Shown: piece by piece, positions 1 to 64,000 of the stretch | How positions within the stretch are numbered: the stretch's first letter is position 1 | Layout: each line of letters begins with the position of its first letter | Source of the DNA: Pseudanabaena sp. FACHB-2040 | Lineage (GTDB): Bacteria; Cyanobacteriota; Cyanobacteriia; Phormidesmidales; Phormidesmidaceae | Direction of reading: 5' to 3' | Assembly: GCF_014696715.1 (NCBI RefSeq) | Contig: NZ_JACJQO010000019.1 | Location: forward strand, 62,001 to 126,000 | DNA: 64,000 nucleotides | Position numbers and translations under genes: made by a program | Notes under the pieces: generated by a model | The model's input: only the letters and a program-made list of their open reading frames with translations | Databases searched by the model: none | What the model was told of the DNA's origin: nothing

Positions 1-612
1 GCCGTACAGCACCAGAAACCCGGCCAAGTTCCACAGCGACTCATAGAGAAAGAGCGGCTGAAAGCGGGTGCTATCGGGGTATTGAGCCAGGTTGTTGTAA
101 GGGGCAATGCGGTGTTCGGGATCAATCCGCAGGCCCCAAGGTAGGGTCGTGGGTGGGCCGTAGAGTTCCTGGTTGATGAAGTTGCCCCAGCGGCCAATGG
201 CCTGAGCCAGGGGTAGGCCTAGTGCGATCGCATCCAGATAAGGCAGCGAATTGAGCTTGCGTAGGCGGGTGAAAATCCATAGGGCAATAGCCCCAAAGAT
301 AAAGCCGCCAAAGATGTGAATGCCGCCACCCCAGATTTGCAAAATGCGGCCAGGGTTTTCCAGATAGTAGCCCAAGCCCTCGGGGCCGCGCGGAGACTGG
401 ATAAACACGTAGTACAGCCGCGCCCCAAGAAAGCCCGGAATCAAGATCCAGAACAGCATGTCCCAAAGGTTTTCGGGGTCTTCTCCTTTGCGGGCAACCT
501 CTCGACCGGCAACAAAGGCAGCGGTCAAGATTGCAGCCAGCATCAGCAGGCCGTACCAGCGCAGCGCAAAGGGGCCGATCTCAAAAATAATGGGACTAAC
601 GGGTGGATACAT
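1..612 (-). CDS. lgt: Prolipoprotein diacylglyceryl transferase, C-terminus beyond window
   Basis: Transfers diacylglycerol from phosphatidylglycerol to the lipobox Cys of prolipoproteins in the plasma membrane, the first step of lipoprotein maturation. The reading frame opens at an ATG (612) with MYPPVSPIIFEIGPFALRWY and stays open to the window edge, so about 204 residues are visible and the C-terminal part is missing. Seen: several hydrophobic membrane segments and the family signature GRWGNFINQELYG, which contains the conserved Arg and Asn. Only 2 bases separate its start from the stop of the upstream sulfatase-like gene, so the two are probably cotranscribed. Identification is firm; only the 3' end is unknown. 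Confidence 0.93.
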   Translation of the reverse strand, partial: MYPPVSPIIFEIGPFALRWYGLLMLAAILTAAFVAGREVARKGEDPENLWDMLFWILIPGFLGARLYYVFIQSPRGPEGLGYYLENPGRILQIWGGGIHIFGGFIFGAIALWIFTRLRKLNSLPYLDAIALGLPLAQAIGRWGNFINQELYGPPTTLPWGLRIDPEHRIAPYNNLAQYPDSTRFQPLFLYESLWNLAGFLVLYG

Positions 613-614
613 GC

Positions 615-2162
615 CTAATCCTCTAAATACCCCAACTCCTGCAGCCGCCGCCGCACTTCCGGATCTTCAAAATTGGTGGCCCGTTCTGCCGTTGCCAGAC
701 CCTCCTCTGAGCCCCCAGAAAACGCCTGCAGGCACTCCTGAAGCAGCTCTACATTCTCTGGCAAAATGCCGCTCAGGTTCAAATCCTCTGTCGGATCTTC
801 TAGCACATCGTAGAGCTCGACGGCTTGGCCTTCGGTTTCGATGAGTTTATGGCGGCCCACCCAGACAGCCCGACGAATGCGATCGCAGGCCCGCTCTTTG
901 ACCAGTTCTGGCTGCCGTCGCTGCATTAGATTCACCACATTCTGCGGCGGAATCGCCTCGGCAAAGACATAGTCTCGTTCGGCCGTCTGCGACAGCGCCT
1001 CAGTCAGGCTTAGGGCCGCTTCTTCAGCAGTCGCCAGCCCCGCTGCCGAGAGCACCGTTTGAAACAGCCGACGGGTTGACACCACCGGCTCGACTGCAGC
1101 GCCACTCGGGAACTGCCCAGCCGGATCGCGAATGATCAGCGGCACCCGGATCAGCTCGTTGTAGATCGACAGGCTGTGGCCCATAAACTGCTTTTCGCCC
1201 AGGTGTTCACCGTGGTCAGCACAGATGATCACCAGAGTATTGTCGAGCCGACCGGATTGGCGCAAGCGGTCAAAAAAGACGCCTAGCTGGTCATCTTGAT
1301 AGGCCACTTCAGCATCGTACATGCCGTCTAGGGTCTTCTTCTGGCGCTCGTCTAGGGCTCCAGTCAGCGGGGCCAGCCAGCCGTATACATCTCCGTTAAA
1401 GCGCTGCAAAAAAGTTTGGGCTTTGCGGTCATCCAGCACGTGGGGCGCAAACTTTTCGACGTAGGCGCGGGGAGCGTGATAGGGCATGTGAGTGCCCATC
1501 AGGTTGACGAAGGCAAACACAGGCTGGTCGGCCTCAACCTCGGTTCGATTGATGAATAGGCGGGCCGTATCTTCTAAAGACTTGGCGGTATTGCCTTTAA
1601 AGCTGAGGGCCGTCTGCCACAGGGGCACCATCAGCGGCGTAAAAGACAGGGCCAGCAGCGCATCTGAGCGGGCAAACGCGTTCTGAATTTTGTTCAGCAC
1701 GCCTGCCACCTGGCGTTTAAACCACTGACGATAGCGGCTGATTAGCCCCGGCGACGCGCCCGCCTGATTGGGCCGAGAGGTGAGCAGACCGCTGTAGTTG
1801 AGAAAGCTGATAAAGCCTCGCCGCAGGCCGTTATTGATCACGCCTACCAGGGGGTTATTGCAAAAGCCTGCTGTAAAGTAGCCGCCATCCCGCAGCCGTT
1901 CTGCCAGGGTGGTGAGGTCGGGAGACATTACGGAGTAAGACTGCAGCAGTCCATGTTCAGAGGGGTACAGACCCGTAAACATAGAGGCGTGAGAAGGCAC
2001 CGTCCACTGCGCTGCCGAAATGGCCTGGGTAAAGCGGGTGGATTCGGCTGCGATCGCATCTAGATTGGGGGAAGTCTCTTTCTCATACCCATAGCAGGAC
2101 AGCCGATCCGCCCGCTGAGTATCAAGAACGAGGAATAAAATATCGGGACGTTGGGTAGGCAT
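615..2162 (-). CDS. Sulfatase/alkaline-phosphatase superfamily hydrolase (Thr nucleophile type)
   Basis: A 515-residue member of the alkaline phosphatase/sulfatase superfamily. The N-terminal metal-binding motif is DILFLVLDTQRADRLSCYGY, followed near residue 54 by the catalytic segment QWTVPSHASMFTGLYPSEHG. A second metal-site segment, CADHGEHLGEKQFMGHS, lies near residue 315. The position that is Cys or Ser (formylglycine precursor) in true sulfatases is Thr here, as in phosphoethanolamine/phosphoglycerol transferases and related enzymes, so it is unlikely to be a formylglycine sulfatase. No signal peptide is obvious. It lies immediately upstream of lgt, which hints at an envelope-lipid role, but the substrate cannot be named. 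Confidence 0.85.
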   Translation of the reverse strand: MPTQRPDILFLVLDTQRADRLSCYGYEKETSPNLDAIAAESTRFTQAISAAQWTVPSHASMFTGLYPSEHGLLQSYSVMSPDLTTLAERLRDGGYFTAGFCNNPLVGVINNGLRRGFISFLNYSGLLTSRPNQAGASPGLISRYRQWFKRQVAGVLNKIQNAFARSDALLALSFTPLMVPLWQTALSFKGNTAKSLEDTARLFINRTEVEADQPVFAFVNLMGTHMPYHAPRAYVEKFAPHVLDDRKAQTFLQRFNGDVYGWLAPLTGALDERQKKTLDGMYDAEVAYQDDQLGVFFDRLRQSGRLDNTLVIICADHGEHLGEKQFMGHSLSIYNELIRVPLIIRDPAGQFPSGAAVEPVVSTRRLFQTVLSAAGLATAEEAALSLTEALSQTAERDYVFAEAIPPQNVVNLMQRRQPELVKERACDRIRRAVWVGRHKLIETEGQAVELYDVLEDPTEDLNLSGILPENVELLQECLQAFSGGSEEGLATAERATNFEDPEVRRRLQELGYLED

Positions 2163-2315
2163 AAGCAGCCATCAGAACAATTAACAGCGAGAAAAAATGA
2201 GCCTGCTTCGGCCCCTTTGCAGCAGGAGGATGGGATCAACCAGGCCAAAGACTGATTTATCTATCACATCCCATCTTGCCAGGGATAGACAACGCTCGGG
2301 GGATGGACATTGCCG

Positions 2316-3257
2316 CTAACCGCCGATAGCGCTCAAAATTTCTTCATCTGTAGAGAAATCAACCTCAGCCTGATCGCGCCCGCTCACCAGGTAGTCTTGC
2401 TCATAGGCATCGCGCAGCCCACTGACTAGATCAAACTGGGGTTGCCAGTTGAGTTCGGTTTTGGCTTTATCAATGGCGGTAAAGAAATGCTGCACCCGCA
2501 TTGGAAACGCCTTGCGCTTGCCAAAGTCAAACTGTTTAGGATCGTAGTGAACGATCTTCAGGTCGCTAGCAGACTTTCCAGCTGCTTCAGCACAAGCACG
2601 GGCCAGCCCGTCAAAAGTTACCGCCTTGGCTCCAGAAATGTTGTAAATCTGGCCGATGGCTTTGTCATTACCCAAAACCGCCGCCATCGCTACCGCTAAG
2701 TCCTGCACGTGGCCTAGCTGAGTCAGGTGCATGCCATTACCCGGCACCGGCACTGGGCGATCGCGCACGATTCGATCAAAGAACCAAGCTTCTAAGTCGT
2801 TGTAGTTTTGCGGGCCGTAGATATAAACCGGGCGGATTGAGGTAAAAGGTACCTTCTGATCCGCTAGGTAGGCTTCAGTCTCAAACTTGCCCTTGTGGCG
2901 GCTCTTGGGATCGACCGCATCGCCTTCTATATGGGGCATCTGCTCAGACTTGAGATATACCCCAGCCGAGCTGACATAGACAAATTGCTGCAGCTTGCCG
3001 TCAAAAATTTCAATCAAGGGCTGGGTGTCACTCAGTTCTCGCCCGTTGTTGTCAAAAACGGCGTCAAAAGATTCCCCAGCCAGTTTTTCTTTTAGCCCAG
3101 CAGCATCTCGCCGATCGCCTTGAATTTGCTGTACTCCAGCTACTGGAGCGGGCTTGCTGCCTCGGTTAAACAGCACCACTTCATGGCCCTGTTCTACGAG
3201 CAGACGGGTCAGGTAAACGCCAATGAAGCGGGTGCCCCCCATGACCAAAATCCGCAT
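2316..3257 (-). CDS. NAD-dependent epimerase/dehydratase-fold protein, CSP41-like
   Basis: A 313-residue extended short-chain dehydrogenase. It starts MRILVMGGTRFIGVYLTRLL, with the nucleotide-binding GGTRFIG loop at the very N-terminus, and has a YVSSAGVY strand near residue 98. Residues such as FTSIRPVYIYGPQNYND match the cyanobacterial/chloroplast CSP41 (stem-loop RNA-binding protein) branch of the epimerase family. I chose the ATG at 3257 because GGGAGG lies 5 bases upstream; the longer frame opens with GTG at 3263 and would overlap that site. Its role may be RNA binding or ribosome association as for CSP41, but sugar-nucleotide epimerase activity cannot be excluded. Confidence 0.82.
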   Translation of the reverse strand: MRILVMGGTRFIGVYLTRLLVEQGHEVVLFNRGSKPAPVAGVQQIQGDRRDAAGLKEKLAGESFDAVFDNNGRELSDTQPLIEIFDGKLQQFVYVSSAGVYLKSEQMPHIEGDAVDPKSRHKGKFETEAYLADQKVPFTSIRPVYIYGPQNYNDLEAWFFDRIVRDRPVPVPGNGMHLTQLGHVQDLAVAMAAVLGNDKAIGQIYNISGAKAVTFDGLARACAEAAGKSASDLKIVHYDPKQFDFGKRKAFPMRVQHFFTAIDKAKTELNWQPQFDLVSGLRDAYEQDYLVSGRDQAEVDFSTDEEILSAIGG

Positions 3258-3495
3258 AGCCACCTCCCAACAGGTTGAAGTATTTACTTATCTTAAAACG
3301 GGGTGATCCTGGAATATGGTCTTAAGAACCGGAAAGAATCGCCCTACATCGCCTAAGCTGGTGCGATACCCCCGGCATCCTGACTAACCGCAAACGCAGT
3401 TTCCGCCCAAAGCCTAGAATAGTAGGGATCGCCACCGGCCCCAAAATGAATGCAGAATCAGCGCGGAGCCGGACTAGGAGAGAGACTAAGCCTGA

Positions 3496-4659
3496 ATGCG
3501 TGAGCTAGAGCAAGCCTACCGAGTCCTTGAGCTAGAGCCTGGTGCTTCTATCGAAGAAGTCAACCAGGCTTATAAGGACTTGGTTTTTATCTGGCATCCC
3601 GACCGCATTCCTAAGGAGAATGAGCGGCTGGTTTACAAGGCTCAGGAAAAAATTAAGCAGTTGAACCATGCGCGGGATGTGTTGCGATCGCAGCCTCGCT
3701 CCTCCTCACCCGGTCGCACCCGCACCTACACCGGATCTGCCTACTCTGGCTCAGCCTACTCCGGGTCTACTTATTCGGGATCTAGCGCCCCTAGCTCAAA
3801 CTACCGCAGCAACCCCAGCAGCTACTACGCCAACCGTAGCAGTGCTAGCAATGCTGCAGGCAGCAGCCACACCAGCAACGGCAGCCCTACCAGTTCCGAT
3901 CAAGGCTCTAGCCAAAGCCCCAATCAATCCTCCAATTCATCCCAAGACACTCAGTCGGCGGCCTATCACAATCGCTATAACCGCTATCGCCGCACCGGCT
4001 ATGGCGCGCCCGAACCTGGATCTCAGTCCCCCTCTTCGGGCAGCCCCTCCAGTGATTCCAGCCAGCCTCCCTACACCAACCCCTCAGGGCCTACCGCTTC
4101 AAGAGCTGCCAACGCTCAGCCACCAGTACCCGGAAAAGCCCCTTCTGAGGGCAGTGGCACCGTTAGTAACGGTCATGGCTACAGCAGCGATAGATCCCAG
4201 GCTAGCGGTAGCAATGGCAGTAGTTACAACAACTACAATAGCTACAACTCCTATACCCGCAACTCATCTAGCAGCGCCCACCGTGGCCGACAAAACCCTG
4301 ACTTAAGCGGGTCAGACTTTCGGGGAGCCAATCTGCGGGAAAAAGACTTTTCTGGGCGCAACTTGAGCAGCGCTGACCTCAGTGGTGCTGATTTGAGCGA
4401 CGCCTTTCTGCACAAGGTCAACTTCAACCAGGCTAATCTCAGTCGGGCAAAACTGTTTCGGGCCAACCTGCTGCAGGCCGACCTAAGCCACGCCAACCTA
4501 CGAGAAGCTGATCTCATCGGCGCAGACCTCAGCGGGGCAGACCTCAGTGGCGCAGACCTCAGCGGGGCCCGCGTCAGCGTTGGCGGCAAGACGATGGTAA
4601 AGCTCACAGGCACCATTCTGACCGGGGCCATTATGCCTGATGGGTCGATTCACGATTAA
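3496..4659 (+). CDS. J-domain protein with Ser-rich linker and C-terminal pentapeptide repeats
   Basis: A 387-residue protein in three parts. Residues 1-65 form a DnaJ J-domain with the HPD tripeptide (FIWHPDRIP), which in this family stimulates Hsp70 ATPase. Residues about 70-275 are a low-complexity Ser/Gly/Asn/Tyr-rich linker with short tandem units such as SAYSGSAYSGSTYSGS. Residues about 278-375 are pentapeptide repeats of the A(D/N)LSG type, predicted to fold as a right-handed quadrilateral beta-helix. It lacks the zinc-finger and C-terminal domains of DnaJ itself, so it is a type III J-protein. The pentapeptide domain probably recruits a specific client. A strong terminator follows at 4679. 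Confidence 0.88.
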   Translation: MRELEQAYRVLELEPGASIEEVNQAYKDLVFIWHPDRIPKENERLVYKAQEKIKQLNHARDVLRSQPRSSSPGRTRTYTGSAYSGSAYSGSTYSGSSAPSSNYRSNPSSYYANRSSASNAAGSSHTSNGSPTSSDQGSSQSPNQSSNSSQDTQSAAYHNRYNRYRRTGYGAPEPGSQSPSSGSPSSDSSQPPYTNPSGPTASRAANAQPPVPGKAPSEGSGTVSNGHGYSSDRSQASGSNGSSYNNYNSYNSYTRNSSSSAHRGRQNPDLSGSDFRGANLREKDFSGRNLSSADLSGADLSDAFLHKVNFNQANLSRAKLFRANLLQADLSHANLREADLIGADLSGADLSGADLSGARVSVGGKTMVKLTGTILTGAIMPDGSIHD

Positions 4660-4678
4660 CCCCATTTGCACCTCCTAA

Positions 4679-4708
4679 AAAAGCGCCTCCTATGTAGGGG
4701 GCGCTTTT
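4679..4708 (+). terminator. Rho-independent terminator after the J-domain gene
   Basis: A 12-bp stem (AAAAGCGCCTCC against GGGGGCGCTTTT, with one G-T pair) closes a 6-base loop TATGTA. The 3' arm ends in a short T run. It lies 20 bases after the stop codon of the J-domain/pentapeptide gene. Confidence 0.8.
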
Positions 4709-4847
4709 CACTTTCAGGTTCAGGCTTAGATCTAGGCTTAGCCTCGGCTATAGCCATGCCACAAGGTTGTGACAATAGCATCAGAAAACCTAGCCAGACT
4801 AACGACTAGATAAATCTCTGACTTAAGCTTTCTAACTAACGCTATCT

Positions 4848-5027
4848 CTAGCCAACAAAAATGCCTGGGGCATAAGCTTCGATCACCTTTCCTGTTTGAG
4901 TGCAGGTGATCATTAAATAGTCACAGCTGGGGCATTGGGTGCGGGTCAACTGCTCCTGCTCCAGGTGAAATCGCTCCGCTGGCTTTCCACAGTTAGGACA
5001 GCAAACATGGTGAGAAAAACTGCGCAT
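4848..5027 (-). CDS. Small zinc-ribbon protein, conserved in cyanobacteria
   Basis: A 59-residue protein starting MRSFSHHVCCPNCGKPAERF. Two CxxC pairs (CPNC near residue 10, CPSC near residue 32) should bind one zinc ion, and the C-terminus reads GKVIEAYAPGIFVG. Close relatives in cyanobacteria are often labelled 'replication restart DNA helicase PriA', which is a misannotation because the protein has only a zinc ribbon and no helicase domain. The frame extends upstream to 5084, but the ATG at 5027 has AGGA just upstream and gives the expected family length. Function unknown. Confidence 0.75.
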   Translation of the reverse strand: MRSFSHHVCCPNCGKPAERFHLEQEQLTRTQCPSCDYLMITCTQTGKVIEAYAPGIFVG

Positions 5028-5616
5028 TATCCTGTTCCCCAAGAAAGTAATGTTTGGCGAAACTCTTCCGAAAGGAAAATACATGTTTGTTTCTAGTCCA
5101 CCTTCTAGCCGGCGCTAAGAGGTGGGGCTACAAGCATTTTGCTTTAGAAAAGCTCTTTAGTATCTAGTGATATTATGTCAATTTCCCTAGAGGGGTGCAA
5201 TCAACCGTTATAAAGATTTAAACCGGGGATCACTTACCTCATGGGCGATCCCCGGCTTTACGGAAACTTCAAAAAGGCCCTATATTTGGGTTTCTGCCCG
5301 AGTTTTCTCAGCATTAAATGGCGATCTTACTGGCAAATTAAATGTTTTCTTTAGGAGGCATCGGTTTAGTTATTTCTGGCTTGGAGAGCACACATGCCTA
5401 TAGCTTCCTCCATCTATCTCAGGTTAGATGCCGTTAACAAGCTGGTATTGATACAGCATTTTGCTCTTTTCAAGTCTAATATTGGGTGATTTTCATCCAA
5501 GCTTTAGAACCCAACTGATTAAGGGTTCAGCAGCCTTATCAAGAGTGTTCCCCGTTCCTCGTCTCTAGGCCACCAACCCCTGAACTAATCTGGGTAAGCT
5601 GCTCCTAACTTCCCCT
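5028..5616. other. Intergenic region with a perfect hairpin, no convincing gene
   Basis: About 590 bases between the zinc-ribbon gene and the transglutaminase gene. It is AT-richer than its surroundings. The notable element is a 9-bp perfect stem at 5223-5255 (CCGGGGATC / GATCCCCGG, 15-base loop), followed immediately by the motif GGCTTTACGGAAACTT that recurs near 53.3 kb. No open frame with a good ribosome-binding site was found. Confidence 0.6.
5223..5269. repeat. Hairpin plus 16-base motif, copy 1
   Basis: Stem CCGGGGATC/GATCCCCGG followed by GGCTTTACGGAAACTT (5254-5269). Copy 2, at 53321-53336, matches 15 of 16 bases and is also preceded by GGGGATC. Role unknown; it may be a regulatory site or a remnant of a dispersed element. 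Confidence 0.5.
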
Positions 5617-6495
5617 ATGCGCTATCAAATTCGTCATGTCAGCTGCTACAGCTATCGTCAGCCTGTCACTTTAAGGCCTCATGTTTTAAGGCTCAGACCT
5701 CGCAGCGATGCAACGCAGCTGCTCCAACAGTTCCAGCTCACCCTAACTCCCGAACCGGCTAGTTCAAGTCAGCTCATTGAGCTCGAGGGCAATTCAACCC
5801 TTGGCATTTGGTTCAGTGCCGACAAAACAGCTCAACTGACTATCGAGGCTATATCAGAAGTTGAGACCTGCCGCACCAATCCCTTCGATTACCTGGTTGA
5901 GCCTTGGGCCGCCAGTTTGCCGCTGGATTATCCCACCTCTGTGCTGACAAGCCTGCAGCCTTACTTATGTCCCCCTCTACTTCCTGCAGTTGATCCCGGG
6001 GTCATGCAGCTAGCGCAGGCGTTGCTCCATGATGTGCAGGGCAACCTGGGGTATTTCTTAACGGCCCTAACCCAAAAAATTGTCGAGAGCTGCGAATATA
6101 CGGTGCGAGAATCGGGGCCGCCTTTGCCCGCAGGCATCACTTGGTCCCAAAAGCGGGGCAGCTGCCGAGACTACGCCGTGCTGTTTATGGCAGCCTGTCA
6201 ATCTCTGGGACTAGCCGCTCGCTTTGTCAGCGGCTACTACAGTGGCTACGCTACAGAAGCTTCAACGACCACCGAAGGCGATCTGCATGCCTGGGTAGAG
6301 GTCTACATCCCTGGAGGGGGCTGGCGTGGGTTTGATCCTACTCATGGGCTAGCCGTAGCTGACCGCCATATCGCGCTAGCTGCCAGCGCTCACCCTAGCC
6401 AAGCCGCTCCTGTTACAGGCGAGGTGCTCGAAGGTGCAACCGTACCTTCAACTCTGGAGAACCACATCACGATTCAGGTGTTGGAGGAGCGTTAG
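5617..6495 (+). CDS. Transglutaminase-like cysteine protease family protein
   Basis: A 292-residue cytoplasmic protein with the bacterial transglutaminase N-terminal beta domain (MRYQIRHVSCYSYRQPVTLR, residues 1-80) and a transglutaminase-like core (about 150-260). The catalytic triad is visible: Cys in KRGSCRDYAVLFMAACQSLG, His in GDLHAWVEVYIPG and Asp in WRGFDPTHG. In bacteria this family is commonly encoded with Anbu proteasome-like peptidases, ATP-grasp ligases and alpha-E proteins. Here it faces the Anbu gene tail to tail with a 56-base gap. It probably acts as a peptidase or amide hydrolase rather than a cross-linker. The substrate is unknown. Confidence 0.88.
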   Translation: MRYQIRHVSCYSYRQPVTLRPHVLRLRPRSDATQLLQQFQLTLTPEPASSSQLIELEGNSTLGIWFSADKTAQLTIEAISEVETCRTNPFDYLVEPWAASLPLDYPTSVLTSLQPYLCPPLLPAVDPGVMQLAQALLHDVQGNLGYFLTALTQKIVESCEYTVRESGPPLPAGITWSQKRGSCRDYAVLFMAACQSLGLAARFVSGYYSGYATEASTTTEGDLHAWVEVYIPGGGWRGFDPTHGLAVADRHIALAASAHPSQAAPVTGEVLEGATVPSTLENHITIQVLEER

Positions 6496-6551
6496 AGATT
6501 GAATCGCCAGCGACGGGCAATAGCAGCGGGGCCAAGCCATTAACGGCTCTG

Positions 6552-7328
6552 CTAAGGCTGAGAAGTATCTGAAATATTGAGGGTTAACGTTGGAGACTCC
6601 TGGTTCCAGCTAATGTCGGGCATGCTGGCTGCGGCCTCCTTCAATGCGTTTTCCCAGTGCTGGCGCATTTTGATCAGATAGGGATCACCTGCCTGAAACT
6701 GGGCTCGGTGACGCACTGTAAAGGTATTGGCCTCGTACATCACCATATTCACCGGCGGCCCTACCGACAGGTTGGAGCGCATAGTGGAGTCGATCGACAG
6801 CAGGGCGCACTTTGCGATCGCATCTAGCGACGACTCAAAAGACAGCGTCCGATCCAAAATGGGCTTACCGTACTTAGCCTCACCAATTTGCAGAAACGGC
6901 GTCTCTGGCGTCGCCCGAATACAGTTGCCCTGGCTATAGACCAGGTAGAGTTCCGGCGCTTCTCCCGGCATCTGACCACCTAGCAAAAAGCTGCACTGAA
7001 AATCAATATTGTCTTTTTCCAGCCAGGTGCGATCGCTCTCTTGAAACGACCGGATTTGACTGCCTAAGTAGCGAGCGACCGCATAGAGCGTCGGCTGATT
7101 ATGCAGGTTAGAGGTTGCATTAACCTTAATGTCCCACTCCAATGCCTGGATCACCGCCTGAGTAATCGAGAGATTGCCTGACGTACAGAGCAGCACCACC
7201 CGCTCTCCGGGCACTGAGAAGTCAAAAAGTTTGCGGTACGAGGAAATATAGTCAACACCCGCATTGGTGCGTGAATCTGCCGCCAAGACAAACCCCTGAC
7301 GCACCAAAATACCCAGACAGTAGGTCAT
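6552..7328 (-). CDS. Anbu, proteasome-like Ntn-hydrolase peptidase
   Basis: A 258-residue ancestral-beta-subunit (Anbu) family protein. With the start at ATG 7328 the protein begins MTYCLGILVRQGFVLAADSR, which exposes Thr2 as the N-terminal nucleophile after Met removal. GAAGGAT lies just upstream. The frame opens at 7337, but that would add three residues and bury Thr2. Conserved Ntn features include AADSRTNAG and LLCTSGNLSITQAV. Anbu assembles into a self-compartmentalising ring in other bacteria. The gene is convergent with the transglutaminase, matching the known Anbu gene neighbourhood, but the ATP-grasp and alpha-E partners are not nearby. Confidence 0.9.
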   Translation of the reverse strand: MTYCLGILVRQGFVLAADSRTNAGVDYISSYRKLFDFSVPGERVVLLCTSGNLSITQAVIQALEWDIKVNATSNLHNQPTLYAVARYLGSQIRSFQESDRTWLEKDNIDFQCSFLLGGQMPGEAPELYLVYSQGNCIRATPETPFLQIGEAKYGKPILDRTLSFESSLDAIAKCALLSIDSTMRSNLSVGPPVNMVMYEANTFTVRHRAQFQAGDPYLIKMRQHWENALKEAAASMPDISWNQESPTLTLNISDTSQP

Positions 7329-7431
7329 ATCCTTCACCCATATAAAAGACGCTGGATCTTTTAGAAACCCAGCGCCTCATTAAAGGTCAATCCAAAGCCG
7401 ATATAATTCAGCAACCTAACTTAACAAGGTT

Positions 7432-7542
7432 CTAAGAATTAGTCTGCTTGCTAGAGGTCTGAATGTACAGAATCAGCAAAAAGACCGTGGGCACCAAAAC
7501 GAATAAAATACTGGCAACAAAACCAAGCTTATTAACTTCCAT
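7432..7542 (-). CDS. psbM: Photosystem II reaction centre protein M
   Basis: A 36-residue protein beginning [20 protein letters not shown], with one transmembrane helix and a short hydrophilic tail ending KQTNS. The sequence is nearly identical to the PsbM consensus. PsbM sits at the dimer interface of photosystem II. The gene lies 100 bases downstream of the ferredoxin gene, on the same strand and within the psbB neighbourhood. Confidence 0.95.
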
Positions 7543-7642
7543 TAGCGTCCGCCTCTACTCTCAACCAGATGAACGGCAAGTTTCGTCTTTAAGAATATCA
7601 CTCCCCAGAGTCTGGGTGTGCGTTTTGAGTAACTAGCTGAGC

Positions 7643-7981
7643 TCACGCAGAGGTCGTCGAAGCAGCCTGCCCCTGCTTAGTTCGGTTCGGCTTGGTCACC
7701 ACCGTCACTGGCCCCTGAACCGCTGTTTGACAGGCTAATCGGCAGTTGTCAGGCCATTTGCGGAGCTTTTTCTCTTCTACCCCCGTTCGGGGCGACAGGT
7801 TGTCCATCCCCTCGGTAATCTCGACCACACAAGTGCCACACTGCCCATAGCCACCGCAGTTCATCATCTTGCCTCTAAGGGTATAGAGGTCAATGCGGTT
7901 CTCCAAAGCTTTGAGCCGAAGATTGGCTCCGTCGGCCACAACAATTTCTTTGTCTTCTTTAAGAAACTTTACAGTAGTCAT
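7643..7981 (-). CDS. Plant-type 2Fe-2S ferredoxin
   Basis: A 112-residue ferredoxin. The cluster ligands follow the pattern C-x5-C-x2-C in [13 protein letters not shown] (around residues 42-50), with the fourth Cys in [10 protein letters not shown] (near residue 85). The C-terminal tail ([16 protein letters not shown]) is longer than in PetF, and the charged surface loop differs from photosynthetic PetF1, so it is a divergent ferredoxin type. It is transcribed divergently from psbB and runs toward psbM; this arrangement is conserved around psbB in many cyanobacteria. Its electron partner is unknown. Confidence 0.88.
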
Positions 7982-8346
7982 TGACTATATTCTCCTTGCG
8001 ATCGCTATCAGCAACTGCCGAACTACCTAGAATGCGTAGGGCTTGGCCCTAAAATCCCCTACAGGCTGCCCATTAAACGGCCGCGACAAGACACAAATCT
8101 GCTTGCGCCGAATATTGGCAATGGTTACACTTCTTTAAACACTTTCATTTTTACACTTCGGCTGTCAAAACTGCCCCCGCAGAAGCCGAGTCATTTTGCT
8201 ACATCATCGGCAGCCCAAGTTCAACTGCGAAAAGGGCGAACTGCGGGGATCGCAGGGGTTCGGAGTCTGATAGGCTTATCAGTATCTAGCACCCTTACAT
8301 AAGTTCTTGAGAACCTTTGTTGAAATCAAGAGGAGGAGCGTAGTCG
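7982..8346. promoter_or_regulatory. Divergent control region between ferredoxin and psbB
   Basis: A 365-base gap that must hold the promoters for both divergent genes. It contains three short palindromes close to psbB: CTGCG/CGCAG (8241-8255), CTGATA/TATCAG (8267-8282) and GTTCTTGAGAAC (8303-8314). A strong ribosome-binding site AGGAGGAG ends about 8 bases before the psbB ATG. I cannot place the transcription start by eye. Confidence 0.5.
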
Positions 8347-9876
8347 ATGGGACTACCCTGGTACCGCGTACACACAGTTGTTCTGAATGATCCAGGGCGG
8401 CTGATTGCTGTGCACCTGATGCACACCGCTCTGGTAGCTGGCTGGGCTGGCTCGATGGCGCTATTCGAATTAGCCACTTTTGACCCGAGCGATCCTGTAT
8501 TAAATCCCATGTGGCGGCAGGGCATGTACGTGCTGCCGTTCATGTCACGTTTAGGGGTAACCCAATCTTGGGGCGGCTGGAGCATTACCGGCGAATCTGC
8601 CGCTAATGTCGGCTTTTGGTCCTTTGAGGGCGTTGCCGCTGCACACATCGTGCTCTCTGGTCTGTTGTTCCTAGCTGCCTGCTGGCACTGGGTCTACTGG
8701 GACCTCGACCTGTTCCGCGATCCCCGAACAGGCGAACCCGCTCTTGATCTGCCCAAGATGTTTGGGATTCACCTCTTTCTGTCAGGGCTACTTTGCTTCG
8801 GCTTTGGAGCATTTCACCTGACCGGCCTATGGGGACCTGGCATGTGGGTTTCCGATCCCTATGGCTTGACTGGCCATGTTCAGGCGGTAGCCCCTGAATG
8901 GGGATCTGCAGGGTTTAACCCGTTTAATCCCGGCGGCATTGTGGCTCACCACATCGCTGCTGGAATTGTCGGCATTATTGCAGGTCTATTCCACCTGACC
9001 GTCCGTCCCCCTCAGCGGCTCTACAAGGCTCTGCGGATGGGGAACATTGAGACTGTACTGTCTAGCAGTATTGCAGCAGTCTTCTTCGCGGCTTTTGTGG
9101 TCGCAGGCACCATGTGGTACGGCTCTGCCGCTACCCCCATTGAGCTGTTTGGCCCCACCCGCTACCAGTGGGATAGTGGCTACTTCCAGCAAGAAATCGA
9201 GCGGCGGGTTCAAGCTGATCTAGCCGATGGCACATCCCAAACCGATGCCTACAGCAGCATTCCCGAGAAGCTGGCTTTCTATGACTACGTTGGCAACAGC
9301 CCAGCCAAAGGCGGTCTGTTCCGCGTCGGTCCGATGAACCAAGGTGATGGTCTAGCCCAAACCTGGCTGGGTCACCCTGAGTTCAAGGATAAAGAGGGTC
9401 GGGTACTGTCGGTTCGCCGCCTGCCCAACTTCTTCGAGACCTTCCCTGTCGTTCTGGTAGATAAGGATGGCGTGATTCGCGCCGACATTCCTTTCCGCCG
9501 AGCCGAATCAAAGTACAGCTTTGAGCAGACGGGCGTAACTGTCACCTTCTATGGCGGTGAACTGGACGGCCAAACCCTGTCCGAACCCGCTCAGGTGAAG
9601 CGCATTGCCCGTAAGGCCCAACTAGGTGAACCGTTCGAGTTTGACCGGGAAACCTTGGGATCCGACGGTGTATTCCGCACCAGCCCTCGGGGTTGGTTCA
9701 CCTACGCCCACGCTGTTTTTGCACTGCTGTTCTTCTTCGGCCACATCTGGCACGGCTCTCGTACCCTGTTCCGGGATGTGTTCGCGGGTATCGACCCCGA
9801 CCTGTCTCCCGAGCAGGTGGAGTGGGGCTTCTTTGCCAAGGTGGGTGATACCAGTACTCGCAAAGAGACCGTTTAA
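8347..9876 (+). CDS. psbB: Photosystem II CP47 chlorophyll apoprotein
   Basis: A full-length 509-residue CP47 core antenna protein starting [20 protein letters not shown]. It has six transmembrane helices carrying the chlorophyll-binding histidines (for example [26 protein letters not shown] and [17 protein letters not shown]) and a large lumenal loop between helices five and six (about residues 260-450). It binds antenna chlorophylls next to the D2 side of the reaction centre in the thylakoid membrane. psbT follows 124 bases downstream on the same strand, separated by a stem-loop, and the two are probably cotranscribed. Confidence 0.98.
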
Positions 9877-9899
9877 ATCTCAAAGGATTTAACTCAATG

Positions 9900-9943
9900 A
9901 CGTGCCCGGTGGTGAGGGGAATTACCTGAGTCGCTGGGCACGT
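9900..9943 (+). other. Intercistronic stem-loop between psbB and psbT
   Basis: ACGTGCCC (9900-9907) pairs with GGGCACGT (9936-9943) around a 28-base loop that can fold further (AGG/CCT). There is no T tract, so it looks like an RNA processing or stability element rather than a terminator. Confidence 0.5.
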
Positions 9944-10000
9944 TACCGTTAAACCCCTGTAGACTATAGAAAGATTGATTGATTAGGAAGCAACACTGAC

Positions 10001-10099
10001 ATGGAAAGCGTCGCTTACATTTTCATCTTTGCCTGCATCATTGGAACCCTCTTTTTTGCCATTGCTTTTCGTGAGCCCCCCCGTATTTCTAAGGACTAA
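10001..10099 (+). CDS. psbT: Photosystem II reaction centre protein T
   Basis: A 32-residue single-helix protein, MESVAYIFIFACIIGTLFFA then IAFREPPRISKD. The N-terminus MESVAYI and the FAIAFREPPRI end are hallmarks of PsbT. It lies at the PSII dimer interface and helps stabilise the acceptor side. The ATG is at 10001 with AGGAAG upstream. It is the distal gene of the psbB transcript and is followed by a strong terminator at 10183. Confidence 0.96.
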   Translation: MESVAYIFIFACIIGTLFFAIAFREPPRISKD

Positions 10100-10182
10100 G
10101 GCTCTTTCTAAGCATGTTTAGAGAAGAAATTAGCCAAATTAGCAAATACTTTGGGCTATTTTCTCCAATCGTTTTTAAGATG

Positions 10183-10219
10183 GAGGCAGGCTTCTCTTGA
10201 TAAAGAGAAGATCTGCCTC
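10183..10219 (+). terminator. Terminator of the psbB-psbT unit
   Basis: A long hairpin: GAGGCAG (10183-10189) pairs with CTGCCTC (10213-10219), and inside it CTTCTCTT pairs with AAGAGAAG around the loop GATA. It is followed by TATTTTTA. Confidence 0.85.
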
Positions 10220-10334
10220 TATTTTTATGGAGATATCCTGTAGCACAATCTACTTTTTCCTTGGCTGGATATAAAGCAGTTTTCAAAACTGCAGGACTTC
10301 ACTCCTATAGTTTTCCTCCTTTGGAGGCCATGCG

Positions 10335-10850
10335 ATGCAGTGCCCCTTTTGCCAACATCCCAATAACCGCGTCCTAGAATCTCGGTCAGCAGAAGGTGGC
10401 CGTAGCATCCGACGGCGACGAGAATGCCTGCGATGCGACCGTCGCTTTACTACCTATGAGCGGATTGAGTACGTACCCATCACAGTGATTAAGCGCAGTG
10501 AAGAACGAGAACTGTTCGAGCGCTCTAAATTACTGCGGGGTGTCGTGCGAGCCTGCGAAAAAACAGGTGTATCCACTCAGGTAATGGAGTCTTTAGTTGA
10601 TGATATTGAGGCAGAGCTTCAGCAGCGGGCCAATCGGGAAATTGCCAGCATCGAAATTGGGGAACTGGTGCTCAACCGTCTTCAGGGCATTAATGAAGTT
10701 GCCTATGTCAGATTTGCGTCTGTCTACCGTCAGTTTCAGGGCATTCGGGACTTTGCCGACACCTTAAACCAGCTCAGAGACGGAACTCAGAGCGCTCGAG
10801 CATCAGAGCATACTGTAGAGGAGTCTTTTGCGGTAACAGTATCTTCTTAA
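10335..10850 (+). CDS. nrdR: Transcriptional repressor NrdR
   Basis: A 171-residue NrdR, the ATP/dATP-sensing repressor of ribonucleotide reductase genes. The N-terminal zinc ribbon is [14 protein letters not shown] with [15 protein letters not shown] (residues 3-45). The ATP-cone domain covers about residues 49-140, starting at [19 protein letters not shown]-type sequence and ending near [21 protein letters not shown] ribosome-binding site precedes the ATG. Its position between psbT and rpsA is common in cyanobacteria. No NrdR box was recognised within the window. Confidence 0.96.
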
Positions 10851-10877
10851 CGATAGTCAGAACTATTTTTATAGCAA

Positions 10878-10948
10878 TCCACAAGAGATTTAATGGGATG
10901 GAAGCGCACCTGCTGCACAACATCCGCTATAATTAAATCTCTTGTGGA
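10878..10948. repeat. 17-bp perfect inverted repeat between nrdR and rpsA
   Basis: TCCACAAGAGATTTAAT (10878-10894) and its exact reverse complement (10932-10948) are separated by 37 bases. The arms are AT-rich in a GC-richer background and there is no T tract on either side. It could form a large cruciform or RNA hairpin in the rpsA leader region, or be a decayed mobile palindromic element. A 63-codon minus-strand frame (10847-11038) runs through it, but I do not trust that frame as a gene. Confidence 0.75.
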
Positions 10949-11094
10949 CTCGCTGCGAACATAATTAGCGGCTTCTTCAGCGGCTTTTTTCGAAGAGGCC
11001 GAAGTTGCCGCTCGCGTAGCAATGATGTTTACTCGCATTGCCTATGTATCATACCAAAGCAGCATTACGGAGATAGACGTAGGAAAACACTAGC

Positions 11095-12072
11095 ATGGTC
11101 AATCAGGAAGTAAAAGAGACTGAAATCGGTTTTAACCACGACGATTTTGCAGCACTGCTGGACAAGTACGACTATCACTTCAACCCAGGAGACACCGTCT
11201 CTGGGACGGTCTTTAGTCTTGAGCCTAGGGGTGCGCTGATTGACATAGGTGCTAAGACTGCTGCCTACCTGCCCATCCAGGAAATGTCGATCAACCGGGT
11301 CGATGATCCTGAAGAAGTACTTCGCTCCAACGAAACCCGCGAGTTTTTCATCCTCACCGATGAGAATGAAGATGGACAGCTAACCCTTTCCATCCGCCGC
11401 ATTGAGTATATGCGAGCTTGGGAGCGCGTGCGTCAGCTGCAAAAAGAGGACGCAACCGTTCGCTCTGGCGTTTTTGCGACTAACCGGGGTGGAGCACTAG
11501 TGCGAATTGAAGGGCTGCGTGGGTTTATCCCTGGCTCCCACATCAGCACCCGTAAGCCTAAGGAAGATCTGGTGGGTGAAGATCTGCCCCTGAAATTCCT
11601 AGAGGTAGACGAAGAGCGTAACCGTCTGGTCCTGAGTCATCGTCGAGCTCTGGTTGAGCGGAAGATGAATGGCCTCCAGGTAGGCGAAGTGGTGCTGGGT
11701 ACAGTGCGCGGCCTGAAGCCCTATGGTGCATTTATTGACATTGGCGGTGTCAGCGGTCTGCTGCACATTTCCGAGATTTCCCACGACCACATTGATACGC
11801 CTCATAGCGTTTTCAATGTAAACGACGAAATCAAGGTCATGATCATCGACCTCGATGCAGAGCGCGGACGAATTTCGCTATCTACCAAGCAGCTTGAGCC
11901 CGAACCGGGTGACATGGTGAAAAACCCTGACCTGGTTTATGAAAAGGCTGAAGAGATGGCAGCCAAATACCGCGAACAGTTAATCAAGCAAGCTGCTGAG
12001 CAAGAAAGCGCTAACGAGCCTGAAGAAGTAGAGGAAGTCTACGAAGATGAAGCCGTTTCTGCAGTGGGCTAA
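11095..12072 (+). CDS. rpsA: 30S ribosomal protein S1
   Basis: A 325-residue cyanobacterial/chloroplast-type S1 with three S1 (OB-fold) domains, against six in E. coli. The domains are about residues 30-103 (GDTVSGTVFSLEPRGALIDI), 118-185 (VRSGVFATNRGGALVRIEGL) and 198-270 (GEVVLGTVRGLKPYGAFIDI). The C-terminal tail is acidic (EEVEEVYEDEAVSAVG). It binds mRNA on the small ribosomal subunit during initiation. It is followed by a strong terminator at 12115. The nrdR-rpsA order is conserved. Confidence 0.96.
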   Translation: MVNQEVKETEIGFNHDDFAALLDKYDYHFNPGDTVSGTVFSLEPRGALIDIGAKTAAYLPIQEMSINRVDDPEEVLRSNETREFFILTDENEDGQLTLSIRRIEYMRAWERVRQLQKEDATVRSGVFATNRGGALVRIEGLRGFIPGSHISTRKPKEDLVGEDLPLKFLEVDEERNRLVLSHRRALVERKMNGLQVGEVVLGTVRGLKPYGAFIDIGGVSGLLHISEISHDHIDTPHSVFNVNDEIKVMIIDLDAERGRISLSTKQLEPEPGDMVKNPDLVYEKAEEMAAKYREQLIKQAAEQESANEPEEVEEVYEDEAVSAVG

Positions 12073-12114
12073 ATCCCAGTTAAGGTAACCCTTACAACAG
12101 AAACACTCTAAACG

Positions 12115-12143
12115 AGCAGGAGGGAGGCCTTTTCCCTCCTGCT
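12115..12143 (+). terminator. Rho-independent terminator after rpsA
   Basis: An 11-bp stem AGCAGGAGGGA / TCCCTCCTGCT, loop GGCCTTT, followed by TTTTTG. Confidence 0.9.
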
Positions 12144-12170
12144 TTTTGTTCAGCGTTTTGAGGAACGAGG

Positions 12171-12911
12171 ATGGCGGTTATTCAATGCGAAGGGACGGCA
12201 TTCCCACAAATTGCAGCCGTTGTTTTTGACAAAGACGGAACCCTAGCCGATTCTCAAGATTTTCTGCGAACCCTAGCTCAAAAGCGAGCTCGCCTCTTAG
12301 ATGCCCAGATTCCAGGCGTTCAAGAACCTCTACTGATGGCCTTTGGCGTGGACGGCGGCACCCTCGACTCTCAAGGGCTGATGGCTGTCGGTACTCGTCA
12401 TGAAAATGAGATTGCCGCTGCTGCCTACGTCGCTGAGACCGGTCGGAGTTGGACCACCTCAGTAGAACTGGTACGAGCAGCCTTTACCGAAGCCGATAGC
12501 TATCTCAAGCAGAAGGCCCAGCTGACCCCTCCGTATACCGGCACCGAGACCGTGCTGGCAGCGCTTTCAGCAGCAGGGGTAAAAATTGGCGTGCTTTCCT
12601 CAGATTCAACCGCCAATGTTGAAGCCTTCTTGAGCTGTCACCACCTAGAGAATTACGTTGATCTGACCCAGGGAACCGACCAGGCCGATCTAGTCAAGCC
12701 CAACCCTGAACTGCTGCTGCGAATGTGTGCTGGACTTGAGGTTTCGCCTGCAAACGTCCTAGTCGTTGGAGACAGTGAAATGGATTTGAAGCTGGCTCGC
12801 AATGCTGGGGCTGCAGGCTTTGTTTTGATGGACTGGGCAGGAGCAGCCCCTTTCACCCAAGAAGCTGATGCAACGCTGCAGGCTTGGTCGTCCTTCAAGG
12901 TTGAAGCCTAA
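12171..12911 (+). CDS. HAD-superfamily phosphatase
   Basis: A 246-residue haloacid dehalogenase-like hydrolase. Motif I is VVFDKDGTLADS (nucleophile and acid/base Asp, near residue 20), motif II is GVLSSDST, and motif IV is VVGDSEMDLKLARNAGA. The cap domain lies between residues 30 and 110. It resembles phosphoglycolate phosphatases (Gph-like), a photorespiratory activity, but the sequence alone does not fix the substrate. The ATG follows GAGGAACGAGG. It stands between the rpsA terminator and metK. Confidence 0.85.
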   Translation: MAVIQCEGTAFPQIAAVVFDKDGTLADSQDFLRTLAQKRARLLDAQIPGVQEPLLMAFGVDGGTLDSQGLMAVGTRHENEIAAAAYVAETGRSWTTSVELVRAAFTEADSYLKQKAQLTPPYTGTETVLAALSAAGVKIGVLSSDSTANVEAFLSCHHLENYVDLTQGTDQADLVKPNPELLLRMCAGLEVSPANVLVVGDSEMDLKLARNAGAAGFVLMDWAGAAPFTQEADATLQAWSSFKVEA

Positions 12912-13100
12912 ATTCTTCTGGCGAGGGAATAATGAAAACTGATACTTTTGAGGTAGCCTTTTTTATAAGCTGGCACTTTTCAGGGAAATACTCATGAGGG
13001 GATGCCCCTAAGTTCTCCCCATGCGGTGGCCGATTTCTGTGGCCTGATTGGGCATCTGAGTTTTTAATGTTGTAAATCTGTAGTTAAGAGGATCGGCCAA

Positions 13101-14366
13101 TTGTCTAGTCGCTTTTTGTTTACCTCGGAGTCGGTCACGGAAGGTCACCCCGACAAGATCTGTGATCAAATTTCTGACACGATTCTAGATGCCCTCTTGA
13201 CGGCAGACCCAAACAGTCGGGTTGCAGCAGAAGTGGTGGTGAACACCGGGTTGGTTCTAGTTACCGGAGAAATCTCTACCCGCGCCCACGTCAACTACAC
13301 AGCTTTAGTCCGGCGCAAAATTGCTGAGATTGGCTATATTGACCCCACCAACAACGGCTTCTCGTCGGACAGTTGTGCCGTCATGATTTGCCTGGATGAG
13401 CAGTCTCGGGACATTGCCCAGGGAGTTGACCAGGCTCAGGAAACCCGTGAAGAGTCGAGCGATGAAGCCCTTGACGCGATTGGGGCTGGGGATCAAGGCA
13501 TCATGTTTGGCTTTGCCTGCAATGAGACGCCAGAACTGATGCCCCTACCCATTAGTTTGGCGCACCGCATTTCTCGTCGGCTAGCCAGCGTGCGTAAAAC
13601 GGGTCAGTTGCCCTACCTGCGGCCAGACGGCAAAACTCAGGTGACCATTGCCTATGAGGGGGGCAAGCCCGTTGGGGTTGACACCGTTTTAGTATCGACT
13701 CAACACACGGCCTCCATTGGCGACATTACTGATGAGGCTGATGTGCAGGCCAAAATCAAGGCTGACCTTTGGCAGCACGTGGTCTTGCCAGTCTTTGATG
13801 ACCTCAGTGTTAAGCCCGATGAGAGCACTCGCTTTCTGGTAAACCCCACGGGTAAATTTGTGATTGGCGGACCTCAGGGGGACTCGGGTCTGACTGGGCG
13901 CAAAATCATTGTTGATACCTACGGCGGCTACTCTCGCCACGGGGGCGGGGCTTTTTCTGGTAAAGACCCTACTAAGGTGGACCGCAGTGCTGCCTATGCC
14001 TGTCGTTATGCCGCTAAAAACATCGTGGCAGCAGGTCTGGCCGAGAAATGCGAGGTGCAGCTCAGCTACGCCATTGGGGTGGCTCGCCCAGTCAGTATCT
14101 ATGTAGATACCTTCGGCACGGGAAAAATTCCCGACGAGCATTTGCTTCAGCTCATTACCGATCACTTTGAGCTGCGGCCTGCGGGCATTATTGCGACTTT
14201 CAACCTGCAGAAGCTGCCCCAGGAAAGGGGAGGACGCTTTTACCAGGAGGTAGCAGCCTATGGCCACCTCGGTCGAACTGACCTAGACTTGCCCTGGGAG
14301 AAAACAGACAAAGCCGTACTACTGCAGCAGGCAGCCGAAGCTCTGTTAGCTGTTCCGGGCGTTTAG
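13101..14366 (+). CDS. metK: S-adenosylmethionine synthase
   Basis: A 421-residue MetK that makes S-adenosylmethionine from methionine and ATP. It starts at TTG (13101), giving [20 protein letters not shown] with the ATP-binding GHPDK motif at once. Other signatures are [12 protein letters not shown] (near residue 130) and the phosphate-binding GGGAFSGKD (near residue 290). The family N-terminus requires this TTG; no ATG lies nearby in frame. AAGAGGA sits about 10 bases upstream. The 190-base leader holds small hairpins, but I could not recognise a SAM riboswitch. DUF1802 follows after 18 bases. Confidence 0.97.
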
Positions 14367-14384
14367 TAAATCGCTGGAGGCGCT

Positions 14385-14948
14385 ATGGGGGAGATCTCCC
14401 AGGCACTAAAAGAGTGGGCCGTAGTCGTAGAAGCGCTTTTGGCAGGCGAACAGGTTTTGCTGCTGCGCAAAGGAGGCATTCGTGAAGAGAAAGGGCGATT
14501 TGCGGTAAAAGCCGATCAGGTTTTGCTCTTTCCCACCTACGAGCACCAGCAGCCTGATTTGGTCAAAACGCCCTATCAGCAGCGGGTTCAACCGCTGGCT
14601 TCAGATCCACTGTCAGCGGTGCCTCTTTCCGGCTGGGCTGAGATTACCCATAGCCTGCCTCTAGAGCATGAGGGCCAAGTCTTGGCCCTAGATGCCTTTC
14701 ACATTTGGAATCAGCGGTTTGTGCAGGAGCGGTGGACCTGGAAGCCGAGTAGCCCCCTGTATCTGCTGCTGCTGCGATCGCATCGCCTACCCGAGCCTTA
14801 CTCCCTATCGCAGCGCCCCGAATACGGCGGCTGCCGCTCCTGGATCTCCTTAGCCGAAACGGTTTCTACCGCAGGCAGCACCCCTATTCTGTCGGAAGCG
14901 GCTTACCAAGTTAAGGTAGAGGCGATTCTAAAGGCCCTTGAGGCTTAG
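14385..14948 (+). CDS. DUF1802 family protein
   Basis: A 187-residue soluble protein recognised as DUF1802 from its start, MGEISQALKEWAVVVEALLA, the segment LLLRKGGIREEKGRFAV and LFPTYEHQ. The ATG comes 18 bases after the metK stop with GGAGG just upstream, so it is almost certainly translated from the metK transcript. No catalytic motif is known to me for the family. Function unknown. Confidence 0.82.
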   Translation: MGEISQALKEWAVVVEALLAGEQVLLLRKGGIREEKGRFAVKADQVLLFPTYEHQQPDLVKTPYQQRVQPLASDPLSAVPLSGWAEITHSLPLEHEGQVLALDAFHIWNQRFVQERWTWKPSSPLYLLLLRSHRLPEPYSLSQRPEYGGCRSWISLAETVSTAGSTPILSEAAYQVKVEAILKALEA

Positions 14949-14966
14949 CAACCTCTCTCATACAGC

Positions 14967-16394
14967 TCAACTAGCAGGGATAAGGGACTGTAGCGCGATC
15001 TGCAGTTCCTGAGTAAGCTGAGAAACGGCCTGACGTCGGCTGGTCTGATAGGCAGGCCAGCGATTACTCACCAAAAGCGGGGTGCCTACCGTCAGCAGCA
15101 CCTTCTGGTCGGCTAGCCTGGGGCGGGGAAAGGGATTTTTTCCTTCAATCATGAAGATTGTGTCACGCAGCAGCAACAGCGTTTCTGCAAACCGTTCAAC
15201 GGTCGCTTTTTCTCGCACGTAGTTGCCGGTCACCGCCACAAAGTTCTCGACTAGCCGCATATGCCACATTCGTAGGCAGGCTTCCTCAGCAATTCTATCG
15301 GCTAGGCCCAGCTCAACTGCCGACAATGACTGACCCGCTGCTAACTCACCCCGGTAGATTCGATCCCAGCCAGCCTGCTCAATTCGTCGACATCGCTCGA
15401 TCACCGTTCCTCTTGCAGTGAGCTGAAAGTAAGACTCTGCTACCTGCAGGGCTGCGTTCAGTAGGGTCTGGAGCCTGGCGGTGAGCATGGCCTGAGCTTC
15501 AGGAAGTTCAGGGGCGGCTTTTGGCTGCCCCTCAAAGCTATAGCCGTAGAAATCTCGGTAGTAAGCCTCCATCAGGGCTAGCAAATGCTCGCCCAGCCGA
15601 TACAGGCGTGGATAAAGTTGCTGCATAGGCTCTAGAGCAACAGAGTGTGATCGTTGCCGCTTTGCGACAGCACCCTGCTGAGCCGAGGTAGCGCCTGACA
15701 CACCGCTCTCCTGCTCTAGGGTTGTCAGCAGGTGCTCTACTGCCTCCCAAGGGGGCGTTAAATAGCGGTAAGCAATACCCACTGGCAGCAAAAAAACCTG
15801 CTCTGTCCGCTGGGCTTTGAGCATATCTTCCACGCACCAGAAGCCTAGCTGAGCGATTCCCGGCTCTAGAGGGCTGACAATTTCACTGTGGCCGTTGTTG
15901 CCGCCCTCAGGAGCGGCTGCCAGAGGGAATTGGCCGTTGGCAAATAGATCACGGGCCGAGCGCAGGCCTTGGCGGTCTACCTTGCCTCGCTGAATCGGCG
16001 TCCCTCCCAAGCGGGAATAGAGCCAGCCCACGCCTTGCCCGGCCCACAGTGGAATGCCCCGGTCATAGATAAAGTGACTGTGTACTGGCTCAACCAAACG
16101 AACCCCCATCCTTTTAGCCGTGTGAGGCACCTGATCCCACAGCAGCCGAGCTAGGGCAAAAGAGTCTGCCGGACTGGGGTGACGAAAGGCGATCAAGAAG
16201 CGAGCTCTGCCCTGTTGGAAGTCTTGGTAAAGTTCGACAAGACGCTCCACATGAACTGCTTCAACCTGCGTAATGCGTTCACGCCAACCCATCCATCTTG
16301 GGGCCACCCAGCGTGCCAGGGTTAATACCTTGACATCTAGGGCGGGAGGAATGAAATCTAGAGGAGGTTGAGCACGAGTAGGGGAATTGACCAA
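14967..16394 (-). CDS. 1-acylglycerol-3-phosphate acyltransferase-like (PlsC family) protein
   Basis: A 475-residue protein with a PlsC-type acyltransferase domain between about residues 60 and 260. The HX4D catalytic motif is HPSPADSF, the substrate-binding stretch is GGTPIQRGKVDRQGLRSA, and PEGGNNGHSE corresponds to the EGTR-like block. The C-terminal half (about 280-475) is unassigned and helical. The frame starts at TTG (16394), directly after an in-frame stop, so the true start may be this TTG or an internal codon. It probably acylates a lysolipid at the membrane. It is longer than the typical 200-250-residue PlsC enzymes, like other large cyanobacterial relatives. Confidence 0.78.
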   Translation of the reverse strand: MVNSPTRAQPPLDFIPPALDVKVLTLARWVAPRWMGWRERITQVEAVHVERLVELYQDFQQGRARFLIAFRHPSPADSFALARLLWDQVPHTAKRMGVRLVEPVHSHFIYDRGIPLWAGQGVGWLYSRLGGTPIQRGKVDRQGLRSARDLFANGQFPLAAAPEGGNNGHSEIVSPLEPGIAQLGFWCVEDMLKAQRTEQVFLLPVGIAYRYLTPPWEAVEHLLTTLEQESGVSGATSAQQGAVAKRQRSHSVALEPMQQLYPRLYRLGEHLLALMEAYYRDFYGYSFEGQPKAAPELPEAQAMLTARLQTLLNAALQVAESYFQLTARGTVIERCRRIEQAGWDRIYRGELAAGQSLSAVELGLADRIAEEACLRMWHMRLVENFVAVTGNYVREKATVERFAETLLLLRDTIFMIEGKNPFPRPRLADQKVLLTVGTPLLVSNRWPAYQTSRRQAVSQLTQELQIALQSLIPAS

Positions 16395-16802
16395 GCCTGT
16401 CTACTGCCTTATCACCGAATCTACTCGATGTTATAGCACCCCACCACCCTCAAGCCTTACAGGTCAAGGATTGTTGCAAAAGCGGCTGGAAAACGAGCAT
16501 AGATCAGGACAGTTCACAGAAATAGGAGAGAATCCTTCTTTTCAATAACAGTTCATAAAGCTTCAATAAACATGGCCGTCTGCGGGATTGCCATCAGTTA
16601 CAAAGCTCAGTTTTAATGACAGTTAGCCTTGAAAAGAGTTCTTGCTGGAAATCGTCATCCGCTAGTTGCTAGTAAGCAATTTGCGTTTTCTGAGGGTGCA
16701 TCTAGACCAACTGTTGTTCATCACTAGGTATTTAGCTAATAGAAATTTGCAGCCCAACCTTGGGCTGATTCATTGGCTCCGTAGTGACATACATGCATTC
16801 TC
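16395..16802. other. Intergenic region, no gene seen
   Basis: About 410 AT-rich bases between the divergent acyltransferase and FHA genes. It presumably holds both promoters. No hairpin with a T tract, no repeat and no convincing short open frame were seen. Confidence 0.5.
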
Positions 16803-17366
16803 ATGACTCTTTCCCCATTTTCCAGCAGCAATCCTCATAGAGGAACTCTCACTGTTCCCTCATTGCCGCGAGTGCGATCGCACTCACAGGTGTTAGAAAC
16901 GCTCTTTTGCAACTTTGACTTTGACTTAGAGCAGGTTTCTAACACCATCGACCCAATTTTAACGGCACAGTCCCGGTGCGAAATTACCTCCCTCTATATT
17001 CAGGGAATTATTTCAGGCAGCAGCGCCTTCCTCTGCACCAATATTAACGATGAGCACGCTATCCACGTCACTACTAAGACATCTAGTTGGCTAGTCGGTC
17101 AGAGCGCCCGCTGTGCTATTACCATTCCCCATAGCGAAGTTTCTGCCTGCCATGCCGCCATTGGATACCAGCCTGACCGAGGCTTTTTCATCACCGATGT
17201 GGGCAGCAGCACCGGCACCTGGATTAATCGCCGCCAGCTAGAGCCTCATCAGCGGCGCACACTCTACGATGGCGACCTCCTCGAATTGGGCTCACTGCAA
17301 GTTGAGTTTTTTGTAGAAGTCTTTAGCCCCTTTCTAGGGTCTGGGATAGATGAAACCCGGTTCTAA
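16803..17366 (+). CDS. FHA-domain protein
   Basis: A 187-residue protein whose C-terminal half (about residues 90-175) is a forkhead-associated domain. It has WLVGQSARCAITIPHSEVSA, CHAAIGY and DVGSSTGTWINRRQL, the usual G-R/Q-S, S-x-x-H-like and D-x-x-S-x-G-T-x-x-N landmarks. FHA domains bind phosphothreonine peptides. The N-terminal 85 residues are unassigned and contain no membrane segment. It ends 5 bases before the end of dprA, which runs the opposite way. A link to Ser/Thr kinase signalling is likely, but the partner is not in the window. Confidence 0.88.
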   Translation: MTLSPFSSSNPHRGTLTVPSLPRVRSHSQVLETLFCNFDFDLEQVSNTIDPILTAQSRCEITSLYIQGIISGSSAFLCTNINDEHAIHVTTKTSSWLVGQSARCAITIPHSEVSACHAAIGYQPDRGFFITDVGSSTGTWINRRQLEPHQRRTLYDGDLLELGSLQVEFFVEVFSPFLGSGIDETRF

Positions 17367-17371
17367 CCCTG

Positions 17372-18505
17372 CTAGCAGCGCCGGTACTGAGTACCGGGCA
17401 GCTGCACCACAAGACCCAGTAGTTCCAATTGCACCAGGGCACCTAGGAGACTCCCAGGGGGAATTGGAACCTGCTGGGCCAAGTGATCAACCTTCACGGG
17501 CTCCAGCGTAACTGCCTGCAGAACCTGCTGCAGCAAAGGATCTAGGGCCGGATCTGGGGCCGGTAGCGAAATCGGCCCTAGCACACTGGCTGGCCCGTTG
17601 GTCGCAGGTAGCGTGCCCAGACCTTTCAATAGCGTTTCATCCTCCAAAACCAGATGCGCTCCCTCATTAATCAGGCCCAGGCAGCCTAAACAACGGGCAT
17701 TATCCAGCGAGCCCGGTAAGGCATATACTTCTCGGCCATAGTCGTTAGCCAGCCGCGCTGTGATCAGGGCACCCGAACGTAGGGGCGCTTCTGTTACCAA
17801 AACAGCTCGGCTCAGACCGGCGATAATGCGGTTGCGGCGAGGGAAGTGGGGCCGATCGGGAGGAGTGCCGTTGGGGTATTCACTCACTAGCAACCCTTCC
17901 TGCTCGATGCGGTCGTAGAGGGCACGGTTAGACCAAGGATAGGCCACGTCTACCCCAGTGCCCAGAACCGCGATTGTGTTGCCGCCCGTCTCTAGAGTGC
18001 TCAAGTGGGCCTCTCGATCCACGCCCTCCGCCAGCCCTGAGACGATGATGACGCCGTTTTTAACCAGGTTGCAGGTGAGCCTGCGGGTCCAGCGCCTGCC
18101 GTAGTCTGATGGGTTGCGCGTGCCGACAATGCCTACCCCCACTCCCACTTCTAAGGCAGCCATCAGCTCTGGTCGGCCCCGGTAGTAGAGCAGCGGCGGC
18201 GGATCGGGAATCGCCAGCAGCAGGGCGGGATATCCGAGATCGGTAGGGGTCCAAAAAGCGGGGCTCTGTTCTTCGTGAGTTGCTAGCAGGGCCTCGGGGT
18301 TGAGGTGCGATCGCTGCCGCACAATCGAGCCGACCAGAGCTGGCCCTAACCCATCTACCTGCTGCAGGGCCTCTGCCGCCGCAGACCATGCGATCGCAAG
18401 GCTACCAAAATGCTCATAAATTCGTTTCTGCAGCACTGGTCCAACCCCTTTCAGCCGGGACCAGGCTAGCCAGTAGGCTCGTTCGTTTGCCAAGATCAAT
18501 CCCAC
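17372..18505 (-). CDS. dprA: DNA-processing protein DprA
   Basis: A 377-residue DprA/Smf protein that binds incoming single-stranded DNA and loads RecA during natural transformation. It has an N-terminal helix-hairpin-helix/SAM-like region (residues 1-70), the Rossmann core (about 100-300) with GVGIVGTRNPSDYGR, IVSGLAEGVDREAH, PRRNRIIAGLSRAVLVTEA and SGALITARLANDYGREVYALPG, and a C-terminal winged-helix-like domain (about 315-377). The start is GTG at 18505. Its presence suggests capacity for DNA uptake, though no com genes lie here. Confidence 0.95.
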   Translation of the reverse strand: MGLILANERAYWLAWSRLKGVGPVLQKRIYEHFGSLAIAWSAAAEALQQVDGLGPALVGSIVRQRSHLNPEALLATHEEQSPAFWTPTDLGYPALLLAIPDPPPLLYYRGRPELMAALEVGVGVGIVGTRNPSDYGRRWTRRLTCNLVKNGVIIVSGLAEGVDREAHLSTLETGGNTIAVLGTGVDVAYPWSNRALYDRIEQEGLLVSEYPNGTPPDRPHFPRRNRIIAGLSRAVLVTEAPLRSGALITARLANDYGREVYALPGSLDNARCLGCLGLINEGAHLVLEDETLLKGLGTLPATNGPASVLGPISLPAPDPALDPLLQQVLQAVTLEPVKVDHLAQQVPIPPGSLLGALVQLELLGLVVQLPGTQYRRC

Positions 18506-18571
18506 ACACGCCTGACAGGCTCAGTGTGCCCGACTCAGGCGTAAAGTTCACCGTGGAGGATTCAGGATGGC

Positions 18572-19237
18572 TTAGGCGCGAACGGCAGTTCGCTGCTGCT
18601 TTAGGTAGTCAAAAACTGACTTATCTCCAATATCAGGTGGGATCGGCTGAATGGCCTTACGCAGGGCAAAAACCGCAAAGCAGACTGCCCAGGTTACCAG
18701 CACCCCCTTCTCCCAAGGCAACGGCAACATCCCCGTTAGATGGCCCAGCAACAACAGCGGCACCAATGGCGTCAGGATCTTGGTTTCCAAGCGCCCAAAG
18801 CAGAAGCCTTCTTTGAAGAAGATCCCGGTCAGAGCAGCAAAGGTAAAGCCCACGCCCAAAATCGTCAGCGGCTGGTCGTAAACTGTTTGGGCAAAAGGCG
18901 TATCAAATCGGTGAGCCACCCAAAGCGAGGCGAGACCGCCAATAGCCCAAAAAATCTGCAGAGCCCGGTGGAGCGGGGCCAGGTAGATGTGAATAGTCGC
19001 TAGGCTCACGCCCAAGGCTAACCAAAATAAGCTGTAGAGCCAGCTAACAACGTGAAGATCGCCACCCAAAAGCGTCAGAACAACGCCTGCGGCAAAACCG
19101 AGAGCCGCCACGCCCAGCCCAGCCCGATATACCAGAACGCTTCGCCGATCGGCAGCCGTCAACGTGAAGGGGCCAAACTGTCCCTCATACACGTCAGACA
19201 CCTGATTTGCTGCCGTTTCTACAGATCCAGTCACCAT
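18572..19237 (-). CDS. DUF2301 integral membrane protein
   Basis: A 221-residue membrane protein with about six hydrophobic segments between residues 35 and 195. Recognisable stretches include FGPFTLTAADRRSVLVYRAG near the N-terminus and GIFFKEGFCFGRLETKILTP near residue 140. The sequence matches the cyanobacterial/plastid DUF2301 family. It lies 66 bases upstream of dprA on the same strand. Function unknown. Confidence 0.8.
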   Translation of the reverse strand: MVTGSVETAANQVSDVYEGQFGPFTLTAADRRSVLVYRAGLGVAALGFAAGVVLTLLGGDLHVVSWLYSLFWLALGVSLATIHIYLAPLHRALQIFWAIGGLASLWVAHRFDTPFAQTVYDQPLTILGVGFTFAALTGIFFKEGFCFGRLETKILTPLVPLLLLGHLTGMLPLPWEKGVLVTWAVCFAVFALRKAIQPIPPDIGDKSVFDYLKQQRTAVRA

Positions 19238-19293
19238 TTTTTTTGCCCATACTTACGTCTATCCTAGCGTCTTCCTTTAAGGGGCCGTTCCCC

Positions 19294-21699
19294 CTAGTGG
19301 CCCAGTACGCTCATTGGATGAGGGCCGAGCTGAGTCGGTAGATTGACGGTAAATGTGGTTCTTTGGTCTTGGCTTTCGACTACGATCTCGCCGCTTAGAT
19401 ACATCACCAGCTTTTGGACTAGGGCCAGACCTAGGCCCGTACCGCCCTGTTTCCAGGGGTCGGCGCTGGGCACTCGGTAAAACTTATCGAAGATTCGCGG
19501 TATTTCAGCGGCCGGGATTTCGGTGCCGGTATTCGTTAGCCGAAAACTCAATTGCCCCATATCGACTTCAGGCAAGGAAATCACCTCAAGGCAGATCTGC
19601 TCACCGGGCGGCGTATATTTACAGGCATTGTTGAGCAATTCGGCCAGAATTCTCTCAAGACTGGCCAAGTCGGTCTTGAGCATGGGCAAATCCTCGGACA
19701 GCACTAGGGTAAGGGACTGCTGACGGCTCTTGGCCCTTTCTCCAAACCCATTGACCAGATCCGGTAGCCACTGCGGCAGCACCACTGCTTCGGGGTAAAT
19801 CGGGTGGTTGCCCACATCAAGCCGCTGCAGATCCAGCAGGTCATTGATCAGGCTGATTTCTCGCTCGCACTCTTCCTGCAAAATCAGGTAGTAGCGGGCT
19901 AGGCGAGTCTGCTCTGGCTTGGGCTTTTGTAGTTCTGCATTGAGGTCAAACTCCTGGTTTAGGGTGACGCCTAGAAGCTGCAGGGCTACCCGCATGCTGG
20001 TTACAGGCGTTCGCAGTTCGTGGGAGACAGTACTGAGAAAATCATCTTTGAGGCGATTGAGCCGCTCTAGCTCCTCTACCTGGGTCTGAGCTGCCTGGTA
20101 CAGGCGGGCCTGACGAATTGCGATCGCACACTGGTTAGCCACTTGCTGCACCAGCCGGATCTCTAGCTCGTTAAAGCCGCTCTCTTTGTCTTTAATCAGC
20201 CAGAGATCGCCCAGCACTCCCCGATCATCCAAAATGGGACAGGCCAGCATCGTCACCTGCCCCCGCACCGGATTGGGCTCTTTTGAGCAAAACTGAAAAT
20301 ACTGCCCCTCTAAGAGCTGACGATAGACCTCAGGAAAAGCTTCCATCTGGGCCACTCGGCCCTGGTAAGAAGGCAAGGAGCGGTTGTATTCGTAGTAGAT
20401 CGTAGAGGTGCCCTGCTCTAGGTCGTAAAGCGCTGTATTCGACCCCTTCACGCCCAAGGCTTCCGTGATCTCTTTAACCGCCGTCAGCATGATCTGCTTT
20501 TGATCGAGGCTGTCGCGCACCCGATCGGTAATGCGCTTGAGGGTTGCTTCAAACTCCAGAGCCGTTTGCAGCTGCTGGGTGCGTTGCGTCACCTGACACT
20601 CCAAGACAGCATTGAGCTGATGCACCTGCTGAATGAGCTTGGCCTGCTTCACAGCATTCCCAATCTGGGCCACCACCTCGTTCAACGTCTCAACTTCCCA
20701 GTCTTGCCAGGGGCGAATACTCTGACAATGATGGGCGCAAATCAGCCCGTGCAGCGTTTCTCCCTCAAAAATTGGCAGCACTAGGTAGGCCTGGATGCGG
20801 TGGTGGTGGAGCTGATTGAGATGGAGCGTGGGCAAACTAGCCGCCCCAACATCGGCAATGGCCTGAAACCGACCCGGGCGATAGTAGGTAATATCCTCTG
20901 GAATAAAACATGCCTTTTTGCGTGGCAGATTTGTCAGGGTAGGGACGTCCTCACCGAGTGACTCAGCCACAATCCCCTTGGTTTCAGCATCAAAGCTGTA
21001 GAACAGCACCCGGTCTACCTGTAGAAAGGAGCGCACCGCATTTACCGTAGTCTGCAGCAGCTGCTCTGGGCTAAAGGACTGCAGCAGGCACTGTGCGATC
21101 GCAGCCAGCAGTCGGTTGCGCTCGGACTGACGATGGAGCGTGCGTTCGGCCTCTTGGCGCTGGGTAATATCCTGCAGCGTGCTCAGCAGCAGCAGTTCCC
21201 CGTCGGCGCTGCGCATCAGCGAAGTTTTCCGCAACACGACACGCTGATAACCATCAGCGTCAGTGAAGCCAACTTCCTGCTCATAGGTCTGTCCGGTCGC
21301 TAGCACCTGTCTATCGGCCTGAAGAAAAGGCTCTGCTTCCGAAGCTGAAAGAATAACTGTCTCTGACTGACCCAGCAACTCACTCTGGGAATAGCCCATC
21401 AGCCCGCAATAAGCCTGATTGAGAAAGCACCAGCGGCCCTGCTGATCTTTGACAGAGAGGGGATCTGCGATCGCATTGAGAATGGGGTTGAGTATCAAAG
21501 ACTCCTGCTGACAGTCAGGTCTCAGGTCCGGCAGCAGCACAGGCAGTATTTCAGCCGCAGCGTCTCGATCTAGAGCCTGACTCGTTGATTTGGAATTATC
21601 AAGGTCGAGAGGACTTTCGCTGGCCGACCCAGGCACCGTCAAGGGTTCAGTCAGCAGAGAAGATGCATCTGGGTGAGGCGTTGACTGATGTTGGTTCAT
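19294..21699 (-). CDS. PAS-GAF-GAF sensor histidine kinase
   Basis: An 801-residue hybrid of sensory and kinase domains without membrane segments. A PAS domain (about 65-185, NPILNAIADPLSVKDQQGRW) is followed by a GAF domain (about 195-355), a helical linker, a second GAF (about 385-540), a HisKA domain with the phospho-acceptor His near residue 559 (FLSTVSHELRTPVTSMRVAL) and an HATPase domain (about 670-790) with ELLNNACKYTPPG and GGTGLGLALVQKL. The HisKA hairpin is lengthened by a charged insert (AELQKPKPEQTRLARYY), as in some cyanobacterial kinases. The first GAF lacks an obvious bilin-binding Cys in the usual CH position (it has ICAHHCQSIRPW). No response regulator is adjacent. Confidence 0.92.
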   Translation of the reverse strand: MNQHQSTPHPDASSLLTEPLTVPGSASESPLDLDNSKSTSQALDRDAAAEILPVLLPDLRPDCQQESLILNPILNAIADPLSVKDQQGRWCFLNQAYCGLMGYSQSELLGQSETVILSASEAEPFLQADRQVLATGQTYEQEVGFTDADGYQRVVLRKTSLMRSADGELLLLSTLQDITQRQEAERTLHRQSERNRLLAAIAQCLLQSFSPEQLLQTTVNAVRSFLQVDRVLFYSFDAETKGIVAESLGEDVPTLTNLPRKKACFIPEDITYYRPGRFQAIADVGAASLPTLHLNQLHHHRIQAYLVLPIFEGETLHGLICAHHCQSIRPWQDWEVETLNEVVAQIGNAVKQAKLIQQVHQLNAVLECQVTQRTQQLQTALEFEATLKRITDRVRDSLDQKQIMLTAVKEITEALGVKGSNTALYDLEQGTSTIYYEYNRSLPSYQGRVAQMEAFPEVYRQLLEGQYFQFCSKEPNPVRGQVTMLACPILDDRGVLGDLWLIKDKESGFNELEIRLVQQVANQCAIAIRQARLYQAAQTQVEELERLNRLKDDFLSTVSHELRTPVTSMRVALQLLGVTLNQEFDLNAELQKPKPEQTRLARYYLILQEECEREISLINDLLDLQRLDVGNHPIYPEAVVLPQWLPDLVNGFGERAKSRQQSLTLVLSEDLPMLKTDLASLERILAELLNNACKYTPPGEQICLEVISLPEVDMGQLSFRLTNTGTEIPAAEIPRIFDKFYRVPSADPWKQGGTGLGLALVQKLVMYLSGEIVVESQDQRTTFTVNLPTQLGPHPMSVLGH

Positions 21700-21877
21700 G
21701 GGGTTGGCTAAGAAATGCCCGCAGGCTCAGGGAGATTGTCTACGTAAAGACCGCATCCTGCCGTACTCACTATGCCCAGATTTGTTAAACAATACGCATT
21801 GTCACGGGAAAGTTACGGGCAATTCTAACGATCCGTCTCCTCGAGAAAGATTTCAAAGGGGCTATTGATGCTCGCCC

Positions 21878-22756
21878 CTAGTCTTCGTGCCAGCCTTTCA
21901 ACTGTAGGTAAACCAGAATCAACGCTAAGCCCAGCAGGAGCGTTGCAGCCGCCGCTGCGTAGCCAAAGTCAAACTGGGTAAACGCCTGCTGATAGATGTA
22001 GTAGACCAAAATATTAGTGGTATTGAGCGGCCCACCACCGGTAATCACATAAATCTGCTCAAAGCTCCTCAGAGTAAAAATAGCCGTCGTCACCATTGCA
22101 AACAGTAGAGTAGGCCGCAAACCTGGCAGAGTAATAAACCAAAACTGCTGCCAGGGATCGGCTCCATCTAGTTCAGAAGCTTCATACCGGTTCACTGGAA
22201 TTGTTTGCAGCCCCGCTAAAAACACGACTAGGTTAAACCCTAGCTGCTTCCAGGCACTCAAAAGGATAATCACAGGCATGGCCCAAGTGGTGCTGCTGAG
22301 CCAAGGCACTGGTTCCCCGCCCCAGCTCAACAGCAAACTGTTCACTGGTCCATCGGTTTGAAATAGCCAGCGAAACCCCAGCCCAACAGCCACCAGCGAC
22401 GTAACCGACGGAATAAAATAGGCCGTTCGCAGCAGCCCCCGCAGGGCCATGCTCTGATTTAGCAGCACCGCCAATCCTAGGGGAATCACCAGGCTAGGCA
22501 CTACCGTTGCCAGCGTGAAGTAGAGCGTGTTGACAACTACCTGCCAAAAGTCAGCGTCTATCGCCAGCCTCAAATAGTTGCTTAGCCCCACCCACTGCAG
22601 CCCTGAGCGAGTAAAGCTACCTGTCGTAAAGCTCAAACCTACCAGATAGGCAATCGGCCACAGCACGAAAATACCTAGCAGCAACAGCGCTGGAGCCAGC
22701 AGCAGCCAGGCCACCCGCGCATCCTTCGTTACGTCAGTCTGGCGTCGGTCTACCAT
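21878..22756 (-). CDS. Sugar-type ABC transporter permease (MalF/UgpA family), unpaired
   Basis: A 292-residue inner-membrane permease with six predicted helices. The EAA loop that contacts the ATPase is EASELDGADPWQQFWFITLP near residue 190. It belongs to the carbohydrate-uptake MalF/UgpA group. The frame opens at TTG 22768; I prefer the ATG at 22756 (MVDRRQTDVTKDARVAWLLL). The usual partners, a second permease, a solute-binding protein and an ATPase, are all missing nearby, so it must work with subunits encoded elsewhere. Substrate unknown. Confidence 0.88.
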   Translation of the reverse strand: MVDRRQTDVTKDARVAWLLLAPALLLLGIFVLWPIAYLVGLSFTTGSFTRSGLQWVGLSNYLRLAIDADFWQVVVNTLYFTLATVVPSLVIPLGLAVLLNQSMALRGLLRTAYFIPSVTSLVAVGLGFRWLFQTDGPVNSLLLSWGGEPVPWLSSTTWAMPVIILLSAWKQLGFNLVVFLAGLQTIPVNRYEASELDGADPWQQFWFITLPGLRPTLLFAMVTTAIFTLRSFEQIYVITGGGPLNTTNILVYYIYQQAFTQFDFGYAAAAATLLLGLALILVYLQLKGWHED

Positions 22757-22828
22757 AATCAGCCCCAAACATCTGCTTTATCTTCGTACAAATTCTCGCG
22801 GCAGATCTGGCTTATTGGTAAGCAGACA

Positions 22829-22923
22829 AAAACAAAAAGAGCCAGGCCGTGCGAGCCTGACTCTGGACTTGTAATTGAGAGGAGAACAGCCGACACCTGA
22901 TCGAGGTTGGGAAATGCTCTCTT
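22829..22923 (-). ncRNA. Predicted small RNA with its own promoter and terminator
   Basis: Minus-strand signals in order: a -35-like TTGCAA (22957-22952), a 16-base spacer, a -10-like TAAACT (22935-22930), then about 95 bases without a translatable frame, ending in a strong terminator (22864-22838). The predicted RNA has a small 5' hairpin (ACCT-CGATC-AGGT), then the pyrimidine-rich stretch TTCTCCTCTC, which could pair with GAGAGGAGA-type ribosome-binding sites, then the terminator. The layout resembles Yfr1-like riboregulators, but the conserved Yfr1 core is absent. Prediction only. Confidence 0.45.
22838..22864 (-). terminator. Strong minus-strand terminator in the 22.8 kb gap
   Basis: Read on the minus strand, AGAGTCAGGC pairs with GCCTGGCTCT over 10 bp (one G-T) around the loop TCGCACG, followed by TTTTTGTTTTTG. 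There is no credible protein gene upstream of it on that strand, which suggests a non-coding transcript. Confidence 0.85.
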
Positions 22924-23262
22924 AAATTCAGTTTAGCTTATTGATATAAATTTGCAATAGTGAATTTGAAAATTTTCCGGGACAGGAGACAGTCCCCACT
23001 AGAAGCTGAAGTTTTCAACTCCTAGACTGAATCAAGGCAATCACTAGCCTATTGAATTTGACAATACTTCTCAAATAGTCAACTCGCATTAGGGGCCTAG
23101 AAATGCAGCCCCAGCGGCTTGGAGCGGCTATAAGCAAACTAAGGAATAGCCAAAAGGGCAGCTTGAGCCATTCAGAGACAGGCGACAATCTACAAACGCC
23201 TTCAGCCAATTCCCTTTTAAGGGATCGGGTAGTAGGCTTCGCTATACAAGAGGTAGAACCCC

Positions 23263-24225
23263 ATGAAAGCAATCCGGGTGCATCAGTTTGGTGGCCCTGA
23301 GGTGATGGAGTTGGAAGACGTTCCCACTCCCAAACTAGAAGCGGGTCAGGTGCTCGTTCGAGTTGAGGCAGCCGGAGTCAATCCTGTAGACACTTACATT
23401 CGGGCCGGCAGCTATGCCCGCAGGCCAGAGCTGCCGTTTACACCCGGTATCGACGGCGCTGGAACGGTAGCTGGTGTAGGCACAGGGGTTAGCGGCATTG
23501 AGGTCGGAGCGCGGGTTTATGGCGGTTGGCCCAGTAGCGGCACCTATGCGGAAATGGCGATCTATCCTGCAGAGCAAATCTATCCCCTGCCGCCGCAGAT
23601 TTCCTTTCAGCAGGGCGCAGGGATCTTTGTGCCCTACTCTACCGCTCACCGCGCCCTGTTTTCTAAGGGGCAGGCTCAGTCGGGAGAGACCGTCTTGGTG
23701 CATGGAGCCACGGGCAGCGTAGGGCTGGCCGCAACTCAGCTAGCCGTCGCTGCTGGAATGCGGGTGCTCGGTACCGGAGGCACTCCCGAAGGTCGCAGCC
23801 TGGTTTTGGATCAGGGGGCCAGCCAGGTTTTTGATCATCACAGTCCAGATTATCCGGCCGAAATTTTAGCTGCCACTGCAGGCCGAGGGGTGGACGTAAT
23901 TCTAGAGATGCTGGCTAATGTCAACCTGGAGCAAGATCTGAATCTAGTCGCCTCCTATGGTCGAATTGTGGTGATCGGCAGCCGAGGCTCCCTCGAAATC
24001 AACCCAAGAGCGGTCATGAGCAAGGAGTCAATTGTGACGGGGCTGACCCTGTTTAATACCCGCCCAGAAGACTTAACCCAAATTCAGAAAGCCCTCCAAA
24101 TCGGCTTGCAGGACGGCACTTTGAGGCCCGTTATCAATCGAGAGTTTTCTTTGGCAGAGGCCAATCAGGCGCACCGCTGGTTACTTCAGCCGGGAGCACA
24201 GGGGAATCTGGTCTTAATACTCTAG
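23263..24225 (+). CDS. NADPH:quinone reductase, zinc-independent MDR family
   Basis: A 320-residue medium-chain dehydrogenase/reductase starting MKAIRVHQFGGPEVMELEDV, typical of quinone oxidoreductase (QOR/zeta-crystallin). The substrate-domain block EAAGVNPVDTYIRAGSYARR spans residues about 35-54, and the nucleotide-binding motif is VLVHGATGSVGLAATQLAVA, near residue 145. Zinc-binding cysteines are absent, as expected for QOR. It is predicted to reduce quinones or other alpha,beta-unsaturated carbonyls with NADPH in the cytosol. psb32-like follows after 81 bases on the same strand. Confidence 0.9.
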   Translation: MKAIRVHQFGGPEVMELEDVPTPKLEAGQVLVRVEAAGVNPVDTYIRAGSYARRPELPFTPGIDGAGTVAGVGTGVSGIEVGARVYGGWPSSGTYAEMAIYPAEQIYPLPPQISFQQGAGIFVPYSTAHRALFSKGQAQSGETVLVHGATGSVGLAATQLAVAAGMRVLGTGGTPEGRSLVLDQGASQVFDHHSPDYPAEILAATAGRGVDVILEMLANVNLEQDLNLVASYGRIVVIGSRGSLEINPRAVMSKESIVTGLTLFNTRPEDLTQIQKALQIGLQDGTLRPVINREFSLAEANQAHRWLLQPGAQGNLVLIL

Positions 24226-24306
24226 CGATCCCGTCTGTCCCGTATATTGAAGGAAGGGAAATTCGGCCCTGTCAGGTCGTTTCCTGATTACCCTGGAGTC
24301 CCAGCC

Positions 24307-25029
24307 ATGAAGATTCCCTATTTATCTATTGCTGCTATGCTGCGGCCCGTTCTCATTCTTATAGTTACCCTTGTAGCCGCCTTTGGCTTTTTTGGAGCGC
24401 CCGCTAACGCGATCGCAACCTATCAGTTGCCTACGGTCGCAGCTGGAGACACCACCTGGATTGTGGATGACGCCAATTTGATCAGCCGCCTGAACGAGGG
24501 CAAGATTAGCGATCGCTTAAGCAAACTTGCTAAAGAAACCGGCAGCGAAGTTCGCCTAGTCACCATCCACCATTTTGACTATGGCGAAACTGCTCAGAGC
24601 TTTACAGACCAACTATTTGAGCAGTGGTTTCCTAATGCCGAGGCGCAGGCTAATCAAACTTTGCTGGTGCTCGATGAGGTCAGCAAGACCGTCGGTATTC
24701 GAGTAGGTCCAATCGTTGGGGAGCAACTCACCCCTGATATTGCCACTAGCGTGGCTCAGGAAACGGTGCTGGTACCGCTGCTGGAGGGAGACAAGTATAA
24801 CGAGTCTTTTTTAGAGGCCACAGACCGACTGATAGCGGTGCTCTCGGGGCAGCCTGATCCTGGTCCCCCGGCTTTTGATGATGCCTATGACGCAGAGAGC
24901 ACCTTTGCCAGCGCCCAAGAAACCACCGAAAACCGCAGTAACTACACGGTAATCGTTGTCGTGCTGCTGCTGCTGGCGACGGTGATTCCGATGGCGACGT
25001 ATTTCTTTTATGTGGGGTTTGGCAACTAG
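24307..25029 (+). CDS. psb32: TPM-domain protein, Psb32/TLP18.3-like
   Basis: A 240-residue protein with an N-terminal signal/anchor (MKIPYLSIAAMLRPVLILIV, cleaved near APANAIATY), a TPM domain (about residues 45-185, WIVDDANLISRLNEGKISDR and VRLVTIHHFDYGETAQ) and a C-terminal transmembrane helix (VIVVVLLLLATVIPMATYFF). Psb32 homologues protect photosystem II and speed its repair after photodamage on the lumenal side of the thylakoid. The frame is open from 24247, but the ATG at 24307 begins the signal peptide. Confidence 0.85.
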   Translation: MKIPYLSIAAMLRPVLILIVTLVAAFGFFGAPANAIATYQLPTVAAGDTTWIVDDANLISRLNEGKISDRLSKLAKETGSEVRLVTIHHFDYGETAQSFTDQLFEQWFPNAEAQANQTLLVLDEVSKTVGIRVGPIVGEQLTPDIATSVAQETVLVPLLEGDKYNESFLEATDRLIAVLSGQPDPGPPAFDDAYDAESTFASAQETTENRSNYTVIVVVLLLLATVIPMATYFFYVGFGN

Positions 25030-25040
25030 CGATTAAGGCA

Positions 25041-25082
25041 TAAGGGGGAGGGCAGGGAGCAGAAGGGAAAAGGCTTCTGGCT
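25041..25082. repeat. Low-complexity purine/pyrimidine repeat (one of five)
   Basis: GGGGGAGGGCAGGGAGCAGA and flanking bases. Its reverse complement resembles the CT-rich tracts at 33.36, 35.82, 47.04 and 51.9 kb (CCCTGCTCCC-type text). Such tracts are frequent in cyanobacterial intergenic DNA. Confidence 0.6.
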
Positions 25083-25135
25083 GACTGTCCTCTCCATGCT
25101 AGGTTGACCCGTCTTGAGATTGAGCCCGAACGAAG

Positions 25136-25558
25136 CTAATCCTGGATGTAGTCTGCTCCGGAGATGAGGGCTATCTCGGCTCGGACAAACTCTCGGCCCA
25201 GGTAAGCGGCGTGGTCGAGAAAGCGAATGGGGCAGGGGCTGTCTGCATTTTCAAAGATGGCAATACAGAGTTCTTTTGCAGTTCGCCCGGTGTAAAGGCG
25301 GCTGGCAGCGCGCTCGACCTTGCCTCGCGTGGGCAGAGGCTTGCCGGTCGCTGGGTCGCAGGCTAATCCTTTGTCGTTGATAAAATTGGTAAAGTGCTTG
25401 GCGCAAATGAGGCCTTGCTCTCGGTCCAGATAAATTAGGAAATAGCCGTCGGGATCAAGCTCAATGAAGCGTTTAGAGAGCTTGTCGTCAAGCGTTTTTA
25501 GGGCATGTGCACTCACGGGCTGAGGTGCCGTATCTTTTGTCGCTGTATTTTCTGTCAT
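25136..25558 (-). CDS. DUF4346 family protein
   Basis: A 140-residue soluble protein. Recognisable family text includes FIELDPDGYFLIYLDREQGL, GLACDPATGKPLPTRG, GRTAKELCIAIFE and the C-terminal FLDHAAYLGREFVRAEIALI, ending YIQD. The family occurs widely in cyanobacteria, sometimes fused to pterin-binding domains, but its function is unknown. The first 18 residues look disordered. It is convergent with the psb32-like gene. Confidence 0.82.
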   Translation of the reverse strand: MTENTATKDTAPQPVSAHALKTLDDKLSKRFIELDPDGYFLIYLDREQGLICAKHFTNFINDKGLACDPATGKPLPTRGKVERAASRLYTGRTAKELCIAIFENADSPCPIRFLDHAAYLGREFVRAEIALISGADYIQD

Positions 25559-25670
25559 AGCGTCAGTAGACCAGTTCGGTGGGGGAGTAATTTGTCCAGG
25601 TAAAGCTGAGGCAGTCAGTTTAACTGAGCTGCCGGGTTACCTGGAGTAAATCAACCGCAGATCCCTCATT

Positions 25671-26867
25671 CTAGCCTGGTTCTTCAATGCTCTGAGTGGC
25701 CTGTTTTAGGGGTAGGTCGGCATTAATAGCTTCGATCTCTCGCTGCTCCATCTCGTTTACCTCATCTATATAGGCACCGAGAATCTTTTGCAGACGGGGT
25801 TCGTAGAAACGGTGGAGGCTGTAGTTGGGTGTGGCTGGAAAGCCGCGCCGTTTTTTGTGCCGCCCGCCAGCCCCCGGATCAAACATCGTGATTCCGTGCT
25901 CAATACCCCACTCAATAGGGGCGTAGTAGCAAGCATTGAAGTGTAGGTGGTTGTACTCTTCTTGGCAGCCCCAGTAGCGGCCATAGAGCCGATCGCCTTT
26001 AGTCAGGCAGATAGACATGCCAACAGGGGCATTGTTGTCTTCGCTATAGGCGGCAAAGAGCACAACTCGGTGCTGATAGTCGGGGTATAGCTGCTCAAAA
26101 AACTTTCGGGTCAGGTATTTGCTGCCCCACCAACCAAATTTGTCGCAGGTGTCGCTGTAGAAGTCGTACATCTGACTGCACAGGTTGCGAGACAGTGCTT
26201 CTCCCGTAATCACCTCCAGCCGCAGGTTCCCCTTCTCTAAGGACTTGCGCTCGCGCTTAATGTTGCGCCGCTGGTTGGCGTTGAAGACATTGAGGTAGTC
26301 ATCAAACGTTTGAAAGCCCTGGCTTTGCCAAATATAGCTGTGGTGTAACCACTTGCGAAAACCTAGAGCCTCCATCTGTAGCCGCCAGTCGGGATCGACG
26401 TAGAGAAAGTGGCAGCCAGAGATGCGGTTGCGATCGCAAAACTCATCAATTGCCCGCACCATTAGCGCCGTGATTGCGGCCTCGTCTTCTGTCGGCGCAA
26501 TCAGAAAGCGATAGCCCTCAGCTGGAGTAAAGGGCGACATACCTAGCAGCTTGGGATAGTAGCTTACTCCCAGTCGCTCAGCTAAGTCGGCCCACTGGTG
26601 ATCAAAGACAAATTCGCCGTAGCTGTGCCCCTTGAGATACAGGGGGGCAGCTCCCACGAGAGTGCGATCGCGCCAAACCGTGAGATGAGTTGGCAACCAG
26701 CCAGCATTAGCTCCGGTGCTGCCCGACCGCTCCATGTTGTGCAGCCAGGCCCACTCCAAAAAAGGGGTTTTTAGGGGAAGCGCCAGCGCATCCCAGACAG
26801 GCTGCGGAATTTCCTCAACATGCCGGATCCAGGCAACCTCATACCGAGCCTTGGGGGCTTGAACCAT
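25671..26867 (-). CDS. FemAB-like GNAT family protein (DUF482/peptidogalycan type)
   Basis: A 398-residue acyltransferase-fold protein. The N-terminal part contains TPFLEWAWLHNMERSGS and LYLKGHSYGEFVFDHQWADL; near residue 195 is NANQRRNIKRERKSLEKGNL; the C-terminal GNAT-like half includes YWGCQEEYNHLHFNACYYAP and FDPGAGGRHKKRRGFPATPN. These match the family annotated as peptidogalycan biosynthesis or GNAT family N-acetyltransferase. FemAB-like proteins transfer amino acids from tRNA to cell-wall precursors, but the real substrate of this branch is not established. Confidence 0.85.
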   Translation of the reverse strand: MVQAPKARYEVAWIRHVEEIPQPVWDALALPLKTPFLEWAWLHNMERSGSTGANAGWLPTHLTVWRDRTLVGAAPLYLKGHSYGEFVFDHQWADLAERLGVSYYPKLLGMSPFTPAEGYRFLIAPTEDEAAITALMVRAIDEFCDRNRISGCHFLYVDPDWRLQMEALGFRKWLHHSYIWQSQGFQTFDDYLNVFNANQRRNIKRERKSLEKGNLRLEVITGEALSRNLCSQMYDFYSDTCDKFGWWGSKYLTRKFFEQLYPDYQHRVVLFAAYSEDNNAPVGMSICLTKGDRLYGRYWGCQEEYNHLHFNACYYAPIEWGIEHGITMFDPGAGGRHKKRRGFPATPNYSLHRFYEPRLQKILGAYIDEVNEMEQREIEAINADLPLKQATQSIEEPG

Positions 26868-26974
26868 AGGATGGGGCTACTGATACTGAATGACAAAAAA
26901 TGATGCGAGTAGAAATGCGCTCAGAAAGCCCTACCAGCAAGTGGCAGGCCATTATTCTCTAGCGTAAATGAATT

Positions 26975-27691
26975 CTACTGTGGCTGCAGAGATTCGGGCC
27001 GAAAGCGGTAATGCAAAAAGATCTCCTGCCCTTCGCTGCGGCAGGAGATCAGCTCTAGGCGCGGTGCCACCTCCGCCCCAAAGCCTAGGCCATCTACCGG
27101 AGTCGGGGCCGCCGCCCCGCCCAACACCACCGGACACACCGTCAACACCAGATCTTTTATCAAACCCTGAGCGATCAGCTCCGCGACCAGTCGCCCGCCC
27201 CCGAGCACAGCCAAGCGACGAATCCCGCTAGACACCAGTTGGGCCAAAGCCAAAGACCAGTCCCAGTCAGAAGCCGTTCCCGGCAACGCCCAAATCGAAT
27301 CAAACCCTGCTTGTTGCTGCCAGCGCTCCCCTCCAGACTCAGTCGTCAATAAGCCCCTAGGCACCGCTTGGCGAAAAAATCGGCAGTCTGGGTCAAGGTG
27401 GCCCGAGGGTGACCAGACAATATGAATCGGCTGATCGCTCTGGCCCCGCTGGCGACGCTGTTCGATCAGAGCAGGCTGACGTACCGGCAAAGTCGTTCCG
27501 TAGGCCCGCAGAGTACCCCCACCGACTAGCACCGCGTCTGCCTCAGCAATATGGGCCTCTAGATGAGCTAGGTCGGCTTTAGAGGAGAATCGGGCGGCAG
27601 TGCGGCGAAAGTCGGCGATTTTTCCGTCTGCACTCATTGCGAGAATTACGGTGCTGTGAAGTAACGAAAGATATGTGTCGGCAGAGAACAT
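26975..27691 (-). CDS. RibD C-terminal-like reductase
   Basis: A 238-residue protein of the dihydrofolate-reductase-like RibD C-terminal family. Seen: STVILAMSADGKIADFRRTA at the start, EADAVLVGGGTLRAYGTTLP near residue 50, and RRLAVLGGGRLVAELIAQGL near residue 155. RibD's reductase domain reduces 5-amino-6-ribosylamino-uracil phosphate with NADPH in riboflavin synthesis. Here the deaminase half is absent, so this is either a stand-alone riboflavin pathway reductase or a paralogue with another substrate. Confidence 0.83.
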   Translation of the reverse strand: MFSADTYLSLLHSTVILAMSADGKIADFRRTAARFSSKADLAHLEAHIAEADAVLVGGGTLRAYGTTLPVRQPALIEQRRQRGQSDQPIHIVWSPSGHLDPDCRFFRQAVPRGLLTTESGGERWQQQAGFDSIWALPGTASDWDWSLALAQLVSSGIRRLAVLGGGRLVAELIAQGLIKDLVLTVCPVVLGGAAAPTPVDGLGFGAEVAPRLELISCRSEGQEIFLHYRFRPESLQPQ

Positions 27692-27981
27692 TCTCGGAGA
27701 TAGGATAGGGGATAATATGTCTTGATTTTTAGCGCCCCTTAACAGTTGACTGAAACCTATTGTTGAGGGCTCAGCGTTTCTATCAATACAATCGTGAATC
27801 AGTGCTCTAGGTCAACGGCCCTAAGGAGGCTGACTCAGGCTTGAGAGATGGAGTATTCTAAGCTACTAACCCCTTCTTTAAGCGCCTTAACTGCCCAGGT
27901 TGTTATCGGCAACCCCTGAGGTTCTTCTGCAATTGCTGGGTTCTGTCAGTGCTTGGCTCCCGCCTCACCCCAATCTACCCA

Positions 27982-30069
27982 ATGCCGCGCTCCCGCCCCC
28001 CCTCCTTTCGTAGAATTCTGGTACTGCGCATTTTGCTGCTCAGCATCCCCATATTGCTGATCGGGCAGTACGTTACTATTCGCAAAGCTCGCACCAGCCT
28101 GCTCGAAACTGCCCGCCAAAATCTGGCCAGTAGTGCCGTTCAAAAAGGAGTCAACCTCAGTCGCGACATCCGCTTCCTGCAAACCGGTCTGCAGGCGCTC
28201 TCTCAAACTCGCGTGCTGCAAACCGCTCCCCAGGACGAAGTCAGCGAGTTTCTAAGCAGTCAGGTGAAGCAGGTTCCTTACTTTATCGACTGCCTGCAGT
28301 TGACTGATGGCGTCAACGGTGCGATCGCATTTAGCACCTGTAGCAACTCCCTATTTCCCAGCAACATTAACCCTGCCTGGATCTTTCAAAGCACGGCTTC
28401 GCCTCAGGCCGACGAAGCTGACTTCAGGCTGCTATACGCCGGTCTATCCGGTCAAGAAACTACCACCACCGCCAGATCAGCTGCTGAGCAGGCCGTCACC
28501 GGGACTGCCTTAGCTAACAGCTCAGCGCGGCTAGACGTAGTTCTAGCCGCGCCTGTCTATGCCCCTGAGGGTAACCTGCGCTACACCCTAACCTTGCGGG
28601 CCAGGCTCTCTCAAACCGACACCACAGGCCCCGGGTTCTTGGCAGGCGACATGGTGATCATTGCCCCCAACGGGGTAATCATGAGCCACCCCGACCAGCA
28701 ACAAATCGGCAAGTCGATCAACGACAGCAAAGACGCTGACCGGCTCAATAGCATTGTCAGAAATGTGCAGTCAGGCCGCAGCAGCACTATACATCTGTTC
28801 AATCTGTTACCGTCAGGCGAAGAGTGGTTAGCAGGCTATACCGGCGTAGATATTCCCATCAGCCTACAAGAAACAGAGCGCTGGTCTGTCCTAGCAGTGA
28901 CACCGCTAGACTATGCCCTGCACGGCTTAGAAGATGTTCGCAATAGCCTCATTGTTTTAACGCTTGGACTACTAGCTGCCAATGTTTTTCTGGCCCTGAT
29001 CGTAGCCCGTAGCCTCTCTTTGCCAATCGAGAAACTCAGCAGCTACGCACAGCAAGTCCAAGATTTATCCCACTTAAAAGAAGCGCCGCGAGACTTTCGA
29101 GTTAGAGAGTTGCAAAACCTGGCTAATATCTTTGCCAACATGATGAAACGGCTGGAGGAGCGAGCCCAGGAACTCAGACATGCCTGGCAAGATGCCCAAA
29201 TCGCCAATCAGCTCAAAAGCGAGTTTCTAGCCAATACTTCTCACGAACTTAGAACCCCGCTCAACGCCATCATCGGCTGTATCCGGCTAGTCAAAGACGA
29301 CTGCTGCGACTCTCGGGAAGAGGAACTAGAGTTTCTAGATCGGGCAGACCACGCCGCCATGCATCTGCTGCGAATTATCAATGACATTCTAGATATCGCC
29401 AAGATCGAATCTGGCACCCTGGCCCTAAAACCCGAAGTTTCTGATCTGCGGCAGATCCTTCAAGAAGTTGTCGATCTGCAGAGCATTCATCTCCAGCAAA
29501 AAAATCTGAACCTCAAGCATTCAGAATTAAGCTCACCCGTTTGGATTTTGGCAGATCGGGCCAAGCTAAAGCAGGTGCTGCTAAATATCATCTACAACGC
29601 AATTAAATTCACTGAACAAGGCCAGATTAGCATCGACATTCTGGTGCAGCTAGACACAGAATCTACTGCTGAGCCAGCAGCTAAGGTCAGTCCAATCAAG
29701 GTTGAAATTCCTACACCTCGGGCCTTAATCACCATTTCAGATACGGGGATTGGCATAGACCCCCAGCATCAGCATCGGCTCTTTCGGCCTTTCGTCATGA
29801 TAGATGGCTCAACAACCCGTCAGTTTGAGGGAACCGGGCTAGGACTGGCCATCTCCAAAAATTTCATGGACTTGATGGGCGGCAGCATTCATCTCCACAG
29901 TGAAGGGATTGGTAAAGGCACTACTGTGGTGTTGGCGCTACCCCTAGCTCCTGCGCCCGAAACCGTTGGCGCTAGACGCTTAGATGAAGATGCTGGGCCT
30001 TCCAAGACAGCCTCAACCTCACCTAAGTCTTTAGCAGCCAGCACCAACACGCAAATGTCTGACCTTTAA
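27982..30069 (+). CDS. Membrane sensor histidine kinase (Cache-HAMP-HisKA)
   Basis: A 695-residue kinase. Transmembrane helix 1 (about 13-32, LRILLLSIPILLIGQYV) and helix 2 (about 320-345, SLIVLTLGLLAANVFLALIV) flank a 285-residue extracytoplasmic sensor of Cache type (contains GDMVIIAPNGVIMSHPDQQQ). HAMP follows (about 345-400), then HisKA with the His near residue 419 (FLANTSHELRTPLNAIIG) and HATPase with NIIYNAIKFTEQG and GTGLGLAISKNFM. I prefer ATG 27982 over the GTG at 27949 because it leaves a normal basic N-terminus (MPRSRPPSFRR). No partner regulator nearby. Confidence 0.9.
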   Translation: MPRSRPPSFRRILVLRILLLSIPILLIGQYVTIRKARTSLLETARQNLASSAVQKGVNLSRDIRFLQTGLQALSQTRVLQTAPQDEVSEFLSSQVKQVPYFIDCLQLTDGVNGAIAFSTCSNSLFPSNINPAWIFQSTASPQADEADFRLLYAGLSGQETTTTARSAAEQAVTGTALANSSARLDVVLAAPVYAPEGNLRYTLTLRARLSQTDTTGPGFLAGDMVIIAPNGVIMSHPDQQQIGKSINDSKDADRLNSIVRNVQSGRSSTIHLFNLLPSGEEWLAGYTGVDIPISLQETERWSVLAVTPLDYALHGLEDVRNSLIVLTLGLLAANVFLALIVARSLSLPIEKLSSYAQQVQDLSHLKEAPRDFRVRELQNLANIFANMMKRLEERAQELRHAWQDAQIANQLKSEFLANTSHELRTPLNAIIGCIRLVKDDCCDSREEELEFLDRADHAAMHLLRIINDILDIAKIESGTLALKPEVSDLRQILQEVVDLQSIHLQQKNLNLKHSELSSPVWILADRAKLKQVLLNIIYNAIKFTEQGQISIDILVQLDTESTAEPAAKVSPIKVEIPTPRALITISDTGIGIDPQHQHRLFRPFVMIDGSTTRQFEGTGLGLAISKNFMDLMGGSIHLHSEGIGKGTTVVLALPLAPAPETVGARRLDEDAGPSKTASTSPKSLAASTNTQMSDL

Positions 30070-30661
30070 GACAGGCTGTTTGTCTATCGATGGCCAACAG
30101 TCAAGCTAGCAGCAAACTCATCTCGAACTTGAGTCCATATCTCCTGCAAATGCTCTACTCCCCGGATCGAGAGGCCAAGACCCTGGCTAGAGTGGGGCAG
30201 GCTATCAGCCAACAGAATGGTCACTGTAACCGCAAGAATAAGGCGTTCCCATTTGATATCAGACAGTCCTGGGCAAAACATAATGCTGCTCCTGTATGAG
30301 GGGACAGGGATTTAATTCGCAGCAGGCTGAGAGAAAGCATGGGCACCCATAAGGTAAGCCGATGAAGAGACACCTAGGATCCTCCAGCCACTTTTAGTGT
30401 GGATTCAAAAATCTACCGTGCCTTCAGAACGCCTGCTATCCCCTGACTTGAGAACCAGATTAGTCAGCAAAAGGGACTTTTTAGAGAACGACGCTAGACC
30501 CCCACAGCAACCTGCAGGAGCCTGACCGAATTTATAGCTTCACTATTCAACCCATCATCTAGCCATGGAAAATTAAGGAACTGACCTAACCCATGCCTGC
30601 CCTGCCCTGCAGCAACGCCGTGGTTCACTCCCTCAGGAGTCACCTCACGGTTGGAGTTAGC
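30070..30661. other. Intergenic region of 590 bases, one weak small-gene candidate
   Basis: Lies between the kinase and fabI, which converge on it. The only candidate gene is a 65-codon minus frame at 30084-30281 with AGGAG well placed before its ATG. No terminator with a clear T tract, repeat or RNA gene was seen in the rest. Confidence 0.5.
30084..30281 (-). CDS. Possible small membrane protein (weak)
   Basis: A 65-residue frame, MFCPGLSDIKWERLILAVTV and onward, with one hydrophobic segment (LILAVTVTILLA) and an amphipathic C-terminal half. AGGAG ends 7 bases before the ATG, which is unusual for a chance frame. I do not recognise it, and its codon use cannot be judged reliably at this length. 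Confidence 0.3.
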   Translation of the reverse strand: MFCPGLSDIKWERLILAVTVTILLADSLPHSSQGLGLSIRGVEHLQEIWTQVRDEFAASLTVGHR

Positions 30662-31438
30662 TCACATACCCATGATCTCGTAGCCAGCATCGACATAGAG
30701 AATCTGCCCGGTCACACCGCTAGATAAGTCGCTGCAGAGAAAGGCCGCCGTGTTGCCGACCTCAGTTTGGGTGACAGTGCGGCGCAGCGGAGCTACTTCT
30801 TCAACGTGGTGGATCATATCGAGGATGCCGCCGACAGCAGAGGAGGCCAGCGTACGAATGGGGCCAGCGGAGATGCCATTTACTCGAATATTGTTAGGCC
30901 CTAGCTCTGCAGCTAGGTACTTAACGTTCATCTCTAGGGCTGCCTTGGCAATACCCATAACGTTGTAGTTGGGAACAACCCGAACCCCACCTAGGTAGGT
31001 CAGGGTGACAATGCTGCCGCCTTCGCTCATTAGCGGCTTGGCTCCTTTAGCCAGGCTCAGCAGAGAGTAGGCGCTGATGTCGAGGGCTAGCTGAAAGCCG
31101 TCGCGGGAAGTGTTGCTGAAGTCTCCAGTGAGGTCATCGCGGCTGGCAAAGGCTAGGCAGTGGATCAAAATGTCCAGCTTGCCCCACTTGTCTTGAATGG
31201 TGCTAAAAACCTGACTGACCTGCTCATCGTTCTGCACGTTGCAGGGCAGGAATAGGGAGGGATTAAGAGGCGATACCAGGTCTTCGACCTTTTTCTCCAT
31301 CTTGCCCTTCTCATCCGGCAGGTAGGTAATGCCTAGATTGGCTCCTGCCTTGTGTAGCTGTTGGGCAATGCCCCAGGCGATGGAGCGGTTGTTGGCGATT
31401 CCCGTTACCAGAGCATTTTTTCCCGTCAGGTCTAACAT
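30662..31438 (-). CDS. fabI: Enoyl-[acyl-carrier-protein] reductase (NADH)
   Basis: A 258-residue FabI that carries out the last reduction of each fatty-acid elongation cycle. It starts MLDLTGKNALVTGIANNRSI, with the atypical SDR nucleotide site GIANNRSIAWG. The catalytic Tyr-x6-Lys lies in YNVMGIAKAALEMNVKYLAA, and the substrate-loop region is ISAGPIRTLASSAVGG. The frame also allows an ATG two codons upstream (31444); the family usually starts at MLDL. It is divergent from hisA across 179 bases. Confidence 0.95.
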   Translation of the reverse strand: MLDLTGKNALVTGIANNRSIAWGIAQQLHKAGANLGITYLPDEKGKMEKKVEDLVSPLNPSLFLPCNVQNDEQVSQVFSTIQDKWGKLDILIHCLAFASRDDLTGDFSNTSRDGFQLALDISAYSLLSLAKGAKPLMSEGGSIVTLTYLGGVRVVPNYNVMGIAKAALEMNVKYLAAELGPNNIRVNGISAGPIRTLASSAVGGILDMIHHVEEVAPLRRTVTQTEVGNTAAFLCSDLSSGVTGQILYVDAGYEIMGM

Positions 31439-31537
31439 AGCCATCCCTAATCAAGCGCATTTAGGAGCATACGGGAAATCGGCTCCAGTGGGTAGGGGTA
31501 GAGCAGGAGAAGAACTTAGGGAGCGAACTGACAAGTG

Positions 31538-31567
31538 AGTGTCTGTGCGATCAGTGTCTGTGCGATC
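31538..31567. repeat. Perfect tandem duplication of a 15-mer
   Basis: AGTGTCTGTGCGATC occurs twice head to tail (31538-31552 and 31553-31567) in the fabI-hisA intergenic space. The second copy runs into a HIP1 palindrome (GCGATCGC). Confidence 0.9.
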
Positions 31568-31617
31568 GCAAACCCTAGCTGTAAAATGAAACTTTTGTCC
31601 CGCATTCCCCGTTCATC

Positions 31618-32391
31618 ATGGAAGTGATCCCCGCGATTGACCTGCTAGAGGGCCGCTGTGTGCGCCTGTACCAGGGTGACTATGACCAGTCTGAGGTGTT
31701 TAACGAAGACCCGGTTGCAGTCGCCCGAGATTGGGTGGCTCAGGGTGCGACGCGGCTGCACTTGGTTGATCTAGATGGCGCTAAGGCAGGCCGACCAGAG
31801 AACTGGCAGGCTATTCAGTCAATTGTTGAGGCTGTTGAGGTGCCGATCGAAGTTGGCGGCGGTTTGCGAGACCGGCAGCGTGTAGCAGAGCTATTTGCTC
31901 TAGGGGTGCGCTATGCCATCCTCGGGACTGCTGCCGTCGAGAATCCAGACTTGGTGAACGAACTGAGCCGAGAATTTCCGGGCCAGGTAATTGTCGGCAT
32001 TGATGCCCGAGACGGCAAGGTCGCGACGCGAGGCTGGCTAGAAACTTCAGAAGTAGAAGCCATAGAGCTAGCCCAGCGCATGGCTCAGATGGGCGCTGCC
32101 GCTATTGTTTACACTGATATTCAGCGCGACGGTACGCTCACAGGCCCCAATTTGGATGCTCTGCGGCAGATGGCCAAGGCTATCGACATTCCGGTGATCG
32201 CCTCTGGCGGAGTGAGCGCCGTTACCGATTTGCTGAGCCTGCTGGCGCTAGAGCCACTGGGCGTGACCGGGGTGATTGTCGGCCGCGCCCTCTACACCGG
32301 AGATGTCAGCCTTAAAGAAGCGCTGCGAGCAGTGGGGCCGGGTCGCTGGCAAGACGTACCGCCCAGCTCTGACTTCTCTACTTTCGCCTGA
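31618..32391 (+). CDS. hisA: ProFAR isomerase of histidine synthesis
   Basis: A 257-residue (beta/alpha)8 barrel catalysing the fourth step of histidine biosynthesis, isomerisation of ProFAR. It begins [20 protein letters not shown], with the catalytic Asp in AIDL; phosphate-binding loops are VGGGLRD (near residue 80) and [10 protein letters not shown] with [10 protein letters not shown] in the C-terminal half. The second catalytic Asp lies in [14 protein letters not shown]. Length is normal. No other his gene lies in the window. Confidence 0.96.
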
Positions 32392-32431
32392 GCTGACCGA
32401 GTTGACCAAGCAGGCCAAGGTCGGGGAGCGC

Positions 32432-32824
32432 CTAACCCTGGCCGTTTTGCTGCTTCAGCGCCTCGATTTCCCGGCGGATGTCGGCCAGTTGACGGGTCAG
32501 ATCCTCTAGATCGGGCTGAATTGAGGGATCGCTAATCGGCGTGGCGACGGTATAGACCGTGCGAGACTGGGTTGAGGTGCTGCTCTGGCTAAACGGGTTG
32601 GGCATCTGAGTTAGCATACCGTCTACAAATTGACGGGCTTCCTGCTCGGTCACTGCCCCCTTAGCCTCTAATTCTTCCGTGATGCGATTGACGTCTGTAC
32701 CCATTTCAGAAAATTTGCGGGTAGAGCCCTGGGGATCTTGAATGGCCTCGATTAGAGAAGCCGTTGCGCCCAGGGTCAGGCGAAAGCCTTTTTGTAGGGT
32801 TTCGGTCAGGAGATCGGAGTTCAT
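32432..32824 (-). CDS. Conserved small coiled-coil protein, phasin-like
   Basis: A 130-residue protein with an amphipathic N-terminal half (MNSDLLTETLQKGFRLTLGA), a helical block containing EELEAKGAVTEQEARQFVDG, a Ser/Thr-rich linker (about 75-95) and a C-terminal coiled coil (LEDLTRQLADIRREIEALKQ). The pattern recalls phasin/PhaF-like granule-associated proteins and similar conserved cyanobacterial proteins. No enzymatic motif. It is convergent with hisA, 40 bases from its stop. Confidence 0.6.
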   Translation of the reverse strand: MNSDLLTETLQKGFRLTLGATASLIEAIQDPQGSTRKFSEMGTDVNRITEELEAKGAVTEQEARQFVDGMLTQMPNPFSQSSTSTQSRTVYTVATPISDPSIQPDLEDLTRQLADIRREIEALKQQNGQG

Positions 32825-32949
32825 AGAACTGCTGTAGCACCTTTGAAGAACGGCTGGGTTGACAGTTCAACGGAGACACTAGAAACAGCTACTCACTAAA
32901 CTCCCAACCCGTGACTCGATTCTACCGTGAGCGCATCGTCTCTGTCGTG

Positions 32950-33297
32950 CTAGGCGAACTGTTCTAGATAGGTATTGAGATCTTCGATGACTCGCGTGAG
33001 TTCAGCTTCAGTGGTCAGACGAATGCGGTCATCGCGTAGGGTAACAAGCACTTTGGCAGCAAAGGGGCTAGGCCAAATATTGGGATTGCAAAAGATTTCT
33101 AGAAACACTTCGCCCGTATGTTGATACTCCATAGCCGACTCAGGGCTGCGAGCACTTCCCCCGCCTGAGCGAGCCGCCACGGCTTTAAGGTTCGCCATGA
33201 GCGTGTTGATTTCAGCTTTCAAAGCTTGGGCAGCCTCTGGGGAAAAGTTGAATCGAACAGACCCTTCAATCAGATTTAAGGTGATCTGTGAAGCCAT
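32950..33297 (-). CDS. Conserved hypothetical protein
   Basis: A 115-residue protein starting MASQITLNLIEGSVRFNFSP and ending LTRVIEDLNTYLEQFA. I do not recognise the family. The frame extends upstream to 33441, but that extension is low-complexity CT-repeat DNA read as Arg-rich text, so the ATG at 33297 is preferred. No signal peptide or membrane segment is visible. Confidence 0.6.
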   Translation of the reverse strand: MASQITLNLIEGSVRFNFSPEAAQALKAEINTLMANLKAVAARSGGGSARSPESAMEYQHTGEVFLEIFCNPNIWPSPFAAKVLVTLRDDRIRLTTEAELTRVIEDLNTYLEQFA

Positions 33298-33361
33298 GCT
33301 TTGCTTGATGTAACGCCGCCTTTCATTCTGCCACTGCAGGGTTTTTACCCCGCACCAAAAT

Positions 33362-33412
33362 TCTTTCTCCCTGTGTCCCTGCGTCTCCGTGTCTCCTCTT
33401 CTCCGCCTCAGC
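33362..33412. repeat. CT-rich low-complexity intergenic repeat
   Basis: CCCTGTGTCCCTGCGTCTCC-type text upstream of the 115-residue gene. It resembles the tract at 47.04 kb (CCCTGTCCCCGTATCTCCGC). These are members of a dispersed cyanobacterial low-complexity family. Confidence 0.65.
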
Positions 33413-33737
33413 CGTACTCCCCGCTCACCAAGCAGGCTCAATCGGGCAGAAATCCCACAAAGTCACGAAATATTTCTAGTATTTAACTACGGCTACAAAC
33501 TATTTCGTAAATTTCGCATCAATTCTCGCTTCAGTTCGCTTGAGATTCCGAAGAAAATCCTAAAGCTCGGCCAGTTGCCGGTTCTCCGTCTCTAAAGTAG
33601 TAGGCAACAGTGATACCCGTCATGGTTGAAGTGTTGAGGTCTGCTAAAGCAGAACTGGCTAAATCGAAACGTTTTGTAAACCGCTTGGTAAAACGTTCTG
33701 TGAATGGCGGGGCTGTTTGTCTACCTTGTGAGGCCGC

Positions 33738-34712
33738 ATGTCTGCCCAAACATCATCTCTACTCAAGCCCTGGTTAGGGCGTCTTGCCTGGCCCCCAGCC
33801 TCTTCCGAGTCCACTCCGGTAGATCGTATTCGTCGGCTCGTTTGGAAAATTGCGATCGCAACCCTAGCCCTCATGGCCGTTGGCAGCGCCACTCGAGTCA
33901 TGAACGCAGGGTTGGCCTGCCCCGACTGGCCCCTCTGCTACGGCCAGCTAGTGCCCAAGCAGCAGATGAACCTGCAGGTTTTTCTAGAGTGGTTCCACCG
34001 GCTTGATGCATCGCTCATTGGCCTCTCGACCCTTTGGCTCGTGAGTCTTAGCCTGTGGCATCGCAAACAGATTCCAGCCTGGTTGCCCTGGGCTGCTGTA
34101 GGGGCATTTTCTCTGATTGTGTTTCAAGGTGTGCTGGGAGGGCTGACCGTTACAGAAATGCTCCGGTTTGATATCGTCACCGCCCACCTAGGTACCGCGC
34201 TCCTGTTTTTCACCACGCTGCTGATTATTGGCACCACCCTGCTGCCCTACCGCGGCACCGGCACTGTAGGCAAGCTGCCTTGGCTGGGCTTAGTCGCCGC
34301 TCTGCTGGTTTATGGCCAGTGTCTGCTGGGGGGCTTGGTCGGTTCCCGCTGGGCAGCCCACCAGTGTTTCGGTGCGGCTGAGCTGTGCAGCGTCATGAAC
34401 AGCCATATCGTAGGCGTCGTGCCGCCCACTATCGCAACGCTGGCGGTAGTGCTGATTAGCTGGCGCACCCCTGCCCTGCATCCTTACCTGCGACGGTTAG
34501 CCAATGTGGCTGGTGCCTGCCTGGTGTTTCAGATTGTGCTGGGGATCGCTACGTTCCGCCTGCACCTGCAAGTTGAGCCATTGACCGTGGCCCACCATAC
34601 CCTGGGAGCAGCCCTCATGGGCACGCTGGTGTGCTTTACCGTCTTGGCGCTACGAGATGCTGCCCTAGTTAGAGCCCTGCCTGAGCAGCCCATCTCCCTC
34701 GCCACTGAATAA
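33738..34712 (+). CDS. ctaA: Haem A synthase (COX15/CtaA)
   Basis: A 324-residue integral membrane enzyme that oxidises the C8 methyl of haem O to the formyl group of haem A for cytochrome c oxidase. Eight helices are predicted. Conserved features are RVMNAGLACPDWPLCYGQ, the haem-ligand His regions EWFHRLDAS, FDIVTAHLGTALLF, NSHIVGVVPPTIATL and LTVAHHTLGAALMG, and a paired-Cys loop (HQCFGAAELC). The ATG at 33738 follows TTGTGAGG. ctaB follows after 64 bases, consistent with an operon supplying the terminal oxidase, whose structural genes are not in the window. Confidence 0.95.
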   Translation: MSAQTSSLLKPWLGRLAWPPASSESTPVDRIRRLVWKIAIATLALMAVGSATRVMNAGLACPDWPLCYGQLVPKQQMNLQVFLEWFHRLDASLIGLSTLWLVSLSLWHRKQIPAWLPWAAVGAFSLIVFQGVLGGLTVTEMLRFDIVTAHLGTALLFFTTLLIIGTTLLPYRGTGTVGKLPWLGLVAALLVYGQCLLGGLVGSRWAAHQCFGAAELCSVMNSHIVGVVPPTIATLAVVLISWRTPALHPYLRRLANVAGACLVFQIVLGIATFRLHLQVEPLTVAHHTLGAALMGTLVCFTVLALRDAALVRALPEQPISLATE

Positions 34713-34776
34713 CCTTCGCTTCGTTTTCCCGTGCTGATCGCGCAGCACAGCCAATGCTTTAAGGAAATACCCCTGC

Positions 34777-35763
34777 ATGAATCAATCCACCACCTGGAAT
34801 GGAGCCACTCGCCACCACGACAGCCTCTGGCAGGTGATCCGCAGTTACTGGCAGCTGACCAAGCCCCGCATCATCCCGCTGCTTCTAATTGAAACTGCGG
34901 CCAGCATGCTCGTTGCTGCCCACGGCAGAGTCAACCCTGGGGTGCTGCTGGTAACGCTGCTCACTGGCGCTCTGGCCGCTGCTTCAGCCCAGACGATCAA
35001 CTGCATCTACGACCGGGACATTGACTTCGACATGGAGCGCACCCGGCACCGTCCCTTGCCCTCGGGCCGCATCCAAATTCGAGATGCCCTGCTGTTTGCC
35101 GCTGTTCTGGCAGTGCTCTCTTTTACCCTGCAAACCGTATTTGCCAACCTGCTCAGTGCCAGCCTATCGATGGTCGGGATCGCCGTTTACGTCGGGGTCT
35201 ACACCCACTGGCTGAAGCGGTCATCCCCTCAAAATATCGTCATTGGTGGAGCCGCCGGAGCCATTCCGCCGCTGGTCGGTTGGGCAGCGGTAACAGGTGA
35301 GCTAAGCTGGGCCGCCTGGCTCTTCTTCGCCATTGTCTTCATCTGGACACCGCCCCACTTCTGGGGTCTGGCCATGCTGATCCAGGATGACTACGCCAAA
35401 GTGAATGTGCCTATGATGCCGGTCGTCGTCGGGGATGAGGCCACTGCCAAGCAGATCTGGTACTACACCCTAGTGCTGATCCCGCTGACCCTGATGATGA
35501 CCTACCCCTTGGGTGCAACCGGCGCTTTGTACGCTGGAATTGCGATCGCACTTGGCTGGTTCTTCTTGAAAAAAGCCTGGGCCCTACTCCAGTCCCCCTC
35601 TGATCGGGATCTCGCCAAAGACCTGTTCAAGTACTCAATTTTCTACATGATGCTGCTCTCAGCAGGCATGGTGATCGACAGCCTGCCTCTCACCCACGAC
35701 CTGATGACAGCCCTTACCGGCACCTTCGAAACCCTCGCCAGCGCTCTACCCCAACTGGGCTAG
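34777..35763 (+). CDS. ctaB: Protohaem IX farnesyltransferase (haem O synthase)
   Basis: A 328-residue UbiA-superfamily prenyltransferase that adds farnesyl to haem B, giving haem O. The prenyl-diphosphate-binding motif is [20 protein letters not shown] (near residue 85), and the second conserved loop is [10 protein letters not shown] with [14 protein letters not shown]. About nine helices. It acts directly before CtaA in the pathway. A weak terminator-like hairpin follows at 35856, then the ABC exporter genes on the same strand. Confidence 0.96.
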
Positions 35764-35819
35764 AGCAACCTGCCCTTCGATTGAAAGACAAGTCAGGATA
35801 CTGCCCTTACAGTTTCCCG

Positions 35820-35930
35820 CATCCACTCATCCACTCCCCCACCCATTCACCTCCCAGCCCTGTGGTCAAAACCTAGGGCTTTTTGCCGCTTCCCTTTTCC
35901 CCACCCCCTGCTCCCCACTCACAAATCTCT
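35820..35930. repeat. CT-rich low-complexity intergenic tract
   Basis: Composed of CCACTCATCCACTCCCCCAC and TTCCCTTTTCCCCACCCCCT-type text, split by a small hairpin (AGCCCT/AGGGCT, 35856-35880, followed by TTTT) that may terminate ctaB. Related to the tracts at 25.04, 33.36, 47.04 and 51.9 kb. Confidence 0.55.
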
Positions 35931-36012
35931 CCCCTACCACCGACCTGGGGATCAGGTTTTGTAGAATAAAGTTGTGTAACGTTCAGAACTTGCTGTTAGC
36001 AGGTCAAGTGGT

Positions 36013-37038
36013 ATGCCTCCGGCTGTTTTGATTGAAAAGCTCAAGAAAAGCTATGGATCGATAGAAGCGGTTAAGGATGTCTCCCTAGCGATCCAGCCAG
36101 GCGAGATCTTTGGCCTGCTAGGCCCCAACGGAGCGGGCAAAACGACAACGATCCGCTGCCTGTGTACCCTGGCCAGCCCCGACGGCGGCAAAATCGAAAT
36201 CAACGGCATCTCAGTTGTAGATGACCCCAAAGTTGCCCGCCAGAGCCTCGGCTACATCGCCCAAGAAGTCGCGCTCGACAAGGTGCTGACAGGCCGAGAA
36301 CTGCTGCAGCTCCAGGCTGATATCTATCACATTCCAAGAAAGGTATCGCGCGATCGCATCCCTCAAATGATCAACCTACTAGAGCTGACAGACTGGGCCG
36401 ACAAAAAGACCGGCACCTACTCTGGCGGCCTAAAAAAGCGGCTAGATCTGGCCCTGGGCCTGCTGCATCAGCCCGAAGTGCTGGTGCTAGATGAACCCAC
36501 CGTCGGCCTCGATATTGAAACCCGCTCCGCCGTTTGGCAGTTCCTGCGCCAGCTCAAAGCCGCTGGCACCACCGTCCTCATTACCAGCCATTACCTAGAG
36601 GAAGTCGATGCACTGGCCGATCGAGTTGCCATCATCGACAACGGAGTTGTGATTGCTGCAGGCACCCCTAACGAGCTGAAAGACCGAATTGGCGGCGATC
36701 GCATTACCCTCCGCATCCGCGAATTCACCCCCGACGACGAAGCCCTCTCAGCCCGGGAAATGCTCACCCAGCTCCCCTTTGTGCAGGAAGTGATTATCAA
36801 CAGCGCCCAGGGCAACTCTCTCAACTTGGTAGTGGAACCTCAGTCTGACGCGCTGCTCTCAGTGCAGCAGACCTTGAAGGAGGCAGGGCTGCCCACCTTT
36901 GGCATTTCTCAGTCGCGACCGAGCCTGGACGATGTGTACCTGGCGGCTACCGGGCGCACCCTGATGGATGCCGAACTGGCTGCTGTGGGCACCCGTAACC
37001 TGAAAAAAGAACGCAAAGAAGCCATGAAAGGCACTTGA
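36013..37038 (+). CDS. ABC-2 exporter ATPase, DrrA-like
   Basis: A 341-residue ABC ATPase. Walker A GPNGAGKTTT (near residue 40), signature YSGGLKKRLDLALGLL, Walker B VLVLDEPTVGLD and H-loop LITSHYLEE are all intact. The C-terminal 110 residues resemble the extension of daunorubicin-resistance (DrrA) ATPases. It pairs with the ABC-2 permease that follows after 107 bases. An exporter directly behind ctaA-ctaB is seen in other cyanobacteria. A -10-like TAGAAT sits at about 35963, so this gene probably also has its own promoter. The exported substrate is unknown. Confidence 0.92.
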   Translation: MPPAVLIEKLKKSYGSIEAVKDVSLAIQPGEIFGLLGPNGAGKTTTIRCLCTLASPDGGKIEINGISVVDDPKVARQSLGYIAQEVALDKVLTGRELLQLQADIYHIPRKVSRDRIPQMINLLELTDWADKKTGTYSGGLKKRLDLALGLLHQPEVLVLDEPTVGLDIETRSAVWQFLRQLKAAGTTVLITSHYLEEVDALADRVAIIDNGVVIAAGTPNELKDRIGGDRITLRIREFTPDDEALSAREMLTQLPFVQEVIINSAQGNSLNLVVEPQSDALLSVQQTLKEAGLPTFGISQSRPSLDDVYLAATGRTLMDAELAAVGTRNLKKERKEAMKGT

Positions 37039-37145
37039 TCCCCAGCTTGATCTTGGCCCTAAGCTTCGAAAACTACCGCTCTTAATTCTGACCACATCCC
37101 TTGAGCCCTCGCCCCTATGGCAAAGCCCTACCCAGGAAATTGATC

Positions 37146-38060
37146 ATGAGTACAACCCTAACCCCCAAATCCTCACCTATCGACAGCCCCGACCTGCGCG
37201 CCTGGAAGTCAGCGCCCGGTGGGGGAGACACCTCCCAGCCTCCCGGCCTGATCTCTGGGGCCTTCCTGCAAGAAACCCTGGCTATGACGCGGCGGCTGTT
37301 TATTCAGCTGCAGCGACGGCCTTCAACCTTGATCGCAGGCGTTATTCAACCGCTGATTTGGCTAGTACTCTTTGGGGCGCTGTTTCAAAATGTGCCCCAG
37401 GGCCTGTTTGGTGAAAGCCGCAATTATGGCCAGTTTCTGGCGGCGGGCATCATCGTCTTTACGGCCTTTGGCGGTGCGCTCAATGCAGGTCTGCCGGTTA
37501 TGTTTGACCGGGAATTTGGCTTTCTCAACCGCTTTTTGGTGGCCCCGCTGGCCTCTCGCTACTCGATTGTGGTCGCCTCAGCCGTTTTTATTGCAGCCTT
37601 GAGCATCGTCCAAACGGCAGCGGTAATCACCCTAAGCGCCTTTCTAGGAGCCGGATGGCCTGATCCGCTGGGCCTGGCCCTAGTGGTGCTGATCGTGCTG
37701 ACCCTGGTTCTAGGAGTCACGGCACTGAGCTTGGGGCTGACCTTTGCCCTGCCAGGCCACATTGAGCTGATTGCGGTCATATTTGTAACCAACCTGCCGC
37801 TGCTGTTTGCTAGCACAGCCCTGGTTCCCCTAGACTTTATGCCTGGCTGGCTGCAGGTCGTTGCTAGTCTCAACCCTTTGACCTACGCTATTGAGCCAAT
37901 TCGGTATCTCTATCTCCACCCAGACTGGTCTTTGGGTAGTGTTGTGCTGCTGTCACCCTGGGGGAGCGTTTCTTTAGGGGTATGTTTAGCAGTTTTGATC
38001 GGCTTCAGTGCGATCGCACTGCTGGCTATCCAGCCTTTACTGCGCCGCCGCATTGCTTAG
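37146..38060 (+). CDS. ABC-2 type exporter permease, DrrB-like
   Basis: A 304-residue membrane protein with six predicted helices. Residues 1-45 are a polar Pro/Ser-rich cytoplasmic tail; the first helix is near STLIAGVIQPLIWLVLFGAL. The ABC-2 signature region is near FVTNLPLLFASTALVPLDFM and LNPLTYAIEPIRYLYL. I prefer ATG 37146 (MSTTLTPKSS) over TTG 37101. It forms a half-transporter pair with the preceding ATPase. Confidence 0.9.
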   Translation: MSTTLTPKSSPIDSPDLRAWKSAPGGGDTSQPPGLISGAFLQETLAMTRRLFIQLQRRPSTLIAGVIQPLIWLVLFGALFQNVPQGLFGESRNYGQFLAAGIIVFTAFGGALNAGLPVMFDREFGFLNRFLVAPLASRYSIVVASAVFIAALSIVQTAAVITLSAFLGAGWPDPLGLALVVLIVLTLVLGVTALSLGLTFALPGHIELIAVIFVTNLPLLFASTALVPLDFMPGWLQVVASLNPLTYAIEPIRYLYLHPDWSLGSVVLLSPWGSVSLGVCLAVLIGFSAIALLAIQPLLRRRIA

Positions 38061-38217
38061 ACAACGAGTCGGGGAGCTATCGGGTATTCTCCGGTATCGC
38101 TGTTCCAAGATTTGTTTGTTATAGTCGGGAACGTACTCTGCATCTAAAGCGTCAAGCTTCTAAGATGCCTGCGCGTGCGTCCTGTACCCGTAGTTCAGTA
38201 GTGTCAAGGAGTGTTCC

Positions 38218-38574
38218 ATGGCCTGCTTATCAAAGCTTAAAGTCGCCTTGATGGCAGCAGTTGCTGTTTCAGGATTTGTCAGCCTGAGTCCTGCAATCGC
38301 CCAAACCGCCCAAGATAGTGACGTTGGCACCGCCAACACGCTCAACCCCAACCAGGGCTTTCCTTCCTCCGATGCAGGAGCGGATCTGCTCACCGATCCA
38401 ATGGGTCCAATGGAGCTAATCCATCGGGCTGTTCTGATGAATAACATGAGCCTGACCGAATTCCGGCAGCAGCAGCAGCAGCGGATCTCAGACGAAGCTA
38501 GCAGCTTCCGGCAACTTCAGCAGGAAGCCCTACGACGACAGCCTGCGGCAACTGCCGAAGAGACCGCTAACTAA
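38218..38574 (+). CDS. Small exported protein, conserved hypothetical
   Basis: A 118-residue protein with a clear signal peptide (MACLSKLKVALMAAVAVSGF, cleavage after AIAQ near residue 29). The mature part is hydrophilic, with a Gln-rich helical segment (LTEFRQQQQQRISDEASSFR) that could form a coiled coil. AAGGAG lies 7 bases before the ATG. It is followed by a strong terminator at 38664. Probably periplasmic; function unknown. Confidence 0.7.
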   Translation: MACLSKLKVALMAAVAVSGFVSLSPAIAQTAQDSDVGTANTLNPNQGFPSSDAGADLLTDPMGPMELIHRAVLMNNMSLTEFRQQQQQRISDEASSFRQLQQEALRRQPAATAEETAN

Positions 38575-38663
38575 GCTAAGCAGATTAACTCGGCTAAAGC
38601 CCCTTTGGCCCAGCTGCTATCTAGCTTCTAGCCGCTGATCTTCCCAGTTTAATTACTCACCAG

Positions 38664-38697
38664 AAAGCGAGGTCACCGTGAAAGAAGACCTCGCTTT
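38664..38697 (+). terminator. Rho-independent terminator after the small exported protein
   Basis: An 11-bp perfect stem AAAGCGAGGTC / GACCTCGCTTT, 12-base loop, then a run of T to 38701. Confidence 0.92.
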
Positions 38698-38824
38698 TTT
38701 TATGCACTCAGAGTCGTGGGCAACTGTCTCAATCCTGGAGCCCACTGGGCACTATGGGTTAGCCAAGCTTATTTCCTGCTCCCGCAGCCTAGGCTGCGGT
38801 TTACCCAGCCCGGAGATCCGCTGC

Positions 38825-40627
38825 ATGATCGTTAAAGCGTCTAAACTCTGGCCTTTCCAGAAGGCTCGTTCAGCTCAGGCTGTCTTGCCGAACTCTCTGA
38901 AACTCTGCCGGGACTGGTTTCAGCGATGCAGCATCGGCCAAAAAATTTACCTGGGGTATGGATGCGCTCTGGCCATTGCAGTAACAGGAATTACGGGTGG
39001 GCTCTTGCTGGGGCGACAAGCCTATGGGCTAGTTGAGCAGCGCCGCGAAGATGTGCTGCAAGAAGTCTCACTCATCGGCCAGTTTCAGGTCCAGCTCTCT
39101 CACCTACGCCTGCATCGGCAAAAGCTCACTGGAGCCAGCTTAAGCCCCCAAGACCTTCCTAACACGGTGGCGCTACTGAGGGAGCACTCATTCGAGGCCA
39201 AGGCGGTGTGGGCCAATCTGAAAGAGAGCTATCTAGATCAGCACGTGCTGGAATCGGAGGAGGAAACTCGGCTGCTCAAGCAGCTGATAGAGCACTACGA
39301 CACCACCTTAAATCAGTACGTCCAGCAAACTGGGGAGGAACTCGATCTCATTGAAGCAGCGCTACCCAACCCATCCACCCCGGCACAACTGCAGGCGGCT
39401 CTACTCAGCCCTGAAGACCGCCAGCTCGACCAGCAGCTAGAAGCACTCACGGAAGATCTAGAAGCGCTGCAGGCAGTCGCAATGGCAGAACAGGCCGTCG
39501 CGACTGCCGACCTGAAACAGGCCCAGGTCACTCTATTGCTGGTGCTGCTAGCGAGCCTTGGGCTGTCGGCTGCGATCGCATCTCTACTAGCCCGCGCCAT
39601 CAGCCGTGCGATCGCCCAACCCATCAATGAAGTCAGCAGCGTCGCTCGTCGAGTCACGGAAGAGGGCGACTTTAACCTGCGGGCAGCCGTTTCTACCCAG
39701 GATGAAACCGCTGTGCTAGCTACCGCGCTGAATCACCTGATTGAGCGCGTCAAGCAGCTGCTTGACGCGCAGGAAGTTGCCACCCAGCAGCGGCTGATGC
39801 AGAACGAGAAGATGTCTAGCCTGGGTCAGATGGTCGCAGGCGTTGCCCACGAAATCAATAATCCGGTCAACTTTATCTACGGCAATCTGCGCCACATCGA
39901 AACCTACAGCACCGACCTGCTGGCGCTGATCCACACCTTTGAAACGTCGGTGTCGCCGCTGCCGCTTTCGGTGGAGGAAAAAGCCGAGGACATCGACCTG
40001 CCTTTTCTCGAAACCGATCTGCCCAAGCTGCTGCAGTCTATGAGGGTTGGAGCCGAGCGCACCCGTCAAATTGTCCTCAGCTTAAAAAACTTCTCCCACC
40101 TAGATGAGGGCAAGGCCTACCCAGTCGATCTGCACGAATGTCTCGACAGTACGCTGCTAATCCTCAATAACCGCACGAAAAAAGGGGTTTCGATCGTTCG
40201 CAGCTACGGAGATATTCCGGCGGTAGAAGGCTATGCGGGGAGCCTGTATCAGGTCTTTATGAACCTGCTTGTCAATGCCCTCGATGCGTTGGAGGAGCAC
40301 CCGCCCCAGAAGCCAGAAATCATCATCAAAACCGACTGCACTGAAGATGGCACCGTGCGGGTGCAGGTGCTAGACAATGGGCCCGGGATTTCCCCAGTCC
40401 ACCTATCTCATATTTTTGAGACATTTTTCACCACCAAGCCTGCCGGGGTAGGTACCGGCCTTGGCCTTGCTATTACCCGCCAAATCATTGAAGAAAAACA
40501 CGGGGGCCACCTCTCTTGCAAATCTGCTCCAGGTCAGGGAACCGAATTTACGCTTGAGCTGCCAATTCGCCGCACCCCAGAAACGAAAACTAGCCCCGCC
40601 AGAGAATTGAGCCAATCTGGCCTTTAA
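38825..40627 (+). CDS. Membrane sensor histidine kinase (HAMP-HisKA-HATPase)
   Basis: A 600-residue kinase. Helix 1 is near residue 45 (ALAIAVTGITGGLLLG). It is followed by a roughly 190-residue helical sensor of four-helix-bundle type, helix 2 (LLLVLLASLGLSAAIASLLA), HAMP, and a HisKA domain with the His near residue 341 (KMSSLGQMVAGVAHEINNP). The HATPase has NLLVNALDALEEH, VLDNGPGIS and GVGTGLGLAITRQII. The HEINNP form places it with the NtrB/ThkA-like subgroup. The open frame begins at GTG 38678, inside the preceding terminator hairpin. ATG 38825 has GGAG 9 bases upstream and avoids that conflict. Confidence 0.88.
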   Translation: MIVKASKLWPFQKARSAQAVLPNSLKLCRDWFQRCSIGQKIYLGYGCALAIAVTGITGGLLLGRQAYGLVEQRREDVLQEVSLIGQFQVQLSHLRLHRQKLTGASLSPQDLPNTVALLREHSFEAKAVWANLKESYLDQHVLESEEETRLLKQLIEHYDTTLNQYVQQTGEELDLIEAALPNPSTPAQLQAALLSPEDRQLDQQLEALTEDLEALQAVAMAEQAVATADLKQAQVTLLLVLLASLGLSAAIASLLARAISRAIAQPINEVSSVARRVTEEGDFNLRAAVSTQDETAVLATALNHLIERVKQLLDAQEVATQQRLMQNEKMSSLGQMVAGVAHEINNPVNFIYGNLRHIETYSTDLLALIHTFETSVSPLPLSVEEKAEDIDLPFLETDLPKLLQSMRVGAERTRQIVLSLKNFSHLDEGKAYPVDLHECLDSTLLILNNRTKKGVSIVRSYGDIPAVEGYAGSLYQVFMNLLVNALDALEEHPPQKPEIIIKTDCTEDGTVRVQVLDNGPGISPVHLSHIFETFFTTKPAGVGTGLGLAITRQIIEEKHGGHLSCKSAPGQGTEFTLELPIRRTPETKTSPARELSQSGL

Positions 40628-40748
40628 CCGCCAATTTTGAAGAACTAGAGTAATCTTGGGACTTTCATCAACCTTTACGAAATGTCTCATGGCAGAATCG
40701 ATAGGTACACTGTCAGTAACGTGACGTTTTAGCCCATTCGGTTTTGCG

Positions 40749-43700
40749 ATGACGGCAGCTATTCCCACCCTCTCTACTCAGTACGACCCCTCTGTTGCAG
40801 AAGCCAAGTGGCAGCAAAAGTGGGAAGAACAGCAGGTTTTCAAGGCTAACCCTGACCAGGGCGGCGATCCTTACTGCGTCGTTATCCCCCCGCCCAACGT
40901 CACGGGCAGCCTGCACATGGGCCACGCCTTTGAAAATGCTCTGATTGACACCCTAGTGCGCTACCACCGCATGCTGGGCCGCAACACGCTCTGGCTGCCG
41001 GGGACTGACCATGCCAGCATTGCCGTACAGACAATTTTGGAGCGAGAGTTGCGATCGCAAGGCAAGTCCCGCGACGACGTGGGCCGCGAGCAGTTTCTAG
41101 AGCGGGCCTGGGCTTGGAAGGAAGAGTCGGGCGGCACCATTGTCAACCAGCTGCGCAAGCTGGGCGTGTCTGCAGACTGGAGCCGCGAGCGCTTCACGCT
41201 GGACGAGGGCCTATCGGCTGCCGTTTCCAAAGCTTTTAATCAGCTTTATGAAGAGGAATTGATCTACCGGGGCAACTACCTGGTGAACTGGTGCCCTGCC
41301 AGCCAGTCTGCTGTATCAGACCTAGAGGTAGAAAACAAAGAGGTTGACGGCAACCTCTGGCACTTCCGCTACCCACTCACCGACGGCTCTGGCTCTGTCG
41401 AAGTTGCTACCACTCGCCCTGAGACCATGTTGGGCGATACAGCGGTGGCCGTGAACCCCGACGATGAGCGCTACCGCCATCTGGTGGGCAAGACGCTGAG
41501 ACTGCCGATCATGGACCGGGAGATCCCGATCATTGCAGATGAGTATGTCGATGCCGCCTTTGGAACGGGCTGTGTGAAGGTAACCCCAGCCCACGACCCC
41601 AACGATTTTGAGATGGGCAAGCGCCACAACCTGCCCTTCATCAACATCATGAACAAAGATGGGTCGATGAATGAAAACGCTGGTCCCTTTCAGGGTCTAG
41701 ATCGCTTCGATGCTCGCAAAGCCGTGGTGCAGCGGCTGGAGGAAGACGGCGTGCTGGTGCGGGTAGAAGATTACCGCCACACGGTACCCTTTAGCGATCG
41801 CGGCAAAGTTGCGATCGAGCCTCTGCTCTCAACCCAGTGGTTTGTCAAAATTCGCCCGCTGGCTGAAAATGCCTTAGATTTTCTTGATAACCAGCGCTCA
41901 CCCCGCTTTGTGCCCGAACGCTGGACTAAGGTTTATCGTGACTGGCTGGTGAGCCTGAAGGACTGGTGCATCTCCCGGCAGCTCTGGTGGGGCCACCAGA
42001 TCCCGGCCTGGTATGCCGTCAGCGAAACCGAGGGCACCATTACCGACAACACGCCTTTCTTTGTAGCCCAGAGTGAGTCCGAGGCCCGCGCCAAAGCCGT
42101 TGAGCAGTTTGGGCCAGAGGTGGTGCTGCAGCAAGACCCCGACGTGCTCGACACTTGGTTTTCCTCCGGTCTATGGCCCTTTTCGACGATGGGCTGGCCT
42201 GATGAAACCAGCAAAGACTTCCAGACCTATTACCCCACCACTACCCTGGTCACCGGGTTCGACATCATCTTCTTCTGGGTCGCCCGCATGACTATGATGG
42301 CCGGGCACTTTACCAACACCATGCCCTTTGAGACGGTCTACATTCACGGACTGGTGCGGGATGAAAACAACAAGAAAATGTCGAAGTCAGCCAACAACGG
42401 CATCGACCCGCTGCTGCTGATCAATAAGTACGGCACCGATGCCCTGCGCTATACCCTAGTGCGAGAAGTGGCCGGCGCGGGTCAAGACATTCGTTTGGAG
42501 TACGATCGCAAAACCGACGAGTCGATCGCTGTCGAAGCCTCCCGCAACTTCACCAATAAGCTCTGGAACGCCTCTCGTTTTGTAATGATGAACCTGGAGG
42601 GCAAGACCCCAGCCCAGCTAGGTCAGCCCGACCCAGGTAGCCTGGAGCTAGCCGACCGCTGGATTCTCTCTCGCTTTAACCAGGTCGTGCAAAAGGTGCG
42701 CGGCTACCTGGGTAACTACGGTATGGGAGAAGCCGCCAAGGAACTGTATGACTTTATTTGGGGCGATTTCTGTGATTGGTATATCGAGCTGGTCAAGCCC
42801 CGGCTGCAGGCAAAGGGTTCCTCCAAACTGACCGCCCAGCAAACCCTGGCCTTTGTGCTAGAGGGCATCTTAAAGCTGCTGCACCCCTTCATGCCCCACA
42901 TCACTGAAGAGCTTTGGCATACTCTGACCCAAACTGGGGACAATGAATTTCTCGCAGTGCAGCTCTACCCGGCTGTTATGGCTGACCAAATTGACCCGTC
43001 GCTAGAAGAGCAGTTTGAGCTGTTAATCGGTACCATTCGGACGATCCGCAATCTTCGGGCAGAGGCTGGAATCAAGCCTGGTGCGCGCATTGAGACCATT
43101 CTCAAGACGGAAAACCCAGAAGAGCGCAGAATCTTGCTGGCCACCGAAACCTACATCCGCGACACCGCTAAAGTAGAAAAGCTAACCATTGAGGGGGAGG
43201 CTCCACCCGCACTGCCAGCCTCAGAAGAGGTTCCTGAAAGCGATATCAAAGCAGTTGCCGCAGAAGTCAGCGACTTCTGGACCACCCTACAGCCCCTAGC
43301 TTATCTAAGTAAGTTCTTTAGCAGTATTCGGCGGCCGGCTCTGACCTTGCTGCTGCTGTTTGGTCTGCTGATGGTGTTCCTTATGCTCAGCTCTCTGTTT
43401 AGCAGCATTGAGCTTATTCCAGGGCTAGCAAGTCTGCTCCGACTGGTGGGCGTGGGCTATACGCTCTGGTTTACTAGCCGCTATCTGCTCAAGGCTGAAA
43501 AGCGTCAGCGGGTTTGGGGCAGCGTTGACCATTGGCGGCGGGAAGTTTTGGGCGAGCCCCGAGCGCTACCCGCAGCTGCTGAGCCTAAGCTGATTAAGGC
43601 CGCTGAACCTACCCTCTTGCTACCCCCCGCAGGCGCAAATGAGGCCAGCAACGGTAGGCAGAAGCCACCACAAGTGCCCCAACAACAGCTGTTTGCCGGG

Positions 43701-43943
43701 GTAGTTGGGACAGTTCAAGTGCTGATTCCGCTGACGGGCTATGTTGACGTTGAGGCCCTGCGAGCCAAGCTCGAAAAAGACCTCGGCAAGGTCGAGGTGG
43801 AAATTAAGGCACTCTCAGGCCGCCTGAGCAATGCTGGCTTTGTCGATAAAGCTCCGGCAGAGGTGGTCCAGGGCGCTCGCGATGCGCTGGCTGAAGCTCA
43901 GAAGCAGGCAGAGATTCTGCAGGAGCGGCTGGCGTTGCTGTAA
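40749..43943 (+). CDS. valS: Valyl-tRNA synthetase with inserted CAAD membrane domain
   Basis: A 1064-residue class I synthetase. The HIGH-type motif is [20 protein letters not shown] (near residue 50) and the KMSKS motif is [13 protein letters not shown] (near 542); the editing CP1 domain lies between. Between the anticodon-binding domain and the C-terminal coiled coil is an insertion of about 165 residues (815-980). It contains two transmembrane helices ([20 protein letters not shown] and a second ending [10 protein letters not shown]) and a Pro/Ala-rich linker. This matches the CAAD domain described in cyanobacterial synthetases, which tethers the enzyme to thylakoid membranes. The tRNA-binding coiled coil resumes at 981. 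Confidence 0.96.
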
Positions 43944-43952
43944 GGGTGAGAA

Positions 43953-43984
43953 TTGGATGGGCACACTTTGCTTTGCCCATCCAA
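43953..43984. terminator. Hairpin between convergent valS and TPR genes
   Basis: An 11-bp perfect stem TTGGATGGGCA / TGCCCATCCAA with a 10-base loop CACTTTGCTT, 10 bases after the valS stop. It lacks a T tract on either strand, so termination is uncertain; it may protect the mRNA 3' end. Confidence 0.5.
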
Positions 43985-44001
43985 CCGGCGCTGCTGTAAA
44001 T

Positions 44002-44403
44002 CTAAACTGTTCGGCTGTCGGCGAACAGTTTGCCGGTTACCCAGACGTCTTCTCGGGCATGGAGGTAGAGCGGATCGGCGTGCAGCGCGATCGCACGCTC
44101 ATAGGAAGCCAACGCATTGCCATGGGCCCCCATCTCTGCCAGGAGCTTACCCCGGTTAAACCAGGCTTGGTGATAGGTTGGGTTGAGAGCCACTGCTTTG
44201 TCGTAGGCGGCTAGAGCTTCGGCATGGCGATTGAGGCCGCCCAAGGCATTGGCCCGGTTATTCCAGGCGGTGCAGTAGCTAGGGGTCAGTGCGATCGCAC
44301 GATCAAACGCCTCCACGGCAGCCGTAAACTGACCGCTCTCGCAGAGGGTGCAACCGTGGCTATTCCAGGTTTCTGCAGTATGCTCATGATCAAATAGGGG
44401 CAT
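44002..44403 (-). CDS. TPR-repeat protein
   Basis: A 133-residue protein made almost entirely of three tetratricopeptide repeats: WNSHGCTLCESGQFTAAVEA, WNNRANALGGLNRHAEALAA and WFNRGKLLAEMGAHGNALAS, each followed by the FDRAIAL/YDKAVAL-type second helix. The start at ATG 44403 (MPLFDHEHTAETWNSHG) is preferred to the frame opening at 44541, which adds 46 unlikely residues. TPR domains mediate protein binding. The gene is divergent from the glycosyltransferase. Confidence 0.8.
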   Translation of the reverse strand: MPLFDHEHTAETWNSHGCTLCESGQFTAAVEAFDRAIALTPSYCTAWNNRANALGGLNRHAEALAAYDKAVALNPTYHQAWFNRGKLLAEMGAHGNALASYERAIALHADPLYLHAREDVWVTGKLFADSRTV

Positions 44404-44571
44404 CGGGGTAAACTCACGCTCATAGGGGAACAGCTTTAATTGTGAACGCTCTGCCGAGGGCAGACAGCCGGGAGGGCCGCCCCTTAGAGTGTGGGTATTA
44501 GCCCGCCCAGCTAACCCCAACGAAGGACAGAGCCCCTGCAATTTAGCTGTGCAATCTACCTGGAGGGCACC

Positions 44572-45507
44572 ATGAAGTTCAGTATTGTCATCACGACCTA
44601 TAATCGCCTCAGCCTGCTGCAGCGGGCTGTCGAGTCGGCCTTAAACCAGACGGTGCCCTGCGAAGTTGTAATTGCAGACAACGCCTCCACCGACGGCACT
44701 GAGGCTTATGTTCACAGCCTAGGCGACCGCGTAGAGTATCGGCGCAACCCCAGCAACCTAAACCACGCTGGAGCCGTTAACGCAGGCGTAGAAGCAGCCT
44801 CAGGAGACTGGATAAAATTGGTAGACGACGACGATTATCTGGCCCCTCACTGCATTGAGACTTTGATGGGTGCGATCGCACAGCACCCCCAAGCCGTGAT
44901 CTGCTCTTGCCAGGCTGCCCAAGTCGATACCGCCGGACAAGAACTAAGCCGCACCCCGATTACCGGGCCCGGTAAGGCTTTTTACATTCCCCAAGCCGCC
45001 ATTCATTACGGGATGTTGCTGGAGCAGGTACCCTTTGGCACCCCAATTCAGGTGGCGGTGCAGCGAGAAGCCCTAATCCAATCAGGCGGTTGGGATTTGA
45101 CCATGACCAGCTGCGACGACATCGACTCCTGGACTCGGGTCGCTGAGCTAGGCGATGCCCTGTTTGTCAACGAGTGCTTGGGCTACCGCACTGTCTGGCC
45201 GGGCGGCTATGACCAGAAGATTGACCTGCAGCAGCGGCTCAACACTAACCTTTTGATCAAAACCCGTATTTACGAACGTATTCACCCCACTTACCGCAGC
45301 CAAATTCCATCCTTGAGCGCCATTCAAAAATACCTGCAGCTGCACTGGGGACTAGTTGCCGTCAAACAGCGGCAGTTCAGTCAAGCCATTGCCGTTGCCC
45401 TACCGGCCATGATCTCTTTTCCAGCTTGGAAGCAACTTTACCAGGCCCGAAAACAGAGAAATTACCAGGGCTCGCCCTCTGCCGTTCCCAAAATTGCCCT
45501 GTTTTAG
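44572..45507 (+). CDS. Family 2 glycosyltransferase
   Basis: A 311-residue GT-A-fold glycosyltransferase. It starts [20 protein letters not shown], the donor-binding N-terminus. It has [12 protein letters not shown] (near residue 35), the metal-binding DxD-like [12 protein letters not shown] (near residue 85) and the probable catalytic-base region [18 protein letters not shown] (near residue 182). A TGGAGG ribosome-binding site precedes the ATG. No membrane helix is evident. It probably acts on a surface polysaccharide or glycolipid, but donor and acceptor are unknown. Its stop codon overlaps that of yidD on the other strand. Confidence 0.88.
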
Positions 45508-45749
45508 TGCGTTTGGTGCTGTGCCTGGTCCTCTGGCTGGGGCGGCACAGGGTCATAACCACCCGGATGGAAGGGATGGCAGCGCGTAATCCGCCGCGCG
45601 GCTAACCAGCTGCCCTTAATTGGCCCAAACCGCTCCACTGCCGTCAGGGCGTATTGAGAGCAGGTGGGCTGAAAGCGGCAGGTGGGTGGAAGCAGCGGTG
45701 AGATCAGCGCCCGATACCCCCGAATTAGCAGCAGGATTAGAGCTTTCAT
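45504..45749 (-). CDS. yidD: Membrane protein insertion efficiency factor YidD
   Basis: An 81-residue protein that assists YidC-dependent membrane insertion. The family core is intact: [20 protein letters not shown], then [35 protein letters not shown] and DPVP. The Cys residues of CRFQPTCS and the RC-HP-GG-D pattern are diagnostic. ATG 45749 ([13 protein letters not shown]) is preferred to the upstream 45773. The usual partners rnpA/yidC are not adjacent. The stop overlaps the glycosyltransferase stop by convergent transcription (shared TTAG). Confidence 0.93.
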
Positions 45750-45826
45750 AACATTTTCATACCGTTTGGCCACGCATCAAACAGGGCCTCAACCTCATTT
45801 TAGGCCTAGGAGAAGAGGGCTATTAA

Positions 45827-47035
45827 CTAGGTGGCATAGCGTAGCTTGAAATGCGCTGCCTCCAGGTCATAAGTCCACTGCCCTTGCTGCAGCAGGTTAG
45901 CGGCGATCCAACCCAACTCGTCCGCCGATTTACCAGCGTAACCGTTGCCGCCAAGCAGCGTCACGATGGGAGATTCCCCCAAGCGATCAATGTAGGGATA
46001 ACCCGTGGGCGTGTGGGTGGTCACGCAGGTATCCACCCAGTAAGCCGGAAACTGGACATCTGGCAAAATCTGGCTCAGGCGGGCTTTGAGCCGATCTGCG
46101 ATCGCACTCTCCCCCGGCCCCTTAAACCACTTCTGCAAAGACTCCAGGTCGTCTGCGATCGGCGGCATTTCCGAGCAGCCAATCTTGATATACCAATGGC
46201 CGTCGGGATAGCGAATGGGGGGCAGCAGGTAAAAGTGGGCCTCAGCATCATAGGGCTTGCTAATTAGAGACGGCATTGACCACAGCCGCTCCAAATCAGC
46301 CCCATCGACCTCAGCGAGCAGCACCGTATGGGCTCTTACCGTTAGCTGCAGCCGCTGGGGCAACAGGTTACTGGCGTGGGTAAAGCCGCCCGTTGCCACG
46401 ATTGCGCCCCGAGCGGTATAGCTATCTGCCGCTGTCTCCACCTGCACCCCGTCAGCCACTGGCCCAACCGACAGCGCCTCCTGATTAATTAGGCAGCCAC
46501 CTAGCAGCTCTACAGCACGGGCCTGGGCCTTCACATGTTGTCGGGGACTGAGGTAGCCCGCCTGCTGCCGCTGCCACAGACCCACCGCGTTCTCATAGAA
46601 CTGGAAGTAGGGAAACCGAGCCTGCAGCGCCCTCTGATCGAGTATCTCAACCTCCACAGCTAAATCTGCCGCCACTTGCTGCAGAGCACTGAGGTAGTCC
46701 CGAGAGGCTCCCTCGTCTTGCCCCACCGCCAGGTGACCCACCTCCCCGTAAAAGGAGATACCAGTGATATCCTCTAGGGGTCGATATCGAGCAATTGAGC
46801 GTTGGGCAAAGCGAGCCCAGTAAGGGTTTGGGTCCAGAATGCGGGTAATGCGGCCTTCATCATAGTGGCTGGCAAAGACTCCACTATGGTGAGTGCGATG
46901 CCCCTGGGCCAGTCCTCGCCCACCGCGCGGCTCCTCCGGCCCAATCAGCGCTACCTGCAGACCCGCCGTTGCCAGATGTCGAGCCGCCGCCGAGCCGGTT
47001 AGCCCTCGCCCCACCACGATGTAGTCATAATCCAT
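45827..47035 (-). CDS. FAD-dependent oxidoreductase, DAO family
   Basis: A 402-residue flavoprotein of the D-amino-acid/glycine/sarcosine oxidase group. The FAD-binding GxGxxG-type N-terminus is YDYIVVGRGLTGSAAARHLA, and the C-terminal FAD-contact region is PIVTLLGGNGYAGKSADELG. A second family landmark is GAIVATGGFTHASNLLPQRL. It lies 53 bases downstream of an NCS1-family permease on the same strand, so the pair may import and oxidise one small nitrogenous compound. The substrate is not evident from sequence. Confidence 0.88.
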   Translation of the reverse strand: MDYDYIVVGRGLTGSAAARHLATAGLQVALIGPEEPRGGRGLAQGHRTHHSGVFASHYDEGRITRILDPNPYWARFAQRSIARYRPLEDITGISFYGEVGHLAVGQDEGASRDYLSALQQVAADLAVEVEILDQRALQARFPYFQFYENAVGLWQRQQAGYLSPRQHVKAQARAVELLGGCLINQEALSVGPVADGVQVETAADSYTARGAIVATGGFTHASNLLPQRLQLTVRAHTVLLAEVDGADLERLWSMPSLISKPYDAEAHFYLLPPIRYPDGHWYIKIGCSEMPPIADDLESLQKWFKGPGESAIADRLKARLSQILPDVQFPAYWVDTCVTTHTPTGYPYIDRLGESPIVTLLGGNGYAGKSADELGWIAANLLQQGQWTYDLEAAHFKLRYAT

Positions 47036-47085
47036 CTCCCTGCCTCCCCCTGTCCCCGTATCTCCGCGTCTTCCGGTTCCCGACT
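47031..47085. repeat. CT-rich low-complexity repeat between permease and oxidoreductase
   Basis: CTCCCTGCCTCCCCCTGTCC followed by CCGTATCTCCGCGTCTTCCG. Similar text occurs at 33.36 kb (CTGCGTCTCCGTGTCTCC). It fills almost the whole 53-base gap. Confidence 0.6.
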
Positions 47086-47088
47086 AGC

Positions 47089-48396
47089 TCATTCAGCAGC
47101 CCGGCTGACAGGTTGAGACATTACCTGACACAAGATGCCATAGAGCACTGCAGCCGTCACGATGCCGTTTACTGGGCCAATACCTAAATCCATCTGGCCG
47201 GTAAAATAGCCCACTGCAGAGGCCACGACATAAGCAATAATGCCAGCCCAGTTAAACGCTGGTAGAGGAGCATCGAGGTCAGGGAAGCTGCCTCGGTGCT
47301 TCACCCAAAAGTCCACCATGATGATGCCGCCGATGGGAGGAATAACGGTGCCCAGAAAAATCAGGTAGCTGGGCAGCATCTCGTAGATACCAGAGAGGGT
47401 CAGCACCAGTGCAAAGGTTGCTCCACCCAAGACAAAGGCATGGCGCTTGTTGGTGCGGAACATGTTGGAACCAGCAACCGCAAAGGAATAGATTGTGTTG
47501 TCTTGGGTAGTCCAAACATTGAGAATCAGCAGGAGCACCGCCCCGGCCAAAATGCCCTGCATCGCCATTGCCTGAATCAAATCCTGGGTGCCATACACCA
47601 TTGTGCAGAAGGCCCCAGCAAAGACTAGCAGACCGTTAATCAGGGTAAAGGCCAGCAGAGTGCTGAGAATGGCGTTTTTACCGGAGTTGGCAAATCGGCT
47701 CCAGTTAGTAGCCTGGGTACCGCCCGAAATGAACGTGCCAATTACAATCGCTAGCGCGGCTCCCAGGCTTAGTTCGCCCGTGGGCGGAGCAATTTGAGCC
47801 GCCCCTAAATCACCAAAGGCAATAGTGAAGCTGATCGCAATTAGAACCAACATGGCTGGCACAGCCAAACGGCTCAGCCAGTCCATCGCGGCGTAGCCAA
47901 TGTAGGCTGTAGCGCAAAAGATGTAGTTAAAGAAAAAGACTAGAACAAAGTACAAAGCGCCATAGCCAGAGCTGCCCGGTTCTAGCCCAAACAGAGACAT
48001 GAGGACTTGGACAATCACAGCAGTGGTAAAGGCATACCAGCCAATTTGGGTGGCTCCCATGACAAAGTCCACCCAGCGGGAGCCGATATTACCAAAGCTA
48101 AACCGAGCCATTAACACTGTCGTTAGCCCACTCTTGGCAGCAATAAAGCCAAGGCTGGCACAGTAGGCCCCCAAAATAATATTGCCGATCAAGATGACCG
48201 TGAGCAGCGCTGGGAAGGTGAAGGAGGGCCCAATGGCTCCCCCAGCAAACAGGGTTGTGGAGGTCAGGGCAAACCCCATCAGCAGTGGAGCCAGCGACCA
48301 AAAGGACTTACGGGCAGTCAACGGCACAGCACTTAGCGGATAATCTTCGCTAGCCTGGGCTAAATTTGCAGGTTGTGGCTCGGAGGTAAGACTCAT
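47089..48396 (-). CDS. NCS1-family permease (cytosine/purine type)
   Basis: A 435-residue transporter with about 12 predicted helices, starting after a polar 30-residue tail (SLTSEPQPANLAQASEDYPL). Family features include LSAVPLTARKSFWSLAPLLM, the substrate-region GNIGSRWVDFVMGATQIGWY and WTTQDNTIYSFAVAGSNMFR. It belongs to the nucleobase:cation symporter 1 group, of which CodB is the best-known member. It is probably cotranscribed with the DAO-family oxidoreductase behind it, so its cargo may be an oxidisable amine or heterocycle rather than cytosine. No cytosine deaminase lies in the window. Confidence 0.9.
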   Translation of the reverse strand: MSLTSEPQPANLAQASEDYPLSAVPLTARKSFWSLAPLLMGFALTSTTLFAGGAIGPSFTFPALLTVILIGNIILGAYCASLGFIAAKSGLTTVLMARFSFGNIGSRWVDFVMGATQIGWYAFTTAVIVQVLMSLFGLEPGSSGYGALYFVLVFFFNYIFCATAYIGYAAMDWLSRLAVPAMLVLIAISFTIAFGDLGAAQIAPPTGELSLGAALAIVIGTFISGGTQATNWSRFANSGKNAILSTLLAFTLINGLLVFAGAFCTMVYGTQDLIQAMAMQGILAGAVLLLILNVWTTQDNTIYSFAVAGSNMFRTNKRHAFVLGGATFALVLTLSGIYEMLPSYLIFLGTVIPPIGGIIMVDFWVKHRGSFPDLDAPLPAFNWAGIIAYVVASAVGYFTGQMDLGIGPVNGIVTAAVLYGILCQVMSQPVSRAAE

Positions 48397-48490
48397 ACCC
48401 TAGATTCCTCTACGAAGCGTGATTGCTTCATAGATTAAGGGGGAGAATCGTCTGTGATCAGTATCACAAACGACGGTTGCTGTCTTCTCT

Positions 48491-48916
48491 CTAACGGCGC
48501 ACCTGTCCAGAGAAGCCTGAAGCTTTAAACTGTTTGAGCTTGAGCGGCTCAGGTTGGTTGGCAGCGACCGAAACGCGCAACTCAAAGTCGCTCTCGCCAG
48601 GCGATAGATCACCTATGGAGCCAAGCCTTGTCCGATTTTGCATTACGGGGTTGTCGTTGGCATCGTAAATACGGCCAAAAATATCAACATTGGTCACTGG
48701 CTTGCCAGAGCGGTTAATGGCTTTGCCCACAATGAGGTAGCAGCGTGCTTCCTGAACAGAGCCTGCGGTCACCATTCCTCCATACTCGGCGGGGCAGACT
48801 TTGTAGGAGAGATCCGAGATATCAATGGGGGTGAGGGCGAAGGCAGGCTGGGTAAGCCCACACAGCAGCCAAAATGCCCCTGCCAAAACACCGATGAACA
48901 GTCCCTTGAACCGCAT
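48491..48916 (-). CDS. Exported protein with FxLYD-like beta domain
   Basis: A 141-residue protein with a signal peptide (MRFKGLFIGVLAGAFWLLCG, cleavage after PAFA near residue 27). The mature domain is beta-rich: YLIVGKAINRSGKPVTNVDI, GRIYDANDNPVMQNRTRLGS and GDLSPGESDFELRVSV, a pattern like FxLYD/DUF3426-type immunoglobulin-like folds. Two Cys (VCPAEYGG, ARCYLIVG) could form a disulfide. Function unknown; probably periplasmic. Confidence 0.68.
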   Translation of the reverse strand: MRFKGLFIGVLAGAFWLLCGLTQPAFALTPIDISDLSYKVCPAEYGGMVTAGSVQEARCYLIVGKAINRSGKPVTNVDIFGRIYDANDNPVMQNRTRLGSIGDLSPGESDFELRVSVAANQPEPLKLKQFKASGFSGQVRR

Positions 48917-49087
48917 TGCTTCACCCTTTGCCCAACGACCAAAATTGCGAGTACCGATTCAAAAATCTTGTCTGGGGCCGTGGCCCCAAAGGCTCAAACT
49001 CCTGCATTTCAGCAGAAAAACAGCTTGATGTGGCTAATCCTCAGTTTACCGTGGTTCGGCAGTTACCGTAATTTGGGCGCTAGCGCC

Positions 49088-49942
49088 TCAGTGGCCCAAG
49101 TGAGCTTTTAGGGCCTGACGCATCGTGTCTACGGGCACGGAGGACTGCAGCCAGATCTTTAAAGCCGCCGCCCCTTGCTGCACCAGCATTTCTAAGCCAT
49201 CAATCGTGGCAAGCCCATGCTGTGAAGCAAGAGAGAGAAACTGGGTGGGGCTGGGAGTGTAGATCAGGTCATATGCGATCGCATCCGCCTTCGCACCCGC
49301 CAGCAACGCTTCATCTAGCGGCGTTGCCCCCACCTGGGGATGCATACCAATCGGCGTAGTGTTGACAACTAAATCAGCCTGGGGCAGCAGATCTGGCAAC
49401 GCCTCCCAGGGGTGTACCGACGGTGGCTGAAACGGCGAACCCTGCCAGCTCAACTGAAATGCCTGCAGTCTGTCTGGATTACGGCCCACAACCGACACCC
49501 CCTTCAGGCCCAGCTGAGCACATCCGGCCACAACCGCTCGGGCAGCCCCCCCATTGCCCAAAATCACCGCCTGAGCCTGGCTCCAGTCGCGTAACGCCTG
49601 CAGAGGAGCCACAAAACCAAGCACATCGGTATTGGTTCCTGCCCAGCCGCGCTCGGTGCGCCAGACGGTGTTGACGGCTCCCACAGCCTGAGCCTCAGCC
49701 GAGATCTTGCTCAGCAGCGGCATAATTGCCTGCTTGTGGGGAATGGTAACGTTAAATCCACTGACGCCTATGGCCGCTAAACCCGCCACTGCTGTTTCGA
49801 GCTGGGCCGTCGCGATGGGAAAGGCTACATAAACAAAGTCTGCCCCCAACTCAGCTAGCGCTGCGTTGTGCATTACCGGGGAAAGTGAGTGGGTAACCGG
49901 ATCGCCAATTACACCCAAAATCTGAGTCTTGCCAGTAATCAT
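49088..49942 (-). CDS. aroE: Shikimate dehydrogenase (NADP)
   Basis: A 284-residue AroE reducing 3-dehydroshikimate to shikimate. Substrate site: GDPVTHSLSPVMHNAALAEL at the N-terminus and GFNVTIPHKQAIMPLL with the catalytic Lys near residue 70; NADP site: VILGNGGAARAVVAG (near 130). Also seen: VNTTPIGMHPQVG. The start is 27 bases after the panC-cmk stop, so the two are probably cotranscribed. Confidence 0.96.
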   Translation of the reverse strand: MITGKTQILGVIGDPVTHSLSPVMHNAALAELGADFVYVAFPIATAQLETAVAGLAAIGVSGFNVTIPHKQAIMPLLSKISAEAQAVGAVNTVWRTERGWAGTNTDVLGFVAPLQALRDWSQAQAVILGNGGAARAVVAGCAQLGLKGVSVVGRNPDRLQAFQLSWQGSPFQPPSVHPWEALPDLLPQADLVVNTTPIGMHPQVGATPLDEALLAGAKADAIAYDLIYTPSPTQFLSLASQHGLATIDGLEMLVQQGAAALKIWLQSSVPVDTMRQALKAHLGH

Positions 49943-49969
49943 GTAAGCTACCCGATCGACCCGCCCTTG

Positions 49970-51580
49970 CTAACGCACCACCGAGCGATTGACCACCTGC
50001 TCTGCTTGCCCTACCTGCTGATGAAAGAGGTCAACGATGTTGGCCACTACTTCGGCAATGGTCAAGTTGTCGGTCTGTAGCTCTAGGGCATCGGGGGCTT
50101 TTTTCAGGGGGGCAACACGGCGAGTGCTGTCTTTACGATCGCGTTCGTCAATCGCCCTCTCCAGATCTTCCAGGTTAATTGCAGGCTGATTTTGGGCCTG
50201 CAGGTCGCGCTGGCGACGCTTGGCCCGCTCCGAAACCGATGCCGTCAGAAAAATCTTTAGCTCTGCATGGGGAAAGACCTGGGTGCCAATGTCGCGCCCC
50301 TCCATTACCACGCCGCCTTCAGCCCCATACTGCTGCTGCTGCTTGAGCAGCGTCGCTCGCACCACAGGCTGGGCCGCAATGGCCGACACTTGCCCCGTTA
50401 CTTCCTGATTGCGTACTGCCCGAGTAACCTCCTCGCCATTAATCCAGATCCGGGAGGGGTAGGCCGCAAAGGCCGGATCGTCTCCCGAAGGAACCAGCCG
50501 AATGTGGCAATCCTGAATCAGTTCAGCTACCCCCACTTCATCCTGGGGATCAAGGCCCTTCTGCAAGGTCAACCAGGTCACCGCCCGGTACATGGCCCCG
50601 CTATCAAGATAAAGGAGGCCCAAATCCCGCGCCACCTGCCGCGCCACCGTGGACTTACCGGCTCCAGCTGGCCCATCAATAGCCACAATGGGACGGCGCG
50701 ATCGCAGCACCACATTATCAATTAGTCGAGTTGTTCCTAAAAAAGCAGCCACAGCCAGTAGTCCCACCGATTTCACGTCCTCCAAAGGCAGCATCGTCTC
50801 AGGGTGCACTAAATCCACATACTGCAGTTCAATTTCGGGCACCGTTTCCAGCACCGTTTTAACCTGACTTACCAAAGCCAGGCGCTGTCGCTCACCCTGC
50901 CTAAACAGCCCTTCAGCCGCCTGCAATGCCTTATGAATGATAGCGGCCTTTGAGCGTTCTGTCCCGTTGAGGTAGCGATTGCGGGAACTCAACGCCAGTC
51001 CATCCGTCTCTCGAACAATCGGGCAGCCCACCAGCTCCCCTGGTAGGTTTAAGTCCTTAGCTAGCTGCTTCAAAATAGCCAGCTGCTGAGCATCCTTCTG
51101 CCCGAAGTAAGCTCGATCAGGCCGCACAATATTTAGCAGCTTCGTAACGACAGTTGCAACACCCTCAAAATGTCCGGGTCGGAACTGACCGCACAAAATC
51201 TTCGTCATGGCACCCGGAGGCCGCACCTGAGTCAACTGATCCAAACTGGGCTTTGTCATGCCGTAGAGCACCCTAGCCGTAGGCACGAATACAATATCGA
51301 CCCCCGCTTGGTCGCACAATTGAAGATCCGCACCCAAGGTTTGGGGATAGCGCTCCAGGTCTTCGCCTGGGCCGAACTGCAAAGGGTTAACAAAAATAGT
51401 GACAACTACAATTTCATTGTCCCGGCGGGCCCGTTCAATCAGGCTTAAGTGGCCCCGGTGGAGCGCTCCCATTGTAGGCACCAGACCCACCTGAGGTAAG
51501 TCCTCAAGCGGCTTCCCGAACGGATGGCGGCACTGGGCGAGACAGCAGTTCAATCCTTCGATCGTCTTCAAAACTCGCAC
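49970..51580 (-). CDS. panC/cmk: Bifunctional pantoate-beta-alanine ligase/cytidylate kinase
   Basis: A 536-residue fusion known from cyanobacteria. The N-terminal half (1-290) is PanC, with VPTMGALHRGHLSLIERARR (HIGH-like ATP site), FVNPLQFGPGEDLERYPQ and YFGQKDAQQLAIL. The C-terminal half (about 300-525) is CMP kinase, with the P-loop IAIDGPAGAGKSTVARQVA, YLDSGAMYRAVTWL and VVMEGRDIGTQVFPHAELKI. The first part makes pantothenate for CoA; the second phosphorylates CMP/dCMP. The start codon is GTG (51580). Confidence 0.96.
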   Translation of the reverse strand: MRVLKTIEGLNCCLAQCRHPFGKPLEDLPQVGLVPTMGALHRGHLSLIERARRDNEIVVVTIFVNPLQFGPGEDLERYPQTLGADLQLCDQAGVDIVFVPTARVLYGMTKPSLDQLTQVRPPGAMTKILCGQFRPGHFEGVATVVTKLLNIVRPDRAYFGQKDAQQLAILKQLAKDLNLPGELVGCPIVRETDGLALSSRNRYLNGTERSKAAIIHKALQAAEGLFRQGERQRLALVSQVKTVLETVPEIELQYVDLVHPETMLPLEDVKSVGLLAVAAFLGTTRLIDNVVLRSRRPIVAIDGPAGAGKSTVARQVARDLGLLYLDSGAMYRAVTWLTLQKGLDPQDEVGVAELIQDCHIRLVPSGDDPAFAAYPSRIWINGEEVTRAVRNQEVTGQVSAIAAQPVVRATLLKQQQQYGAEGGVVMEGRDIGTQVFPHAELKIFLTASVSERAKRRQRDLQAQNQPAINLEDLERAIDERDRKDSTRRVAPLKKAPDALELQTDNLTIAEVVANIVDLFHQQVGQAEQVVNRSVVR

Positions 51581-51755
51581 AAACGGCCCCCTTAGCTGCG
51601 TTACGGTTCAACTTGGGTTGCGAAAACTCCAAAACCTATAGGCTACCAGATTGGGGTTCTCAGTCGAGCCAGCAGCACTGCTCCTCCTCGGGAGACAGCC
51701 TTAGCGCTCGATTACTAGAGATGTCAAATGCCCAAACTAGACCCAAACAAAAACC

Positions 51756-51779
51756 CCCCACTTCCTAGGATAAGCGGGG
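51756..51779 (-). terminator. Rho-independent terminator downstream of rlpA
   Basis: Read on the minus strand, CCCCGCTT pairs with AAGTGGGG around an 8-base loop, followed by GGTTTTTGTTTG. It lies about 180 bases after the rlpA stop. Confidence 0.75.
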
Positions 51780-51899
51780 AGCTATAAATCTTCAGGGGGC
51801 AGGTCTTTAAAACTGCTGTAAACCCTGCAGTCATAGGAAAAACCTGCTCATTAATGCAAGAAGCACCTACCGAAGAGAGCAAAAAACAAGCAGCCAGAG

Positions 51900-51957
51900 T
51901 TTTCCCTTCGGCCTCCTGCCCTCTTGCTTCTGCCCTCTCCTGTTTGCTGCCCTGCTC
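51900..51957. repeat. CT-rich low-complexity tract next to the rlpA stop
   Basis: TTTTCCCTTCGGCCTCCTGC and CTCTTGCTTCTGCCCTCTCC-type text. It is similar in composition and words to the tract at 25.04 kb read on the other strand. Confidence 0.55.
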
Positions 51958-53043
51958 TTACGGCCTACCCAAGACCTCGATCTTGACCGTGCCAACGCCG
52001 CTGCTCACTAGGCCAATTGCCTGAGCTGCCGCCGCTGATAAATCCAGCACCCGGCCATGCCCAAACGGCCCCCGGTCATTGATGCGAACAATCACCTGCT
52101 GACTATTGTTTAAGTTAGTAACCCTAACCTCCGTGCCAAAGGGCAGCGTTCGGTGGGCTGCTGTCATCGCATTCTGGTTAAAAACTTCGCCACTGGCGCT
52201 ACGCCGCCCGTGAAATCCAGGTCCATACCAGGAAGCTACCCCTGTCAACACTGACGTTACTACCAGCGTTTCTTGGGCTGGAGCCGGAGCCGGACGGCCC
52301 TCAATCTCCTCTAGAGAGGAGGCATCTCCCAACAGCCGCCGCAGCCGATTAGCAATTTGCAGAGCATCTTCAGCCGGGTCTTCAGTGGTATCTGGCAAAA
52401 TCGTGTTGTCATCGATGGCTACCAGGGTATCTCCGTTTAAGGTGACCTGGTACTGCGTCTCAGCTGCATTCCAGCGCACTGCAATCTGCTCAGCATCGCC
52501 TTCAGCGTAAAACTGCTCTAGCTGGGAGCCAATGTGGGTTGCTCTAGAAACCGGATCAGACAGCGAATTTCCAGATGAGCTTTCCAGTGCTTTGTTATCA
52601 GTCAGGGCGGGAAGATCGTTGCCCAGAAAAGTCAGAACCGGCAAATTGCGAACGTAGAGAGTAGCCGCCTGACGGCTGTCAAAGGGATGGGGCTGAACGA
52701 CAATAAGACTATCATCTCTAGCTAGATCGGCCAGACTTAAGGGTTGAGACTCAATCTCTACCAGGTCAGTTTGCTCGGGTCGGGCAGACTCATCTAAGAA
52801 GGGATCAGAAACTAATTCAGAGGTAGCAAGTTCGTTAGAGCCTGAAGCAGAGTCTTCAGGATGCACAGCGGCGTTTGCAGCTGAATCGGGCGATTTCTCA
52901 GGAGACATCTCTGAAATATCAGAGGCCGCCAAGGGCGGCAGATGGTCCGTCTCGTCTACCTGTTGGGCGTGGCTTGCTAGCGGGGCTCCAAAGGAAGACA
53001 TCACCAGGGCAGCAGTCAAACTACCCAGTACATGATGTTTCAT
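51958..53043 (-). CDS. rlpA: Septal ring lytic transglycosylase RlpA family protein
   Basis: A 361-residue exported protein. A signal peptide (MKHHVLGSLTAALVMSSFGA, cleavage after SHAQ near residue 28) precedes an acidic, Ser-rich N-terminal region (30-250). A C-terminal double-psi beta-barrel follows (about 265-355): GVASWYGPGFHGRRSASGEV, FNQNAMTAAHRTLPFGTEVR and VRINDRGPFGHGRVLDLSAA. The conserved catalytic Asp lies in INDRGPF. It has no C-terminal SPOR domain, unlike E. coli RlpA. It probably cleaves or binds peptidoglycan in the periplasm. Confidence 0.9.
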   Translation of the reverse strand: MKHHVLGSLTAALVMSSFGAPLASHAQQVDETDHLPPLAASDISEMSPEKSPDSAANAAVHPEDSASGSNELATSELVSDPFLDESARPEQTDLVEIESQPLSLADLARDDSLIVVQPHPFDSRQAATLYVRNLPVLTFLGNDLPALTDNKALESSSGNSLSDPVSRATHIGSQLEQFYAEGDAEQIAVRWNAAETQYQVTLNGDTLVAIDDNTILPDTTEDPAEDALQIANRLRRLLGDASSLEEIEGRPAPAPAQETLVVTSVLTGVASWYGPGFHGRRSASGEVFNQNAMTAAHRTLPFGTEVRVTNLNNSQQVIVRINDRGPFGHGRVLDLSAAAAQAIGLVSSGVGTVKIEVLGRP

Positions 53044-53650
53044 TAAATTCCATAGAGTTCAACAATTCGGATTTCATCGGTCACCCGCTATGCCAGCAAG
53101 AGAAGTTCCCCACACACAGGAACCGTACCGATGTATATCCTTTGCGGAAATAGGGACGGGTGAGCTGCTACGGCAAAATGCCGCTTTATTCACCATGGCC
53201 AGAAAGATGTCCTGACTCATACCCATTCCGACTTTGCTTCAAAGGTTGGACGAAACGTAACTTAGCATGAAGTTCTTAAATTGCGAATCCAGGAACTTTC
53301 GGATGGGGATCAAGTCCCTAGGCTTTACGAAAACTTTAAAGTTTCGTTAAACCGCTTCTGCACTAACGGTTTCCCAGTTTTTTGGGGTTAGAGAAAACCT
53401 TAGAAAGTTTTTATTTTTTTATGGGACCTAGCCGATTTGTTCTAGAAAACCAATTGATTCAAGGTGGCAATCTGTAAATAGTTATAAATAACTTGGAAAT
53501 GTTCATATGCAACTTTTTGTGTTGATGGGGATCGGTGTATTCAGGTAGCCAACCGACCCCAGGTATCTTTTTTCGCTACCACGTTGACGTCTTTTCCCCT
53601 GGCTTCTTAACGTAATGGATTGGGTTATCCAAATTTTTAGGACTACGTAG
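53044..53650. other. 607-base control region between rlpA and purM
   Basis: AT-rich DNA between divergent genes. Contains the near-palindrome at 53324-53350 (TTTACGAAAACTTTA against TAAAGTTTCGTTAAA, two mismatches), which overlaps the motif shared with 5.25 kb, and homopolymer-rich DNA near 53410-53420. No open frame with a ribosome-binding site was found. Confidence 0.55.
53304..53353. repeat. Shared 16-base motif, copy 2, inside a near-palindrome
   Basis: TGGGGATC, then CCCTA, then GGCTTTACGAAAACTT (53321-53336), continuing to TAAAGTTTCGTTAAA. The 16-mer differs from the 5254-5269 copy at one base. The palindromic form suggests a dimeric regulator site, for rlpA or purM. Confidence 0.5.
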
Positions 53651-54706
53651 ATGGATTACAAAGAAGCCGGGGTAGACGTCGAGGCGGGCCGTGATTTTGT
53701 CCACCGCATTCGATCTCTAGTAGATGGCACTCGGCGACCTGAGGTGCTGGGTGGTTTAGGCGGGTTTAGCGGATTTTGCCAGATTCCTCAGGGCTATCGT
53801 GAACCCGTTTTGGTGTCTGGCACGGACGGGGTTGGCACCAAACTTAAGATTGCCCAAGCTTTAAACCGACATGACACTGTCGGCATTGATCTCGTGGCTA
53901 TGTGCGTCAACGATGTGCTGACCAGTGGCGCAGAGCCGCTCTTTTTTCTGGACTACCTAGCTACAAGCAAGCTAGAGCCCGCTCAGCTAGCCCAAGTGGT
54001 GGAAGGTATTGCTAACGGTTGCCGCCAGGCCAACTGTGCCCTATTAGGTGGAGAAACCGCTGAGATGCCAGGGTTTTATGCTCCTGGGGAATACGATCTG
54101 GCTGGGTTTTGTGTAGGCGTGGTTGAGAAACAGGCCATCCTCGACGGTAGCCACATTCAAATCGGAGATGTCGTTATCGGGTTGGCTAGCCAGGGCGTTC
54201 ACAGCAATGGTTACAGCTTGGTTCGCAGAATTGTCGACGAGGCTCCCCGTTGCGATCGCACTCAGTCTGGGTATGGCTGGGATGAGAGGCCCCCCATTCT
54301 GGGCGGGGAAACGCTGGGCGAGGCCCTGCTCAAACCCACTCGGCTCTATGTTCAGCCTATTCTGCAGGCCCGTCAGGCCGGGCTCACTATTCGGGGCATG
54401 GCCCATATTACTGGGGGAGGCCTGCCAGAGAACCTGCCCCGCTGTTTGGGGCAAGGGCAGGCGATTCAAATTGACCCTGAGCGCTGGCAGATCTTGCCCA
54501 TCTTCCAGTGGCTGGCTGAGGCAGGCACAGTGCCTCTACCAGAGATGTTTAATACTTTCAATATGGGGCTTGGGTTTGCGGTCATCGTACCGCTAGAAGA
54601 GGCGGATCAGGCGGTAAACTGGTTCACCCAGCAGGGTGTGCTGGCCTATGCGGTGGGCAGCATTGTTGCCGGGGCAGGAGAGTTGCTCGGTTTGCCTGTA
54701 GTCTAA
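53651..54706 (+). CDS. purM: Phosphoribosylformylglycinamidine cyclo-ligase (AIR synthetase)
   Basis: A 351-residue PurM closing the imidazole ring in purine synthesis. It starts [20 protein letters not shown]; family landmarks are [75 protein letters not shown] and [17 protein letters not shown]. Length is typical. A strong bidirectional terminator follows at 54756. Confidence 0.97.
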
Positions 54707-54755
54707 TGGCCTAGTTCGCCTCATTCCTGCTGGCCTAGAGCCGCTTAAAAATACT

Positions 54756-54785
54756 AAAAGCACCCGGCATTAGCCGGGTGCTTTT
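54756..54785. terminator. Bidirectional terminator between purM and the RodZ-like gene
   Basis: A 13-bp perfect stem AAAAGCACCCGGC / GCCGGGTGCTTTT with loop ATTA. Both strands have a T run at the stem end, so it can serve both convergent genes. Confidence 0.92.
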
Positions 54786-54821
54786 GAGCTTTTGAACCTC
54801 GATGCTTCTCAAGCTAGGAGC

Positions 54822-55625
54822 TTAGAAGGCCAAACCAATAGTCTGGGCAGGAGAATAAGTGATTTCAGCAACTGTACCAGGCTTTCCCAATGCCTCAGCC
54901 TGGCCGTCGTTATAGGTAACAACGACACCCCCTGCGTTGCCGGCCCGCACCGTCAGAGCTTGATTGGCGGTCCAGAGACGATTTTCCCCAGGCTGCAAAA
55001 TTCCTTCAAATTCGGTCTTGCCGTCGGCTACAACCCGCAGCCAGGACTGGGCTGTCAGCGTTGTCTCCACTCGAATGGGATGGTTAGGGGCCTGAGAATT
55101 CGGGTTTCCTCCCTCTGGGCCAGCCGCTTCAGGGTTATCTGGAGTGACTTGAGCCGATTGCTCTGATCGGGGCTGGGTAGCTAGAGGGTCGAGGGGCGGC
55201 AGAGCACTGGCCTCAGGAGCCGTCTGGCGCAACACGTAGGAAAGACCGCTAACGGCAGCCACCATGAGGACCACATAGGCCGCATAAAGGTGGAGAGGCC
55301 GCAGCTGTGCCGCTGGGGTTTCTTTCCAGGAGGTCCGCCGCCGAGCCCGAGCAGCGGGTGCAAAGAACTGGCTAGCCAAGGTTTCTCCATCCAGGTTCAA
55401 GATATCGCCATAGCGGCGAATCAGGCCCCGAGTATAAATCGGCTCAGGCAGATTATCCAGGTCTCCCGTCTCGATCGCTTTTAGCAAGCTGCCCCGAATA
55501 AGCGTCTTGTCAGCTACATCTTCGAGATGTAGCTGCTGATCTTCTCGAGCCGCTTTGAGAATACTGCCAATCTCCTGGAGCTGCTCTTTGTAAATACTGT
55601 CTGGGGTATTTGCCTTTTTCTTCAT
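54822..55625 (-). CDS. RodZ-like helix-turn-helix membrane protein (paralogue A)
   Basis: A 267-residue protein. The N-terminal Xre-type helix-turn-helix (about 10-75) has QLQEIGSILKAAREDQQLHL and IRGSLLKAIETGDLDNLPEP, followed by the RodZ signature YTRGLIRRYGDILNLDG. Then come a basic stretch (AARARRRTSWKE), one transmembrane helix (LHLYAAYVVLMVAAVSGLSY), a Pro/Asn-rich linker and a C-terminal DUF4115 beta domain (SWLRVVADGKTEFEGILQPG). RodZ links MreB to the envelope. ATG 55625 is preferred to 55646, which would overlap the upstream gene. A second copy is at 62269-63198. Confidence 0.88.
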   Translation of the reverse strand: MKKKANTPDSIYKEQLQEIGSILKAAREDQQLHLEDVADKTLIRGSLLKAIETGDLDNLPEPIYTRGLIRRYGDILNLDGETLASQFFAPAARARRRTSWKETPAAQLRPLHLYAAYVVLMVAAVSGLSYVLRQTAPEASALPPLDPLATQPRSEQSAQVTPDNPEAAGPEGGNPNSQAPNHPIRVETTLTAQSWLRVVADGKTEFEGILQPGENRLWTANQALTVRAGNAGGVVVTYNDGQAEALGKPGTVAEITYSPAQTIGLAF

Positions 55626-55636
55626 AGAACGGAGAA

Positions 55637-56428
55637 TCAGTGGCAACGCACAACATCAGCAGACGGTTTTTGCTGACCAGTCTTTTGAACTTTAGGGCTC
55701 GCAGACGATGCTATCAAGGTTATGACTTCTTGGGAAGAGAGGGGACGCACTCTTTCCAAAGAGAGATGACAGAGCTGTATCGCCCCGATAGCTGTTCGGT
55801 GTAGGCTAAGCACAGGATGGCCTAGCTGATCTGCAACTTTACGAATTTGGCGATTACGCCCCTCTCGCAGCACGATTTCCAGGAGCGTGCTGTCTGAGCT
55901 CTCTGCCCGCACTACACGAACCTCAGCCGGACGAGTTAGGCGGCCCTCTAGATTGACCCCCTGCCGCCAGGCTCGCAGGGTTTCAGGAGCAGGGCTGCCC
56001 TGCACTCGCACTCGGTAGGTTTTGGCAATGCTGTGACGAGGATGGGTCAACTGGTTGGTAAAGTGACCGTCGTTGGTGAGAATCAGGGCTCCGGTTGAGT
56101 TGAAATCAAGCCGGCCTACGGGATGCAGGCCCGGCACCTGCCAGATCTGGGGAAGAAGATCTAAAACAGTTCTTCTTCCTTGGGGATCGTCACAGGTAGA
56201 AACCACCCCGGCAGGCTTGTTAAGCAGCAGATAGGTTAGCTTCGGCTTTTCCTGGACAGCTAAGGGCTGCCCATCGACCTCAATGGCGTCGATAGCGGGA
56301 TCGGCTTTTAGACCGAGGGATGCGATCGCACCATTTACCCGCACCCGCCCTTCCAGGATGAGCTGTTCAGCCTGTCGTCGGGAAGCTAGACCCCATTGAG
56401 AAATAACCTTTTGCAAACGCTCCTGCAT
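55637..56428 (-). CDS. RsuA/RluB-family pseudouridine synthase
   Basis: A 263-residue rRNA pseudouridine synthase. An N-terminal S4 domain (MQERLQKVISQWGLASRRQA, residues 1-60) is followed by the catalytic domain with Asp in HPVGRLDFNSTGALILTNDG (near residue 105) and the RNA-contact LREGRNRQIRKVADQLGHPV. This is the large-subunit RluB/small-subunit RsuA group; which rRNA position is modified cannot be read from sequence. The RodZ-like gene starts 11 bases after its stop, so the two are probably cotranscribed. Confidence 0.92.
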   Translation of the reverse strand: MQERLQKVISQWGLASRRQAEQLILEGRVRVNGAIASLGLKADPAIDAIEVDGQPLAVQEKPKLTYLLLNKPAGVVSTCDDPQGRRTVLDLLPQIWQVPGLHPVGRLDFNSTGALILTNDGHFTNQLTHPRHSIAKTYRVRVQGSPAPETLRAWRQGVNLEGRLTRPAEVRVVRAESSDSTLLEIVLREGRNRQIRKVADQLGHPVLSLHRTAIGAIQLCHLSLERVRPLSSQEVITLIASSASPKVQKTGQQKPSADVVRCH

Positions 56429-56489
56429 GAGAGAAGCCCAAAATCGTAAACTTTTGTTCCCAATCTATTCAAACAGCTACCGCCACGCC

Positions 56490-57896
56490 TTACAAGGGGG
56501 AATGACCGGCTATGCTGTCTTGAGCCAGCAGCAGGCTGCCAGGTAAAATTATTTTCAGCCAGCCTCCGCCGAGATCCGGATGGTTTTCTGCAGCTATAGT
56601 GCCCTGGTGCGCCTCCACAATCTGCTGAACAATTGAGAGGCCCAGCCCACTGCCGCCCCCGCCTAAACCTTCATTCGCAGACACCTGCGAACTACTTGAG
56701 CCCCGGGCGGATCGATTGGTTTCGCGCTTGCGCGCCGGGTCGGCCCGGTAGAAGCGATCGAAAATGTGGGGCAAGTCTTTGTCTTGAAACCCCAATCCAT
56801 TGTCAATCACATCCAAGCAGACCGCCATTCCCCCTTCTAAAGCGGAGCTTTCCACCAGACTCAACTGAACAAACACCGAAGCGCGAGACGGACTATGCTT
56901 GATGGCATTGTCTAGAAGATTGATCAAGACCCGGTACATCAAAGACTCATCCACTGTCATCAGTAAAGTCACTGGCCCGTCGTAGGTAAGGCTAAGTTGC
57001 TTTACCCGTGCCAGCGGTTCCAGACTCTGCCAGGCAGCCGTAATCAACTGAGCCAGGTCAACCGGCTTTAGGTTCAGACCCTGAAAATTCTGGCCTTCAA
57101 GGCGGCTCAGGTTAAGCAGGTCTTCAACCAAATTACTGAGGCGGATCGTTTCATTGAGCAAGCGGTCTAGCCAACCTTGTAAGGCGACATCAATACGCGG
57201 TTTAAGCGTCTCTGCCACCAGACGGATCGAGGTCAGCGGTGTTTTGAGTTCATGGGCCACATCAGAGGTCCAGCGATCGCGTTGCTGCAGCAGAGTCACC
57301 GCTTCCTGACGATTCTCCAAAAAGACGCCAATTCGCCCTTGATCGAGAGGCACGCCATAGCCTCTCAAGGGATAGGCAGGCTCATTTTTCGGATTAAGCG
57401 GATTGGGTGACACCCGATAGAGGGTCCAATCTCGCTGGCAGGGCTGATGCAGTTGACGCGTTTCCTCAATCAGGTTGTCTAGCTCATAAGAGCGCACGAG
57501 CTGAAGCAACAGTCGGGGTCGTTGCTCTAGCTCATCAAAAGATTGAGAAATACCCAGGAGCTGACCGGCCTGCAGGTTGCACCACAGCAGCTGGTTTTCT
57601 TCATTGACTAGGAGGTAGCCAATCGGAGCATTTTCCAGCAAAAACTGATGGCTGTCTAAAGCCCGTTCTAAACCATTGACCTGCTGGCCTTGGTCAGCAA
57701 TCCTGTGCGATAGCTGTGTTATCAAATCGAGATCAGAAGATCCAGGATCAATCTGCTGTCTTTTCACCAGCAATTTCAACCGGGCATTGAATCGAGTCCA
57801 ACGCCAGAACCAGATTCCCAGCCCTGTTGCCAGGCCCATTAAGAACCATACGACTGGCACAGCATTTATCCCATATTTCTTCTGAGGATATCGCAT
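56490..57896 (-). CDS. SphS/PhoR-like phosphate-type sensor histidine kinase
   Basis: A 468-residue kinase. One N-terminal helix (VPVVWFLMGLATGLGIWFW) is followed by a coiled stretch, a PAS domain (about 75-185, FLLENAPIGYLLVNEENQLL), HisKA with the His near residue 213 (RWTSDVAHELKTPLTSIRLV) and HATPase (about 320-455) with NLLDNAIKHSPSR and GSGLGLSIVQQIVEAHQG. The domain order and HELKTPL text fit SphS/PhoR, the phosphate-starvation sensor, but no sphR or phoU is adjacent. The start is odd: the ATG is directly preceded by a terminator-like hairpin with no accessible Shine-Dalgarno site. Confidence 0.82.
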   Translation of the reverse strand: MRYPQKKYGINAVPVVWFLMGLATGLGIWFWRWTRFNARLKLLVKRQQIDPGSSDLDLITQLSHRIADQGQQVNGLERALDSHQFLLENAPIGYLLVNEENQLLWCNLQAGQLLGISQSFDELEQRPRLLLQLVRSYELDNLIEETRQLHQPCQRDWTLYRVSPNPLNPKNEPAYPLRGYGVPLDQGRIGVFLENRQEAVTLLQQRDRWTSDVAHELKTPLTSIRLVAETLKPRIDVALQGWLDRLLNETIRLSNLVEDLLNLSRLEGQNFQGLNLKPVDLAQLITAAWQSLEPLARVKQLSLTYDGPVTLLMTVDESLMYRVLINLLDNAIKHSPSRASVFVQLSLVESSALEGGMAVCLDVIDNGLGFQDKDLPHIFDRFYRADPARKRETNRSARGSSSSQVSANEGLGGGGSGLGLSIVQQIVEAHQGTIAAENHPDLGGGWLKIILPGSLLLAQDSIAGHSPL

Positions 57897-57898
57897 TA

Positions 57899-57924
57899 AA
57901 AAGCACCCCGAATGGAGTGCTTTT
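57899..57924 (-). terminator. Terminator-like hairpin abutting the kinase start codon
   Basis: AAAAGCAC pairs with GTGCTTTT, plus two G-C pairs inside, loop GAAT. Read on the minus strand it ends in a T run two bases before the kinase ATG (57896). It can end transcription of the DUF4278 gene, or mask translation of read-through mRNA. Confidence 0.75.
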
Positions 57925-57998
57925 CTCTAGAACGAGTGTGCTACAGGAATTTTTTGACTCAAGCCAGACAGCAAACTAAGTTGTAAAGTGGGTCAAGC

Positions 57999-58172
57999 CT
58001 ACTTTACAGTTGCGCCCCGATACTTAAGACCTTCTACTGAAGAGTGGGCTGCTGACTGCTTGGGGGTGTGCCGAGAAACAGCTGCACCCCGGTAGCGACC
58101 AATGAGCTCTTCAGACATTTCTACTTGGGCTTGAGTGGGTTCGTAGCTAACGCCGCGATAACGTAAAGACAT
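57999..58172 (-). CDS. DUF4278 small protein
   Basis: A 57-residue protein, MSLRYRGVSYEPTQAQVEMS through to KYRGATVK. Three YRG units (LRYRGVSY, GRYRGAAV, LKYRGATV) are characteristic of DUF4278, a cyanobacterial family of stress-abundant small proteins of unknown function. The ATG at 58172 follows GGCG(A)-type sequence; the longer frame to 58259 is unlikely. The preceding 280 bases are AT-rich and probably hold its promoter. Confidence 0.82.
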   Translation of the reverse strand: MSLRYRGVSYEPTQAQVEMSEELIGRYRGAAVSRHTPKQSAAHSSVEGLKYRGATVK

Positions 58173-58451
58173 AATTTCGCCTCTCAGAGTAATGAATTGA
58201 AGTGAGTTAGAGGCGCGTTCCTTCGGGGAGTCCCTACTTCCGTCCTGTGCTAGAGCCAATTAGGCTCTTACTAGCTCGGATGAACGATTTACTTTCTGTA
58301 TTCATTTTTACCGTTTTGACTTTTTCTGTCAAGACAAAAGGCCAAACTTGTCACGGATTCAAGACATTACTAGGAGTATAGACTTTATTCTCGCCACCTC
58401 TATCCTGTATGGCTCTCTGCTGAGTCCCTTCTTCCTACACATCTATTAGCA

Positions 58452-59273
58452 ATGCCGATGCACAGTTTTTTTCCGCCTGAGCGATATTTTCCCTATCTCA
58501 CCTGGCAAGATGTTCAAGCCATGCCCGATAAGGAAAATGTGGTAATTATTCAGCCCATTGGGGCAATTGAGCAGCATGGTCCTCATCTGCCCCTAGCAGT
58601 AGACGCCGCTATCAGCGCTGCCGTACTGGGCAAAGCCCTCACAAAACTGGAATCTGAGGTGCCCGCCTATACGTTGCCGCTGCTGTATTACGGCAAGTCC
58701 AATGAGCACTGGCATTTTCCGGGCACGATTACGCTCTCCACCCAAACTCTGCTAGCGGTTCTGCGAGAGGTGGGAGAGAGCATCTACCGAGCGGGCTTTC
58801 GTAAGCTAGTGCTAATGAACTCTCACGGGGGACAGCCCCAGGTGATAGAAATTACGGCCCGGGATCTGCACCAGACCTATGAGGACTTCCTGGTCTTTCC
58901 CCTATTTACCTGGCGCGTCCCCAACACGGCAGGCGAACTGTTGAGCGATTTAGAAAAAGAGTTGGGCATCCATGCTGGAGACGCTGAGACTAGCCTGATG
59001 CTGTCTGTGCTGCCTGATCAGGTGCACATGGATCGGGCCGTGAAGGAGTATCCCCAAGGCTTGCCAGAGAATAGCCTGCTCAGTATGGAGGGGGCACTGC
59101 CCTTTGCTTGGGTAACGCGGGACCTGACCCGCAGCGGGGTGCTGGGAGATGCAACAGTCGCGACGCGAGAAAAAGGCGATCGCATTCTTGAGAGCGTGTC
59201 TGCTGGTTGGGTGCAAACGATTCGCGATATCTATCGGTTTCGACAACCCCAAGTTTGGCGGCAAAAATCTTAG
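58452..59273 (+). CDS. Creatininase-family amidohydrolase
   Basis: A 273-residue metal-dependent amidohydrolase. Metal-binding residues sit in QPIGAIEQHGPHLPLAVDAA (Glu, His, Asp) and in GIHAGDAETSLMLSVLPDQV; NSHGGQPQVIEI is also conserved. The family includes creatinine amidohydrolases and riboflavin/F420-pathway or mycofactocin-type relatives; in cyanobacteria the substrate is generally unknown. Length is normal. MPMHSFF may start at either of two close ATGs (58452 or 58458). Confidence 0.87.
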   Translation: MPMHSFFPPERYFPYLTWQDVQAMPDKENVVIIQPIGAIEQHGPHLPLAVDAAISAAVLGKALTKLESEVPAYTLPLLYYGKSNEHWHFPGTITLSTQTLLAVLREVGESIYRAGFRKLVLMNSHGGQPQVIEITARDLHQTYEDFLVFPLFTWRVPNTAGELLSDLEKELGIHAGDAETSLMLSVLPDQVHMDRAVKEYPQGLPENSLLSMEGALPFAWVTRDLTRSGVLGDATVATREKGDRILESVSAGWVQTIRDIYRFRQPQVWRQKS

Positions 59274-59477
59274 GCTTCCGTTTGCCTCATCGCCTGGGCC
59301 TAAACAAAACGTTAAATATCCCGCCCGAAAATCGTTAAATATTCCTCATGACGCCTGATTGAAGGGCGAGATTCTGCCTATACTGCAGTCACTGTTGCGT
59401 GTTAGGCAGTTGTCACATAAGGAAGCGGGAGCGATGATGGGAGAGCAAAAACGGCTAAGCAAACGGACCCTGCGACC

Positions 59478-60257
59478 GTGACTCAACCTTTACCCACAAA
59501 CGCTTTGCCCGCGGACGATTTGCAGGCAGCAGGCTGTAGTCAGGCAGCCCCAGATCCGTCCTCGGCGGCTTCGAAAACACTGTCTGTTGATATTGGCGGG
59601 AGCGGCATTAAAACCATCTTGCTAGATGCCAGGGGAGAAGCTCTGACCGAGCGGTTGCGGCAAAATACGCCTGCGCCTGCAACGCCAGAGGCCATTATTA
59701 ACCTCATTCAAGCACAGGCGGCTCAGCAGGGAGACTTCGACCGAGTATCAGTAGGTTTTCCTGGCGTGGTGCGCCAAGGAGTCATTGGCTCGGCGGCCAA
59801 TCTAGACAGCCGCTGGATTGGCGTAGATCTAGCCCAATCGCTCACCCAACTTCTGGGCAAGCCGGTTCGCGTGGCCAATGATGCTGATGTGCAGGGGCTG
59901 GGAGCCGTAACCTGCCAGGGCGTTGAACTGGTGCTTACCTTGGGAACCGGTGTCGGAGCAGCCCTCTTTGTTAACGGTACGCTCGTCCCTAATCTGGAAC
60001 TGGGCCACCATCCCTTCCGCAAAGGGGAAACCTACGAGCAGCAATTAGGCCGATCTGCCTTAGAAGGGATAAGCAAAAAACGGTGGAACCGGCGGTTGGA
60101 AAAAGCGATCGCACTGCTGCAAGCTATCTTTAACTACGACACGCTCTACCTAGGCGGCGGTGAAACCAAGCAGATCAACTTTGACCTACCCAAAAATGTC
60201 AAAATCGTTTCCAATATGATGGGGCTGTTGGGGGGAATTGCCCTTTGGCGAGACTAA
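59478..60257 (+). CDS. ppgK: Polyphosphate glucokinase (ROK family)
   Basis: A 259-residue sugar kinase using polyphosphate or ATP to phosphorylate glucose. The phosphate-1 motif is LSVDIGGSGIKTILLDARGE (near residue 35), ROK landmarks are RVANDADVQGLGAV and LTLGTGVGAALFVNGTLV, and the polyphosphate-glucokinase-type loop is LELGHHPFRKGETYEQ. The first 30 residues are a disordered Pro/Ala-rich leader. The start is GTG (59478) with a weak ribosome site, so a later start is possible. Confidence 0.9.
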   Translation: MTQPLPTNALPADDLQAAGCSQAAPDPSSAASKTLSVDIGGSGIKTILLDARGEALTERLRQNTPAPATPEAIINLIQAQAAQQGDFDRVSVGFPGVVRQGVIGSAANLDSRWIGVDLAQSLTQLLGKPVRVANDADVQGLGAVTCQGVELVLTLGTGVGAALFVNGTLVPNLELGHHPFRKGETYEQQLGRSALEGISKKRWNRRLEKAIALLQAIFNYDTLYLGGGETKQINFDLPKNVKIVSNMMGLLGGIALWRD

Positions 60258-60342
60258 GACCGTATCTCGCGACTTTTGAAAAACTCTACACAATTGCGCT
60301 ACACAACATGCGCACACAACACAAAGACATCCCAGTAAAACG

Positions 60343-60480
60343 ATGATGCCTCTTTTTGGCCTACCCCTAGCTTACCTGCCTCTGCCCGCCAGTTCTGCTG
60401 ATTGGGGAGCCCTAATCTTCTTTGGCGGGCTGGTCGCTTTGATTGCTTGGCGTGTCTACGATACCCGCCCTACCCGTTAA
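60343..60480 (+). CDS. Possible 45-residue single-helix membrane protein
   Basis: MMPLFGLPLAYLPLPASSAD is followed by WGALIFFGGLVALIAWRVYD and TRPTR. It has one strong membrane helix and a basic C-terminus, reminiscent of small photosynthetic or NDH subunits, but I cannot match it to any named one. No good Shine-Dalgarno site is visible. It lies between ppgK and the convergent universal stress gene, where a conserved small gene could be overlooked. Confidence 0.4.
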   Translation: MMPLFGLPLAYLPLPASSADWGALIFFGGLVALIAWRVYDTRPTR

Positions 60481-60646
60481 GAATTTCCCCTGACAGAAGT
60501 CACCCAGACGAAACTGAAGTTTGTAAATTGGGTAGGGCTTGGCGAAACCCCAAGATTCCTTGCCAGGCTAGGTTGAGCGTAGCCAAACCCAACCACCGGG
60601 AGCCATATTTAGAGCATGGCAGAACGTTAGAGCTAGTTTAGGCTGT

Positions 60647-61183
60647 CTACCTAAGTGCAGTTGTGTCAGCCATTGCTGATTTGGTGCTGTGAGCAGACTT
60701 TGTCTTGGAGCTATGCACCACTAGCACCGAACAAGGCGCATGGTGCATGACATAGTTGCTAACGCTGCCCATCAGCAGCTCGCTCAATCCGCTGCGTCCG
60801 TGGCTGCCAACGATGATGAGATCAGCTTCCCAGGTGCGGGCCAGATCGCAAATCACGAGAGAGGGTTCTCCCCCAGACTGGATAAATTCGGCCCTAACTC
60901 CGGCGTTGGTAGCAGTTTCCGAATCTCTTTGAAGCCGCTCAATACCCGCTGTTTCAAACGTGTGCCACCGCTCCTGGTAAAGTTGCCAAGAAGCGTCATC
61001 CAAGATGGGATAGTAGGCAGGGTAAGCACGTAGGGGAATGCCGGGGCTGCCAACCCCATAGGCTGACAGAACGTGTAGCAGCATTAACTGAGCGTCGAGC
61101 GCTGCCGCCATCGCCAGGGCTTTTTCAAAGACTGTGGCTCGTAGCGGAGAATCATCTAGCGCAACTAAAATTCTTCTAAACAT
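60647..61183 (-). CDS. Universal stress protein A family
   Basis: A 178-residue UspA-like protein. It starts MFRRILVALDDSPLRATVFE; the ATP-binding motif of the family is GSHGRSGLSELLMGSVSNYV with HHAPCSVLVVHS (near residues 130-160). The C-terminal 20 residues (KTKSAHSTKSAMADTTALR) are an unstructured tail. GGAGG lies 7 bases before the ATG. Role: a nucleotide-binding stress protein, target unknown. Confidence 0.92.
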   Translation of the reverse strand: MFRRILVALDDSPLRATVFEKALAMAAALDAQLMLLHVLSAYGVGSPGIPLRAYPAYYPILDDASWQLYQERWHTFETAGIERLQRDSETATNAGVRAEFIQSGGEPSLVICDLARTWEADLIIVGSHGRSGLSELLMGSVSNYVMHHAPCSVLVVHSSKTKSAHSTKSAMADTTALR

Positions 61184-61389
61184 GATGGGCCTCCCAATCA
61201 GGGTTGACCGCCTTGCACGAACACTACTTGCTCCTGAAGCGAAGTCCCTATGAAGTGAAGGGTCTAAGCAGCTGCTGAGAATGCAGGGCGTTCTACCTCA
61301 ATTATAGGAAGCGGGCTGAGAGTGAAGCTGAGAGCTTAACATGCCGCAACTCCCCCAGCCTCTGCGGGCCAAGTCCCAGGTTGGAGCCT

Positions 61390-62193
61390 TTAACGCCCAA
61401 TCACCTTAACCATGCCAATCCCGCCAAAGTATAAAAACAGCACCGCCCCGCCCAAGAGGCTCTGGGTCACTGGATCGGTAGAGGGTGTCAGCACTGCGCC
61501 TAGGACCGCTGCCCCCAACAGCACAAAGCGCCAGCTAGAAAGCATCTGCTGAGAGGAAACGATGCCCAGCAGGCCCAGCAGCAGCTGCACGATCGGGATT
61601 TGGAACGCTAGCCCGGTGCTGAACAGCAGCAGCAGCACAAACTCAAAGTAGCGGTCAATCGACCAGAGCTGCTCTACCACATCAGCCCCGTAGTTGATAA
61701 AGAAATTTAGCGCTGCTGGGATCAGGGCAATGTAGGCAAAGGCCAAACCCGCAAAAAAGAGAACGCTTGAACCTAGCACCACCGGCCCTATTAGCCGCCG
61801 CTCCCGCCGAGTCAACCCCGGAAGCACGAACATGATGATCTGGTACAAAATAAACGGGCTGCCAATCAGCAAACCGCTGTATCCTGCCACTTTCAAAGAG
61901 ACAAAGAAATACTCACCCGGTGAAAGCTGTAGGAACTTAACGCCCTGAGCAGGCACCTCTAGCAGTTGCACAATCTGGTTGACCACAAAGAAACAGCCCA
62001 CAATGCAGACAAAAACCGCAATTAGGCTGTAGAAGATGCGGCGGCGCAGTTCCTCCAGATGGTCAAACAGAGACATCTCTAGATCGGCAGGCACCTCATC
62101 CAAAAAGGAATCTGGATCTTCTGCCGGGGCGGCGGATGAGACCAGGGTCTGGTTGTCTAGAGTCTCAAGATCGGAGGGAGGCGTCATAGGCAT
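61390..62193 (-). CDS. tatC: Sec-independent protein translocase TatC
   Basis: A 267-residue TatC that recognises twin-arginine signal peptides and forms the core of the Tat translocase in thylakoid and plasma membranes. Six helices; landmarks are [20 protein letters not shown] (near residue 40), [20 protein letters not shown] and [20 protein letters not shown]. The 35-residue acidic N-terminal leader is longer than in E. coli. TatA/TatB are not nearby. It follows the second RodZ-like gene by 75 bases on the same strand. Confidence 0.96.
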
Positions 62194-62268
62194 TGGATAG
62201 GCGAAGCCCCAAGGTGTCTCCTAGATTGTAAACACCAGAGCACTCACGCGTCAGGTTGTGGAGCAAGG

Positions 62269-63198
62269 TTAGGGAACAGCCAGAGTGGCCGGGTCAGTTT
62301 CAGGGGTTAGCGTCAGGGTTCTGACAGTGCCCGAGGCTCCCATCGAGACTGGCGCACTGCCGTTGAAAGAGAGGGCTACTCCCCCAGCATTGCCAGAGGT
62401 AATCCGAAGACTGCTCTGGGCCTCGTAGGTTTCTTCGGTGCCGCTTTCGAGAATGCCCTCATAGACTTTCTGGCCATCGGCAACGACGCTAATCCATGCG
62501 CGATCGCGCATGGACAGGTCGGCCACCACAGGCGCATTGGAAGTCGGTTCAGGCGTAGCTGCAGGGGTAGGCACTGGTACTGGGACAGGCTCGGGGGTTA
62601 CCGCTTCGGGCGCTGCCGTTGGGGACTGGCTAGAGTTAGCTACAGAAGCCTGGTTCGGTCGATTGGCCAAGCTCCAGATCCCCAAAGCGGCTCCTGCTAC
62701 CAAGACCAATGCCCCTGCGGCCAGGCCCAAAGGCAGGCCGCTTTGACGCCGATTCACACCGCGTTCAGGAACAGGAGGATCATGGGGAAACTGAATGGGC
62801 TGCCGAGTTTCTTGAAGCGGTTGCCAGGTTTCTTGGACTGGCTGCCGAGCTTCTTGAACCGGAGGCCGCATTTCGACTTCGGTATGACCGTTGGTCAAGC
62901 CGTTGCCGTTGCTAGGGGGTTCGGACACAATATGAGCGGCTGTAACCGAAAATTCCTTCGAGAGTTCGCTGCCATCGAGGCCCAGGGCTTCGCCATAGCG
63001 CCGGATAAAACCTTGAATGAAAACAGGTTCGGGAAGCTGCTGCTCCTGCCCTTCTTCAACCGCTCGCAGCAGCGCTGGCCGAATGAAGATTTGATTGGCA
63101 ATATCATCTAGCCCCCGACCCTGCTGCTGACGGATCTGACGCAGGTAAGCGCCAATTTCGCGAAGCTGCTCAATTTGAGTCGATGCTAACTTGGCCAC
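62269..63198 (-). CDS. RodZ-like helix-turn-helix membrane protein (paralogue B)
   Basis: A 309-residue paralogue of the protein at 54822-55625. The N-terminal helix-turn-helix (IEQLREIGAYLRQIRQQQGR, IRPALLRAVEEGQEQQLPEP) ends with the RodZ-type FIQGFIRRYGEALGLDG. A Gln/Pro-rich linker with repeats (ETRQPIQ, EARQPVQ, ETWQPLQ) follows, then a transmembrane helix (LGLAAGALVLVAGAALGIWS), a Pro-rich segment and a C-terminal DUF4115 domain (AWISVVADGQKVYEGILESG). The start is GTG 63198. It lies between tatC and an SLT transglycosylase gene, pointing to envelope work. Confidence 0.88.
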   Translation of the reverse strand: MAKLASTQIEQLREIGAYLRQIRQQQGRGLDDIANQIFIRPALLRAVEEGQEQQLPEPVFIQGFIRRYGEALGLDGSELSKEFSVTAAHIVSEPPSNGNGLTNGHTEVEMRPPVQEARQPVQETWQPLQETRQPIQFPHDPPVPERGVNRRQSGLPLGLAAGALVLVAGAALGIWSLANRPNQASVANSSQSPTAAPEAVTPEPVPVPVPTPAATPEPTSNAPVVADLSMRDRAWISVVADGQKVYEGILESGTEETYEAQSSLRITSGNAGGVALSFNGSAPVSMGASGTVRTLTLTPETDPATLAVP

Positions 63199-63252
63199 AC
63201 TACCCTCACTGAATCTTTCACAGAGGAACCACGATCTCTGACGGAGCTTATT

Positions 63253-64000
63253 CTAATGGGAAACGGCAGAATGGGAAACCGCAGAGGTGCGTGCGCTACG
63301 CGACTGATACTGAGAGACTTGCTTGGCTACCTCCGGATTGTATAGCCGTAAATAGTTCCAGTAGCCCTCAAAAACGGAGTGAACGTAGCCTTGGGTTTCT
63401 GGATAGGGAATTTTCTTAACGAATTCATCGGCATCGGCAAAACCGCCCTCACTGATCCAGCCAGCTACCGCCCCTGGGCCCGCGTTGTAGCTGGCTACCG
63501 CAAATAGCGAATGGTTGTCGTATTCCCGGTGGGTGTAGTCCAGATACCAGGTGCCCAAGTTGACGTTGTCGTTGGGGTTGTCGAGGTTGTAGTCGGGGAT
63601 GCCCGCTTGGTCCTGGATCCAGGCGGCTGTTTCAGGCATTACCTGCATCAGCCCAGCGGCCCCTACCACCGAGCGAATGTTGGGCTCAAAGCGCGATTCT
63701 TGGCGGATTAAAGCCGTGACTAGCAGGGGATTGAGCTGGCGCTCAAGCGACCAAGTCTGGATCAAATCTGCAAAAGGAAAGGGGTACAGCGCCTGCCAGT
63801 AGTCGGGGTTGTCCTTGAGGGTTTGGTACTGAGCCTGGTCTTCGGGGTGATCCCGCCAGGACAGGCTAGACACCATGTAGATCCCGTCGAGGTTGTCGCC
63901 CACGCCCAGCCGCATCAGGCCGTCGGTGAACTGTTCGGCCACAGTGGCTTCCTGATGATTGCTAAACTCCACCTGCCAACGTTCCCAAGCCGTTTGGTTG
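63253..64000 (-). CDS. Lytic transglycosylase, SLT domain, N-terminus beyond window
   Basis: The reading frame runs off the right edge with NQTAWERWQVEFSN upstream of the first GTG (63972), so only the C-terminal 249 residues or so are present. The SLT catalytic domain is clear: TALIRQESRFEPNIRSVVGA (catalytic Glu), AAGLMQVMPETAAW, NVNLGTWYLDYTHREY and FAVASYNAGPGAVAGWI. Lysozyme-like cleavage of peptidoglycan with 1,6-anhydro products is expected in the periplasm. Slt70-like proteins have a long N-terminal helical ring, consistent with the missing part. The tail ends with a short repeated SAVSH. Confidence 0.9.
   Translation of the reverse strand, partial: NQTAWERWQVEFSNHQEATVAEQFTDGLMRLGVGDNLDGIYMVSSLSWRDHPEDQAQYQTLKDNPDYWQALYPFPFADLIQTWSLERQLNPLLVTALIRQESRFEPNIRSVVGAAGLMQVMPETAAWIQDQAGIPDYNLDNPNDNVNLGTWYLDYTHREYDNHSLFAVASYNAGPGAVAGWISEGGFADADEFVKKIPYPETQGYVHSVFEGYWNYLRLYNPEVAKQVSQYQSRSARTSAVSHSAVSH

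Follow-up and report, generated by a model that had tools for sequence, protein, structure and literature searches.

A probable IsaR1-type small RNA with a lineage-specific 5′ hairpin in a cyanobacterial genome

The 64,000-nucleotide stretch of DNA analysed here (the window) carries on its minus strand a small RNA gene that is real and not a chance arrangement of signals. It is best read as a 5′-extended variant of the IsaR1 family, a kind of RNA that is already known, and we consider it likely that the element encodes a trans-acting sRNA of the IsaR1 type, repressed by Fur and extended by a 5′ hairpin specific to this lineage. In Synechocystis 6803, IsaR1 has a length of 68 nt (PMC6202907), is induced by iron stress and repressed by Fur (PMC6202907, PMC3516471, PMC7760821), and is widely conserved (PMC7760821). 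It spares iron by blocking the translation start of iron proteins (ferredoxin, superoxide dismutase) when iron is scarce, and its published targets include Fed1 (petF), SodB and SufBCDS (PMC8136909). The identification, which is made through Synechocystis relatives and through the published length, regulation and targets of the 6803 RNA, is strong but indirect. In this lineage the RNA has an extra predicted 5′ hairpin, which is absent from the ~60-68 nt short form; because this hairpin brings the predicted length to 90-95 nt instead of ~68 nt, the RNA is filed as an IsaR1 variant and not as a plain member.

The gene lies in a gap of 506 bases between a minus-strand ABC permease and a plus-strand quinone oxidoreductase-like gene (23263-24225). 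The permease (21878..22756, minus strand; Pfam BPD_transp_1) is of the sugar type, closest to UgpA/MalF types below the cut-off, and is a possible read-through partner; its start codon is ~72 nt downstream of the sRNA terminator, and a PAS kinase comes after it. The sequence-only reading had described a minus-strand TTGCAA-16-TAAACT promoter, ~95 transcribed bases and a terminator, and all of these features were located in the sequence. The -35 box TTGCAA (22957-22952; TTGACA in most relatives) and, after a 16-base spacer, the -10 box TAAACT (22935-22930) are supported by the sequence and by alignment A6, and around and behind the -35 box lies an inverted repeat, the promoter/operator CTATTGCAAATTTATATCAATAAG (22937..22960), which aligns with the Fur-box-like promoters of the short form. 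The predicted sRNA occupies 22828..22922, with its start placed near 22922 from the -10 box and its end placed from the terminator. It comprises a predicted 5′ hairpin (22882..22921) with the closing stem GAGAGCA/TGTTCTC, the core GTTCTCCTCTCA (22876..22887), a putative anti-Shine-Dalgarno seed recognised from alignment A6 and from predicted pairing with the sodB and petF ribosome-binding sites, and a terminator stem-loop AGAGTCAGGCTCGCACGGCCTGGCTCT with an 11-pair stem, followed by TTTTGTTTTT (22838..22864). The tract TTCTCCTCTC is at 22886-22877 and the T-tract TTTTTGTTTTT ends at 22828, all on the minus strand. No ORF of at least 60 aa lies inside the sRNA, in agreement with the claim that a protein gene is absent between promoter and terminator, and the nearest one on the minus strand is upstream, at 23015-23272.

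The predicted fold is unusually stable: the 100-nt stretch reaches -36.2 kcal/mol (z = -4.4) and is more stable than 200 of 200 dinucleotide shuffles, and the terminator, with z = -4.2 alone, is the main source of this stability. It had been proposed that the CU tract lies between two hairpins and could pair with ribosome-binding sites. The pairing is borne out by prediction for sodB and petF. The layout needs one correction: in the minimum-energy fold of the window, GTTCTC is taken up by hairpin 1 as its 3′ arm, and the tract is single-stranded only from CTCTCA on. In most relatives the core is more open than in the window fold. A 5′ hairpin is found in long-form relatives with differing sequences. 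As sequence alignment does not bring hairpin 1 into register, RNAalifold on a MAFFT alignment of long forms gave zero pairs and no formal covariation for this hairpin, and the long-form model (R2) is therefore sequence-only.

Within the family, 8 of 14 genera have the promoter and a terminator together with the 13-base core TGTTCTCCTCTCA, and every long form in alignment A6 carries the same TGTTCTCCTCTCA. In a draft genome of the same genus, two contig ends carry the element with 83-84% identity, and in G384, G009 and G018, where it lies 5′ of orthologous permeases, the promoter, TGTTCTCCTCTCA and the terminator are retained while nearly all else differs. A class-wide BLAST search with the window RNA found its own genome only; DNA similarity is too low for BLAST to see the relatives, and pattern and profile searches were thus needed. 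Using the pattern of core plus T-run, 20 of 65 family genomes were matched, compared with 5 in the reversed control. The R2 profile gave clear members in genera g1, g2, g6, g7, g8, g9, g11 and g12, and no match or marginal matches only in g3, g4, g5, g10, g13 and g14. As R2 was built from 12 of its members, the independent matches are those in G006, G007, G008, G017, G019 and G331. Seven loci with an exact core and no promoter (L036, L044, L045, L046, L051, L054 and L062) were rejected as chance or other things.

Several related elements were also seen. L182 (G017:C63:2875-3019) is a diverged second copy that retains promoter and terminator and in which the core has become GTTTTCCTTTTG; it may be decaying, or it may be a paralogue that acts on other targets. 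In family f19 (G093 and G103), a related RNA that keeps the core and has similar promoters is present in at least two adjacent copies (L065 and L066). L079 and L080 (family f37) have a conserved TTGACATTGAGTTTCTCCTCTCATACAGCAAGC and a terminator without the family promoter layout.

Beyond the family, a class-wide scan revealed a shorter RNA of ~60-68 nt in other families, in which the same promoter is followed directly by AGTGTTCTCCTCTC, then by AAGGATCGGC and then by the terminator. The core GTGTTCTC(C/T)TCTC is common to the short forms of families f24, f31 and f32. The covariance model of the short form (R1) matched 116 of 118 genomes of f32, with one match per genome, and all five genomes of genus g55 (Synechocystis), one of which is Synechocystis salina; when the Synechocystis form was scanned for by name, the matches were S. 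salina and one metagenome-assembled genome only. The Synechocystis core is GTGTTCTCTTCTC, with a predicted transcript of 66-68 nt, and from these loci we infer that GTGTTCTC(C/T)TCTC is probably the core of IsaR1. The window core TGTTCTCCTCTC fits this pattern, and the core does not vary among the long forms of A6. R1 did not match the window at E ≤ 1, and other long forms matched at E 0.009-0.5 only; given these weak scores, the proposed homology of long and short forms rests on the promoter, the 13-base core and the targets. The sequence was looked for in open papers without a match, and Rfam gave nothing above threshold for the window RNA or its relatives, the weak ar15 and P8 matches being attributed to chance. 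Elsewhere in the window, on the minus strand at 58212-58288, Rfam recognises a glutamine riboswitch aptamer (RF01739, 50 bits), in keeping with the cyanobacterial origin of the DNA. In most f32 genomes (L118-L147), a second inverted repeat ATTATTGAAAAT...TTTTCATTAA lies ~30 bases 5′ of the promoter and resembles a tandem Fur box arrangement.

The window promoter was not listed by a generic sigma-70 scan, so the promoter call rests on conservation. A promoter matrix was trained exclusively on short forms from other families, with 37 distinct promoter sequences and an effective number of 3.9. Among ~128,000 window positions, the matrix ranked the window promoter first and second (the two strands of the same palindrome), and the true site was ranked first in 13 of 13 long-form loci; four core-only chance matches ranked 29th to 160th in their own loci. 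This matrix, which is independent of the core, is our main evidence and points to common ancestry of the two forms, or at least to common regulation. Its third high scorer in the window (15.7) is a plus-strand site at 23055-23078 in the same intergenic gap, which faces the quinone oxidoreductase gene and is possibly a second operator.

The promoter is an inverted repeat whose short-form versions resemble the cyanobacterial Fur box. The Anabaena FurA consensus is AAATAAATTCTCAATAAAT (PMC4005646), and TTCTCAATAA or TTCTCAATCA occurs in many short-form promoters as it does in this consensus. By FurA-box scoring, 49% of 47 anchored short-form sites reached p < 0.001 per site. Taken alone, the window operator resembles the published FurA boxes of Anabaena weakly (p = 0.006, anchored), and control of the window RNA by Fur is suggested by way of its family.

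These results bear on the possibility that the RNA is a separate sRNA whose anti-Shine-Dalgarno core is convergent with that of IsaR1 and which answers another signal. The low FurA-box score of the window, the weak covariance match and the lack of clear sequence similarity between long and short forms beyond promoter and core would fit such convergence. It is however unlikely, as the short-form matrix puts the long-form promoter first at every locus and sodB and petF, the targets predicted here, have been published as targets of IsaR1.

The sodB and petF loci were located by one chimeric query, which joined a SodB of E. coli type to a ferredoxin sequence of cyanobacterial type and was used for gene finding only, and the background starts for the pairing tests were ORF-based. 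As anticipated from the core, the ribosome-binding sites of both genes are complementary to it. In its own genome, the sodB site TTGAGAGGAGAGCA forms 14 contiguous bp with the core, equalled by none of 125 background starts; petF forms 8 contiguous bp only, which 14% of background starts reach. The duplex energies of both are below those of 52 of 52 background starts. Over its Shine-Dalgarno stretch, petF forms 10-18 contiguous bp in 8 of 11 relatives; poor pairing was found for petF of G331, G351 and G204 and for sodB of G015. The petF bases 5′ of GAGAGG track the RNA, with GUUG/CAAC in several genera and GCUG/CAGC in g8. Cognate petF pairing extends over 5.8 bases compared with 3.5 for swapped pairs (p = 0.0004; 11 distinct pairs, relatedness not corrected), and by duplex energy the cognate effect has p = 0.002; for sodB, duplex energy showed no difference between cognate and swapped pairs. 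In the own genome as a whole, TTGAGAGGA before ATG is in no excess (7 compared with 7 in the control), and four of the seven matches precede reading frames of at least 100 aa, including sodB and an NdhN-like frame. The latter, whose start with TTGAGAGGA is L221 (G000:C7:21693-21708), lies near ldpA and is a possible further target; we take it to be NdhN-like, and it had no NCBIfam match. Pairing with the ribosome-binding sites of iron-protein mRNAs (petF/fed1 and sodB) is a prediction.

The genomic context was compared with the possibility that the element is a cis-acting 5′ leader or attenuator of the ABC permease, or an actuaton, of the type known in Synechocystis (PMC5386190), whose terminator is sometimes read through. 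The same order of sRNA and permease is found in G001, G384, G009 and G018, with the sRNA directly upstream of the permease in the window genus and 54-93 nt upstream of it in G384, G018 and G009, and the terminator could act as a switch. In G022, G012, G390 and G019, however, the sRNA is no leader, as the gene that follows has the opposite orientation, and g2 genomes have a PAS kinase, similar to the one after the window permease, 430-470 nt beyond the sRNA; both contexts indicate that the RNA is retained without the permease. Conversely, seven permease orthologues (in G006, G007, G008, G011, G012, G017 and G019) lack the sRNA, and a pure leader has no need of the co-variation of core and petF in trans. 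We therefore regard a leader or actuaton as quite unlikely; read-through into the permease could still be a side function of the sRNA. A bolder and doubtful proposal is that IsaR1 here gained a 5′ hairpin partly covering the core, giving a gated seed, together with read-through into the sugar-type ABC permease and the sensor kinase. If this is true, a translational repressor and a transport operon share one promoter under iron control. A general anti-Shine-Dalgarno RNA like Yfr1, suggested by the CU-rich single strand flanked by two hairpins, is very improbable, given the different core, the conserved operator-like promoter repeat and the missing Rfam match for window and relatives, so that the layout noticed at first is a superficial likeness. 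The idea of a stand-alone sRNA with an anti-Shine-Dalgarno core, in contrast, gained strong support from conservation across families, opposite-strand next genes and the predicted pairing.

For the preferred reading, an IsaR1-type sRNA, we propose the following mechanism. When iron is sufficient, Fur with iron would occupy the inverted repeat and silence the promoter. When iron is scarce, Fur would depart and an RNA of ~90 nt would be transcribed, whose CU-rich core, flanked by the 5′ hairpin and the terminator, may pair with ribosome-binding sites of the type UGAGAGGA on iron-protein mRNAs, namely sodB, petF and probably others. This pairing would block the ribosome, and iron would be spared. 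Such an RNA would extend the iron-sparing RNA regulon to cyanobacteria without a covering Rfam family, and the length and structure of IsaR1-family RNAs would vary beyond those of the 68-nt form. The core-adjacent bases and the petF ribosome-binding site change together between genera, which is a natural experiment and opens the seed and a key target to testing with simple reporter assays.

Compared with known systems, the RNA shares with cyanobacterial Yfr1 a short length and a CU-rich unpaired stretch and differs from it in core, promoter and predicted targets; Rfam includes a Yfr1 model, which gave no match. RyhB of Escherichia coli is an sRNA under Fur control that represses iron-using proteins including sodB. 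Our RNA is predicted to work like RyhB in both respects, whereas no sequence relation and no Rfam match to it were found. RyhB has also been cited as a functional model (PMC3516471). Unlike IsaR1 of PCC 6803, with its 68 nt, the window RNA is predicted to have ~90-95 nt, an extra 5′ hairpin and another sequence 3′ of the core, and its neighbours are not ldpA and a crtH-like gene but an ABC permease and a PAS kinase. Like IsaR1, it is a free-standing sRNA whose homologues have Fur-box-like promoters, with a core kept in Synechocystis as GTGTTCTCTTCTC and predicted pairing with the ribosome-binding sites of petF and sodB, both published targets of IsaR1.
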